From positions 44,025,461-44,089,460 of the forward strand of contig NC_056005.1 of the NCBI RefSeq assembly GCF_018446385.1: a stretch of 64,000 nt of DNA. Direction: 5' to 3'. The position numbers and the translations under genes are program-made. Below the pieces are notes generated by a model, which made no database searches, had not been told where the DNA came from, and was given only the letters and a program-made list of their open reading frames with translations. Position 1 is the first letter of the stretch. The number at the start of each line of letters is the position of its first letter. Source of the stretch: Zingiber officinale (lineage: Eukaryota > Streptophyta > Magnoliopsida > Zingiberales > Zingiberaceae). This document shows positions 1 to 64,000 of the stretch, piece by piece.

Positions 1-500
1 ATGAAAAACATTGAGATATAATGGGATTCTACAAAAAAGAATAGTACTATGACTTCACACTACAGTCAAGAAGAGTTAGGTACTAATTATTGGAGGAGAA
101 TATGAAAATATCTACAAACTTAAAAAAAATGGAGGTAGCAGAAAATGAAGATTGACATAGAGTTGATCCCTGAAAAAAATGAGAAAGTAAGGAAAGATAA
201 TTTGATGATCGAGAGAAATATTGTACGTAAGTTTCATTTAGTCCACTCTATCTTCATTGAAGTAAGATGAAATAGAAGTGTACCGTAAGCCAAGTACAAC
301 GGGAGGAGAAGATGAAACAAGCATGGGAGAGGAGAATGGGTATCGAAAGTTGAGGAAGGAGGGGGAAACTTACTGCATGCTGCACATTGTCTCAAACAAT
401 TAATAAACCCATTCGTACGCTCCACGTCTTGGCCAATAATATATATTAACGAACCATTAATAAACCGTTCTAACACGGAGTTGTGTTTCACATTATTGCT
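1..500. other. Upstream intergenic sequence, no gene recognised
   Basis: AT-rich sequence with only short, unconvincing reading frames. The short frame beginning near 146 and the minus-strand frame at 234-491 show no domain I recognise. I see no RNA gene or complete repeat here. Confidence 0.5.
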
Positions 501-507
501 CTACTTC

Positions 508-557
508 TATATATATTTAATTCAGCTTTGCCATGCAAACCTGAATTATATATATTT
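508..557 (+). promoter_or_regulatory. Candidate TATA boxes of the class-V aminotransferase gene
   Basis: Two TATA-like stretches (about 508-517 and 546-557) lie 55-100 bases before the ATG at 611. The second is at a suitable distance for a start site near 580 and a short leader. This is inferred from position and composition only. Confidence 0.4.
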
Positions 558-610
558 AGCAATTCTCGCTTGACGTACGCCCCTTCTCCGCCTCTCTCCA
601 CTTCGCACTA

Positions 611-2774
611 ATGACGGAGCATGCCGGAATGCAACAACATCGCGGCGAAGTTGGCGACCGCGCGGCCAGCAGCGAACTTGACCTGGTCAAACTCCTGCGC
701 ACCTGGATGGATCATGATCACGACGGCGATGACGACGAGAGTAGGTTCCAGTGGATACGGTCGCAGATCATCGGCGGCGAGGCGGAGATCGACACTCCAT
801 TCGGTCGCCGCCCGATTACGTACTCGGATCACACGGCTTCCGGCAGATTCTTGGGATTCATCGAGGGATTCCTCCGCCGACATGTCCTTCCATTCTACGG
901 TACGAGTTCTAATTGATATGATTTTGAAGAACTAAATCGTAATTTATAATCTCGTTCCGTGATCTCGGTCAATTACAAATTGTAACCTCGATCGGGAGAC
1001 TGTACGTAGGCAATACTCACACGACCGACAGCTACGTGGGCCTGCACACTACCAAACACATTCTCGAAGCTAAGCATTACATCAAACAGAGGCTAGGCGC
1101 CCTCGGCCCCCACGACGTCCTCCTCTTCTGCGGCACCGGCTCCACCGCCGCCATCAAGCGCCTTCAGGAGGTGATGGGCATCGCTATCCCCTCCCTGCTC
1201 CGCGACTCAGTTCTCCGGCACCTGGCGCCCGTCGACCGCTGGCTAGTCTTTGTCGGCCCCCACGAACACCACTCCAACCTCCTCTCCTGGCGCGAGAGCC
1301 TCGCCGAAGTGGTCCACATCGGCCTCGACGACGCCGGCGCGGTAGATATGGCCGCCCTGGAGGCTTCTCTACTGTCTCCTGACTTCGTCGGACGCCCTAA
1401 GCTTGGCTCCTTCTCCGCCTGCAGCAATATCACAGGGATTTACTCTGACACGCGCGCCATCGCGCGCGTGCTCCACCGCCACGGCGCCTACGCCTGCTTC
1501 GACTTCGCTTGCAAGTAATTTTATATACTCGATTCTCTCTTTAAATGGGTGGCGCACAATTGAATCTTGATGTCGATGTGCGTCAGCGGACCTTACGCGG
1601 AGATCGAGATGAGGACAGGGGAAGAGGACGGCTACGATGCGATATTTCTGAGCCCTCACAAGTTCATCGGCGGCCCAGGCAGTCCAGGCATTCTGGTGAT
1701 GAACGACGCTCTCTACCGCATCAAAGGCGGGCCGCCATCCACCAGCGGCGGCGGCACCGTCCTCTACGTCAGCAACCACGACGAGGTGCTGATCCGAACG
1801 TCACCATGCTGATTTTCATTAATGTATGTCTTTCCATGCGACGCATGAGCTTTGCTCGCAGGAGACCGTGTACTGCGGCGAGGTGGAGGAGCGGGAGGAT
1901 GCTGGGACGCCGGCGATCGTTCAGAAGATCCGAGCGGCGGCGGCGTTCCTGGTGAAAGAGTGGGCAGGGGTGCCTGCGATCCGGCGCGCGGAACTGTGGA
2001 TGCTGCATCGGGCGTCGGGGAGGATGGCGGGGAACCCGAGGGTTTGGGTACTGGGCTCCGACATGGCGGCGACTGCGGTGACGCATCAGCCCATCGTGTC
2101 GTTCCTGGTGTACCCGGAGGCTCGAGGAGAAGGAACGCGTGGCAGGCACCTGCACTGTCGGTTTACCACGCGGCTGCTCAACGACTTGTTCGGTATCCAG
2201 GGACGCGGCGGGTGCGCGTGTGCGGGGCCCTACGGCCAACGACTGCTTGGCATCGACCGCCGCCGTTCCAAAGCCATCCAATCCGCCGTCGAAATGGTTA
2301 GATTTAATGACAGGAAAATTGGCAATTTATTTCAATTAATAAAAATATTATTATATGAACACTATTTTTAAAACATTACTATTACATACTATTTTTTTAT
2401 TTTTTTTAAAAAAACTCTAGGGTTATGAAGGAATCAAACCCGGGTGGACTCGAGTGAGCTTTGCGTACTACACCTCATGGAAAGAAATGGAGTTTGTGCT
2501 TGATGCCATAGAGTTTGTGGCAGATCATGGTCTCAAATTTCTTCCACTTTATAGTTTCGATTGGAAGACAGGGAATTGGGAATTCATGCACCATCGACAT
2601 GTCCTCCTTTCCATGAAATCAAAGGGTGAAGACGATAATGAAAGTTACTATGGCAAAACATATGAAGATCATCTCAATTTTGCCAAAGCTATTGTTGATT
2701 CCCTACCAAGTGCCACGTTGGATAGAAGCATTCCGGAGGCCATTGATCCTGATTTGGTCGATTTCATGTTGTAA
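611..2774 (+). CDS. Class-V aminotransferase / cysteine desulfurase-like PLP enzyme, five exons
   Basis: Exons 611-899, 1010-1514, 1587-1785, 1862-2296 and 2421-2774 join in phase through GT..AG introns of 110, 72, 76 and 124 bases, giving 593 codons and a TAA stop. The product has the fold-type I pyridoxal-phosphate pattern of class-V aminotransferases: ITYSDHTASGR near residue 70, GTGSTAAI near 138, HHSNLLSWRE at 183-192, FSACSNITGIYSDTRA near 230, and the Schiff-base lysine in SPHKFIGGPGSPG (Lys290). A late GRGGCACAGPYG motif (Cys449, Cys451) resembles the cysteine-bearing region of cysteine desulfurases. Plants carry a conserved, poorly characterised family of this type. The substrate cannot be read from sequence; sulfur mobilisation from cysteine is a family-based guess. 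No frameshift or premature stop is visible, so the gene looks functional. The first ATG in frame with the conserved N-terminus was chosen as the start. Confidence 0.88.
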
Positions 2775-2788
2775 TATTACATAAATAT

Positions 2789-3345
2789 GTTGGATATAAT
2801 TATTCCTATTAGGTGGACTTATTTGTAAATTACATATATATGAATACGATCTGAACCCTTTAAAATGATCTAACTTAGATTTATTTGGTTCGATTGTTGG
2901 ATGTAGACGTTGTATGTGTAGAACTTTTAGTCCCGCATATATTATCATCTATATGTTATAATCAATATTTAGTATATATATGAACTTATAGTCCTGCATA
3001 TATTATTATCTATGATCTGATAATAGATGTCCACTATATATAGGATTGATCTCCAAGGTTTTAGGGTGAAATCTTGACATAATTTTTTGTTCCCCATTGA
3101 TAAGAAGTTTTACGAAGATCTTTCTTTCCGCTGCATCTTCTTCCACAGAAATTAAGCCGACGACGCTAAAGACAAGGATATGACTCTTCAATCAGGTTCT
3201 TTGTCTATTATGTTTATGTATTTATTTTCTTATGTCGTGTATAATTGATGAAATGAAGATCCATGCTCATGTGTTCCTGAATTTCCTATATGTGAATTCT
3301 TATACGGTTCTTAGAATCCATGCGGCTTAGGTTTTATAAAAACTA
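2789..3345 (+). repeat. 5' LTR of the outer copia element (left end approximate)
   Basis: It starts with TG and is followed at 3352 by CGTATCAAAGCC, a mutated form of the initiator-Met tRNA primer-binding site (TGGTATCAGAGC). Its second half recurs at 12492-12722. Exact ends are uncertain because the partner LTR is truncated. Confidence 0.6.
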
Positions 3346-3351
3346 AGAATT

Positions 3352-3363
3352 CGTATCAAAGCC
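3352..3363 (+). other. Degenerate primer-binding site, outer copia element
   Basis: CGTATCAAAGCC resembles the plant copia consensus complementary to the initiator methionine tRNA, with two or three mismatches. It sits directly after the inferred LTR end. Confidence 0.55.
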
Positions 3364-4900
3364 ACGACTCTGCTTCATCGTTTTCATGGTATTAAATGTT
3401 GAATTTTACAGCGATCTTTATTTTTATATAGTAGATCAAGGTTTCCTAGTATAACATATTTTTTGATCGTCAAAAATTAGGATAGACTTGTTTTATGAGT
3501 TTTTCATATTTCTATGAAGAATACAAAGAACGATGAAAATTGTCACCTTTTAATTTAATTTTAGGTAAAATTGTGATAATTCAATCGATTACTTTAGTCG
3601 AGCAATCGATTGTAAGTCTAAAATTTTGAACCGAAACAATTGAAATTCAATCAATTAATAACCTTAACTCATAACTAAATCAAATATCAATCGATTCAAA
3701 TTATTTTTGTTCGATTGAGATTGTTTTTGTTTCGATTAATTTTTTAGATTGAGATTCTTTTTCTTAATCGATTAAGTAAGCTTTTAATCAAAAATAATTT
3801 TTTTTCCATAAACACTATTGTTTCATTAAAAAAAACTACGAAACAATAATTTCTATTTCAATGTGAACAGTGTGGAGAGATAAAAATTTCAATCATTGTT
3901 TCAACATTAACAGTGAATAATAATAATAATAATAATAAAATTAAATTAAATAAATTAAATAGTATTAAATAATACTATTTAAAAGTAAGCTTTTAATGGA
4001 AATAATTTTTTTCCCATAAACAGTTCTACTGTTTCATTAAAAAAAACTATGAAACAATAATTTCTATTTCAATGTGAATTCAACATTAACAGCAAATAAT
4101 AATAATAATAATAAAATTAAATTAAATAGTATGACATGATATTATTTAATTATAGAACGTGAACCTTTAGCTTTATAAGAAAGATTTATATAATATAGTC
4201 AAATATATTAGGCTTTTGAATTGATTGATATAATCAATTAGATAATACCAATCAATTATTATAAGATATCAATCGATTAATAAGTCTAATTTTATGTTGA
4301 TAAGACTGATTAAGTACTTTCTGTTCGAATAAAGTACTTAAGATTTTCTTGAGTCTATCTACACAACGTGTTATTAAGTTGAACTATTGTGTCGGCTCAA
4401 AAGAAGACATCCTAGGTAAGTTTAGTACATTTTGTGTTGGTAAATATATATCTATGTCAAAAGTAATCGACCCAAAGGAAGGTTAATTTTATGTCAGATA
4501 TATGCATAAGGTAACTTATAATTATGGAACAAAATATTATTTTGTTCAGATCATGCACAAAATATGTCGGTATAAAGAAATGTATATTATGTGGCTGATT
4601 AAGGTTGTTATGAGCTATGCACCAAAATATAACTCATATAAAGTATCATATTATGCACACAATGAGTTGACCTAAAAGAAGACACATTGTGTGGTCAATT
4701 AAAGTTTGAGTTATATTAAAGAGTATCGCTAACAAATAATGTGTCGACCCAAAGGAAGACATATTATGTTGTACTTGATATCTCATAAAGAGCCTATTTA
4801 TATGCATTTAAAATTTTATTTTATTTGCATAATTTTATATTACTTATATGTTCTTGGCTTTAGTTAAATCGTGAGCTTAAATAAATTTCTCTCTTAAATT
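3364..4900 (+). other. Untranslated leader of the outer copia element with local repeats
   Basis: No coding potential is seen. A block of about 209 bases is tandemly duplicated (starts near 3776 and 3985), and each copy ends in an AAT microsatellite (about 3915-3938 and 4098-4116). Between 4385 and 4770 a motif like GTCGACCCAAAGGAAGACAT recurs about five times at uneven spacing. Such leader repeats are common in plant copia elements. Confidence 0.6.
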
Positions 4901-4902
4901 TC

Positions 4903-5602
4903 AGTGCAATCTGTAACTGCTAGCATTAATAACATCCCAACACTAACTAGTTTGAATTTTACTGAATGGAAAGAATACGTGACCGTAGTCTTAGGCTGCA
5001 TGGACTTAGATTATGCATTAAGGAATGATCATCTCGTACCTCTAACCAGTACTAGCACTATAGAGCAGATGGTTGAATTTTAGCTGTAGGAGAAATCAAA
5101 TCGTATGTGTATGAGTATCATGAAGCTCTCCATACCAACACTAATAAAGGGCTCAATAACAGAGAGAAGAGATGCTAGGAGTTTCCTGGACCAATTGGCA
5201 GACCGATTCACCTTAAATGAAAAGGTCGAGACTACCACAGTTCTTACGAAGTTGGTAATCATGTGGTACAATAATAAAGGAAACATAAGGGAGTACATTA
5301 TGCAGATGTCTAATATAACGACAAGTCTGAAAGCACTAAAACTTGATATGTCTGAGGGTATGTTAGTACATTTCATCTTGATGTCTCTGTCTGCACGGTT
5401 CACTCCTTTTAAGATGTCGTATAATACTCAAAAGGAAAAATGGGCATTGAATAAGCTCATTGCTCAATGCATGCAAGAGGAAGAGAGACTAAAGATTGAG
5501 ACATCTGAGAGTGCTCACTTAACATCCGATTCTCAAAGTCCGAGCAAGAAACGAAAGAGGATCAATAACAAAAGAAAAGGAAAACAAACTACAGATTCTT
5601 GA
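4903..5602 (+). pseudogene. copia gag remnant (outer element)
   Basis: The frame from 4903 reads a typical copia Gag N-terminus (LTSLNFTEWKEYV, LDYALR), is interrupted by stop codons near 5081, and continues as an open frame to 5602 with a UBN2/Retrotran_gag_2-type domain (RSFLDQLADRF, NIREYIMQMSN). It ends in a lysine-rich tail. The zinc knuckle region just downstream is mutated. No ATG is preserved at the start of the conserved region. Confidence 0.75.
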
Positions 5603-5741
5603 GGCAATGGTTATAAGGAGCACAAGAAGTAGGATAAAGAATCTACTTGTTTCTTTGCAAGAAAAAGGTTATATGAAGAAAGACTACCTCAAGTACGCCA
5701 ATTGACGTGTAAAGAAAGGTAAACTTCTCAACTTTGTTAGT

Positions 5742-7355
5742 TTGGAAGTCAATTTAGCTATTGTACCCACTGATGCTTGGTGGATAGATACCGGTGTTAT
5801 TACTCACATAAGTGTTACTATGCTGGGTTGTCTCAGGAGCCGACTTCTACTTGATGGTGAAAGATACATCTATATAGAAGATGGAAAGAAGGCTAAAGTC
5901 GAGTCGATTGGTGTTTTTAGGCTTTGTTTAAGAACCAATGTCTTTCTGGATTTAGAAAATACATTTATTGTACCATCTTTTACACGAAATTTAATTTTAA
6001 TTTCTTGTTTGGACAAATCAGGTTATTCTTGTTCATTTAGAAATAGAATTTTCAGTATTTTCTTTAATTCAGTGTTGGTTGGCAATGATTCCTTGGTTGA
6101 TAAGCTTTATAAATTGAACACCTTTACCCCTATAGTTAACAACTTGATAATGCATAGTATAGGTACGAAACGTAAATTGACTAACGAGAATTCTTCCATG
6201 TGGTGGCATAGCCGTTTAGAACATATATCCAAACAACGCATAGAAAGGTTAATGTCACATGAAATTCTCGATTCCTTTGACATGTCAGACTTTGATGTCT
6301 GCATAGACTGTATCAAGGGGAAAACCACTAACAAAAGGAATAAGGGGGCTAACTGTTATAGTGATATTTTGGAACTAATACATATGAATATTTAGGGACC
6401 ATTATCTAAGACATCTTGGAATGGACACACATATTTTATTAGTTTCATAGACAACTATTCCAGATTTGGCTATCTGTACTTTATTCATGAGAAATCGCAA
6501 TCTTTGGATATGTTCAAAATTTTCAAAGTCAAAGTTGAACTTCAACTAGGTAAGAAAATTAAAGCTGTCCAATCCGACCGTGGAGGTGAATATTACGATC
6601 GATATGATGGATCAAGTGAACAACGTCTAGGACCTTTTGTGAATTACCTTTCTGAGTGTGGAATTGTGCCTCAGTATACCATGCCTGGTACACTGAGTCA
6701 GAATGGTATAGTTGAACATCACAATCGAACCCTAAAAGACATGGTAAGAAGTATGATGACTTTCACTTCTCTACCAGAGTCCTTGTGAGGTGAAACACTC
6801 AAGATTGCAGTTTACCTACTCAATAGAGTACTTAGTAAGGCAGTAACTAAAATCTCATTCGAGATGTGGACGGGTAAGAAGCCTAGGATTATGCACTAAC
6901 AGGTTTGGGATTGTCCAGCTGAAACACGCCTAATGAAAGGAAATTGGAATCAAGAACGGTTGGCTATAATTTTGTAGGATACTCTGAGAAGTCAAGAGGG
7001 TATAAATTTTATGATCCCTCTAATAGGTTCTTCTTTAAAACGAGAAATGCTAAGTTCATTGAGGACAGTGGGAGTAATAAAATCAGGGAAGTATCTTTTG
7101 AGGAAAGCATTGGCGATCCTCCTATGGTTACTACTAGTACGATCAGTAGTTGTATGGTTACCATACCGCACATTATGGGTATCACACATCCAGTGAGCGT
7201 AGTGAACTAAGATATTCCCATGACATCTTGAATGCAATTGGAGAAACCTGCCACTGAAATTAAAGTATTACCTCATATTGATGAGTAATTACCTCAAACA
7301 CAAATGTCTTTAAGGTGATCAACAAGGGAACGGAGAACCACGAATTCTTGTGATT
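5742..7355 (+). pseudogene. copia protease-integrase remnant (outer element)
   Basis: The frame begins with an aspartic-protease-like motif (WWIDTGVITHIS, where functional copies have D-S/T-G-A). It continues through the GAG-pre-integrase region (MWWHSRLEHIS) into an integrase core (YFISFIDNYSRFGYLYF; DRGGEYYDRY; LSQNGIVEHHNRTLKDM). Stops interrupt it near 6394 and 6786, with further damage to 7320. The polyprotein is broken at 7361 by the younger element, and the interrupted reading resumes at 12037. Confidence 0.8.
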
Positions 7356-7360
7356 ATGTT
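7356..7360 (+). repeat. Left target-site duplication of the inner copia element (ATGTT)
   Basis: ATGTT directly precedes the 5' LTR and recurs directly after the 3' LTR at 12032-12036. A 5-bp duplication is the normal result of copia integration. Confidence 0.9.
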
Positions 7361-7670
7361 TGTGAGCAAATAATCCGGATAAATTCAAATAAATCGGATA
7401 TGATAAGTTTTAGTTATAACGTTTCGTTTAATATTTTTGATAACTTAGCCTTTCCTATTTTATAGCTTACGTGGCATTATTTCTATGGTTTAAGTGATGT
7501 AAGATCTTATCACTTGTGGTGTATATATACAACACAAATGTGAATGGAAACAGCAGCACGACAAGATTAATTTTTCCCAAGCTACTACGTTTCTTTTTTG
7601 TTTTGTTTTTATCTTCTTTATTATTTTTGTGTGTATTGTCGGGGTGCTGCTCATAGATTCTGAACCAACA
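7361..7670 (+). repeat. 5' LTR, inner copia element
   Basis: 310 bases, TG...CA. A TATA-like stretch (GTGTATATATAC) lies near 7520, followed by a T-rich segment. It pairs with 11722-12031. Confidence 0.93.
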
Positions 7671-7672
7671 AT

Positions 7673-7685
7673 TGGTATCAGAGCG
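7673..7685 (+). other. Primer-binding site of the inner copia element
   Basis: TGGTATCAGAGCG, complementary to the initiator Met-tRNA 3' end, sits two bases after the 5' LTR. This is the usual arrangement in plant copia elements. Confidence 0.9.
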
Positions 7686-7725
7686 TTGGTAGTATAAGAC
7701 ATCCAAGGATCTACGATTCTATAAA

Positions 7726-9096
7726 ATGTCGAGCATCCCAGTAAAGGAGAACGGCGGAGTGCCATTTCCCTATCCGATGCAAAGTCCTCACAATTACACT
7801 GTGTGGGCGATAAAGACAGAGGCGATCCTTGATGCCCAGGGAGTCTGGGAGACGGTGGAGCCAGTGGAAGGAGCCCAGGTGGATGCAAAAAAGGACAAAA
7901 AGGCACGCGCATACATCTTGCAGTGTGTCCCCGAAGACATCCTTCTCCAAATTGCAACAAAGAAGACGGCGAAAGATGTCTGGGACAGCCTGAAGACGAG
8001 ATATCTTGGTAGTGATCGGGTGAAGAAGGCACGTATACAAACGTTGAAGAGCGAGTTTGACGCCCTCCGGATGAAAGAGACCGAGACGATTGATGAGTTT
8101 GCTGGCAAACTCAGCGCCCTAAGCAGCAAATTCTCCACCCTTGGAGCCACACTTGAAGATTCCTCGTTGGTAAAAAAATTGCTCGATTCTGTTCCTGATA
8201 AATTCTTCCCTATTGTTGCCGGCATTGAGCAGTTCTACGACCTTGAGTCTATACCATTTGAGGAGGCTATAGGGCGACTGAAGGCGTACGAGGAACGAAC
8301 GCTTCGATTACGCAGCAACACCAACGGCACTGAAGGAGAGCTCCTACTTACTCATGCCGAATGGCAAATGCGACAAAAGGGGAGTAGCGTGGACACTTCG
8401 TCAGGAGGCAAGGAACGTGGGTCCAACAGCTCTAATCATGGCAAAGGGCATGGGCGTGGGCGAGGGCGCGGTCGTGGTCGTGGTACTCAGCGCCAAGATA
8501 GTGCAGGAGGCACTAGCGGCAACAACAGTGACACTCGTGACAAGAGACACATAAAATGCTTCAATTGTGAGAAAATGGGGCATTATGCGTCTGAATGCTA
8601 CAGCAAGCGTCGTGGAGATGAGGCTCACCTCACTTGCGCCACCGATGAAGAGCCAGCACTAATGATGACCATGTTCCACGAAGAATCTCAGCGGCAGGAT
8701 ACCATCCTGCTCAGTGAAGAGAGGTTGCTACCGGAGGTGTACCGGGGCGTCAAGAAAGGTGAAGACAAAGACGTTTGGTACCTTGACAATGGTGCCAGCA
8801 ATCACATGACTGGACATCGCGAGAAGTTTCAAGAACTAGATGAAACTATCACCGGGAGGGTGAGGTTTGACGATGGATCAACCATTGAGATCATGGGCAA
8901 GGGGACGGCTGTGTTCGAATGCAAGAACGACGATCAGAAGACCCTCCACGAGGTATACTACATTCCGAAACTTTGTAGTAATATCATAAGCCTTGGTCAG
9001 TTGACAGAAGCTGGGAACGAGGTGCACATGGAAGGAGATACCATGAAGGTGATTGATAGGAGCGGGAAGCTCTTGATGCTGGTAAAGCGAACGTAA
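7726..9096 (+). CDS. copia Gag-protease part of the polyprotein (inner element), ends at a premature TAA
   Basis: 456 codons. An N-terminal copia Gag domain (NYTVWAIKTEAIL, VWDSLKTRYLG) is followed by a Gly/Arg-rich tract (about residues 240-255) and a CCHC zinc knuckle, CFNCEKMGHYASEC (about 276-289). The protease active-site region WYLDNGASNHMTG (about 344) follows. The TAA at 9094-9096 lies in frame with the downstream pol, only six bases before the next open stretch. It is therefore a single nonsense change within one Gag-Pol frame, not a normal terminus. A functional element would read through here as one polyprotein. Confidence 0.85.
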   Translation: MSSIPVKENGGVPFPYPMQSPHNYTVWAIKTEAILDAQGVWETVEPVEGAQVDAKKDKKARAYILQCVPEDILLQIATKKTAKDVWDSLKTRYLGSDRVKKARIQTLKSEFDALRMKETETIDEFAGKLSALSSKFSTLGATLEDSSLVKKLLDSVPDKFFPIVAGIEQFYDLESIPFEEAIGRLKAYEERTLRLRSNTNGTEGELLLTHAEWQMRQKGSSVDTSSGGKERGSNSSNHGKGHGRGRGRGRGRGTQRQDSAGGTSGNNSDTRDKRHIKCFNCEKMGHYASECYSKRRGDEAHLTCATDEEPALMMTMFHEESQRQDTILLSEERLLPEVYRGVKKGEDKDVWYLDNGASNHMTGHREKFQELDETITGRVRFDDGSTIEIMGKGTAVFECKNDDQKTLHEVYYIPKLCSNIISLGQLTEAGNEVHMEGDTMKVIDRSGKLLMLVKRT

Positions 9097-9102
9097 AATC
9101 GC

Positions 9103-11616
9103 TTGTACAAGATAACCTTGAAGACATTCAAGCAAGTCTGCCTCCAAGCAAGTCTAGAAGACCCCACCTGGTTATGGCATGCAAGGCTCGGACATGTAAA
9201 CTTTCATGACTTGAAGCTGTTGGGGGAGAAGAAATTGGCGGTTGGTGTGCCACTATTGCCCCAGACGAACAAGCTTTGCAAGGTGTGTGTGATCTCCAAA
9301 CATGCAAGATCGTCATTCCCGCACCAAGCAAACTTTAGAGCGACGAAGCTGTTGGAACTTCTCCATGCTGATATCTGCGGGCCAATTTCACCAAGTACAC
9401 TTGCTGGTAACAAGTATTTCTTTTTGATTGTTGATGATTGCACAAGGTGGATGTGGGTATTTGTCTTGATAGCAAAGAAAGATGCATTCCAAGCATTCAA
9501 GAAGTTCAAGTCCGTGACGGAGAACACAACTGAGTACAAGATCAAGACACTTCGGACAGACCGTGGCGGTGAGTTTCTATCCACGGAGTTCTCTCGATTC
9601 TGTGAAAATGAAGGAATTGAGAGGCACCTTTCGGCTCCCTACACACCGCAACAGAATGGCGTTGTGGAGCGTCGTAACCGCACAGTGATGGCTATGGCAA
9701 GATCTCTCCTCAAGGGTACACATATGCTGGCAAGGTTCTGGGGAGAGGCGGTTAGGCATGCTGTCTATCTGCTAAACCATCTCCCAACTAAAGTGCTAGG
9801 AGAACGTACTCCATTTGAAGCTTGGATGGGGAGAAAGCCACATCTTGCCCACTTGAAGGTGTTTGGTTGTATTGCCTATGCAAAAAATACAACCCCTCAC
9901 CTTAAGAAACTTGACGACAGAAGCTCACCTATGGTATACTTAGGAGTCGAAGAAGGCTGCAAAGCTCATCGTCTATTTGATCCAAGGCATAACACCGACG
10001 AGGTGATTGTTACTGCAGACATTGAGGCAGCGGCGGAAGATGTCACACCATCATCAAGTCTAGCTACCCCATCTTCGACAAGAGCATCAAGTCCGTCTAC
10101 ACCATCATCGAGCACCCAAGCAACTACCTCACCCGAGTCTCATGAAGGGCCAGTCCGTTATAGGTCCATTGCCGATATCTATGCCAACACTGAGGAAATA
10201 ATTGGTATTGATGAAGAGGAGAATGAGGTAATGCTGATGATGTCAGAAGAGCCGACCTGTTACCAAGAAGCTGCATCCGAGGCTTGCTGGTACGAAGCAA
10301 TGGAGGAAGAACTGAAGACTATTGAGATGAACAAGACCTGGACCCTAACTGAGCTCCCATTAGGCCACAAACCTATCGGCCTAAAATGGGTGTTCAAACT
10401 GAAGAAAGATTCAGCTGGAAAAGTGGTCAAGCATAAAGCAAGATTAGTTGCTAAAGGCTATGTGCAAAAACAAGGCATCGACTTTGAAGAGGTATTCGCA
10501 CCTGTCGCTAGACTTGATACTATTCGAGTCATTCTTGCACTTGCAGCAAATCGAAGCTGGGAGGTACACCATCTAGATGTGAAGTCAGCATTCCTTAACG
10601 GAGAGTTAGAAGAAGAAATATACGTCTCTCAACCGGAAGGGTTTGAGGTACAAAATCAGAAACATAAGGTGTACAGGTTATTCAAGGCCCTCTATGGACT
10701 GCGGCAGGCTCCACGAGCTTGGAACATGCGGCTGAACAGGAGTCTGGTAGAGCTCGGCTTCAAAAGATGTATTCAAGAACATGCAGTATATACAAGAGGT
10801 GAAGGAGAAGCAAGTATACTTGTTGAAGTGTATGTCGATGATCTCATCGTGACAGGAGGTAGCACAGAGAAAATCAACAAGTTCAAACAACAAATGATGA
10901 CAAAATTTAAGATGAGTGATTTGGGTCTTCTCTCCTATTACTTAGGGATTGAAGTGGAGCAACAGAAGAGCCGAATTTCACTTAGACAATCAGCTTATGC
11001 CAAGAAAATTCTATCTCAATTCAAGATGGCAGACTGCAATGCCACAAAGCATCCAATGGAACCCAAGACACAGTTGCATAAGGACCTGGAAGGGACTCCA
11101 GTTGACGCCACGGAGTACAGGCGCATTGTTGGTTGTCTGAGATATTTGCTTCACACACGGCCGGACCTGTCATATTCTGTTGGAATGGCGAGCAGATACA
11201 TGGAGAGGCCTACAATCATGCATCACAGGGTGGTCAAACAAATTCTCAGTGATTTAGCCGGCGATCTCGATGGAAGGAAAAGCACAAGTGGAATGACTTT
11301 CTATTTTAATGAAAGTTTGGTGTCCTGGAACTCACAGAAGCAGAAGACAGTGGCACTTTCATCTTGTGAGACAAAATTCATGGCAGCCACAACTGCAGCC
11401 TGCCATGCTTTGTGGTTGAGGAGCCTTGCCAGTGAATTGACAGGTGTAAAGCCAAAACCGGTAACTTTGTTTGTTGACAACAAATCCGCCATAGCTCTCA
11501 TGAAGAATCCGGTATTCCATGGTCGAAGCAAGCATATAGATACAAGGTTTCATTTTATCAGAGAATGCATTGAGAAGGGACAGATTGTGGTGGAGTTCGT
11601 TAATACCGGAGAATAG
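9103..11616 (+). pseudogene. copia integrase-reverse transcriptase-RNase H (inner element) with in-frame deletion
   Basis: Same frame as gag. It contains GAG-pre-integrase ([16 protein letters not shown]), an integrase core ([41 protein letters not shown]), reverse transcriptase ([38 protein letters not shown]) and RNase H ([20 protein letters not shown]). At about 11249 KQIL runs directly into [13 protein letters not shown]. The related element at 57785-58702 has 27 more residues at this point, so about 27 codons including the first RNase H strand are deleted in frame. A TAG at 11614-11616 replaces the residue after TGE, and the same frame continues to 11712. Confidence 0.88.
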
Positions 11617-11710
11617 CGAGCCGATGCGTTAACTAAAGCATTGCCAGGAGTGAAGTTAGCTGCCATGCGACAACTGCTCGGCATCCGTGATCTACAATCA
11701 TGTCCGGATT

Positions 11711-11721
11711 AGGGGGAGTAA
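11711..11721 (+). other. Polypurine tract of the inner copia element
   Basis: AGGGGGAGTAA lies immediately before the 3' LTR, as expected for the plus-strand primer. Confidence 0.8.
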
Positions 11722-12031
11722 TGTGAGCAAATAATCCGGATAAATTCAAATAAATCGGACATGATAAGTTTTAGTTATAACGTTTCGTTTAATATTTTTG
11801 ATAACTTAGCCTTTCCTATTTTATAGCTTACGTGGCATTATTTCTATGGTTTAAGTGATGTAAGATCTTATCACTTGTGGTGTATATATACAACACAAAT
11901 GTGAATGGAAACAGTAGCACGACAAGATTAATTTTTCCCAAGCTACTACGTTTCTTTTTTGTTTTGTTTTTATCTTCTTTATTGTTTTTGTGTGTATTGT
12001 CGGGGTGCTGCTCATAGATTCTGAACCAACA
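11722..12031 (+). repeat. 3' LTR, inner copia element
   Basis: 310 bases, TGTGAGCAAA to CCAACA. It differs from the 5' LTR by about three transitions. Confidence 0.93.
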
Positions 12032-12036
12032 ATGTT
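12032..12036 (+). repeat. Right target-site duplication (ATGTT)
   Basis: Identical to 7356-7360. The outer-element reading frame resumes just after it. Confidence 0.9.
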
Positions 12037-12480
12037 TATCTCCAAGAGCATGATTTTGACATAGGGTTGGAGAGTGATTTTACATCTTTCCAAGAAGTCA
12101 AACAATGCTCTAATCTTGAAAGGTGAATTAACGTCATGCAAGATGAGTTGAAGTCTATGACGGACAATGATGTTTGGAAACTTATCAAATTATATGAAGA
12201 AAAAATGGATATTTAAAACCAAGCGAGATTCAAGGGGTAATGTCGAAAAATATAAGACTTGTCTTGTTGCCAAGGGATTCACTCAGAAAGAAGACATTGA
12301 TTACAAGGAGGCTTTCTCACCTGTGTCGATGAAAAACTCCCTTAGGGTAATCCTTACACTTATAGCTCATTATGATTTAAAGCTACATCAAATGGACGTA
12401 AAAATTACATTTCTCAATGGAGATATAGAGGAGTCTATATATATAGTGCAACTAGAGAATCTTTACGGCGTCATCATCCC
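12037..12480 (+). pseudogene. copia reverse-transcriptase fragment (outer element)
   Basis: Continues the polyprotein interrupted at 7361. The linker reading YLQEHDFDI is followed by a stop near 12124, then DELKSMTDNDVW. After a frameshift come KKWIFKTKRDSRGN, LVAKGFTQK and the RT motif LHQMDVKITFLNGDIEESI up to about 12463. The palm YVDD motif and RNase H are absent. A truncated LTR begins about 30 bases later. Confidence 0.8.
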
Positions 12481-12491
12481 TTAAGCCCCTT

Positions 12492-12722
12492 GGAAGACCT
12501 TCCTTTCTGTTGTATTTTTTTTCCACAAAAATCAAGCCGACGACGCTAAAGACAAGGATATGACTCTTCAATCAAGTTTCTTGTCTATTATGTTTATATA
12601 TTTATTTTTTTTATGTCATGTTTAATTGATGAAATGAAGATCCATGCTCATGTATTCTTGTATTTTCTATATGTGAATTTTTATATGGTTCTTAGAATCC
12701 ATGCAGCTTAGGTTTTACAAGA
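12492..12722 (+). repeat. Truncated 3' LTR of the outer copia element
   Basis: Matches 3112-3345 almost continuously; the stretch containing AAGCCGACGACGCTAAAGAC is identical in both. Homology stops near 12722. Confidence 0.8.
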
Positions 12723-12985
12723 AAATATGCTCACCATGCTCATGTAAATTTATCACTTGTGAATATTAATTACTACAATGTAATAATTTGTATCGGTCTT
12801 TCGTTCTCATTTGGTTGAATCAGTAGTCATGATTTAGCTAGGCTCAGTCAAATAGGAATTTAGCATGAAAATAGGATCGAGATGTATACATGCCAATGCA
12901 TCTTAATATCTCTCGTCCTTCTACTTCTCTCATCTTCTATATCTCTTCTTCTACCAATATAATTGTGAAAAAACAAAAAACAAAA

Positions 12986-13811
12986 ATGTTACTTGCAGTT
13001 CTATTCACCAACATCGAAGGGAACATTCTCGTCGAACGGTAAGCTTTCTATTTCTTTTTCATTCATTTCCTCCCGGCCGGTTAACTCCTCTTTAGGATAT
13101 AATTAAAAAGAAGGCAAGATGTTCGCAATGCAGCTTCCATGGAGTTCCTGCAGAGGAGAGGCTTCATTGGAGATCTTTCTTGGTAAAACTTGGAGCCGAC
13201 AATCTCAGAAGAGCCAAAAGTGAAGAACTTTTTGTTGCTACACACAAGTTTGTAAATAACCTTTATGTTTACTCTCCAAGAGAAAATCGAACCATTAATA
13301 GCTAGTGTACTCTAAACTTTCGACATCTTGCAGATCCGTCTATATTGTGTATACCATGTTGGGGGATGTCTCGATATTTATAGTTGGCAAGGACGAGTAC
13401 GATGAACTAACTTGTAAGTTCTTGTGAATCAATTAGCAATGGCATTAAGATCTTTTCGAGATGAGACCTTTTATATAGATCATTCATCTTGATTTATTGT
13501 TTATTTTGATTTTTTTCAAGTGTCTGAAGTGATGTGCACGATAATATCATCGGTGAAGGATGTTTGCGGCAGGACGCCTACCGAACGTTTGTTCCTAGAC
13601 AAATACGGGAAAATTTGCCTTTGTCTTGATGAAATTGTTTGGAAGGTACTAAAAGCATACCGATAAACGAATTGAACAAATGTTAATTAGTGTAGGTTGT
13701 TTTTACTTCTTTGATACAATTGTTTTGTTTTTTATGAAGGGGATGCTCGAAAATACAGACAAGACCAGAATCCGAAACCTAACAAGGTTAAAACCCCCAA
13801 CTGATATCTAA
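12986..13811 (+). CDS. LOLITA: Longin-domain protein, TPLATE-complex small subunit (LOLITA-like), five exons
   Basis: Exons 12986-13038, 13134-13247, 13334-13413, 13521-13645 and 13740-13811 join in phase through GT..AG introns of 86-107 bases. The product is 147 residues. It starts MLLAVLFTNIEGN and contains GVPAEERLHWRSF (21-33), HKSVYIVYTMLGDV, GKDEYDEL, TPTERLFLDKYGKICLCLDE and a C-terminal RLKPPTDI. This matches, from recall, the plant sigma/longin-like family that includes Arabidopsis LOLITA, a subunit of the TPLATE (TSET) adaptor complex for clathrin-mediated endocytosis at the plasma membrane. No lesion is seen, and exon lengths sum to the length I expect for the family. An alternative is another SNARE-like/adaptin small-chain paralogue. 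The start is the first ATG, placed at the conserved N-terminus. The truncated LTR of the outer copia element ends about 260 bases upstream. Confidence 0.85.
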
Positions 13812-14583
13812 AGAGGACGCTAGCTACTACCACGTTCCAAGTTCACCGAGATTTTTCTTCAGTGTGATTCCTTTTGAATTGTGTAACAATTGCCCAGCGC
13901 ATTACTTGAGTTTGTTTTGTTAATTATTCGCATCCGAGGTTGCAACAAATGAGGTACATTCTTCTCTTACAATCATATAAATCGAACGAAATTTTTTTAA
14001 TCGACTTCTATCAGCCCAAAGCATGATGTTGTGAATTTGATCTTGAATCTTACACAACGTAACTGTGGAGAACGGAGCTACAGACCAAAATGTTGTCCTT
14101 GGGGATCAATTCGATCTTCTTTAAATTTGCTCAAGGTTTATTCGAAGGATGATACAGCAGATAAGTAAGAGGAATGAATCGTGAGTTAGGAAATTAGAAG
14201 ATAGAAAAGTTTGAGTACTAATTTTGATGCTATGTTCGAGTCTCAAAGTTATCACGAATATGATGCTAATTCATAGATCAAATGAGGTCTTGTATATACG
14301 ATAGTTGAGGTTTAGAAGAATCATTTAAGAGGTAAAAAAAAAGACAACATTTTTAAAAAAAAATGATGTCTTTTCAGTGTTATGTAATCTCAATTTTCTT
14401 ATAATGATCATTGATTCTGTGAGATTAGCATGAGCTATACTCCTTGATTTAAGTAAGTAGTTATTTCTCACTGGCTAGAGACATTATAATGCCGAGAGTT
14501 AAATGTTAATACTAGTTATAGTAATTAGTTCATTAGATTGACCTATTGTAAGACTTCAGATGATTCTCTACATATATGGATAT
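13812..14583. other. 3' flank of LOLITA-like gene and possible left part of an LTR
   Basis: The first few hundred bases probably include the LOLITA 3' UTR; no clear single poly(A) signal stands out. From about 14390 the sequence reads on across the CACTA insertion into similar-looking sequence at 28542, which suggests one interrupted LTR. No gene is seen. Confidence 0.45.
14581..14583 (+). repeat. Left TSD of the CACTA element (TAT)
   Basis: TAT precedes CACTA at 14584 and follows TAGTG at 28538. CACTA elements duplicate 3 bp. Confidence 0.75.
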
Positions 14584-14935
14584 CACTATAAAATAAATAC
14601 AATTTGGGGATGAAAATTAGGGACGAATAAAATTCGTTGCAAATTTGCGACTAATTTTGCAACGAACCCCTAATTCATCGCAAATTAGCAACGAAAATAG
14701 AAACGAAAGAAATTCGTCGCAAATTCGCAATAAATATATTTTAGTCGCAAAATTCGTTGCCAATCAGCGTCGAAAAATAACATTCGTGGCAAAAAATTAT
14801 TCATCGCAGAAGCAGAGATGAACAAATAAATTTTTGCAACAAATCATTGGTTTCATCGCAAATTGGCGATGAATATATTTTCGTCGCAAATTAGGGACGA
14901 ATTCCCGAGTTCGTCGCAAAATTTATATTTATTAA
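14584..14935 (+). repeat. CACTA left terminal inverted repeat and subterminal repeats
   Basis: Begins CACTATAAAATAAA. It then has many copies of GGGACGAA, TTCGTCGCAAA and CGCAAATT in alternating orientation, the expected binding-site-rich subterminal region. Confidence 0.75.
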
Positions 14936-14939
14936 GTGA

Positions 14940-17900
14940 TACTTTAAAAATTTGAAAGATGACCCTAGAGAGCTCGGAATGACACGAAATAAGTTTCTAT
15001 GGGTTCGTACCATTGTCCTCGTATTATTAGTGGGCTTAAACAAAATTTTTAACAAATATACAGATGTTTAAAAAACTTTTACGCCGAACGAGTAATAAAT
15101 ATTAAAATCTTGTTCCAAAAATTTATAAACATTGGCGTATTGGTTAAAAAATTATTTTGAGGTGAGTAATAAGATGAGGAGAATGATACGAATCCAAAGA
15201 AATTTGTTTCATGTCATTCCGAGCTCGCTAGGGCCATCTTCCAATTTTTAAAAGTTTAACGTAAAAAATAGATTTTAGGGATGAATTTGGAAATTCGTCC
15301 CAAATTAGGGACGAACTTCTGAGTTCGTCCCTGATTTGGGACGAATTTCGTGTTTGTCGCAAAAATTAATCTTTTGTAAAATCAAAATAAATGCATATAA
15401 AATATGGAAGATGGGCCTAGAGAGCTCGGAATCACATGAAACAAGTTCCTATGGGTTCGTATCGATCTTATGATCACAATGATGACCTCAAATAACTAAT
15501 AAAATTTTTTAATCGCAATAATAGTTAGATGGACTCTATAAGCCTTAAGACTTGGTGAAAAAGAGTTAGAGTTTGAAAATGATTAGGTGGTTTTGATATC
15601 CAAAAATCACTCACCTAAATATATTGTGTGAAAAAGATATTTGAGGTCATCATTGTGATCAGGAGATCGACACGAACCCATAAAAACTTGTTTCATGTGA
15701 TTCCGAGCTCTCTAGGTCCATCTTTCGTATTTTTTACGCATTTAATTTGATTTATGAAAAAATTAATTTTTGTGACAAACTTGAAATTCGTCCCAAATCA
15801 GGGACAAACTCAGAAGTTTGTCCCTAATTTGGGACGAATTTCAAGTTTGTCGCAAAAATCTGTTTTTTTAGGTTAAACTTATAAAAATTGGAAGATGTCC
15901 CTAGAGAACTCGGAATGACACGAAACAAGTTTCTATAAGTTCGTATCAATCTCATGATCTTACTAATGAGCCCAAACATAATTTTTAATCAATACACCAA
16001 TGTTAATAAATTTTTGCAAAAGAATCAAATATTTATTACTTGTTTGGGGTAAAAAATTTATAATCGTCAGTATATTTGTTAAAAATTATGTTTGACCCCA
16101 TTAATGAGATCAGGAGAACGATACGAACCCAAAGAAATTTGTTTCATGTCATTCCAAGCTCGCTAGGGCCATCTTCCAATTTTTAAAATTTAAGCTAAAA
16201 AAGAGATTTTAGGGACGAATTTGAAAATTCGTCCCAAATTAGGGACGAACTTCTGAGTTTGTCCCTGATTTGGGACGAATTTCGTGTTTGTCGCAAAAAT
16301 TAATTTTTAAAAAAATCAAAATAAATGCGTATAAAATACGGAAGATGGGCCTAGAGAGCTCGGAATCACATGAAACAAGTTCCTATGGGTTCATATCAAT
16401 CTCATGATCACAATGATGACCTCAAATAACTAATAAAATTTTTTAATCGTAATAATAGTTAGATGGACTCTATAAACCTTAAGACTTGGTGAAAAAGAGT
16501 TAGAGTTTGAAAATGATTAGGTGGTTTTGATATCCAAAAATCACTCACCTAAATATATTGTGTGAAAAAAATATTTGAGGTCATCTTTGTGATCAGGAGA
16601 TCGACACGAACTCATAAAAACTTGTTTCATGTGATTCTGAGTTCTCTAGGTCCATCTTTCATATTTTATACGCATTTAATTTGATTTATGAAAAAATTAA
16701 TTTTTGTGACAAACTTGAAATTCGTCCCAAATCAGGGACGAACTTCTGAGTTCGTCCCTGATTTGGGACGAATTTCAAGTTTGTCGCAAAAATATATTTT
16801 TTTAGGTTAAACTTATAAAAATTGGAAGATGGCCCTAGAGAACTCGGAATGACACGAAATAAGATTCTATGAGTTTGTATCAATCTCGTGATCTTACTAA
16901 TGGGCCCAAACATAATTTTTAATCAATACACCGATGTTAATAAATTTTTGCAACAAGAATCAAATATTTATTACTCCTTCGGGGTAAAAAATTTATAATC
17001 ATCAGTATATTTGTTAAAAATTATGTTTGACTCTATTAATGAGATCAGGAGAATGATACGAATCCAAAGAAATTTGTTTCGTGTCATTCCGAGCTCGCTA
17101 GGGCCATCTTCCAATTTTTAAAAGTTTAACCTAAAAAATAGATTTTAGGGATGAATTAGGAAATTCGTCCCAAATTAGGGACGAACTTCTGAGTTCGTCC
17201 CTGATTTGGGACGAATTTCGTGTTTGTCGCAAAAATGAATTTTTTGCAAAATCAAAATAAATGCGTATAAAATACGGAAGATGGGCCTAGAGTGCTCGGA
17301 ATCACATGAAATAAGTTCCTATGGGTTCGTATCGATCTCATGATCACAATGATGACCTTAAATAACTAATAAAATTTTTTAATCATAATAATAGTTAGAT
17401 GGACTCTATAAACCTTAAGACTTGGTGAAAAAGAGTTAGAGTTTGAAAATGATTAGGTAGTTTTGATATCCAAAAATCACTCACCTAAATATATTGTGTG
17501 AAAAAGATATTTGAGGTCATCATTGTGATCAGGAGATCGATATGAACCCATAGAAACTTGTTCATGTGATTCCGAGCTCTCTAGGTCCATCTTTCGTATT
17601 TTATACGCATTTAATTTGATTTACGAAAAAAATTAATTTTTGTGACAAACTTGAAATTCGTCCCAAATCAGGGACGAACTCAGAAGTTTGTCCCTAATTT
17701 GGGACGAATTTCAAGTTTGTCGCAAAAATATGTTTTTTAGGTTAAACTTATAAAAATTGGAAGATGGCCCTAGAGAACTCGGAATGACATGAAACAAGTT
17801 TCTATGAGTTTTTATCAATCTCGTGATCTTATTAATGGGCCCAAACATAATTTTTAATCAATACACCGATGTTATTAAATTTTTGCAAAAGAATCAAATA

Positions 17901-20900
17901 TTTATTACTCGTTCAGGGTAAAAAATTTATAATCGTCAGTATATTTGTTAAAAGTTATGTTTGACCCCATTAATGAGATCAGGAGAACGATACAAACCCA
18001 AAGAAATTTGTTTCGTGTCATTCCGAGCTCGCTAGGGCCATCTTCCAATTTTTAAAAGTTTAACCTAAAAAATAGATTTTAGGGACGAATTTGGAAATTC
18101 GTCCCAAATTAGGGACGAACTTCTGAGTTCGTCCTTGATTTGGGACGAATTTCGTGTTTGTCGCAAAAATTAATTTTTTGTAAAATCCAAATAAATGCGT
18201 ATAAAATACGGAAGATGGGCCTAGAGAGCTCGGAATTACATGAAACAAGTTCCTATGGGTTTGTATCGATCTCATGATCACAATGATGACCTCAAATAAC
18301 TAATAAAATTTTTTAATCGTAATAATAGTTAGATGGACTCTATAAACCTTAAGACTTGGAGAAAAAGGGTTAGAGTTTGAAAATGATTAGGTGGTTTTGA
18401 TATCCAAAAATCACTCACCTAAATATATTGTGTGAAAAAAATATTTGAGGTCATCATTGTGATCAGGAGATCGACACGAACCCATAGAAACTTGTTTCAT
18501 GTGATTCCGAGCTCTCTAGGTCCATCTTTCATATTTTATACGCATTTAATTTGATTTATGAAAAAATTAATTTTTGCGACAAACTTGAAATTCGTCCCAA
18601 ATCAGGGACGAACTCAGAAGTTTGTCGCTAATTTGGGACGAATTTCAAGTTTGTCGCAAAAATATGTTTTTTTTAGGTTAAACTTATAAAAATTGGAAGA
18701 TGACCCTAGAGAACTTGGAATGACATGAAATAAGTTTCTATGAGTTCGTATCAATCTCGTGATCTTACTAATGGGCCCAAACATAATTTTTAATCAATAC
18801 ACCGATGTTAATAAATTTTTGCAAAAGAATCAAATATTTATTACTCGTTCGGGTTAAAAAATTTATAATCGTCAGTATATTTGTTAAAAATTATGTTTGA
18901 CCTCATTAATGAGATCAGGAGAATGATACGAACCCAAAGAAATTTGTTTCGTGTCATTCCGAGCTCGCTAGGGCCATCTTCCAATTTTAAAAATTTAACC
19001 TAAAAAAGATATTTTAGGGATGAATTTGAAAATTCGTCCCAAATTAGGGACGAACTTCTGAGTTTGTCCCTGATTTGGGACGAATTTTGTGTTTGTCGCA
19101 AAAATTAATTTTTTTAAAAATCAAAATAAATGCGTATAAAATACGGAAGATGGGCCTAGAGAGCTCGGAATCACATGAAACAATTTCCTATGGGTTCGTA
19201 TCGATCTCATGATCACAATGATGACCTCAAATAACTAATAAAATTTTTTAATCGTAATAATAGTTAGATGGACTCTATAAACCTTAAGACTTGTTGAAAA
19301 AGAGTTAGAGTTTGAAAATGATTAGGTGGTTTTGATATCCAAAAATCACTCACCTAAATATATTGTGTGAAAAAAATATTTGAGGTCATCATTGTGATCA
19401 GGAGATCGACACGAACCCATAGAAACTTGTTTCATGTGATTCTGAGTTCTCTAGGTCCATCTTTCATATTTTATACGCATTTAATTTGATTTATGAAAAA
19501 ATTAATTTTTGCGACAAACTTGAAATTCGTCCCAAATCAGGGACGAAGTCAGAAGTTCGTCCCTGATTTGGGACGAATTTCAAGTTTGTCGCAAAAATCT
19601 ATTTTTTTAGGTTAAACTTATAAAAATTGGAAGATGATCCTAGAGAAATCGGAATGACACAAAACAAATTTCTATGAGTTCGTAACAATTTCATGATCTT
19701 ACTAATGGGCCCAAATATAATTTTTAATCAATACACCGATGTTAATAAATTTTTGCAACAAGAATCAAATATTTATTACTCGTTCGGGGTAAAAAATTTA
19801 TAATCGTCAGTATATTTGTTAAAAATTATGTTTGAACCCATTAATGAGATCAGGAGAACGATACGAACCTAAAGAAATTTGTTTCGTGTCATTTTGAGCT
19901 CGCTAGGGCCATCTTCCAATTTTTTAAAGTTTAACCTAAAAAATAGATTTTAGGGATGAATTTGGAAATTCGTCCCAAATTAGGGACGAACTTCTGAGTT
20001 CGTCCCTGATTTGGGACGAATTTCGTGTTTGTCGTAAAAATTAATTTTTTGTAAAATCAAAATAAATGCGTATAAAATACGGAAGATGGGACTAGAGAGC
20101 TCGGAATCATATGAAACAAGCTCCTATGGGTTCGTATCGATCTCATGATCACAATGATGACCTCAAATAACTAATAAATTTTTTTAATCATAATAATAGT
20201 TAGATGGACTCTTTAAACCTTAAGACTTGGTGAAAAAGACTTAGAGTTTGAAAATGATTAGGTGGTTTTGACATCCAAAAATCACTCACCTAAATATATT
20301 GTGTGAAAAAGATATTTGAGGCCATCATTATGATCAGGAGATTGACACGAACCCATAGAAACTTGTTTCATGTGATTCCGAGCTCTCTAGGTCCATCTTT
20401 GATATTTTATACGCATTTAATTTGATTTATGAAAAAATTAATTTTTGCGACAAACTTGAAATTCGTCCCAAATCAGGGACGAACTCAGAAGTTCATCCCT
20501 AATTTGGGACGAATTTCAAGTTTGTCGCAAAAATCTATTTTTTTAGGTTAAACTTATAAAAATTGGAAGATGGCCCTAAAAACTCAGAATGATACGAAAC
20601 AAGTTTCTATGAGTTTGTATCAATCTCGAGATCTTACTAATGGGCCCAACATAATTTTTAATCAATACACCGATGTTAATAAATTTTTGCAAAAGAATCA
20701 AATATTTATTACTCGTTTGGGTTAAAAAATTTATAATCATCAGTATATTTGTTAAAAATTATGTTTGACCCCATTAATGAGATCAGGAGAACGATACAAA
20801 CCCAAAGAAATTTGTTTCGTGTCATTCCGAGCTCGCTAGGGCCATCTTCCAATTTTTAAAAGTTTAACCTAAAAAACAGATTTTAGGGACGAATTTGGAA

Positions 20901-21040
20901 ATTTGTCCCAAAATAGGGACGAACTTCTGAGTTCGTCCCTGATTTGGGACGGATTTCGTGTTTGTCGCAAAAATTAATTTTTTGTAAAATCAAAATAAAT
21001 GCGTATAAAATACGAAAGATGGGCCTAGAGAGCTCGGAAT
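14940..21040 (+). repeat. Tandem array (~935-bp unit) of alternating long palindromes, first part
   Basis: The anchor TCACCTAAAT occurs at 15611, 16545, 17481, 18415, 19350 and 20286, giving spacings of 934-936. Each unit has two palindromes. Type A has arms of about 170 bases (outer arm ATTGGAAGATGGCCCTAGAG...) at about 14940, 15875, 16810, 17740, 18680, 19610 and 20545. Type B (arm ATACGGAAGATGGGCCTAGAG...) has arms of about 150 bases around a ~120-base loop, starting at about 15381, 16315, 17250, 18185, 19120, 20055 and 20990. A and B arms share a core resembling GAGCTCGGAAT-ACA-GAAACAAGTT, so they look like diverged copies of one ancestor. The linkers are the same GGGACGAATT inverted motifs as the element ends. 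Short minus-strand frames here are by-products of the repeats. Confidence 0.9.
21036..21040 (+). repeat. Left TSD of solo LTR (GGAAT)
   Basis: GGAAT directly precedes TGTAACGACC and recurs at 24003-24007. Confidence 0.9.
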
Positions 21041-21336
21041 TGTAACGACCCAATTTTCCTCATTAGGAGTTTTGAAAGTTCTTAAAAATATTTAGAAATA
21101 CTTTAGAAAAATTCTAGAGATTTTTAGAAATTTTTAGAGTATTTTTATGTAATTTTTGGAGGTCGTTTGGTATTTTTACCAAACGAAGAAAGTTTTAACA
21201 AAAAAATATCCAAGCTGAGGTTCGAACCAGCGACCCTTGACTCGGTCAAAACCCGACTGACCGGGTGGGCAAACAGATTTTTCTGTTTAGAATTGATAGC
21301 AAATTTATATGAAGATAGTAAACAGAATATTAAAGT

Positions 21337-21345
21337 TATAAAAAG
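21337..21345 (+). promoter_or_regulatory. TATA box of the solo LTR
   Basis: TATAAAAAG followed about 40 bases later by a CT-rich leader, typical of an LTR U3/R junction. Confidence 0.5.
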
Positions 21346-22454
21346 GGAGAACTTAGGGATTGAGTTAATCACCGAAGCCTAATTCCTCTCTTCCTCCTCT
21401 CGCGTGCGCGGCGATTCTGCCCGAGCGAAACCGAAGCCAAGATTAGGGTTGTCTCCGGCGCCGGCTTGAGGTGTTCTTCAAGGGGTTCTCTCCACCATCA
21501 CGACCTCTTCGTTGAGAGGAGCTCGGGAGCACGAGGGAGAGCCGGAACCGTGAGCCATCCGAAGCCCTAGCAGTTTCTTTGGGAGTGAGTCCAAGAACAC
21601 AAGTAAGTCGCTACTCACCTGCAGTAGGATAGTTCCGGATTTCGATTCGTTTTGGTGTTCTTTTGCTTTTGTTTCGAATTTTTTTTGTGAAGAATGTGGT
21701 TTAGGGCTTACTGCCGTGAGTTGTTAAGGAAGGGGGAAAGGGATTTTTGATTGGATTAGATTCTGAACTTTGCTTTTCCTGTTTTCAAATTATTCTGTGA
21801 AAGATATGGTGATGGGTTGCTGCCGTGAACCCTAAAGAAAGAAAGATAATGATAGGTTTGGTTTAAGCATGTGGATTGGTTTTCTTTCAAGCCTTGTAGT
21901 TGGTATTTTCATATTCCAGTTTAAATCCTGTCTGTTTGTTATCTTAATGGACATGTTTGGTTTATACAGAGCACGGTAAGTCTCAGGTTTTGTTGCTAGG
22001 CAGTGAACCTAGAATGGGTTAGATTAGTTTTGAGCATGTAGTTAGTTTTCTTCCTTACCGTTAGTTTTTGGTTGGGTGTTCTGAAATGAAGATGAACAAC
22101 TTTACCTGGAATATGTGGACCTTGATTCCTTTTAGTACAGATATAGAAGATACATAAGTAGGTTACTAGTAGTCTGAAATACCAGGTGTAGATCAAAACA
22201 AAGATTTCGGCCAGGAATTTATGTACTTATTCAGAAGAGCTATAATGGAAAAAAAATATATCCTCTTTCCTGGATAGTTATCTTAACTAGGAAAGTGATA
22301 TTATTTAAGTAGTTTGGTGCCCTATTAGTTTCTTTTAGAGGCTTATGGGTAATTGCAAGTAAAGTAAGATTAAGTTTTTCATAGGTTTTAAGCTTCAGCA
22401 GATTTTAGTTTTGTTTGTGCTATGCATTTGACATGATCAGTTAGTTTAAGAATA

Positions 22455-22690
22455 GTTAGGATTAGCATGGATGCAGATTTTTATTAAGCTAGAATGAAGA
22501 CTTCTGTTAAGTTAGTATGCAGATTTTTATTAAGCTAGTATGCAGATTTCTGTTAAGCAAGTGCAGATTTTGTTAAGCTAGTATGCAGATTTCTGTTAAG
22601 CTATTATGTAGATTTTTATTGAGCTAGTATGCAGATTTCTGTTAAGTATTAGTGCAGATTTTTGATAACCATTGTATGTGCAGATTTCTT
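22455..22690 (+). repeat. Imperfect ~27-bp tandem repeat inside the solo LTR
   Basis: About eight copies of a unit like GCAGATTTCTGTTAAGCTAG, with T/C and length variation. Confidence 0.75.
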
Positions 22691-24002
22691 TTGTATTCTA
22701 TGCATGATTATGTGTTACATAGTTAGTTTCATTCATAGATGCATACGAAAGATACCCTAACAGTATTTTGGGTTTGAGAAAAGTATAAGAAAGATAAAGA
22801 AAAGTATAAGAAAGATAAAGAAAAGAAAGAAATGGCCAAGGCCTTAAGTAAATCTCAAAGTCAAGACTTTAGGGATTTTTGCACACAAGGTGCTATTAAA
22901 ATGCCAAGGCATTTAAAGAAGAAGTAATTAAGATTATAAGTATTTTACTTTTAAGAAGAGGCTAGTACCCGACTTCCGAGGTTGTCGTTAAACAAATCCA
23001 GGTGTCCAATTCCGAGGTCTTGGCCCCGGTAGACCGAGGTCTGCTCTTTTAGGATTGGTGGCTCGCTACCCCAACCTATCAGGGAACACGCATAAGATGA
23101 TACTACGCCTGGGCCCAAGAAGAAGTTGATTATTATTTTGAAGTATTGTAAGTATAAGTTTTTGGACAAGTAAAACGAGTTTTACATAAACATAAAGTAT
23201 TAAAGATTAAGTTTAGAACAAATAAAATAAGATTCATATAGTTCTAAAAATCAGTAAGTTTAGTTCTTTATTCTACCATGTTTATCTAGTAGATGAGTAG
23301 TTTTCATGTTTACCTATTAGATGAGCAGCATGATTAACTATTAGAATTACATGAGTAGATTCCTTAGCTTTTCTTTGCTATTAGTTTGACATGAGCAGTT
23401 ATGTTTATGCTTTATTTCTTTTTAGAGCATATAGTTTCTAGTTCTTTTCGTATACCAGCACATTCGTGATTTTGTGAGTTAGATAGTGCTTACTAAGCAA
23501 ATTTTGCTTATAGACTACACTTCCTCTTACTGCAGATACAGGAAAGGGAAAGATATAGAAAGGAAGGCGACAAGGAGGTATTCGAAGGATGTGTGATGCC
23601 AGGACTATGGAAGCCTTGGGACTAGGAAAGAAGTTTTAATTTTAGTTTCCGCATTTTAGTTATTGTAAACATTTGAGTTGTATTTTAAGTGCATGTCATT
23701 TGAGATTATTCTGTTTAGATTGCATGTAAGATGAGTTCAGTTTAGTAAGTAGATATTTGTGTGTTGTTTTCTTTATTTTAAATTTATTATACTGCGTGGT
23801 TGATTGATATGTGTTCCAGCCGCTTGTGGCTGAGTATATATTGCATGTATTGTTGAATATGGTCACCGGTACAGGGGAGACTTTGCCGAAATTTTTCGGT
23901 AGGGTTTCCATTTGATTTTTAATCATACCGGTTAAGTAGAGTTGGTAGTTAAGTAACAGTCATCCTTAGAGTGTAGTAGTAGTAAGAAGGGTAGTCGTTA
24001 CA

Positions 24003-24765
24003 GGAATCACATGAAACAAGTTCCTATGGGTTCGTATCGATCTCATGATCACAATGATGGTCTCAAATAACTAATAAAAATTTTTAATCGTAATAATAGT
24101 TAGATGGAATATATAAACCTTAAGACTTGGTGAAAAAGAGTTAGAGTTTGAAAATGTTTAGGTGGTTTTGATATCCAAAAATCACTCACCTAAATATATT
24201 GTGTGAAAAAAATATTTGAGGTCATCATTGTGAACAGGAGATCGACACGAACCCATAGAAACTTGTTTCATGTGATTCCGAGCTCTCTAGGTCAATCTTT
24301 CATATTTTATACACATTTAATTTGATTTATGAAAAAATTAATTTCTGCGACAAACTTGAAGTTCGTCCCAAATCAGGGACGAACTCAGAAGTTCGTCCCT
24401 AATTTGGGGTGAATTTCAAGTTTGTCGCAAAAATCTATTTTTTTAGGTTAAACTTATAAAAATTGGAAGATGACCCTAGAGAACTCGGAATGACACGAAA
24501 CAAGTTTCTATGAGTTCGTATCAATCTCGTGATCTTACTAATGGGCCCAAACATAATTTTTAATCAATACACTGATGTTAATAAATTTTTGCATCAAGAA
24601 TCAAATATTTATTACTCGTTCGGGGTAAAAAATTTATAATCATCAGTATATTTGTTAAAAATTATGTTTGACGCCATTAATGAGATCAGGAGAACGATAC
24701 GAATCCAAAGAAATTTGTTTCGTGTCATTCCGAGCTCTCTAAGGTGATTTTCTAAATTTTTAGAA
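24003..24765 (+). repeat. Palindrome array, last part (end of palindrome B7 and all of A8)
   Basis: Continues type B where the solo LTR split it (TSD GGAAT at 24003-24007), with the B right arm to about 24320. A final type A palindrome follows, from about 24445 to 24760. The last arm diverges at 24745 and runs into GGGACGAAATT subterminal motifs. Confidence 0.85.
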
Positions 24766-25560
24766 TCACTTAAAAAAAATAGAAAGTTTGCGACGAAGTT
24801 TTACTTCGTCCCTAATTAGGGACGAAATTGGCAACGAATTGGTTTTCGTCCCAAAAATCACAATAATCCCGATCCCTACCGTGCCCTAATTATTTTTCCT
24901 CTCTTCTCCATCAGCTCGTGCGGCGGCGACGAACCTTCTGCCCTATTCCGGCCACGATCTCTAGCAAGTAAAGTTCATTTCTCCCCCTCTTTTTTCCCAA
25001 CCATACTAGAGCGTAAGGCGACGACCGCTGCTTGGTTGCGCCGGCTGTTCTTGCACGGCACGCACGGATCTCTGACCCCCTATATGCTGCAGTCGGGCCT
25101 CGGTGGTCGCTGGTGGCCTTGGCGGCCGCTGCCGGCCCAAGGTCGTTGCCAACCGCCTGGCGATGCTGGCTTGCCGGTCGCCGCCCCCCCTGTGATGCCT
25201 CGGGGGCTGCTGTCGGTCTCCTTCTGCCGTCAGCAGCTGTTGCCGGCAGAAGGACAGCCACTGGTGGCCTTGGTGGCCACTGTCGGCCGGTTGGCGACAT
25301 TGCCTTGCTTGTTGTCGGCCACCTATGACACCTAGGGGGTTGTTGCCAGTCTCGTGCTACTGTTGCCAGCCACTGCTGGCTCCTAGCTGCTGCTACTGAA
25401 CCCGGCAGTCGGCTATTGGCTGTTGCTTTCCATCGGTGTCGGAGGATATAATTATTTTTGAATCTTATATACAATTGTAAACATTTTATTGTTTCTTGTG
25501 TAGGTTTGTACACCGACGCAGTTTGGAGAGACACTCATTGTTGTTCTCCTTTGCAGGTAT
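24766..25560 (+). other. CACTA internal gene-like stretch with GC-rich block
   Basis: After subterminal-like motifs (24780-24870) comes a leader-like CCTAATTATTTTTCCTCTC, then a GC-rich block (about 24910-25440). It is open for about 200 codons on the minus strand and about 100 on the plus. None of the translations has a recognisable domain; they are dominated by Ala, Arg, Gly and Pro from GGC/GCC runs. This may be a first exon of a CACTA gene or captured genic sequence. No function is assigned. Confidence 0.35.
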
Positions 25561-27830
25561 ATGTATTTATACTTGTTTACTAATAATGATAGTAATATTG
25601 TTACTGTATTTGTCTATTGGACTATCTCTTGTTTTTATTTTGGTTGTTATATAGTATTTTCATATGTATGTTCACTTACTTCATATTATCATTAGTTTGT
25701 TGTCTAGAAGTTTTTTATTATTGTAATTTATTGTAAACAGACAAAATGCAGAATGAAAGAAGTTTTTTATTATTGTAATTTGTCAAATTCCTCCCGGTGA
25801 CGGTGATGATGGTGATGATGATGATGACGATGGTGGTGATTCTTGATAAATTTATGATAAATTTTATGTTTGAATTTTTTTCATGTCATGTTATAGTTGA
25901 TTCTATATTTTCATTTTACCTTGATACATTGCTTCTTATGTAATGTTTGCTATCTATATAAGATAACACTGCAAAACAATTCTACTACCTTATTATTAAT
26001 TTAGCTTTGTATCTTCATGTCCTTGCTCTTTTGATTGTTTTTTAGAACGCCTTACTGTGATGTGTTATACTAATTCCATGCTGCCTTTGCATAATTTTGA
26101 TGTTTGAATTACAATTATGTCATCTTTTTGATGCAGTGACTAGTTTAATTTGGTGATCATTCTTTTAAACCTTTCATAGAGTAACTATCTCTAATATTGA
26201 TTTGAGTTCTTTTGTCAATTCTTTTACCAGCATTTGTTATTATTTTTGTTGGCACTAGAAATCTTGTTCTAGTATAATCACATTAGTATATATGTAATAT
26301 ATATGCTAATATATATACCAATTAGATAAAGTAGAATAAGGAGCAAATATGGAACAAAATTATGAAGGGGGCTGATCAATTATATGATTTATCATTTGAG
26401 CAATGTAGTTCTCAACCCTGAAAGTTACATAACGATAAGCAAATACATATTGAAATATGAATCAGGAAGGCTTATGTTTGGCATATTCACTGAGTTGCAA
26501 TTTAAAGAGAATAAAGGGCGACATATAATCATCACTGTCAAGTCAGATTAGTGTCAACTATTTGGGATTAGCTGCAGTTCTTATCCCTCCATTGTACAAT
26601 TAGAACACATTACATATGAATGATTTGAACAAAAGATTTTGGCCAACATGGAAATAAGCAAAGCTAAACATAAGCAAATACGGGATCCACTCCATGATCA
26701 TTAAAAGGAGTGCATGTGGTCATACTCATTGAGGAACTATTTGAAGGTTCAAATGCAAGACTCGAAACAATTCGAAAGAAATCTATTCGGTTAGACGGTT
26801 TCAAACTAAAAATGATGTGATACTCTCCTAAAGAAACAGAGAAAGAATATTTAACAAATGATACTTTGAAAATATTCGCACATAGGAGATGTGAACATCT
26901 AACAACATTTTCTAAAAAGTGAAATAATGTAATAAATTCCACACCCAAGTGATAGAACAAGTAGATCCTCCAGATGCAATACAATCAAATGCATACCAAT
27001 TGAACAACAATCAACATGGTAGGGGGGATAACAGTGACTATTAGGAACTAATAGTGGATTTTATGAGTATATATGTAAAAATGTGAGTATACTGATGTGC
27101 CCTTTTTAAGAGCACTTATACACACATTTAACTATACAAAATTAACCACACAAGTAGTAAAAGGATTATCAATGTACTTATTTCATTATCAATTTGTTGA
27201 ACTTGTTGTTTGGATTTTGGTTATTTGTATATATGAACATGAGGCTTGAACAAAGGATATGAATTACAAACAACTTTAATTTCACATTGATACTTTGCAT
27301 TTTATGTCATGATGATACTTTGCATGTTATGACAAACAATCTTAGTAACAAATTTCATTCATGTATGTAAATGTTAGATACAGATATCATTAATATGTTT
27401 GATACATTTTTTTTTAGTTATAAATGTTATTTATTGTTTGTTTGTAATTTAACGCAGGAAAAGAAGCATGGAAGGCGACCGAAGCTCCTGAGACATAACG
27501 ATATGTATTTTATTTTCCTTTGGATGTCTTGTTACATTTGTTGTTTGGATTGTTATAGAACTTTCATGTATGATATTATAAGTTGTTAAACTTGTTTGGA
27601 TTTTGGTTAGTTGTATATATGAATATGATGTGTTTAGTTTTGGAATGATTTGTTTGGATATAAGATATATGGATTATGGATGTGTTGGATATGATGAGTT
27701 TAGTTTTGGGATGATTTGTTTGGATGTTGTATATGGATGTATTTGATATAAATTGTTGAAGATGTTGTAAGTGTAATATGTAAACAGAATAACATAAAAA
27801 TCAAAAAAAAGATTCTGGATTTTTTTTTAA
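25561..27830. other. CACTA interior, AT-rich, no transposase recognised
   Basis: Mostly AT-rich. Near 25796-25845 the plus strand has GGTGACGGTGATGATGG..., encoding a Gly/Asp run followed by a stop, possibly the 3' end of a lost CACTA gene. Near 26540-26590 there is a weak antisense resemblance to the 3' end of plant RTE LINEs. The open frames at 26664-26984 (minus) and 27371-27589 (plus) show no domain I recognise. Confidence 0.4.
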
Positions 27831-28538
27831 TTTTTGGGACAAATTTTGCGACAAATATGTTTTTGTCGCAAATTTATCGTAAATCTTTTGCGATTAATCA
27901 AAATTTGTCCCAGAATTCGTCGCAGATTTGGGACAAAATTAAGGTTTTCGTCGCAAATTAGGAACAACTTTTGGGACGAATTCAGATTCGTCCCAAAATT
28001 CGTCGCAAATAGCTTTTTTACCCAACGTCTTTAAAGCGACGTTTTTGGGACAAATCTAGGTTCGTCGTATATTTGCGACAAATCTGGATTCGTTCCAAAT
28101 TTGGGACGAATCTGCATTCGTCCCAAATTTGGGACGAAACCAGATTTGTCCCAAATTTGGGACGAAAATATTTTTTTTGTCGCAAATCTTCGAGTTTTTT
28201 TTTCCCTCTAGTCATTTGTAATTAGGCAACGTTTTTTGCGACGAAAAATTTTCGTTGCAAATTTGGGACAAAAGAATATGTTTGTCGCAGATATAAAATT
28301 ATGAAATTTGCAACGAAAAAATGTTCGTTGCAGATTTGCAACGAATTCTGCGACGAAAATTTAAATTTGTCGAAAATATTTCCAACGAAATTATGTATTC
28401 GTCGCTAACATTTTTGCAACACCATTTTTGGGACGAATATAAATTCGTCCCAAAATTCGTCGCAAAAAATTTTGCGACGAATTTTTTTATCAAATTCGTC
28501 CCAAATTTCGTCCCTAACTAGCAGTTTTTTTTGTAGTG
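27830..28538 (+). repeat. CACTA right subterminal repeats and terminal inverted repeat
   Basis: Dense GGGACGAAT/TTCGTCCCAAA and TTTGCGACGAA motifs in both orientations, many forming short perfect inversions. The block ends in TTTTTTTTGTAGTG, the inverse of the left end. Confidence 0.8.
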
Positions 28539-28541
28539 TAT
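28539..28541 (+). repeat. Right TSD of the CACTA element (TAT)
   Basis: Matches 14581-14583. Confidence 0.75.
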
Positions 28542-30157
28542 GTCAATAAATTTCTTACTGTAGCTTAAGTGTGAGTTTCCTTCGACTTGAGGTATTCGAG
28601 TCATCTTAATTATAGAGACTTATACTTTGACATTTTAAGCAAAACATCTACAAAGAGATGTAGACCTGAGATGATTAGGTATAAGCCGAAATATCAGAAG
28701 GTATTTGAATAGCGCCAACAAAGGATTCACCACTCCTTATAAGGAGATGTACACCCTGTGACCACTTATCAGGATTGCTACTTAAAGTCTTTGGCCAAAG
28801 CATCACATGTTAGAGTATTGTACTCTTGGACACATGTACGAGTAACTTGAATTCGCAGGACGAGAAAGTATTACTTGGGCTAGATGTGACATAGTCAGCT
28901 TAGTAGAGACTGATACACAGACTATATCTTGAACCAAGTGAGTATAAGGTGAGTGAAAGGAACGAGACATGATTCATTGTAAATGTTGAATGGTTCAGAA
29001 GTGGTTCTAGAATCAACTATGATTTTTCGATTAATTGGAGATCATGATATATTACTAGATATCACTCATAACCGTTTCATAATTAATGGTTAATTATGGC
29101 CAGCCAACATAATCGAGAACCTATAAGGTAACACACACTACAAGTTTATCTTAGAGAATTAAAACGAGTTTGAGAATTGGATTCTCAAATCGAAAGAGAG
29201 ATAGCGTTTGGTTGGACCAAACAAAAGGATGAATATAGAAAGATATTTGTCAGAGCGGAAGTGGGGATGAGCCATGACTACCGTAGGAGATATGGATTCA
29301 TTATGGTTTGATAATAAATCAAAAAGGGATTTGGTTTAGTTATGAAACAACTTGATTTAACAATAAACCAAAAGGGTTTGGTTTAATTATGAACCAAAAT
29401 GGTTTGATTTTGAACCAAACTTAATCTTAATAGAAATGGATCGGGTTGGCTTTACTTATTGGGTTTGGGAGATGACTTGCTTCCTAAGTCATATAGAGGT
29501 GTATAAATACTCTTCTATGAGGAGAACAGAGGTGTGATTTTATTCTTTGAGAGAAAACTCTAATTTGATTAGAGTATCTTCTCATCTTCTTCTCCCTCTC
29601 CCTCTCCCTCTCTCTAGCCACCACCCAAGCTCTTGTCACCCAAGAGTTACTGTTGCTCATCTCTAGCCATCGAATTTGTGAATTAGGTGCTGTGGAATTT
29701 GGTACTGATAATTTCAGTGTTGACGAATTTAATGTAGACAAATTCAGTGTCGTCGAATTCAGTGTCGATGATTTCAGTGTCATGCCACCCACCAAATAGT
29801 GCCATGGGAGTTCTCCCAAATTGCTTCATCTTCACGCTTAGATAGTACCTATCAGAGGCGAATGACTCATGGCTTCATGAAACCGTCTCAATGACAACTC
29901 GGTGTGGAGACGAGTAGAGGCAAACTTTGTTGGGTTTGCTAGTTGATGCTCTTTTCACTTCATATCATCCGTCAGGTATTCCTAGCGTAAATGTTATTTT
30001 AGAAAATTTTATTTTATGATCATATCTTGTCGTATTGTATCCTTGCATGCATGTGGTGTATGATGATGTAATAATTAGGAATTATTATGTTTTTATTTCC
30101 ACTGTGCATGTTTTCTAAAATGTGTTTTAGCACGCACCACATCAGACTCCCCAATAG
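28542..30157 (+). repeat. Degenerate copia LTR, probably the right part of the LTR interrupted by the CACTA element
   Basis: No coding sequence. It holds a U3-like stretch, a TATA-like AGGTGTATAAATAC near 29500 followed by a CT-rich tract (CCCTCTCCCTCTCCCTC, about 29592), and short repeats GAATTCAGTGTCGTC near 29700-29780. It ends at a primer-binding-like site near 30158. This is the layout of a plant copia LTR with its promoter. Confidence 0.55.
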
Positions 30158-30170
30158 TGATATCAGAAGT
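30158..30170 (+). other. Degenerate primer-binding site
   Basis: TGATATCAGAAGT resembles TGGTATCAGAGCT, at the expected place after an LTR. Confidence 0.5.
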
Positions 30171-30175
30171 GTGAT

Positions 30176-31160
30176 GGAAACGTGGTGATATTTCTTGTAC
30201 TATATGTAGATGACATTTTTGGTAGTTGGAAACAATACCAAAGTGTTGTCGGAAGTAAGGTTATGGTTGTCCAAATGATTCGATATGAAGGACTTGGGAG
30301 AGTGCGCACATATTCTCGAGATCAAAGGGATCACAAGAAAAGAATGTTTGTGCTTATCCCGAGCTTCATACTATCCTAGCTCATTTAAGCATGCAAGACT
30401 CTATGAAAGGTTTTTCTACCTTTTGTGCATGGAGAATCTTTATCTAAAGAGATGTCTCCGAAGACATCAAAATAGATAGAGGAAATGAAGGCAGTTCCTT
30501 ATGCTTCGGCTATTAGAAGCCTAAAGTATGTAATGCTATGTACGAGACTGGATATCTGTTTTGCCCAGGGCATAGTTAGCAGATATCGAAGTAACCCAGG
30601 ACCGGGACACTAGACTGTCGTAAAGCATATATTAAAGTACCTTAGAGGGACTAGAGATTATATGCTAGTTTACAAAGCAGATAATTTGATCCCTGTGGGT
30701 TACACGGATTTTGACGTCCAATCAGATAGGGGCAATAGTAAATTGACCTCGGGGTTTTGTGTTTCCTTTAGGAGGTGAAGCCATAACTATGGAGGAGTGT
30801 TAAGCATAGATTTTTTTCTGGACTCCACCATAGAAGCTGAGTATGTGGCAGCATCTGAGGCAGCCATAGAAGTTATATGGCTCAGAAACTTCATGATGGA
30901 CTTAGACATGATTTCTAGTTTGTCCAAAGATTATTACAATTTTTGTAATAATAGTGGTGCAGTAGCAAACTCGAAGAAGCCATAAGTCCATAAAGCAAGT
31001 AAACACAATAGAGCGCAAGTACCACCCAATACGAGACATCATATAACGAGGAGAAGTTGTTGCCTCCTAGACTACATTAGGTGATAACCTGGATATCTTT
31101 TCACAAAGGCCCTTAAGGCAAGAGCTTTTGATGGGCATGTTGAAGGTTTGAGAATCAGAT
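30176..31160 (+). pseudogene. copia reverse transcriptase-RNase H remnant joined directly to a primer site
   Basis: Reads FLVLYVDDIF (RT palm), then after a frameshift MKDLGECAHIL. Further on come AIRSLKYVMLCTRLDICFA, HILKYLRGTRDYML and TSGFCVSF, and the RNase H motif STIEAEYVAASEAAIEVIWL. Several stops and frameshifts are present. Gag, protease, integrase and the first half of RT are missing: the palm motif lies only about 40 bases after the primer-like site, so several kilobases were deleted. Confidence 0.8.
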
Positions 31161-31195
31161 GTATGGCAGTGTATATGGCAGCATAGTTTTTTAGT

Positions 31196-31208
31196 ATAAG
31201 TGGGAGAT
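31196..31208 (+). other. Polypurine tract before the ~2.7-kb LTR
   Basis: TATAAGTGGGAGATT-type purine-rich sequence ends right at TGTTAGAG (31209), as at a copia 3' LTR. Confidence 0.65.
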
Positions 31209-31879
31209 TGTTAGAGTGTATACTAAAAGTCTAGCTTTTGTAAACATTTATTTTGAAATAAAGAATCACATTGGTCATAAATGTCTAAATTTATATGTCA
31301 AGTGTAGTTGTTCAATTAATTTATATTGTAGATAACATAGTGTGTGATGTCACACACAGAAGATTATGTTATCGGTTCTTTATGAATTATAAACAGTAGC
31401 TCACGACTAAGATGGAAAGGAATAAACCGTTGGAATAGTCGTAATGTAATTAGATATTAGTTTATCTTGACTAATAAATTACACTAGTACATTCTAAGTG
31501 TATTGAGTAGGACCATTTAAGGTAAGTTCTTTTTATACTGACTTAATAAAAGAACAAGACCTTAGTTATTATCGAAGTGTGTGCTCTTAATCCTAATATA
31601 ATAACAAGCACATATATTTAGTATTTATTTCTTTGACTTATCAAAGGGTGAGATTTAGCTCGATAAATCAATAGACCCGATAAGTTGGGAAATGATATTA
31701 CTTATAGTGTGTGTTGTTGATTATAGAAGGAAACTGTGTCCTAGTAATCTAGGTTGATAATGTCCCCAAGAGGATCTCATAAGGATTGTCATGTTAAACC
31801 CTGCAGGTGGACTTAGTCCGACATGACGATAAGGTTGAGTGGTACTACTCTTGGACTAAGATATTAATTAAAATGAGTA

Positions 31880-31884
31880 GTCAG
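31880..31884 (+). repeat. Left TSD of the TRIM element (GTCAG)
   Basis: GTCAG is repeated at 32583-32587. Confidence 0.9.
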
Positions 31885-32582
31885 TGTAGGATCGAAAAGA
31901 ATTTAGATATCTCCACAATGACATAATATTGTCCACTTTGGGCCTAGGCCCTCATGGCTTTGCTCTTGGGCTCTACCCAAAAGGCCTCCTGCCAATGGAG
32001 ATATCTTTCTCTTATAAACCCATGATCTTTTCCATGTGTTTTCAATATGGGACTATGTTTGCAACCTTGCAACCCCAACAATCCTCCCCTCAAACAAAGG
32101 ACCATGGGCTTCCCACGTCTGATCCTTGACCCACCAGGTCTTCCTGCCCCTCGGTCTACCCGACCTACTAGGACTTCCTTGCCTAGCCGCAACTAGGACT
32201 TCCAGCCCCTCGGTCCACCCGACCTACTAGGACTTCCTGCCTGGTGTCTGGTCCTCTTGATCCGAACATAGGAGCCCCACTTTCTTTGTTCGAGGTCAAT
32301 ATTGTACTCACATGGTTCAATCAGACCATAGCTCTTGTGCACAGTCGGCGGTTAAACCTTCTGGCAGTCCGGGCTCTGATACCAATTGTAGGATCGAAAA
32401 GAATTTAGATATCTCCACAATGACATAATATTGTCCACTTTGGGCCTAGGCCCTCATGGCTTTGCTCTTGGGCTCTACCCAAAAGGCCTCCTGCCAATGG
32501 AGATATCTTTCTCTTATAAACCCATGATCTTTTCCATGTGTTTTCAATATGGGACTATGTTTGCAACCTTGCAACCCCAACA
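31885..32582 (-). mobile_element. TRIM (terminal-repeat retrotransposon in miniature), 698 bp
   Basis: Two LTRs of 196 bases (31885-32080 and 32387-32582) appear identical. The 306-base interior is non-coding. Read on the minus strand, a primer-binding site (TGGTATCAGAGCC, plus-strand 32372-32384) follows one LTR, and a polypurine tract (GTTTGAGGGGAGGAT, plus-strand 32081-32095) precedes the other, so the element is in minus orientation. TSD GTCAG. The interior has repeats of CCTCGGTC-ACCCGACCTACTAGGACTTCC. It encodes nothing and depends on proteins of other elements. Identical LTRs imply recent insertion. Confidence 0.92.
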
Positions 32583-32587
32583 GTCAG

Positions 32588-32823
32588 TGACTCAATTAAT
32601 TAGTGGGCATCCGACTTCTTAAACACATGGAGACTAACACACTCATAATAAGAAGGAGCTCAAAATATAATTTGGGATTTGTGCGGTAGTTCAATAATAA
32701 TTCTATGACTCAATTAATTAGTGGACATCCGACATCTTAAACACATGGAGACTAACACACTCATAATAAGAAGGAGCCCAAAATATAATTTGGGATTGGT
32801 GCGGAAGTTCAATAATAATTCTT
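32588..32823 (+). repeat. 118-bp tandem duplication in the long LTR
   Basis: Copies start at 32588 and 32706 with TGACTCAATTAATTAGTGG and differ at only a few positions. Confidence 0.85.
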
Positions 32824-34648
32824 TAGTGGTATGAATTATTATTGATGAAATTAAGTTGAGTGTTCGAGGCGAACACGGGAAGCTTAATTTCATCGGGAGA
32901 CCAAAACCAATTCCTCCTCTCGGTCCCTATCGTAGCCTCTTGTATACAAAAAATTATACCCACCTATACCCACCTTCCTACCTATCCTAATGGGGTCGGT
33001 CAAGCTAGCTTGGAGCCCAAGCTAGGACCGACCAAGACCATTAGGATGAGCCAAGTAGGTGGCCGGCCAATGCTTGGAGCCTAAGCATAAGTGGCCGGCC
33101 CTAATCAAATTAAAAGGGTTTTAATTTTTAAAAATTTTCTTATGTGGATTCCATGGTTTTAAAAGAGAGTTTAAAATTTAAATCTTTCCTTTTTATAGCT
33201 TTCTACAAAAGATTAAGAAAAGATATGATATCTTTCCTTATTTGTAGATTGAAAGGAAGATTTTAATTTTGAGAAAACTTTCCTTTTCTGTAACCATGTT
33301 CATGATTTAAAAGAGAGTTTTAAAATTATAAATTTTTTCTTTTATAAGTTTCTACAAAGGATTAAGAAAAGATTTGATATCTTTCCTTATTTGTAGATTA
33401 AAAAGAGATTTTAATTTTAAAGATAATTTTCCTTTTTGGAAATCATCCACATGTTTAAAAGAAAGATTTTAATTTATAAAATTTCCTTTTATAACCAACC
33501 GTGAAGGGAAAAATTAATAGAGAAATTTTTATTTAAATTTTTTAAAAATAAATTAGGAAGTTTTAATTCTTGTGTTATTAAAACTTTCCTTGTTTGGAGC
33601 TATGAGGTGGTCGACCATTATAATTAAGAAAAGAAAATTGGTTTTAATCAATTAAATTTTCCTTTTCATGGCAAAGAAAATAAGGAAGGTTTTATTTAAA
33701 TTTTCCTTATTTGCCAAGACCAAGGATTATAAAAGAGGGGGTAGGGGTGCCTTCATGGGTACTACTCTATTCTATTTTCCTCCCTCTCTTTCTTGTTGGT
33801 CGCCGGCCCTAGCCATTGCTCTTCTCCTCTTCTCTTCTTCTTTAGTGGCCGGCTTCATCCCTCTCTTGGAGCTCTTGTTGGTGGCCGGTTCAAGTTATGA
33901 GAAGAAAGAGAGAAAGGAGGTTTTGTTTCTAGCATCCCTTGGAGCTTGGTGGTGGTGGCCGAACCTCTACATCCTTGGAGGAGCTTTGGTGGCCGAAACT
34001 TGGTGAAGAAGAAAGAAGGGCTTGGGTGGTTCTCATCTCGGTAGATCATTGCTCACACAACGTTCGAGATAAGAAGAGGAATACGGTAGAAGATCAAGAG
34101 GTCGTTGCATACAAAGAAAGGTATAACTAGTAATTATTTTCCGCATCATACTAGTTTTTCTTTGTATGAATTCCAAACACAAGAGCCATATGATTCTAGA
34201 GTTTCGAATTTGTGATTCGAGTTTATGTTTTTTTTGTTTTTCAAATTTGTGATTCGATTGTTCCTTTTGGTTAAACCTAGAGTTATATAAGGAAATTAAA
34301 TATTAGATTTCATTGAAAGACTTTGTCTAGGAAGTGGTGGTTGCTCCCATATCCAAGAAGGTCTAGTGTCTCGCCATGTTTAACCTGGAAGCCAATTTCT
34401 GAAATTAATATTTAATTGAATTTATAACATAGGTGGATTTGGATCAATAATGTTAAGCATCGTTTGCGATCCAAGTCTAAACCATTAAGAACAGATAAGT
34501 TAAATTTGGAATCAATAATGTTAAGTTCCGTTTGCGATTCCGAATTTAATTTCTAAAGAACACAATAGGTTGTTATGATAGGTTTGACACTTGTACAAAA
34601 TTTTTGTACAGTGGAACCGGTATGATCTTCCTAGGACCAACCAACAAT

Positions 34649-34661
34649 TGGTATCAGAGCT
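34649..34661 (+). other. Primer-binding site after the long LTR
   Basis: TGGTATCAGAGCT, an intact initiator-Met tRNA primer site two bases after the LTR end. Confidence 0.85.
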
Positions 34662-35268
34662 AGTGTTTGCCTCTGTGTGTTTGATTTTCAGTTTAATTAT
34701 ACACATGTCATACATAATTTAGGCAGGATAATAGTAGGATATGCTAACTCTGTGGTTGCAAGCTCCAACTATTATGACAAACATCCAAAGCAAAGAATAG
34801 GTTCAAGTAGAAATCAAGTACAACAGTCCAAAGCAAGGATATAGATAATTTTTTTTCAGTAACAAACATCCAAAACCTCGTAATTTAACAACAAAACTCT
34901 AAAGTCTCAAAACTCTAAAGTCATGCATATCGAATAGGTTCAATTAGAAATCAAATACAAATCCAGATTGACCATCATAAAATTTAAATAGAATCTAAAA
35001 GATTAAGAAATGCAACGGTCCAAATCAAAGAGTCCTAAAACATCTACTATTCGACTACATCTTTGACATAGAAAAGAAAACCCAACATCTTAAAGCAAAG
35101 AATGACATCAACTGAATGGAAAAGTTATCGGGTGTGCATTATCACGTATGAGCTAATTCATCCATCAAGATCTTATATCCCTTCATCACCTGTACCATAT
35201 GAACCTAGCGAGTCTAAAGACTCAGCAAGTTCAACATTTATAACAACAAATAATTATACATGCACCTG

Positions 35269-35340
<72 letters not shown>

Positions 35341-38056
35341 AAATACCTTGAACATTTTAGAATAAAAAGAAAATTCAAAACTTGTAACTACATAAGACAT
35401 GAACCCTCAAACTTTAATGAAATATCATAAAACATTTAACTTCACATTAACCTTATACATCAAATAGGTAAGTGAGTTCAGTTCATTGAATGTGGCTTCT
35501 TTACCTCAACCTTTGTTCGTTTAACCAAACTTTTACTTTAGTATTAAGTTTGGTAGTATTTATCGGTATTCTCTAAATTGGATCTTACAACCTTTTTTTC
35601 CTCTGATTTGATAAAGAATTTCAGTATCCTCTAAGTCGGACTCCTTCACCCCTCACATTGCCACACACAATTCACATTTCTAAAACAAAATAATTACTTT
35701 TTCTTGCATCGAAAGTCATTGTTAATAATAAAATAGTTTACTTTGCATGATAAAACAACCGTTAAATTTTCATACATTGAAACTTTACTAAAAGTTATGA
35801 TAAAAGAATTAAAGGTGCGATATTAATAAAAAAAAAATAAACAATACAATTAAGGGTGTTGCTTTAGGGATTCTGCCACACACCCTCATGCACAATCCCT
35901 CCATTCGACTCCATCTTCCACCCCCTTGACTCCCGCCCCTTCTTGACATAGCAACACTCCCTTCTCGGCATACACACTATTGTATTCTCAATAATAACTA
36001 ATAGTGCATTTGTAGTGTATACTTAGCATTTCATATCACTAGTTTTATCGTGCACAAATCCAAGTCTTCTCATTCTTACATATTAAAAGCAACATTCAAC
36101 AATAATATCACTTTATACAACTAAATTTTCATCTCAGCAAGTTACAAGCTACTAGCCTTTCTTTTCTACTATAACCCCTTATATCTTTTCCTAACTTTAA
36201 AAGTACATTGTAACTTCCTGCTCACTTGAATCTTAACATTTATCTGCACAACTTGCATTAATATCTATACACAATACTATAGTGTAGTTAAGCTGCACGT
36301 ATAACTTCAATAACGATTAGAATTCTCATCCACCTAGGAGGAAACCCAACAAAACCAATTTTTTTAGTGTCCCTCGGGCTGTGGAAGATTCTCGAAAACT
36401 TTCATCTTCAAGTGTCCCAATCAACTATGTTAAAACTTCATCAAATCATCGCAAGAAAATTTGGTAAACATATTTATTGACAAATAAATATGCACCCATC
36501 CTTGAAACACCTATAATATGATCCATATGATACAGTAAACAAGTGTTAGAAAACTTGTCTTAGTATTTTATGTGCGAAAAGATATCTACCGAGACATAAG
36601 GGAACGACATGAGATGATTCGACAGCGTTCTTTTTCAATTTCCTCAAGAATTAAGGGTTGGAGAGAGGGGCGATACCAATGTAAGAGAGAATTTAAAATT
36701 CTCTCTTAAAGAAATATATTTAAATGGAAAGAAAGGTTGATTTGCTAGTACATTGGACCAAATCTGTTAATTCATTACTTAGTATATTAATTATTCATAC
36801 TCTTTAATATAAATATATTTATGATAGCATTAAAATCAATTAAATAACATAAAACTCGATTTAGTCAAATTTACGCGAACAGGGTTTACACACTACATGT
36901 GTGTTTTCTTTTGTTTAGTATTGTTTTGTTGCCACTGCCTTCTAACAAATTGTAGACAAACACACGAAATCAAATCAAAACAATTGAAGCTATTGGTCTT
37001 AACATTGAGAAGTAAAGTTGAACAAAGTCTGTGATTTAGGAAGCATGGGGTGCATGGGCAGCTAAGCTATAACATAATTCAAGAGGTTCAATCGAGGAGC
37101 CAAATCACTAAACTGATGGAGATTAAAGCTGCCAACCACTCAGGAGAGACTCAAAAAGCCAAGTCAGAAAGCTAACACCTGCTAAGGAGAGGACTCAATC
37201 CATAGAGGTCACAGAGAGTAAGAAAATCAATCTTGTGCCGATTGGGGATAGAAACTCGATCCTATTGAGATTGTGGGGATAATAAGAACGAAGGAGCTAA
37301 AGGATGTTTCCATAGTGAATAAGTAGAGTGGGGGTGTTCCCAAAGTGAGTGTATGATTAAAGTCATGTGTGATTTTTTGGAGATATTCCTACACGAAAAT
37401 GTTTTCAAAGTGAATGCACGATTGGAATCCTATAAGACATTTTCAGAGGTGTTCCCCAAGTAAGTGCACGGATAGAGTCCTATGTGACCTTTCCAAGGAT
37501 GTTCTTAAATGGGAATGTTTCCAAAGCTTTAAATGCATGGTTGGAGTCATGTGTGACCTTTCACTTAACCATGCAACCGATGAGTGAAAAACTATAAGAC
37601 TATCTAAGCTTTAGCCCTGTGACTAAGATGTATGAGGTTGCCCTCATTTGTAGAGTTATTGGAGGATCTCGACCATACGGTTGATGTGTATAGATCGCTA
37701 CACTCAGGTCCCTTGAGTGTGTGCAACAAATCATCCTTCTACTAATCGAGGATATTATTGATTTCTATGAGAGGCATAGTATCTCGCAGAGGTAAATGAC
37801 TTTCCTCTTGATTTGTTTATCGGGAAAGTTTGAAATATAACTTATGCACATTCAAAAATCCTAATCCTAATCCCAAAATGACTTTCATCTTATTTGGGAT
37901 TTGAATCCTAAATTTTTTATTATTTCTCTGAGTGTAGTATTTTATCATTGCACCACACCTGTAGAGACATCTCTCTTTAACATTTTGTTGTGGCATCATA
38001 CGACAAAATTCTTCCATCAATAGTTTGATATCAAATTAGTCAACTTTCTAATTGAC
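34662..38056. other. AT-rich sequence after the primer site, no gene recognised
   Basis: The first few hundred bases should be the leader of the element whose 5' LTR ends at 34646, but no gag follows. A (CT)n(AT)n microsatellite is at 35273-35337. Between 37280 and 37570 a ~60-80-base motif built on GTGTTCCCAAAGTGAGTGCA recurs imperfectly. The open frames here are short and unconvincing. Confidence 0.4.
35273..35337. repeat. Compound microsatellite (CT)16(AT)16
   Basis: An uninterrupted CT run of about 32 bases is followed by an uninterrupted AT run of about 33 bases. Confidence 0.95.
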
Positions 38057-38059
38057 TTA

Positions 38060-38869
38060 GGCTACGTTTATTTAGGTGTAATGTAATCTACTTTGTAATA
38101 TAATCAAATTTGTAATATAATGTAATCTTGATTACATTAATACGTTTGGTAATGTAATGTATGTAATCTTTGATTTCAAGGATGATTACATTCTTTTGTT
38201 TGGTGTCCATTATTTTTTATAAGCAATGTAATTCGTATTATTATAAAATGACAAAAATATCCTGTGATCTCTACCGATGGCCGCCGCACCTCTGTCGGAG
38301 CTTGCGGCAACCAGCGGCTGCCGCCAATTGACAACCGGCGACGCTCGGCGGTGGTCGGCGGCGGCGACGGCCGGCGATGGTCGCCGGCGGCGGCGGTGGT
38401 CACCGGTGGCGGTGGTTGCCGGCGGCGGCGGGCAGCGGTGACTGCCGGTGGGCGGTGGCCGGCGGCGATCAGTGGTGGGCGGCGACTGGTGACCGGCGAT
38501 GGGCGGCGGCCAGTGATGGGCGGCCACCGGTCGACGCCGGCGACCGACGATCGACGATCGGCGGCTGGCAGTGGCCACCTGTGGCGGCGCCCGGCAGTGG
38601 CCACCTGTGGCGGCGGTCGACGACAGTGGGCAGCGGTCGTGGTGGACTAGGGGTATATTCGGCATTTAAATTTTGATTAAACGGTGACTTCGTAATGTAA
38701 TCAGATTACATAGTATTTACTTTGTAATTCAGATTACAAAACTTCACTACCTTTTGTAATCCAGATTACATTACATTACAAGTTTAAAATTAAACCAAAC
38801 AAAATAATCAATCTTATAATGTAATCCTGATTATATTACAATGTAGATTACACCCTACCAAACATAGTC
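38060..38869. mobile_element. 810-bp MITE-like element with TTA TSD and GC-rich core
   Basis: Flanked by TTA (38057-38059 and 38870-38872). The ends GGCTACGTTT and AAACATAGTC are imperfectly inverted. Both subterminal regions are packed with TGTAATCTGATTACA-like motifs that pair with each other. The TTA duplication suggests the PIF/Harbinger (Tourist) type. The centre (about 38255-38660) is a very GC-rich run of GGCGGCGG/CCGGCGG units that gives long open frames on both strands with low-complexity Gly/Arg/Pro translations; I do not treat these as genes. Confidence 0.7.
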
Positions 38870-38872
38870 TTA

Positions 38873-41317
38873 GCTACAAATAAAAATATTCTAGTAGCTA
38901 GTCATCTAGCTTGATTCAACTGATTACTCGACTCAACCATTACCAGTTGACTATGTTTATTATCAATCAATTGAGAAAAACCACAAATCTAGAAATCATA
39001 ATTAGGCTCCTTAACCACTAATCGACTGGATCCAATTATAATCAATGGATTCTTGACTAGGACCAATTTTAAGGTCAAGTATGCTTATGTGAATTCTCTA
39101 CTCTCCCCTTGAGTATAAGTCATCAAACATTCAACTCACAAGAAGTTTACCTATGTAATTTTTTTTACTATGAACTCAAGTGTTTATGAACAACTTTGAT
39201 ATTCGACTTAAGTAATAACTTGTTTATATTCGTTCAATATACATAAAATTAATTAAACAAATAAGTTTGAATAACTTGTTAAATTAAACAAACAAGGTTG
39301 AACACATATGTGTTCAATTAGCTCATTATCGTTTATGAACAACGTTCACGAATCATATTCATTAATAAATTTTTTTCAATAACTAAATAAATAATAAAAT
39401 AAAATAAATAAATAAGTTTGAATAATCAAGCTCAATAATCAATCAAATAATTAAAAGTTTCAAACAATCAAATAAACTTGAATTGAAAGTTCAATAGCAT
39501 CTAAACGAACTAAACTCGAACCAAACTCAAATCAATCTTGAATTGAGAGATCGATAATATCTAAACGAACCAAGCTCATAAAAAATAAATTAAGTCAAGC
39601 TTGAATAATCATTTCAAAAGCTTGGTTTATTTTAAGCTCGGCTCAGCATAACTCGATTATCTTATCAAACAAGTTTGAACACTCCAAAACTTAACTCGGT
39701 CTATTTATAATCCTATTTTTTTTTTATCAAACTTCTTATCTCTCGGGTGCACATAAATCACTCGGTGACATTTTTCATACTTCATCTGTATAGTTGACCT
39801 ACACAATATACTGCAATCCTCCTATCATGTAGTGCATCAAATGTCGCACGCTATTCGTTCGTCGATCTCCATGGACCTTAGACCATTAGGTATCCAAAAC
39901 CCTTGGCCGTACCGAATTGTCTCCATGTGTTTTCTCCAAACTTTACATATAAATATCAAATATAAAGATATTTATCCAAATAACAAAACATATAATCGAT
40001 TACATTAAAAAAAATAAAATTAATTACACCAACACAAATATTATATATGAAATAATTATTTAATTTAAACAAAATTAACAAAATTAAACCTTCTATTTCT
40101 TTTAAATAAAATAAAAATTTCTCGGGTCATATGGTCCATGCATATGCGCACTCATTCCATGCACCTACTATTTTGATTTCTAAATTATAACTTAATAGAT
40201 TGGGATGCTTAATATAATTTTCAAATGAAGATCCAACGCACAAGCATCAAACAACCTATTGATTTTATTTTTTTTTTTTACAATCCCTATCCTATTTCAT
40301 GGCTTCATTAAAGTAACACCGACCTTGATTAAAAATGAGATAATGATGATAATTACTTAAACCCAAAAAACTTTATTAATAAAACAAACAAAAATATGCA
40401 TATTACTTATTACTCACTGTATTTGTACAGATATATTGATTGGCATCAAGTCATCAATTATTATGTTTATGATAATGCAATGATAAATAATAAAAGTACT
40501 AAAGTTTAAATTTTAATTGAATTTTTTTGATAGATAAATTAGAAAAAAAAAACTAATATTAATTGAATTAAAGTGTCTGCCTGATTGACATGGCGCCCAA
40601 GAGGAGCTGGAAAATGACAGCGAAAGAAAAGCCATGTACTCTGTATCTGAGCTCACATCAGACAAATAGCTTTGTAAGTTCAATGAATCATGTCCACACA
40701 AGTATTCTCTCTTGAACCATTCAAAGTCTTATAGATTGTATATTTCAGAAAAAAAAAAAGTCAATGTCCCATGATACGGTGGTGATATAGATGACCTAAA
40801 AAACTGGATCACAGTAACCAGGATCGACTGATATAGAGGTGAAAGTTAAATAGCTAAAATTATAGACTCAGATGAATCTGAAGACTACGGACCGAGTAGG
40901 GTTGGCCGAGTGAGATCATAATGCTGGTTGAATATGAAGGGCGACTAAATTGTCCAATCGCAATCCTCTGTAACTTACGAATGAGATTGAGAGTCAAATA
41001 TTAAGTTATCCGATTCATCGTCCTTGTCGATCGGACCTAAGGGCCGAGTGTACACAGTGCATCTCTTTGATAACATGAAAACTGAGTCAAGAACATGCCA
41101 ATATCTACACTCTGTACGGCCGAGCTAGCGATATATTGGTCAAGTGACCATCGGTCGGCAAAGCATTGATTTGAGTATCAAAAGATCAACGCCAAAGATG
41201 TAATACTAACGCTTTTAATTTTACAAGATAACACGGAGTTTTCGACGAATTAACAATAAAGTCATGTTTCAACTTCTTACGTTTATCGATATTGGATAAG
41301 ACTAAAATTTTAATTTA
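38873..41317. other. AT-rich intergenic sequence with degenerate repeats
   Basis: No gene recognised. Around 39470-39600 a ~60-bp unit starting TTGAATTGA is tandemly duplicated (39479, 39539), inside a stretch rich in AAGCTTGAATAATC and GAACCAAGCTC motifs that looks like an old decayed repeat. From 40740 to 41200 a moderately GC-rich stretch with GGCCGAGTG motifs looks like another eroded element. Confidence 0.4.
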
Positions 41318-41333
41318 TATTAGATTTTAGAAA
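41318..41333 (+). repeat. Left 16-bp TSD of the LINE
   Basis: TATTAGATTTTAGAAA, identical to 44570-44585. Confidence 0.92.
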
Positions 41334-41437
41334 ACTCCGCCCATGATGACCGGTCATGGCCGGTCCCAAGCCCAGATAAAGGAGGAGGGTTGCGTTAGGT
41401 TGCCAGCCAGCGTCAAACTATGACAAATATTTCATGA

Positions 41438-42655
41438 ATGAATCCATTAAACTATTGTGCTAATGCTAGGTTGTTCCCCGGAAGGAACGCGTTGCAGGGT
41501 CCGACTGTAACGTCTCGGCAAGGACCGCTACATCTCCATAACTCGGGTGTAGTGATAAATATGCAAGAGTTCGCGTTACAGGGTCCAACTGTAACGTCTC
41601 AGCAAGGATCGCTACATCTCCATGAGAACTTGGGTGTAGTGTTAAATAGGCAAGAGTTCTCACACCATATGTTAGATAAGAACAAATATGATAGGAAAAC
41701 TAATAATCTAAGATTTGGAACATGGAACATAGGAACTCTCACTGGTAAATCAATGGAGGTAGTAGATATGATGATTAGGAGAAAAATTAATATTTTGACA
41801 AAATGGACAGGTGAGAAGGCAAAGATGATAGAGAACTCGGGTTTTAAGTTATGGTACACGGGAAAGAGTAAAACAAGAAATGGAGTGGGTATTATTGTAG
41901 ATAGTTTGTTAAAGGATGAAGTTGTAGGAGTAGTTAGAAAAGGGGATAGAATTATAACCCTTAAGATAATAGTGGCGAAAGAAACTATGAACATAATTAG
42001 TGTATATGCACCACAAGTAGAATTAGATGAAGCTACCAAATTAAGGTTTTGGGAGGACTTAGATAAAATATTACAAAATATTCCACCAAATGAAAGGATT
42101 TTAATAGGAGGTGATCTAAATGGGCATGTCGGAGTAAAAAATAAGGAATATGAGAGAGTACATGGGAGTTATGGGTTTAGAACGAGGAATGAGGAAGGGA
42201 AAACTATATTAGATTTTGCGATAGCATATGACCTTATATTAGCTAATACGTTTTTTAAAAAAAGAGAAGAACACTTAGTCACATTCAAAAGCGGGAATAA
42301 TATATCGCAAATTGACTTTCTTATGGTTAGGAAGAAGGATAGAAAGATTTGTAAAGATTGCAAAGTCATCCCTGGAGAAAGCTTAACTACCCAACATAGG
42401 GTAGTAGTGTTGGATATACGCCTCAAACATAGTATCAATAGAAAGAAAATATATACAATTCCTAGAATTAAGTGGTGGAAGTTAAAAGATGGGAAACAAC
42501 ATATATTTAAAGAGAAGGTAGAAGTACAAGCATTAGGTGAAATATACGATGACTCTAATACAACATGGGATAAGATGGTATCAAAGTTGAAAATAGTAGC
42601 TAAGAGTGTCCTCGGTGAGTCAAAGGGGCATGCACCGCTAAGTAAAGAATTTTGA
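41438..42655 (+). pseudogene. RTE LINE endonuclease (APE-type) domain, first part of the ORF
   Basis: Apurinic-endonuclease-like domain: LRFGTWNIGTLTGK (about residue 91), NIISVYAPQ, ILIGGDLNGHVG and a C-terminal SQIDFLMV / TTQHRVVVLD. At about 41795 INIL is followed directly by TKWTGEKAK. Relatives have four residues between these, including the metal-binding Glu of the Q-E-T-K motif, so an in-frame 12-base deletion has removed a catalytic residue. The N-terminal part contains an 84-base tandem duplication (41489 and 41573) giving two copies of ALQGPTVTS. The frame ends at TGA 42653. Confidence 0.85.
41489..41660 (+). repeat. 84-bp tandem duplication in the LINE 5' coding region
   Basis: Copies start at 41489 (GCGTTGCAGGGTCC) and 41573 (GCGTTACAGGGTCC) with about 90% identity. 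Confidence 0.85.
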
Positions 42656-44569
42656 TGGTGGAATGAGAAAGTACAAGAGAAAGTGAAGGAAAAACGAATA
42701 ACTTATAAGGAATTATATATTTGTAAGAACGAGGAAAATTTAAAAAAATATACAATAACCAAGAAAGAAGCTAAGAAAGTAGTGAGTGAAGCAAAAAATG
42801 AAACTTTTGAACGGTTATATTAAAAATTGGACACAAAAGAAGGGGAAAAAGACATATATAGAATAGCTATAGGGAGAGAAAGAAAAACAAGAGATCTTAG
42901 CCAAATAAAATGTATTAAAGATGAATGTAATAGGGTATTAGTAAGCGATGGAGAAATAAAAGAGCGGTGGAAGAGGTATTTTCATCAACTTTTTAATGAA
43001 GGTTTAGGAGACAAACTTAACTTAGGTAATTTAATTAGGTCAAATGAGCATCGAAATTTTAATTTTTATCGTAGAATTCAAACTTCAGAAGTAAAACAAG
43101 CTTTAAATGAGATGCACAATGGAAAAGCCGTTGGACCAGATGATATTCCGATAGAGGTATGGAAGTCCTTAGGGAAACAAGGTATTGAATGACTTACAAA
43201 ATTATTTAACATGATATTGAAAACGAAAAAAATGCCTGATCAATGGAGGATAAGTACTCTAGTTCCCTTATATAAGAATAAGGGAGACGTACAAAATTGT
43301 GCAAACTATAGGGGTATTAAACTAATGAGTCATATTATGAAACTTTGGGAAAAAGTAATAAAAAAAAGATTAAGGAAGGAGACCATAGTGACAGAAAATC
43401 AATTTGGATTCATGCCTGGAAGGTCGACAATAGAAGCTATACATCTTCTTAGACAATTAATTGAAAAATATCGGGAGCAAAAACAAGATCTACACATGGT
43501 ATTCATTGACTTAGAAAAGGCATATGATAGAGTCCCAAGAGAAATTATATGGAGAATTTTAGAAAAGAGAGGTGTTAGCGTAACATATATTGAACTAATT
43601 AAGGATATGTATGAGGATGTAACGACCAGAGTTAAGACTTCAAGTGGAGTAACTGAAACATTTCCAATAAAGATAGGGTTACATCAAGGATCAACTCTAA
43701 GTCCCTATCTTTTTACATTAATTATGGATGAACTCACTGCACACATTTAAGACACAGTACCGTGGTGCATGTTGTTTGCAGATGATATTATTTTGGTAGA
43801 TGAGACACGTGAAGGAGTAAATGCTAAGCTAGAATCTTGGAGGAAAACACTAGAAGGGAAAGATTTTAAGCTTAGTAGATTAAAGACGGAATATATGAAA
43901 TTTAAGTTTAGCAATATTAGAAGTAATGAAACAATTGTTAAGATATGAGAGGACGAGTTGCCTGGAACCGAGAGATTTAAATATTTAGGATTATTTTTAC
44001 AAAATGATGGAGGGATTGAGAGAGATGTCTTACATATAATACAAGCAGGATGGGTGAAATGGAGGAGAGCGTCGAGTGTTTTATGTGACCGTAAAGTACC
44101 TCTTAAACTTAAAGGTAAATTCTATAAAATCGCAGTTAGACCTGCTATGATATATGGAGCTGAATGTTTGGCTATGACTCGAGCACATGAGCAGAAGATG
44201 AGAGTTGCAGAGATGAGGATGTTAAGGTGGATGTGTGGATATACGAGGATGGACAAAATAAGAAATGAGAGTATTAGAGAAAAAGTAGGAGTTGCATCTA
44301 TTGAGGAAAAACTCAGAGAGACACGTTTAGGATGATATGAATATTTACTTAGACGACCAATAAATGCTCCAGTTAGGCGATGTGAAACTATGATAAACAT
44401 ACATATAAAACGAGGAAGAGGAAGCCCAAAAAAGACTTGGTTAGCAATAATAAAACAAGATAAAATTTATTTAAATATAGATGATGATATAATAGGAGAT
44501 AGAGCTCAATGACGTAAAAGGATTCATACAGCCGACCCCACCTAGTTAGAAAAGATTTGGTTGTTGTTG
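42656..44569 (+). pseudogene. RTE LINE reverse transcriptase and C-terminal region, with nonsense mutations
   Basis: Continues the endonuclease frame. RT motifs: GKAVGPDDIPIEVW, WRISTLVPLYKNKGD, NYRGIKLMSH, ENQFGFMPGRST, VFIDLEKAYDRVP, LHQGSTLSPYLFTL and [11 protein letters not shown] (the FADD palm). The RTE-typical C-terminus follows: FKYLGLFLQNDGG, IQAGWVKWRRAS, LRWMCGYTRMDKIRNE. In-frame stops lie near 42821, 43190, 43748, 43946 and 44333. Most sit where relatives have Trp, Gln or Arg, as expected from C-to-T or G-to-A change. The enzyme cannot be made whole from this copy. Confidence 0.88.
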
Positions 44570-44585
44570 TATTAGATTTTAGAAA
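44570..44585 (+). repeat. Right 16-bp TSD of the LINE
   Basis: TATTAGATTTTAGAAA, matching 41318-41333. Confidence 0.92.
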
Positions 44586-45159
44586 GTTTTAGAATAGTGT
44601 AATAAACTTTTTGTAATAACTCACGACCACTAACGAATATGAGCGAGCTCGACTCAGGGGCAATGTGCAGTCATGAGCCTACCTCACATAGGCCGCGAGG
44701 GAGCTCGCAATCTCGAGTGAACTCAAAACTGCTGGCCCCTTCTACGAGGTCGCACGCAATTGTGACTTGTCAGGTTCCATGAGGAGGCAATTGTGAGGTT
44801 ACTCGTGCCAATTCCGTCACAACCTCTTGGAATCTGCTGGTTTTTTTTTCTCTCTGTTTTTTTCTTTTTGTTTTTCCCCTTCAAGGATATCCAAATCTCA
44901 GCCCTCAGCCCTCAGCCTAAACAAAGCAAACGAATGAAGTAACAACGTCAGCGAATCTGGCCTTCCGTTTCTCGATCGAGCCGGCCAGCCGCCGTGCGTC
45001 ATTGAGGCACGTGACATTTCGATCATGGGGTCACGCAAGCCCCGTCCAATAGAACTACCCCATCCAATAAATGCCCGGCGAGTCCAACGTTCAACTACCG
45101 ACCAAAAACAGAGCAAAACAGAGCAAAGGGACCTGCTCCGCTCCTTTCCTCAAATCTCA
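44586..45159 (+). promoter_or_regulatory. Upstream region of the ERF gene, with GCC-box and G-box
   Basis: AGCCGCC (44987-44993) is the core GCC-box bound by ERF proteins, and CACGTG (45008-45013) is a G-box. Both lie about 150-175 bases before the ATG. A TGACGTT-type motif on the minus strand is near 44944. A (CAGCCCT)n run is near 44900. No clear TATA box is seen. The sites are exact matches to known cores; that they are used is inference. Confidence 0.5.
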
Positions 45160-45858
45160 ATGGATTCTCCCCAGTCTCTCTACTTGCCTTTATCCGACTC
45201 CTCGTCGGCATCGGAGACGGGCTCGCAGGAGAACTACCCCTGCACCAGAGCATGCGTAGAAGGTCTCCCTCTTCCCTTCGACACCAACGACGCCGCAGAG
45301 ATGCAATTGCTCGACATGCTTATCAGCATCTCTTCTTCAACAACTGCGACGAGCAGCGGCGGACTCGGAGACGTCGAATCATTGCAGAGAAGCCAATTCG
45401 AGACGACAGCGCCAGTGAACGCGGGAGAGAAAAGCTACCGCGGGGTGCGGAAGCGGCCGTGGGGGAAGTTCGCGGCTGAGATCCGCGACTCGACGCAAAA
45501 AGGGGTGAGGGTGTGGCTGGGCACCTTTGACAGCGCCGAAGCCGCCGCCTTGACGTACGACCAGGCCGCGTGGGCGATGCGGGGGCCAGCGGCGGTGCTC
45601 AACTTCCCGGCGGAGCGCGTCCGGGAGTCGCTACACGGGCTGGGGATCGACTTTGGGGGATCCCCCGTGCTGGCCCTCAAAAAGAGGCACCGCATCAGGC
45701 GGCGATCGCCGGCGAAGCAGCGTAAGGCCAGGGATTCCACCGGCAGCGGCGGCTGCAGAAGCAGCAGTGGCACGGAGAGCGTGGTGGAGTTGGAGGACTT
45801 GGGAGCAGAGTATCTGGAGGAGCTACTGAGCCTCTCCGAGCTTGCGAGCCCACAGTGA
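45160..45858 (+). CDS. Ethylene-response factor, AP2/ERF group IX (ERF1/ORA59-like), intronless
   Basis: 232 residues. One AP2 domain (about 92-151) runs [20 protein letters not shown] ... [20 protein letters not shown] ... [10 protein letters not shown]. The Ala105 and Asp110 positions (14 and 19 of the domain) mark the ERF rather than the DREB class, and so predict GCC-box binding in the nucleus. A basic KKRHRIRRR (174-182) could be a nuclear localisation signal. The C-terminal [16 protein letters not shown] (208-223) matches the CMIX-1/EDLL-like acidic activation motif of group IX jasmonate/ethylene defence regulators. A longer in-frame extension starts at 45025. I chose the ATG at 45160 because [11 protein letters not shown] is a normal family start and the extension is not conserved-looking. 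The gene appears intact; expression by ethylene or jasmonate is inferred from the family. Confidence 0.92.
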
Positions 45859-46440
45859 CGTCGCCAAGCAATGCATTATCCACTAGATTGATAGATGACT
45901 GATAGATATCAGTTGACAGGTTGGAGGGAAGAGATGGCTTGTTGCTTTGTCCGAATCCACGATGCGTGTATCCAAATATTTGTCGTTAACAATTGTGAAT
46001 GCTTCGGGTAGAATTCCATCATCACGTTACGTTACGTGACGTGAGCCTTCAAAAGTATATATGGTCATAAATATTTCTATTTTATTTTTGTTCATGTTAG
46101 TCTTCTTTTTGAGAAAATTGTAAGATGCATTGAACGTTATTGAGGTTTGCCATGGGACCCATCTGATAATAAACGACAGGGCGCATGATGGCATGCTATT
46201 CGTGTAAATTAGAAAATCCCTCTTTTTATGGATGCACTGTTGCTTTTTCTCCGAGCAGTATTTTACCTTAAATTGATAATAATTTAGAAAAAAATAAATA
46301 CTAAATTGATTTTTTTTAAATCAGTAATGATTCTATTCGAAATCTAAATAAGATGAAAACTAGATAAGTTATTATTGACATTGACAAAGTGATGATTGAG
46401 ACACCTTTCTTATATGTGCTTCTAAAAATGGACTCTCGCG
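45859..46440. other. 3' flank of the ERF gene
   Basis: Probably 3' UTR and intergenic DNA. CACGTTACGTTACGTGACGT near 46023 is a short local repeat of ACGT. No gene is seen. Confidence 0.5.
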
Positions 46441-47629
46441 TGGAATTGACGGACGATGATGATTGAACCGACGATACCTGAGCTTTGCACATACTCAAAC
46501 AAGCACACGGGTGTTAGAGGTCAGAAAATCAAGGAAAAAATCTCTGGAGCAGACTCTTCGATGCTCAAGTCAGGTACATTTGCCCCCCAAAAAATAGTAT
46601 ATCAGGCAGAAAGAAAATATAAAACAAGTGCGAATGTGCGAGAGAGCGTACCTGTGTGAGAGAGAGGACCTCCCTTTTTATACGACAGTGCGTACCTTCT
46701 GGAGCCTAACTGATGCTAGAGAATGTCGGGTGTCAGAACTTGTCAGGTGATGGAGGGCACGTGGTGTCCTCCTGTAGACCGAAGGAATGCTCCATTCGTA
46801 GGTGCCTGCAGACCGTTGGAATATCCCCTGACACTCAGCAGTTATTCTCTGACAGGCGGTTACGATTTCCTATCCTTATTGTCATGTAGCGCCTTCTGTC
46901 CTGACCGGGTTTAGAGCAGCTCGGGATGATCAGTCGAGTGTAACACTTGGCATAAACCTCGGGAGCCGGGAGCTGTGGAAAGTGCGTTCAAGAGCCGACC
47001 GGGAGTTTTCTTTCAAGGGAACTTGTCCTACATACAACCAGGCCGTGAAAGCCCAACCAGTTGGATCCAGGTCAGATATCACCCTAACTATCTACCAGGT
47101 CTTAGGCCAAGGTATCTTAGATCTGGAGTCTTGGTTCGTGAGAACCCGCCCGAGACTTATGTGGCTAACATCATCACACGATCCTTACTTCCTCTTTCCA
47201 TACCTGTTGACTGCCACGTCTTCTTGACCTCTGACTGCCATGTCACCTTGCCTTATGATTGTCACGCCCTCTTAACTTCTGAATGACACGCCCTCTTGAC
47301 TTCTGACTGACACGTCCTCTTAACTTCTGACTATCCAACTTTATCGAACCCCACTATTATTAACCGTATCACAAGCCTCCCCCAAGTCTAGTAGAAGGAG
47401 GCTCAGGTTCAACTGACTGGACTCATGCTCCAGTTTACTTATTCCACCATGGCATTTATAAATGTTGCACCTTTTCCCAGATCCCCGGATATGCACCCTG
47501 ATTAATTACCCAATCAACCTTGGGAGAAGGGCCTCATAAACTCTTTGAAGACGACTCTTCACACCTTCCTCTTTAAAAGGGGTGAGTCCTCCAACACCAT
47601 TATACTTTTCTTGCTGACTTCTTCTGACC
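46441..47629 (+). other. Repeat-derived region upstream of the coiled-coil ORF
   Basis: GC-balanced sequence unlike the flanking AT-rich DNA, with only short frames. Short direct repeats around 47205-47335 read TGAC-GCCACGTC-TCTTGACTTC in about six imperfect copies. CATTTATAAATG near 47451 and TTTAAAAGGGG near 47571 could be promoter elements for the ORF at 47630. It is probably part of an unidentified transposable element. Confidence 0.35.
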
Positions 47630-48079
47630 ATGGAATCCACCCCTGAATCTGATGAGGTATCATCTCTACGCCAACAACTAGCCCATATGACTCAACTACT
47701 CACCCACAAGGATACTGCTTTAGTCGAGATGACACAAAACAGAGATCTTCAATCTTCTCTCCGCCAAGACATTGAGGAACTCTGGTTAGCCGCCAAGTCT
47801 CGGGTCCAGGCTGAAGTAGCGTTGAAACAAAAAGCTTATGCGGATCTGGAGAGCCAGGCTCAATTCCTAATTTATCTGAAAGAGAAACACGCTGCTTCTA
47901 TAGCCCTTCTTCAAGAAGAAAACTGGCTTAAAGATAAAACCCTTGCTCAACAGCATCGCATTATTCAGTCCGTCAGGGCAGAGCTTACTCAGGTGCGATC
48001 TTACTTGGAGCAAGCAGGCCGAGCCAAACACCCTGGCTCAAGTTGGCCACCAGCTATTGGCACTGGAATTGAATCCTAA
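47630..48079 (+). CDS. Hypothetical coiled-coil protein, 149 residues, probably element-encoded
   Basis: I do not recognise a family. The product is almost all helix-forming, with Leu-rich heptads (SLRQQLAHMTQLL, SLRQDIEELW, VRAELTQVRSYLEQA) and no membrane segment or signal peptide. The ATG follows a TTTAAAAGGGG box by about 60 bases. The ORF is followed within about 170 bases by a 119-bp tandem array and is surrounded by repeats, so it may be the start of a transposon-borne protein or a gene truncated by rearrangement. An accidental ORF cannot be ruled out. Confidence 0.35.
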   Translation: MESTPESDEVSSLRQQLAHMTQLLTHKDTALVEMTQNRDLQSSLRQDIEELWLAAKSRVQAEVALKQKAYADLESQAQFLIYLKEKHAASIALLQEENWLKDKTLAQQHRIIQSVRAELTQVRSYLEQAGRAKHPGSSWPPAIGTGIES

Positions 48080-48239
48080 TTACTTAGATATCTCTAATGT
48101 GGAAATGAGAGTTTGAGAGGTGTCCCCTGTAGTTCCTTAAATAAATGCAAATCTGATAAGGCTTCATCTTTTATCTCTTCTTTACTTTTTCCCTGGTACT
48201 TCTTTGTTTGTTGATACTCACCCGGGACTTAAGAGTGCA

Positions 48240-48810
48240 AAAGGATGACCCGTGAGTTATGAAGCGCGGTAGTGTGATGTGAGGGTGAGAGTTTGAAATC
48301 CTGCCCGAGGGATCATTGGTTGTGAGAGCAGACTCACTTCTAACTCGCATGGGGGCGGGGATTTGGAGGCGTGAGAGCATGCTCACTTATAACTTGCTCT
48401 AGGGCGAGAGTCCAGAATCTCGACTGAAAGGTCGTCGGTCGTGAGAGCAAACTCACTTATAACTCGTACTGGGGCAAGAGTCTGGAGACATGAGAGCATG
48501 TTCATTTATAACTCGCGCTGGGGTGAGAGTCTGGAATCTCGACCGAAAGGTCATCAGTTGTGAGGGCAAGCTCACTTATAACTCGCGCTAGGACGAGAGT
48601 CTGGAAGCGTGAGAGCACGCTAACTTATAACTCGCGCTGGAGTGAGTGTCTGGAATCCTGACCGAAAGGTTGTTGGTTGTGAGAGCAAGCTCACTTATAA
48701 CTCTCGCTGGGGCGAGAGTCCGGAAGCGTGAGAGCATGCTCACTTATAACTCGCGCTGGGGCGAGAGTCTAGAATCCTGATCGAAAGGTCGTTGGTCATG
48801 AGAGCCTGAG
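48240..48810 (+). repeat. 119-bp tandem repeat array
   Basis: The anchor GAAAGG recurs at 48426, 48545, 48664 and 48783, exactly 119 apart. Each unit has two related halves with GAGAGCA-GCTCACTTATAACTCGCGCTGGGGCGAGAGTC. A partial, more diverged unit precedes the first anchor. GAGAGCAAGCTCACT forms a short inverted repeat in each half. Confidence 0.9.
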
Positions 48811-48905
48811 TAGGAATGAATCTAGAGGTCTGACCAGGAATGGATCTGGAGACCTGACCAGGGATGAATGTGTAGGTCTGACCAGGAACGGATCTGGAGA
48901 CCTAC
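48800..48905 (+). repeat. Short tandem repeat of GGTCTGACCAGGAATGGATC type
   Basis: Three to four imperfect ~34-bp copies (GTCTGACCAGGAATGGATCTGGAGACC) directly after the 119-bp array. Confidence 0.7.
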
Positions 48906-51287
48906 GGTACCCAAATAATAATTAAATAATAAGGTTATTTGAGAAAATAATCTTATTGAAATTTTTAGGAATTTTTAGGAATTTTCTGGGATTAGATCGG
49001 AGCTCGTATGATGTATGTTGCAGGGATGAATTTATAGACTTGGGAAAAGCCTGTTTGGAATACCCAAAGATGGGAGTTGATTGAGGAATTTAACCTAGGG
49101 TTTAATTAAAATATCTAAGTTTATAATATTTTATTTCTTTTCTTTCTTTTCTCCCCGTGCCTAAATCCACATTGCCTTCCCCCAACCCGACTGCGCCACC
49201 CTCATTTCCTCCCCTCCCAATGCCTCCCTCACCCGTGCTGATTCCTCTCCTTCGCCGAACCACCGCCGCCTCTCCCTCTCGCTGCGACTTCCCCTGATCT
49301 CGCCCGAGCTCCTCTCCCGATTCTTCTTCTTCTACTCACATCCGCTGACCTCTCTTCATCTGTCGCCTCCTTCCTTTCCTCTCCAGTTGCTCACCCACAC
49401 CGACTGAGCCTTCCTCTTTCCTGACTTGTCGTCGATGCCAAACGTCAGCTGGTGATGTGCCCTAATGCCGGTATGGATTTTTCATCTTCGACCTCGAGTA
49501 GTGCCCTAGCATTGATCGATGTCGCTGAGCCCTAACCTCATGGTTTCCTCCAGATCCACGGCTGTCGATGGTCGAGCACCCGAGCTCCTTTTCGATCGTG
49601 CCCTAGATCTATCACCGACATTGAGCCTTTGCGATCTCCCCTCACTGCAAGCCGACGCCTTGGTCACTAGCCATCCGCTCGAGATCTGTCAACGCTGTGG
49701 AAAGGGGAGTGGTTTTCGATCTGTGCATCATTGATCGATGATTGGTGTTGATCATTGTTCGTTGTGCCCTAGATCCCTCCGGTCGATCGCTAGTGATTCA
49801 CCTTGAGGCAGCATACTACAGTTCATGGCATGCTTGAGAATGCTAGCCGGATTCAGTCTTGGGGAAGAGTAACACATTGCGCCACTAGCACTCAATCTCT
49901 TCATCTAATGGCTGCGTATAGGGAATGAGGTGAGATTTCATGGTTTAAGAACTTGTTTGATCAGGAGATTAATTGGATTAATTTTCTATCCATGTTGATT
50001 GACAGAAGCATTAGTAGGTGATGGATTGGTTGATTAAGGATATTGTTAGGTTGAGTCGGTTTGTTCTTATGTTGTGATTAAGCAAGAAGTAGGTTGGTTA
50101 CTAATCTTATGATTTGTTGTGGTTAGTTGGTGGATCCACTTTCTCACAGCAACATTCGGTTACTTCATCGAAGGGTTGCAGATTTGGTTTAAGGGATTCG
50201 AGCTAGATGAGATTTCTCGAACTTGAAGACAGTTGGAACGATCAATAGTTAGAGGTGGGTACCTTTGACTTATCTCTTTTGATATTGTCATTATGATATG
50301 CATAGTATTTTATAGCTAGTAGTAATGGTTGTGTTTAGCTACCATTGGTATGTCACTACTTGATACCTATAGCATGCCTTTGTTTGTTATTATCTATTAT
50401 ACACTTAGACTTATATTCTTTTGTTCTTGTCATGTGTACTTATGACCATATAAGTAGTGGCATACATTACCTTACTATGTATAGGACTAGTTACTAGACA
50501 TATCTGACATGTGTACCTAGTTTCATGATACTTAGATCCTTGTTGGATTTCTTTACCTTTTTGTTATATTAGGGAGGTGTCAGGATTTACATGCTGTAGT
50601 GTCATGCACCATCTTGCATGATTGCATGCTGAGCAATCATTGACTCCATTATTGTTGAGCACATCACCAGTTACATGATCTGCACACACAATCACTCAGA
50701 GTTAGTGGTACATCAGACAGGGTGTGTGCAGTTTGCTCTGTCAGGGCTCCGCTGATCCGCTCATGGGTAGCAATGATTGCAACATGTAGCGGGCAGGGAT
50801 CTCTCCCCTTGACTATGATACAGGGAGATGAGAGCTTAGACTCCCCCACTATGTTTGGGGTAGGAAGATAGGTGTACTCCGACAACATCATGTCCACTCG
50901 GCCACTCAGGAGTAATGATGGCAGAGTGCACAATTGTCATAGCCCTACCCACTCGGTCTCACTATTGCGTGTGAGATGGCTGACTGACGTCAGGGGTGAC
51001 CATGCTATATTTGCATCATATGCATGGATTGCATTTATTGTTTGTGGTTGCTGTATTTTGTATGTTGCATTTTTGGTGGTTGCATATGATTGACATGCAT
51101 ATAGGAGACATTTTATGTCTATTCTGACGACCCTTACATCTGGATAGGAGGTCCTGGTGAGTACAATTTCTTCAGCATTTCAGTTCACATTTCCTATTAT
51201 TGTTCGAGAAACTGTACCATATGATTATTACTGGTAGTTATATTTTACTATGCATGTCCGCTTGATACCGGCTAAGTATGTTATACT
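48906..51287 (+). repeat. Truncated LTR-like block, possibly Ty3/gypsy
   Basis: About 2.4 kb without a convincing gene. It has an AT-rich start with AATTTTTAGGAATTTTTAGG, a pyrimidine- and CCG-rich leader-like stretch (49130-49450), then long non-coding sequence to 51287. This is the same general layout as the solo LTR at 21041-24002. It is cut on the right by the copia LTR at 51288. The class is inferred from layout only. Confidence 0.4.
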
Positions 51288-52388
51288 TGTTGGTGCGGTC
51301 AGCATTAACGGTCTAACTCAGGTTTTGATGAATGACAAATTAGGTTAAGTTAGGTTTGTCGTGATCTAACACTCTGATCGAGTGTGCAGGCAAAGTCCAG
51401 ACAGGTCGACGGGCTGACCGGATGTCTGGCACGAAGTCCAAGCTGGTCGACAGGCTGACCGGACGCTTGGCGAGAAGTCCAGCTAGGTCGACGGGCTGAC
51501 CGGATAGCTGGCGAGAAGTCCAAGCGGGTCGACAGGCTGACCGGACGCTTGGCGAGAAGTCCAGACGGGTCGAAGGGCTGACCGGACGTCTGGCAGGTGA
51601 GTAAAGGTAAGTCACTGGAAGGGAGTGACTGTGAGGACACGTTCCCGGGAAGGGAACATTAGGCGTCGATCCGGCTTAGATCCATTTCGGATATCTAAGT
51701 CGAGATCGTGACTAGATTCCGGTTCGGAAAGATGGAATCTAAGTCATACTTTTTATATTGAACTTATAAACTGTGCTAAAACTTTGTTTTGCAGGATATA
51801 CATTATCTATTTGCCTCGGACTAACCTTGTCTTGCAGGAAAGATGATCCCTGGAGAAAGGAGGTCCGGGCGCTCGGAGGGGATCCGGGTGCCCGGGAGGC
51901 AATTTTCATCCTATCGCGGCGTCGCCACGTGGAGCTCGCTGGTTGGACCTGCCACGTCTCACCAGGGCGCCCGGAAGGGATCCGGGGTGCCCCGAGCCTC
52001 ATATAAAAGGAGGGTCAGGGGTGGAGCTCAAAATAACAACTGAAAAGAAGATCTTCTACTGCTTGCTCTGCTGCTCTGCGCTCCTGTGACGCTAACGAAG
52101 TTCCGACAACACAATTCTCCTTTTCGATTTATTCCTTTGTCGGTATTTCTTTTAGTTTCATTAGCATTTTCTGTACGTAGTTTGTAATAAATTTTGAATT
52201 GCTAGTGATTGCCCACCGAAAGCACTCAAAGAGTGCGGGCCTTGGAGTAGGAGTCGACACAGGCTCTGAACCAAGTAAAATTGTTCTGTGTTAGCATTGC
52301 TTAATTTTTTCGCTGCGTTTAACTCTTATCGAAGAATTTTTCGTAATCGATATTCACTCCCCCTCTATCGAAACATCACGATCCAACA
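51288..52388 (+). repeat. 5' LTR of the SIRE/Maximus-like element (1101 bp)
   Basis: TGTTGGTGCGGTC to GATCCAACA. It carries five 41-bp tandem units near its start and a TATA-like CATATAAAAGGAG near 52000. Confidence 0.85.
51393..51597 (+). repeat. Five tandem 41-bp units in the LTR
   Basis: Units start at 51393, 51434, 51475, 51516 and 51557, each AAGTCCA...GGTCGACGGGCTGACCGGA. Each contains an inner near-palindrome (a 6-7-base sequence such as CCAGACA or CCAAGC recurs inverted as TGTCTGG or GCTTGG). Minus-strand frames across it are repeat by-products. Confidence 0.92.
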
Positions 52389-52390
52389 AG

Positions 52391-52403
52391 TGGTATCAGA
52401 GCA
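52391..52403 (+). other. Primer-binding site of the SIRE/Maximus-like element
   Basis: TGGTATCAGAGCA, two bases after the LTR. Confidence 0.9.
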
Positions 52404-52656
52404 GGTACCGCTCTGATTTGGTGCAACCACCAATCATGCAAGGGGTGATTTGCTTTAAATTTTTTTTTATTTTTGGCTTTCATCTTTTCGCATATCTCCA
52501 AAATGGTATTATTACCTTTTTAGAATTTTTTCCGTCGTAATTAAATCTAAATTGGTGCAACACCAATTTAGTTATTTTTATTTAATTCTTCCCGTACTAC
52601 TAAATCTAAGACCAAGTGTTGGAACATTTCCATTTATTTTTTTGTGCAGATTAAAA

Positions 52657-54339
52657 ATGTCGCAGATCGAGGGCTTCAGCATAGTGTGACCTCCCCTTTT
52701 CAACGGGGATGATTTCCCGTACTGGAAGAAGCGAACGGAAGTATATCTAAATATAGACTTCGATCAATGGTTGAGCGTCACAAGAGCCTACAAAATACCA
52801 GTAGACAGCTCCGGTAATCTACTGGATCCTGAAGAATGGACAACAGACTTAAAGAAGAAGGCATCAACATAGAACAAGGCAATCAACACATTATAGTGCA
52901 GATTAACTAGAGAAGAACTGAACCGGGTCGGACCACATACAAAAGCTAAAGAGCTGTGGGACAAACTGATCGAGTTGCACGAAGGAACGAGCGACGCCAA
53001 GGTAACAAAACGAGACTTGCTTTTAAATCAGATATTTAACATAAAAATGCAGGAAGGAGAAACGGCCAGCCAACTCCACGCAAGAATCAAAGACATTCTC
53101 AACGGACTCCACACAATAGGGCACCAAATGGAGAACCGGGACTTAATAATGTATGCCTTAAACGCTTTTCCACGCAACAACTTGTGGGCATCTATAGTAG
53201 ATGCCTACAATATCTCTAAAAATTTATCAAAATTAAAACTAGATGAACTTTTTTGTGAATTAGAATTGCATGAGCAAACTAACGCCGGGGTTGAGAAAGG
53301 TGTAGCTTTATTTGCAGGTTCCTCAAAAGAAAAGAAGAACAAGTCTGAACCGAAAGAAGATTCTGACCAGAACTCTGAAGATGAAGAACACCTGGTGAAC
53401 CTGGTAAGGAAGATGTTCACCAGGAGGAAAAGAAGCTTCAGCAAGAAGGACCTTCAAAAGATTAACTCTCCAACCGAATCGAGGAGTGTGACGTGCTTCG
53501 GATGCAATAAGAAGGGCCACTACAAGAACGAGTGCCCAAGATTGAAGATCGACAAACCGAAGATGACCAAAAAGAAGGCCCTTAAAGCGACGTGGGACGA
53601 CTCCTCCTCAGAAGAATCAGAAGCAGAAGATCAGAAGCACCAGAGCCACCTCACGTTGATGGCCCTCGAAGCAGAGTCGGAAGATGAATCGGAAGACGGG
53701 TCCGAACCCGAATCGAGCCATGAGTCCGTACTCGTTTCCGAAGGTTCCGAAGAGGTATTCCTAACCGTAAACCGAAATTTTTTTAAAATTATTTCATGCT
53801 TAAATAATAAATTAGTAAAATTAGAAAATGAAAACAAATTGCTCCTCGAGGAAAATTAAATCCTCAAGGAACAAGTTGTAAATAATAAACCAACTCAAGA
53901 TCTAACACTTGAGGAGGATAATTCATCATTAAAATTAGAAATTAATAATTTAAAAAATATGTTAGAAAAATTTACTACCAGATTAAAAAATTTAGACTTA
54001 ATTCTAAATAATCAAAAAACATGTTATAATAAAACTGGACTCGGATATAAGTCGAACTCAAATAAAACTTTTAAATCATTAATAACCCAATACAAACCAA
54101 CAAATAAAGTCTGGGTACCGAAAGCGTGTTTAACCACGCAAATAGGACCTAACCAATATTATATCCCTAAAGATAAAATATATTACATAAAATCAAATAA
54201 ACCAAATCAAAAACCAGAACACAAACCTAAACCAAAAAATTTAAAATCTAAACATATTAGAACTCAACAAAATTTAAACTATCACCAAGTAAAATATAAT
54301 TATAAAAGAAATAGACATAAACTAAGAATTAAAAATTAA
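52657..54339 (+). pseudogene. copia gag (SIRE/Maximus-like element) with in-frame stops
   Basis: One frame from ATG 52657 to TAA 54337. It is broken by TGA 52687, TAG 52870, TAG 52894 and TAA 53857, with no frameshift. It encodes a typical Gag N-terminus (LFNGDDFPYWKKR), the UBN2 domain (KELWDKLIELHEG, LLLNQIFNIKMQEGE), the CCHC knuckle CFGCNKKGHYKNEC (about residue 280), an acidic Glu/Ser-rich region, and a Lys/Asn-rich C-terminus containing VWVPK. Confidence 0.85.
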
Positions 54340-54940
54340 ATTAATGGCCATTAATTCAGGGGGAAGCTTCAGAATAGCTGACACCTCCAAAACTAACCTA
54401 CCCGGCAGGGTAACTCTAACCAACCTACTCGACAGGGTAATTATGATTAGTTAAAAAGGGTTCAAGTTTAACTTGAAAAATGGTACTGGTGAAATTTTGG
54501 ATGATAGTACGTTAGGAAAGCTTAGTCTATGCATGTCTAGGAAGATATGGCTTCGACCTGGTGCATTTGGCTAAGTGGAACTGACCGAATCTACCCTTTA
54601 TGGATCATAACCAGTTATACCAAGGTTTTGTACTAAGTCCAGTGGATAGAACTATTTGGAAAACCTCGAAGGCATGGTTACTTTAATGATGTCCAAGTGA
54701 CTCACCATAGCCCAGAAGTTTATCCAGAGAATGCCTATTTGTTGAACCCAAAGCTAAACCTGAATCTAACACAAGTTAAAAACAAACCCTAAAATTGAAC
54801 CTAATTCATCTCACAAAATTATTAGGATTACATGATTGAAAACATAGATCGGGTGAGATGACTAAGGACATTAACAATTAAATTAAATTAAAATTAAATT
54901 AAAATTAAATTAAATTTAATTAAACTAAAGTTAAATTAAA
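54340..54940 (+). other. gag-pol spacer of the SIRE/Maximus-like element
   Basis: Non-coding. The motif CTAACCTACCCGGCAGGGTAA is repeated within 40 bases near 54397. Related elements often have a long spacer here. Confidence 0.5.
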
Positions 54941-55980
54941 ACTTATTTTTTTAAATTTTTTTTTACAAATTAAAACTTAAATTTTTTTTACTTAAAAATT
55001 TATTTTAAAAATTAAAACTTAAATTTTTTAACTTAAAAATTTATTTTAAAAATTAAAACATAAATTTTTTTTATTTAAAAATTTATTTTAAAAATTAAAA
55101 CATAAATTTTTTTACTTAAAAAATTACTTTAAAAATTAAAACTTAAATTTTTTTACTTAAAAATTTATTTTAAAAATTAAAACTTAAATTTTTTTTACTT
55201 AAAAATATATTTTAAAAATTAAAACTTAAAATTTTTTACTTAAAAATTTATTTTAAAAATTAAAACTTAAATTTTTTTACTTAAAAATTTATTTTAAAAA
55301 TTAAAACTTAAATTTTATTACTTAAAAATTTATTTTAAAAATTAAAACTTAAATTTTTTTACTTAAAAATTTATTTTAAAAATTAAAACTTAATTTTTTT
55401 TTACTTAAAAATCTATTTTAAAAATTAAACTTAAAATTTTTTTCTTAAAAATTTATTTTAAAAATTAAAACTTAAATTTTTTTACTTAAAAATTTATTTA
55501 AAAAATTAAAACTTAAATTTTTTTTCTTAAAAATTTATTTTAAAAATTAAAACTTAATTTTTTTTTACTTAAAAATTTATTTTAAAAATTAAAACTTAAA
55601 TTTTTTTTACTTAAAAATTTATTTTAAAAATTTAAACTTAAATTTTTTTACTTAAAAATTAAAACTTAATTTTTTTTACTTAAAAATTTATTTTAAAAAT
55701 TAAAACTTAATTTTTTTTTCTAAAAATTTATTTTAAAAATAAAAAACTTAAATTTTTTCACTTAAAAATTTATTTAAAAAATTAAAACTTAATTTTTTTT
55801 TACTTAAAAATTTATTTTAAAAATTAAAACTTAAATTTTTTTAACTTAAAAATTTATTTTTTAAAACTTATTTTTTTTAAATTTTATTTTTTTTAACTTA
55901 AAAATTTATTTTAAAAATTAAAACTTAATTTTTTTTTAACTTAAAAATTTATTTTAAAAATTTAAATTATTTTTTTTTTC
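54940..55980 (+). repeat. AT-rich ~41-bp satellite between gag and pol
   Basis: About 24 copies of a unit like TTACTTAAAAATTTATTTTAAAAATTAAAACTTAAATTTTT, varying mainly in T-run length. Each unit is a near-palindrome (TTAAAAATT / AATTTTTAA). Confidence 0.93.
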
Positions 55981-56002
55981 TCTTAAAAACTATAAGTCCA
56001 AT

Positions 56003-59000
56003 AGTTAGACTAACCCGAATTCCTACTTATTGTAGGAAACTAAGTGTATTTTGGATAGTGGTTGCTCCAAACATATGACTGGAAATCACACAAAATTCAC
56101 TCAACTCACCTACAAAAGCCTAGGAACAATTGCCTTTGGGAACAACGACAAACTCAAGGTAATTGGTATAGGTAATATCGAACTGAAAATTGACTTTATT
56201 ATTACAAATGTTTTACTTGTTGAAAATTTCAAGTATAATCTTTTAAGTATCAGTCAACTGTGTGATACTAGATATAAGGTTAGGTTTTTATCTATAGAAT
56301 GCCTAATCAAACACCTAGACAACCCTAACATAGGCCTAAAAGGGTTTAGGAAAGACAACATCTATGCGATTAACTTAACCACTTCTTCAATTAAGTGTTA
56401 TTTAACACAAAAAGGAGAAACCTGGTTATGACATAGAAGAATGTCACACACGAATTTCAGAAATATAAGTAGACTAAATGGACTAGTTAGAGGACTACCA
56501 AAATTACCTAACCTTGATTCAACCATATGTAATGCTTGTCAACAAGGTAAGCAAACAAAATCTACCCACAAACCAACTAATGAATCACAAACCAACTCAA
56601 TATTAGAATTTCTACACCTAGACCTATTTGACTCCCATGGAGTCAAATCAATAAATGGAAGTCTATACTGTCTAGTAATAATAGATGACTATTCTAGGTT
56701 CACTTGGGTAAAATTTTTAAAAAATAAAGATGAAACTTTTGAAATTTTTACAAACTTTTGTAAACAAGTTGAAAATGAAAAGGACCTTAAAATTAAAAGA
56801 ATCAGAAGTGATAATGGGGGAGAATTTAAAAATCATAACTTTAACAAATTCTGTCTTGAAAATGGCTACCATCACAAATTTTTGTGCCCTAAAACCCCCC
56901 AACAAAATGGGATTGTAGAAAGAAAAAATAGAACCTTACTTGAAGCCTCTAGAACGATGTTAAATGAATACAACTTACCTAAATATTTTTGGGCAGAAGC
57001 TGTTAGTACAGTTTGCTATGTACAAAACAGAACAACACTAAATAAAACCCATAACAAAACATTTTTCGAAGTCTATTATAATAAATAACCCAATATAAAA
57101 TACTTTAAAGTATTTGGGCACCCAGCTTTCATCCTAAACACAAGAGAACACTTAGGAAAATTCACCTCTAAAGTTGAAAATGGAATTTTCTTAGGCTACT
57201 CCCTAAATAGTAGAGGCTACAAGGTTTATAATAAGGTTACCTTAAGAATTAAAGAAACTACTAATGTGAAATTTGAAGAATCCAAACAAAACCTAGAACA
57301 AACACAACTTCAACCAATTAAATTTGTTCAAGAAAATAATAACTCTGAAGGAACCAACCAAATTCTAAGTCATGAAGAAGAAGAATAACCTCAGGAGAGT
57401 CAACCACCTAGAACTATAAGAGTTAACCCAAATCACCCAACTGATCAAATAATTGGTGACCCAGATCTTAGGGTTCAGACTATATCATCCTTTAGAAATC
57501 TAAGTCAAATATCTTTAATCTCAAAAATTGAACCCAAAATCATAGCCAAATCACTACTTGACCCAGACTGGGTCATAGCTATGCAAGAGGAATTAGCTCA
57601 ATTTGAGTGTAATGAAGTTTGGGACTTGGTACCACCACCCAAGAATAAGAAAATAATAGAAACAAAATGGGTATTTAGAAACAAATTAAGTGAAACTGGA
57701 GAAATTACTAGAAATAAGGCTAGGCTAATTGCTAAGGGGTTTAATTAAGTATAAGGACTTGACTATGATGAAACATATGCCCTAGTGGCTAGACTAGAGT
57801 CCATTAGGATGTTACTAAGTTATGCAACACACAAAGAGTTTAGACTATACCAAATGGATGTTAAGTCAACATTCCTAAATGAACTAATAAAAGAAGAAGT
57901 CTACGTAGGACAACCACCTGGGTTTGAGAGTCTAGAACACCCTGATTATGTCTATAAATTGAAGAAAGCCTTATATGGACTTAAGCAAGCACCTAGGGCT
58001 TGGTATGAAAGACTAACTTCTTACCTAATCTCTAAAGGGTTTAACCAAGGTCAAATTGACCCAACCTTATTTGTCAAATTAATAAAAGAAGATATTTTTA
58101 TAGCACAAATTTACGTAGATGATATAATCTTTGATTCAACAAATTCAGAATTTTTAGATGAATTTACAAACTTAATGGAACACGAGTTTGAAATGAGTCT
58201 GGTAGGCAAATTAACCTATTTTTTAGGATTACAAATCAAACAGACAAATGAAGGTAATTACATTTATCAACAAAAATATACTAAGGAATTACTTAAAAAA
58301 TTTGGAATGGAAAACACCAAAGAGATAAAAACACCTATGGCAGTAAACATAATCCTAGATGATGACCCCAATGGAAAACCAGTTGATTTAAAATACTATA
58401 GGAGTGTCATAGGTAGCTTACTATACTTAACTGCAAGTCGACCAGATATTTTATTTGCAGTTAGTATGTGTGCTAGATACCAAATCTGTGCTAAAGAATC
58501 TCATTTGACTCAAGTCAAAAGAATCTTTAGATACCTGAAAGGAACAACAAATGTAGGTATTTGGTATCCTAGGACTAATAATTTTGAATTAATAGGGTAC
58601 TCTGACTTAGATTATGTTGGATGCAAATTAGACTACAAAAGCACAAGTGGCGGATGCCAATTACTGGGTCCATCACTTGTTAGCTGGTTTAGTAGAAAGT
58701 AACACTGCGTTGCCCTATCCACAACTGAGTCAGAATATATAGCTATAGGAGAGTGCGTTGCACAATTATTATAGATGATGCACACCCTAAAAGATTTTAA
58801 CTTGAACCTTACAAATGTCAAAGTCTTAATTGATAACATTAGCTCAATTAACCTAATAAAAAATCCAGTGCATAATTCCAGAACTAAACACATTGAAATT
58901 AGGCATCACTTTATCAGGGATCATGTTACTAAAGGTGACATTGAACTCAAATACATTGAGTCCAAGTCCAATTTAGCTGACATATTCACAAAACCACTCC

Positions 59001-59056
59001 CTGAAAGTGAATTTAGTAATCTGCGTAGAAAATTAGGAATGCGCTTAATAGACTAG
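56003..59056 (+). pseudogene. copia pol (protease-integrase-RT-RNase H) with seven nonsense codons
   Basis: A single frame carries protease (LDSGCSKHMTGNH), GAG-pre-integrase, integrase (HLDLFDSHG, IIDDYSRFTW, RSDNGGEF, TPQQNGIVERKNRT), RT (YQMDVKSTFLNELIKEEVYV, YGLKQAPRAW, YVDDIIFDS) and RNase H (KSTSGGCQLL, LSTTESEYIA, RTKHIEIRHHFIRD, ADIFTKPL). Stops lie at 56429 (TGA), 57086, 57386, 57746, 57752 and 58700 (TAA) and 58772 (TAG); the natural end is TAG 59054. No frameshift was found in about 3 kb. Confidence 0.88.
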
Positions 59057-59229
59057 GATTTTCAAAATTCAAAATTGTTTTAAAATTGAATGTTTCAAAT
59101 TCTAGGTTAAAATTGTTTGATTTTTTTAAAACTTTCCTACTTTTAGAAATTCAAAACAGTTTTAGCCTTAGACTAGAAAAATCCCTTTAGAAATCATGTT
59201 CCCCTAGACTAGTATTTGAGCATCTCACC
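59057..59229 (+). other. 3' untranslated part of the SIRE/Maximus-like element
   Basis: AT-rich, no polypurine tract reached. It stops where TGTTAGAG begins. Confidence 0.6.
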
Positions 59230-59622
59230 TGTTAGAGTGTATACTAAAAGCCTAGCTTTTGTAAATATTTATTTGTTGAAATAAAAGAATCACATTGGTC
59301 AATTTCTGTATTTATTTGTTAAATGTAATTGTTCAATTAATTTATATAGTAGATAACATGGAGTGTGGTGTCACACTCAGAAAATCATGTTGTCGGCTCT
59401 CTATAAATTATAAACAGTTGCTCGCGACTAAGATGGAAAGGATCAAATCATCAGTATAGTCGTAGTGTAATTAAGTATTAATTTATCTTGACTAATAAAT
59501 TACACTGATACACTTTAAGTGTATTGAGTAGGATCATTTAGGTAAGTTCTTTTTGTACTGACTTACTAAAAGAACTAAACCTTAGTTATTATGGAAGTGT
59601 GTGCTCTTAATCCTAATATAAT
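59230..59622 (+). repeat. First 393 bp of the same LTR family as 31209-34646
   Basis: Starts TGTTAGAGTGTATACTAAAAG and stays closely similar to 31209-31605, up to CTTAATCCTAATATAAT, where the minus-strand element begins. Confidence 0.88.
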
Positions 59623-60199
59623 TGTTAGGACCTTCGGATGCGGCTAGAGAGGGGGGGGGGGTGTGAATAGCCGACCCCAAATTTCTCGTTTCTTCCTACA
59701 ATTTGAGTTAGCGCAGCAGAAATAGAAGATAGAAACGAAACGAAGAATATCAAACCTCAAACGCGACGATATAACGAGGTTCGGAGATGATACTCCTACT
59801 CCTCGGCGTGTCCGTAAGGTGGACGAATCCTATCAATCCGTCGGTGGATGAGACCCCGGAAAATCGGCTAATAGAAACTCCTTCTGGGTGGAGAAACCTC
59901 GCCACAATCTCTCTTGCAACAGCAAGATAGGAGTACAAAGATATAGCAAGAAGCAAGAACAAGTTGATGAAGCAGCAACTTCACGGATGCCAACCACAGC
60001 AGCAACTGTTGTTGGAGACTCAGCCGAGGGAAGCTCACACGAAGCTTCAGCAGTAGAGAGCTCAACAAAGCTCAGATCGCAAGGAGGAAGAAGAAGAAGA
60101 AGAAGAAAACCTGTAGAGGCCTTCAACCTCTTTTATAACCTGAACCTGTGAAGAAAGAAGACACAGAAATCTAGCCGTTGTGTCTCAACGGCTAGGCCT

Positions 60200-60500
60200 G
60201 GACCGATCAGGCTCCATCCTGATCGGTCCAGAGCGGATCTGATCGGTCAGGGGACCGATCAGGGCCTAGGCTGATCGGTCCCCAGACTGATCCCAACTCT
60301 CTCTGTGAGAGTTGTTGCCGATTCCTGATCGGTCAGTGGACCGATCAGGACATAGGTGGATCGGTCCACAGACCCACCTTGATCGTTGTCCATGTCCCTT
60401 CTGATCGGTCACGGGGACCGATCGGATAACCCCTGAAAGCTCTCGTGGTTCTCGATCGGTTACCGGATCGATCGATGACCCGATGTATCCGGATCGGTCA
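60200..60500. repeat. Cluster of GATCGGTC / GACCGATC inverted motifs
   Basis: About a dozen 8-base motifs in both orientations (for example GATCGGTCAGGGGACCGATC) that form many short hairpins. A second cluster is at 61958-62090. Confidence 0.85.
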
Positions 60501-60544
60501 GTGACGATCCAATTTCCCAGCCTTAAACCTAAAGCCTTCCTGAT

Positions 60545-60970
60545 CTAGAGAACGAGCTACCGAGCCCTCTCTGACCTAGTCCAGAGAACGAGCTACCGAG
60601 CCCTCTCGGACTTCCACGTCCGGTCCAGAGAACGAGCTACCGAGCCCTCTCTGACCTAGTCCGGAGAACGAGCTACTGAGCCCTCTCCGACTTCCACGTC
60701 CGGTCCAGAGAACGAGCTACCGAGCCCTCTCTGACCTAGTTCGGAGAACGAGCTACCGAGCCCTCTCTAACTTTGTCTGGTCCAGAAAACGAGCTACCGA
60801 GCCCTCTCTGACCTAGTCCGGAGAACGAGCTACCAAGCCCTCTCTGACTCCATCCAGTCCAGAGAACGAGCTACCGAGCCCTCTCTGACCTAGTCCGGAG
60901 AACAAGCTACCGAGTCCTCTCCAACTCCATCCAGTCCAGAGAACGAGCTACCGAGCCCTCTCTGACCTCC
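60545..60970. repeat. ~39-bp tandem repeat, about eleven copies
   Basis: Core GAGAACGAGCTACCGAGCCC, with spacing alternating between roughly 36-38 and 40-44 because of two spacer types (TGACCTAGTCC and GACTTCCACGTCCGGTCC). Confidence 0.9.
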
Positions 60971-60971
60971 C

Positions 60972-61205
60972 ATGCCAAGCTTCCATACTTGGTCTTTTCC
61001 CCGTGCCAAGCTCCCTGCTTGGACTTTTCCCGTGCCAAGCTCCCTACTTGGACTTTTCCGTGCCAAGTCTCCATCCTTGGACTTTTCCCGTGCCAAGCTC
61101 CCTGCTTGGACTTTTCCCGTGCCAAGTCTCCATACTTGGACTTTTCCCGTGCCAAGCTCCCTGCTTGGACCTTTCCATGCCAAGTCTCCATACTTGGACT
61201 TTTCC
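60972..61205. repeat. ~30-bp tandem repeat, eight copies
   Basis: Units like TGCCAAGCTCCCTGCTTGG + ACTTTTCCCG alternate with TGCCAAGTCTCCATACTTGG. Each unit is an imperfect palindrome (CCAAG...CTTGG). Confidence 0.9.
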
Positions 61206-61401
61206 CGAATCAGGTCAACACAAGTCGGGTCAACCAAGTCAACCTTGACCAAAGGTTGCACCCACAATCCCCCAAGTTCCTATTCTTGTCAAACATCAAA
61301 ATATAACTTCTCTATTCTTGTCAAACATCAAAATATACCTCGAGTCAGGTCAACTCGAGTCGGGTCACCCAGGTCAACCTTGACCTAAGGTTGCACCAAC
61401 A

Positions 61402-63232
61402 ATCTCCCCCTTTTTGATGTTTGACAAAAACCATAATCAAGTTAGGTTAACCTGATAACCTAACTTAGGTTTTCCAATAGTTCTCCAATGTTCTTCCTTG
61501 AATATTCTCTGAACATTCTCCCCAAACTCCAATGTTCTTCCTTGAACATTTTCTGGACATTCTCCCCCTTTTTGACACACATCAAAAGGGGTGAATCAAG
61601 GTTAAGAGTTTCTTCCTAATGAAAGTCCCATACCTTTCATTAAAACCCTTAATTTCCCCCTTGATACTTAAATCAACAATCAAGTTAGTGATAATCACAT
61701 ATCACTCATCCTCAGAAATCTTGACGAGTAAGAACTCCCCCTAAAAGTCAACTCCCCCTTGACCAATAGGTAAAACTCTCCCTAAAGGTCAACTCCTCCT
61801 TGACCAATAGGTAAAACTCCCCCTAAAGTTCAACTCCTCCTTGACCATTGCACCAACAATGTCTTGGAGAGTTTCAACCCTTTAGAAATCTAAAACACCA
61901 ACTTCCATGGCTGAAATTTCACACAACAGTCGAAAATCAGCATTTTGGCACGCTCTGATCGATCACCAGACCGATCAGGACTCCCCTGGATCGGTCACCA
62001 GACCGATCCACACTGCCCTGGATCGGTCCAGTGACCGATCCAAACTTCCCTGGACCGATCAGAATCCTCTCTGATCGGTCCACAACTCTCTGATAAGGAT
62101 TTCTGATTTTTCTCCCAAAATTCAGAAACCCCTAAAAAATTACAGAAAATTCCAAAAATTGTAAAATTTTGAGGATGCATTCCTCATAACATATATTATC
62201 ATGGAAAAATAGTTTTCTATGAAAATAACTCCCAATTTTTAATCTTGATACAAAGTTCGAAATACTTTGAAATAGCTCAAGGTTAATCCATCTTTGTATC
62301 AACTTGCTCAATGATGAATGCTCTCACTAGAAAAGCTTCATCAAGGTTTTTCAAATCAATTTTGAAATGATCTTAAACCATTCAATTTAGGACCATAATC
62401 TTAGGGCTAAATGTACATGACTTGTACACAAGTTTTCCCTATGATCCTCAAATTCGAATTAGGCTCATCTAGGTACAAGAACTATGCACCTTGATCCTAA
62501 CTCATAATCCTAATATCTCACACACATTTAAGGTGTATCAAACACATCCAAGTCAATTTTGATGTGAGATATGGATTTAGGTCATCTTAAGCTAAGTTCT
62601 CATGCATTTTCTAAACAACCATTTGATCTCCATATCAAATTGTGTTTTTATCCTTAAATCAATTTAATTGATCATAAATGCAAGAGATGATGACATGGCA
62701 TAAAATAATATCATAAGTGGAAATATGTGCCAATGTCATGATGTCATGTCATCAAGTATGAAACTTAAATAAGGCATGACATATAACTAACCTAAGCATT
62801 ATCATGACATTTCAAATGATAATAAAATAAATATGATGTCATGACATGGCATATGACAAACAATGTATGGCAAATAACATATAAAGGTATAGAAAATACC
62901 TAATTCTAGCCTTAGTTGCCATTTTTGATAATTTTTGATCATTTTTCCATAAATTCTATATTCCTAAGTGTAATAGACCTAAAGTCATATACTAAAGATT
63001 TTTAGATTACTATGTGCCAATTAGATTGACCCTAGAAAACTCCTCAAATGTGGTTGGCACATCCTAATCACCTTAGGAATAATTTTTAATTTCATTTTCA
63101 AGGCTTGATTACACCTTAAAAATTCCTAAAATGCCACCTTTTGCCATGAGTAGGTTAACTACCTATCCAATTAAGGTTGGCACACCCTAAACCATCTAGC
63201 GTGAAGGAATCACGCTCCTAGGAACCCAATAC
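61402..63232 (-). other. Non-coding interior of the minus-strand element
   Basis: Begins with the polypurine tract. It contains a second GATCGGTC cluster (61958-62090), repeats of ACTCCCCCTTGACCAATAGGTAAA (61735-61850) and TCATGACAT-type repeats (62690-62870). Just past the gag stop, frames on the minus strand still resemble continuing Gag, suggesting the stop at 63233 is a mutation. Confidence 0.5.
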
Positions 63233-64000
63233 CTATTTCACTAAATATTCACTAGGGATGACTTCCCTAGCAACCCTCCTAGGCTTTAAAGCCTTGGTCA
63301 TTTGGGACTCATCAAGATCAACTCTAGGGGTGACTCCCCTTGTGACCTTGGTGATGATCTTCTTAGCCCTAGGTCTTGTTCCATAATCGAATGGAACATT
63401 ATGATAAGCGGGCTTGACCACTTGAGACTTAGGTTTGTGACCCAAACCTCTCATGTCCTTGGGCTTTGATTTTTGACCCTTAGACCCTAGAGTTGACTTC
63501 TCCAAATTCTTAAGAGCCTTTTCTAAAGTGTCAAGTCTTGACCTCAAGACTTGATTTTCCTTCTTTAATACCTTAAGCTTTAATTTTTCATTTTTCTTTG
63601 AGGTATTCCTAGGCATATGTTTAGTTGTTTTGGGATTCCTATCTAGGTTTTCCTTAACCTTAGATGAGTTAACTCTAGGGTTGATATTTCTAGCATTGTC
63701 CTTATCTATGCTAACATGTTTGGCACCTAGGCACATGTATCGGTTTCTATGGTTATCATGCTTATCACTATTGACAATTGCAATAAAACTACTAGCATGT
63801 GTCTTATTAGAATTGCAAGAATGTGCCTTAAAGGATACCTTAGGTTTTGCCTTAGCTCCCCCCATAGATGTGCTTGGTCTCTTGTCCTCGTGAGGTTGCC
63901 TCCCCCTTGGACATTGACTCCTATAATGTCCCCTTTGCTTGCATTGGAAGCACACCACGTGCTCCTTGCCCTTGCGTATCGAGACTCCGGCTTCCTTGAC
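63233..64000 (-). CDS. copia Gag C-terminal part (minus-strand element), partial at window edge
   Basis: Open from the window edge (64000) to 63233. Close to its start is a CCHC zinc knuckle, CFQCKQRGHYRSQC. It is followed by a Lys/Asn-rich region, a coiled-coil stretch (KKNEKLKLKVLKKENQVLRS) and a C-terminal RREVIPSEYLV-like end (here PRRVAREVIPSEYLVK). This is the nucleocapsid half of a SIRE/Maximus-type Gag; the N-terminal part lies outside. The adjacent pol is not seen. Confidence 0.8.
   Translation of the reverse strand, partial: VKEAGVSIRKGKEHVVCFQCKQRGHYRSQCPRGRQPHEDKRPSTSMGGAKAKPKVSFKAHSCNSNKTHASSFIAIVNSDKHDNHRNRYMCLGAKHVSIDKDNARNINPRVNSSKVKENLDRNPKTTKHMPRNTSKKNEKLKLKVLKKENQVLRSRLDTLEKALKNLEKSTLGSKGQKSKPKDMRGLGHKPKSQVVKPAYHNVPFDYGTRPRAKKIITKVTRGVTPRVDLDESQMTKALKPRRVAREVIPSEYLVK

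Follow-up and report, generated by a model that had tools for sequence, protein, structure and literature searches.

The subterminal repeats of CACTA transposons are known as clusters of short motifs at the element ends. In the excerpted account of soybean Tgmt*, an En/Spm-type CACTA element with Tnp2, CACTA TIRs and a 3-bp TSD are accompanied by asymmetric subterminal short motifs in both orientations, with small stem-loops possible; 28 repeats of a motif of up to 17 bp lie in the two borders (PMC2613891). Internal arrays in CACTA elements (PMC8978399), CACTA-derived satellites (PMC7320549) and a fold-back miRNA in a CACTA element (PMC3459959) are already in print, in reports cited here from excerpts. 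Jozin of Chenopodium quinoa is a long tandem array inside CACTA (32.5 x 171 bp), found in several copies; it lies near the 3' end, is made of simple 171-bp monomers and is judged in the excerpted text to have been captured (PMC8978399). CACTA sequence also seeded the tandem repeat CficCl-61-40, from a tnp2 fragment of ~40 bp, and the same report mentions an Arabidopsis En/Spm-like case and the Afa and TM-2 repeats (PMC7320549). With respect to folding, miR820 is a single fold-back inside a rice CACTA element, with OsDRM2 homology and a demonstrated small RNA (PMC3459959, in excerpt). Mu killer of maize, in the part of the report used here, is one locus with a long inverted repeat of transposon origin, in which part of mudrA is inverted and TIRA copies are carried (PMC3440606).

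We analyzed a window of 64,000 nucleotides from Zingiber officinale in which the subterminal module of a CACTA element has grown to a multi-kilobase palindromic higher-order repeat. Unlike the excerpted description of Tgmt* (PMC2613891), motif clusters here also run through a 7-kb palindrome array, with arms of ~175-205 nt and an AB higher-order repeat. Whereas the Jozin array as excerpted consists of simple monomers (PMC8978399), the present array is on the 5' side, palindromic and A-B alternating, and contains the element's own motifs. In contrast to the coding fragment behind CficCl-61-40, it is a non-coding subterminal module that stays inside the element; in contrast to the single fold-back of miR820, it is an array, known from DNA sequence alone. 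Unlike the single Mu killer locus with its inverted part of mudrA (PMC3440606), the structure is found again in many copies of the element, and its arms gave no match to transposase sequence. In searches of the open-licence literature, we saw no report of a palindromic higher-order array on the 5' side of a CACTA lineage.

Structure of the element and its array

The element in the window begins with CACTATAAAATAAA and ends with CACTACAAAAAAAA, both read directly, and its parts follow in the order LEFT, A1 to A8, small motif cluster, GC-rich leader, AT-rich interior and RIGHT (Table 1). The initial annotation had placed the array inside a CACTA transposon and suggested that it may have grown from the subterminal region; the limits and TSD of the element support the former placement, and a position in the 5' subterminal region is also supported, LEFT lying directly before A1. 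The extent originally given for the array, 14940-24765, is corrected to ~14906-24806; this span includes an insertion of solo-LTR form (2962 bp), and without it the array proper measures ~6.9 kb.

Table 1. Features of the CACTA element in the window
Feature	Position	Strand	Remarks
CACTA element	14584..28538	+	13,955 bp with LTR insertion counted; ends and TSD read directly
TSD of the element	14581-14583 and 28539-28541		TAT; read directly
LEFT	14584..14925	+	left terminal and subterminal region with GGGACGAA/GCGACGAA motifs
Array, part 1	14906..21040	+	A1 B1 A2 B2 A3 B3 A4 B4 A5 B5 A6 B6 A7 and start of B7
Junction cluster (example)	15275..15370	+	GGGACGAA..TTCGTCCC dyads, ~30-bp spacing
Palindrome B1 (type B example)	15320..15812	+	arms 15320-15497 / 15635-15812, 89%
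Palindrome A2 (type A example)	15813..16253	+	aligned arms 15813-16015 / 16052-16253, 82%
Insertion of solo-LTR form	21041..24002	.	within B7; outside array proper
Array, last part	24003..24806	+	remainder of B7, then A8
Leader-proximal motif cluster	24791..24860	+	at the closing edge of the array
GC-rich leader	24870..25450	+	61% GC; common to family copies
Transposase ORF	25746..25764	+	start codon and first codons
RIGHT	27831..28538	+	right subterminal and terminal region; 29 motifs

In its TIRs and TSDs, the element family agrees with the CACTA (En/Spm) superfamily. TIRs start with CACTA, with one base of the left CACTA changed in the copies C6a and C8a, and a 3-bp TSD was found in all five elements with both ends (window, TAT; C22a, CAT; C11a, AAG; C12a, CCA; C5a, TAA). 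Repeated subterminal motifs occur at both element ends, as putative sites for a TNPA-like protein. None of 10 ORF pieces from the AT-rich interior (24820-27673) matched Pfam, and the window had no Rfam match at gathering thresholds. A scan of viral contigs with the arm-core pattern gave no match either, a result that is uninformative for a plant repeat.

The array consists of 15 palindromes in the order A(BA)7, and the strict alternation of eight A and seven B described in the initial annotation was confirmed, as was the unit of ~935 bp (measured spacing, 933-936). In A2-A7 the arms span 202-205 aligned columns including half-junctions, are 81-85% identical and enclose a loop of 36-37 nt, and in the B palindromes arms of 173-179 columns, 88-91% identical, enclose a loop of 137-143 nt. 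The edge copies A1 and A8 have arms of 149 and 176 columns (79-80% identical) and loops of 47 and 37. Copies of a type are closely alike (A2-A7, 93-95%; B, 94-97%), and the edge copies have diverged, at 0.64-0.84 to the remaining A copies. A can be aligned with B from end to end, and the identity between A arms and B arms averages 0.74-0.79, so the proposal that the two types are ancient duplicates holds. The palindromes are far beyond chance: RNA folding gave z-scores of -30 for B4 and -27 for A4 (100 shuffles each) and -52 for A4+B4 (20 shuffles), with predicted fold energies of -244 and -281.5 kcal/mol per palindrome and -526.8 kcal/mol for one A+B unit.

The motif G[GC]GAC[GA]AA was scored on both strands and its positions were compared with 14 junction centers. 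All 72 motifs in the array lie at most 60 nt from a junction center, compared with 0.3 expected from mononucleotide shuffles. Outside the array, the element contains 38 (LEFT, 5; leader-proximal cluster, 3; RIGHT, 29; 24861-27830, 1), and there were none in the solo-LTR-form insertion or in two 2-kb flanks. By blastn, the junction clusters resemble positions 28069-28186 of the right end. The palindromes are thus joined, as had been claimed, by inverted GGGACGAA motifs like those at the element ends, in dyads spaced by ~30 bp and with clusters also in LEFT and RIGHT.

The transposase gene in coding and deleted copies

C22a, a copy of 13,321 bp at C22:62238548-62251868, has the same array as the window element, with five A and four B. 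In Pfam, one of its ORFs matched Transposase_21 (PF02992, 1.1e-79) and Transpos_assoc (PF13963, 3.4e-23) and a second matched DUF4216 (PF13952, 3.3e-21), so that the family has a coding member with Tnp2 (Transposase_21). Of the transposase ORF, the window copy retains the first codons, from the ATG at 25746. It lacks the coding segment that follows, which measures ~5.55 kb in C22a and in C12b; the window copy is therefore an internal deletion derivative. From the array end to the transposase ATG there are 946 bp in the window and 919 bp in C22a, and the GC-rich leader in this interval is likely the 5' UTR or first exon. Coding and deleted copies alike have the array, and in the copies read it precedes the transposase ORF. 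Among the transposase matches of at least 93%, six of seven adjoin an array in the window or ABA listing; for C1:44600977, also a match of at least 93%, an array is absent from the window-type and ABA matches listed.

Ten palindrome types were compared with the C22a coding sequence by blastn and tblastn and gave no match, so the array is not a hairpin with transposase gene sequence of the Mu killer type. The analogy with Mu killer drawn in the initial annotation is weak, because the Mu killer hairpin, in the excerpted account, carries transposase sequence (PMC3440606) and the arms of the array match none.

Array loci across the genome

A search of the 3.09-Gb assembly (211 contigs) with the 935-bp unit gave 463 matches, with 30 of 2174 first-look candidates scored. 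By our grouping, the matches listed represent at least 28 array loci; the size of the assembly and the numbering of its contigs to 22 suggest that it is phased, and alleles may then be included among these loci. Ten window-family loci besides the window were fetched at 20 kb each. LEFT followed by alternating A and B was found in all ten, although C2a has lost one B by deletion. The GC-rich leader lies right of the array in nine, C7a being interrupted inside the array; the leader is also present in C2b, C5a and C9t. The number of B per copy spans 3-7: seven in the window, six in C15a (the first partial) and C12a, five in C11a and C13a, four in C6a, C2a (plus the deleted one), C8a and C22a, and three in C12b. 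C2b has six B and an extra A at the array end.

The left flanks (~1.1 kb) of 13 loci showed no long high-identity match between them, indicating that the 13 loci are separate insertions. Weaker flank matches were detected between C2a and C7a (702 nt, 73%), C22a and C6a (several of at most 235 nt, 69-78%) and C13a and C8a (119 nt, 77%); the flanks of C22a and C6a hold A/B-like stretches (67-73%).

The linkage of the array to CACTA ends was examined with a left-end search (40 of 714 candidates scored), whose matches were assigned to array loci by coordinates in our own tally. A left end lies directly beside 25 of the 28 listed array loci, 24 within 0.8 kb by coordinates and C21 by direct reading, and C2:30145472 is separated from its nearest listed left end by 22 kb. 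At C12:6420372 a right end is present and no left end was found in the 1.5 kb read; at C17:110270308 the 1.4 kb read showed no left end, and the end listings contain none for this locus. Conversely, 35 of the 40 left ends listed adjoin an AB- or ABA-type array and one has an array 22 kb away; by type, 25 are at window-type array loci (one 22 kb apart) and 11 are beside ABA-type arrays. Two more show a whole or partial A palindrome within the 1 kb read, namely C14:61859449, with ~100 nt of A beside the left end, and C1:167420820, with one A palindrome and then no match to element features. This tally leaves out C1:16849111 and C19:19967107. C17x and C16x were fetched as possible array-less copies, and the 10 kb of each showed the right part alone, which has no bearing on absence of the array. 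The claimed link between array and CACTA ends thus holds, and the array did not appear among the loci listed as an ordinary satellite unlinked to such ends.

Array patterns in relatives

Three relatives (C9t, C19t and C20t) were chosen by us from 77 listed transposase matches of 10218 first-look candidates. Palindrome arrays lie upstream of the transposase in all three (transposase identity 96, 87 and 82%), with different periods. C9t (96%) contains four ABA units and a final A, a pattern that resembles the ABA ABA ABA A of C5a (8,686 bp), ABA being the unit of a sister subfamily. C19t (87%) is built mostly of 467/423/422-bp monomers, with one irregularity and with arms 71-78% alike; its arms of both sizes group together in the arm tree (95/91), and its monomers are therefore related to the window A and B but not their orthologues. 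In C20t (82%), a ~790-bp period occurs among others, the arms of two segmented monomers are ~73% alike, and many palindrome centers score 94-174, compared with no more than 30 in a single shuffled control. The initial annotation treated the array as a property of a single CACTA family; the window family does carry it, but this was an understatement, since arrays recur in several subfamilies. The array looks like a lineage-wide module upstream of the transposase ORF that has been repeatedly rebuilt.

Sequence evolution of the arms

A2-A7 together differ from consensus by 85 substitutions, 54 of them C>T/G>A, and B1-B7 by 81, with 38 of this kind; the CpG rate in the window array is ~3.5-4 times the CHH rate. 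Such C>T-rich changes with a CpG excess would be expected of long-methylated DNA. In 33 A copies and 42 B copies of the window family, we did not see the GU-tolerant, strand-asymmetric stem changes of a selected RNA hairpin: distinct stem changes numbered 94 GT versus 86 AC (p 0.60). Arm and loop rates were.0283 and.0337 in A, with arms slightly below loops, and.0249 and.0144 in B, with arms above.

Between subfamilies, the two arms of one palindrome tend to be more similar to each other than to the corresponding arms elsewhere, and the C9_B arms group in the tree (93/94); in the recent split between window (W) and C2b, type A groups by arm. Two-sided compensated changes exceeded independence in 8 of 12 comparisons (p below 0.002), which share sequences, are not independent and were set against a permutation null without mirrored site-to-site rate differences. 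Observed and expected numbers were 8 vs 1.0 for W_B/C9_B, 15 vs 2.0 for W_A/W_B and 10 vs 2.4 for W_B/C19_B, where A and B in C19t are named by monomer size and order, so that window versus C19t comparisons are between non-orthologous types; the other significant comparisons gave 9 vs 1.1, 7 vs 1.8, 7 vs 1.7, 15 vs 3.6 and 10 vs 2.9. There was no such excess in W_B/C2b_B (1 vs 0.1), in C19_A1/C19_B (4 vs 1.7, p 0.087) or, with 0 observed and 0.1 or 0.4 expected, in W_A/C2b_A and C9_A1/C9_A2. Of 62 compensated changes listed for six comparisons, 30 are transversions and 6 are CpG-context transitions; CpG hot spots therefore do not explain them. We read the co-evolution of the arms as occasional arm-to-arm exchange at the DNA level, and selection at a long time scale could also produce it. 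Taken together, the lack of a sign of RNA-pairing selection within the family and the arm identity of 71-78% in distant relatives point to DNA-level homogenization and tandem amplification at the motif-cluster junctions.

Inside the window array, double changes numbered 3 in A2-A7 (1.1 expected) and 2 in B1-B7 (0.8 expected). They were dropped as evidence of compensation, two of the three in A amounting to one C-G>T-A pair at CpG. A founder palindrome, suggested by the grouping of A1L with A8R (82/69), was also rejected: with more elements, first-left and last-right arms were 0.72 alike and ungrouped. The outermost arms are orthologous between window-family copies (0.946 and 0.940).

Possible roles and origin of the array

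Our main reading, to which we assign a probability of about one half, takes the array as a 5' control region that has become enlarged in a lineage of CACTA elements. En/Spm subterminal repeats are described in the excerpted soybean report as protein-binding sites (PMC2613891), and by analogy the junction clusters are likely candidate sites for the element's own DNA-binding protein. The array would multiply such putative sites beside the transposase gene, since it contains 72 motifs and the remainder of the element 38. It may thereby influence, in cis, the expression of the transposase or the synapsis of the ends. The near-identical motif clusters that flank every monomer could permit unequal exchange or replication slippage to duplicate or remove monomers, A/B presumably first and AB or ABA units later, and exchange between the two arms would keep the palindromes alike at the DNA level. 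Growth by misaligned exchange at the clusters is consistent with the variable unit number and the orthologous edges. The array might instead be a passive internal satellite with no role, its motif clusters and palindromes recombining easily and unequal exchange changing its length. This is possible but tentative: differing unit numbers, central units homogenized beside edge arms that differ from them but correspond as orthologues from copy to copy, methylation-like C>T and CpG changes and stems faster than loops in B and just slightly slower in A are all as it would predict, but arrays upstream of the transposase ORF in every fetched relative, down to 82% transposase identity, and the confinement of window-array motifs to junctions speak against it, and a neutral array might have disappeared in some lineage.

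Transcription that began within the left end would run through the array. The initial annotation suggested that a transcript across the array would fold into a chain of hairpins and be a source of 21-24-nt small RNAs; on this reading the diced RNAs would silence the family or, like miR820, a host gene. The very stable predicted folds and the arm co-evolution between subfamilies fit this proposal, and there are precedents, in excerpted reports, in miR820 inside a rice CACTA element (PMC3459959) and in predicted maize transposon hairpins, CACTA included, that correlate with small RNAs (PMC10760457). We nevertheless regard it as unlikely, given stem changes without strand asymmetry, arm rates slightly below loop rates in A but above them in B, the low arm identity (71-78%) of C19t and of the two C20t monomers that were segmented, the location of the array upstream of the transposase ORF and arms that do not match transposase sequence. 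More doubtful again is a combined scheme, in which a CACTA clade would keep the array upstream of the transposase gene as a permanent, self-renewing organ for tuning its own activity. The array would offer dozens of binding clusters in cis, its palindromes would in addition supply silencing with double-stranded RNA, and the number of units would be an adjustable dial. Capture of a host satellite, as proposed in the excerpted report on the 171-bp array of Chenopodium quinoa (PMC8978399), is very improbable here. That precedent and C17:110270308, the one locus of 28 for which neither the listings nor the sequence read showed an end, are compatible with capture, but free arrays unlinked to CACTA were otherwise not found among the 30 of 2174 candidates scored, although some of lower identity may exist; most listed loci directly adjoin a left end and the junctions are made of the element's own subterminal motif.

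Relatives within one genome have rebuilt the array in different patterns, and they form a natural series (3-7 B, AB versus ABA, coding and deleted) for measuring how silencing and transposition depend on the number of binding sites or hairpins. They also suggest how satellite-like arrays, homogenized arm to arm, could arise from transposon ends.

The solo-LTR-form insertion

The insertion that splits B7 runs from TGTAACGACC to GTCGTTACA and has a 5-bp TSD, GGAAT. Sequences like it were found elsewhere in the genome, several of them paired 3-8 kb apart.

Insertions and repeats in and around the array-bearing CACTA elements

Because the flanks of two other array-bearing elements of the window family, C6a (L011/L012) and the coding copy C22a (L019/L020), hold array-like repeats at 67-78%, their sequences suggest that both were inserted into, or adjacent to, related arrays. 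A third such element, C8a (L017/L018), carries a 10.5-kb extra segment holding a second transposase-associated-like ORF (element-oriented 14061-15442); judged by eye, this segment is probably a nested CACTA element.

Sequences resembling the insertion that interrupts the palindrome array in the window were found elsewhere in the genome, several of them paired with 3 to 8 kb between. The direct repeats of the Copia-like element are 312 bp long (7361-7672 and 11722-12033) and 99% identical; the gag-pol-like nature of its ORFs was called by eye. The AT-rich tandem array sits in a 2-kb block with a GC content of 17%.

Additional features of the window
Feature	Position	Size or period	Description
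Copia-like element	7361-12033		Direct repeats, long gag-pol-like ORFs between
Insertion, solo-LTR form	21041-24002	2962 bp	Within array; 5-bp TSD GGAAT
AT-rich tandem array	54953-55660	41-bp unit	17 copies
Two minisatellites	60547-61207	77 bp and 58/117 bp	Side by side
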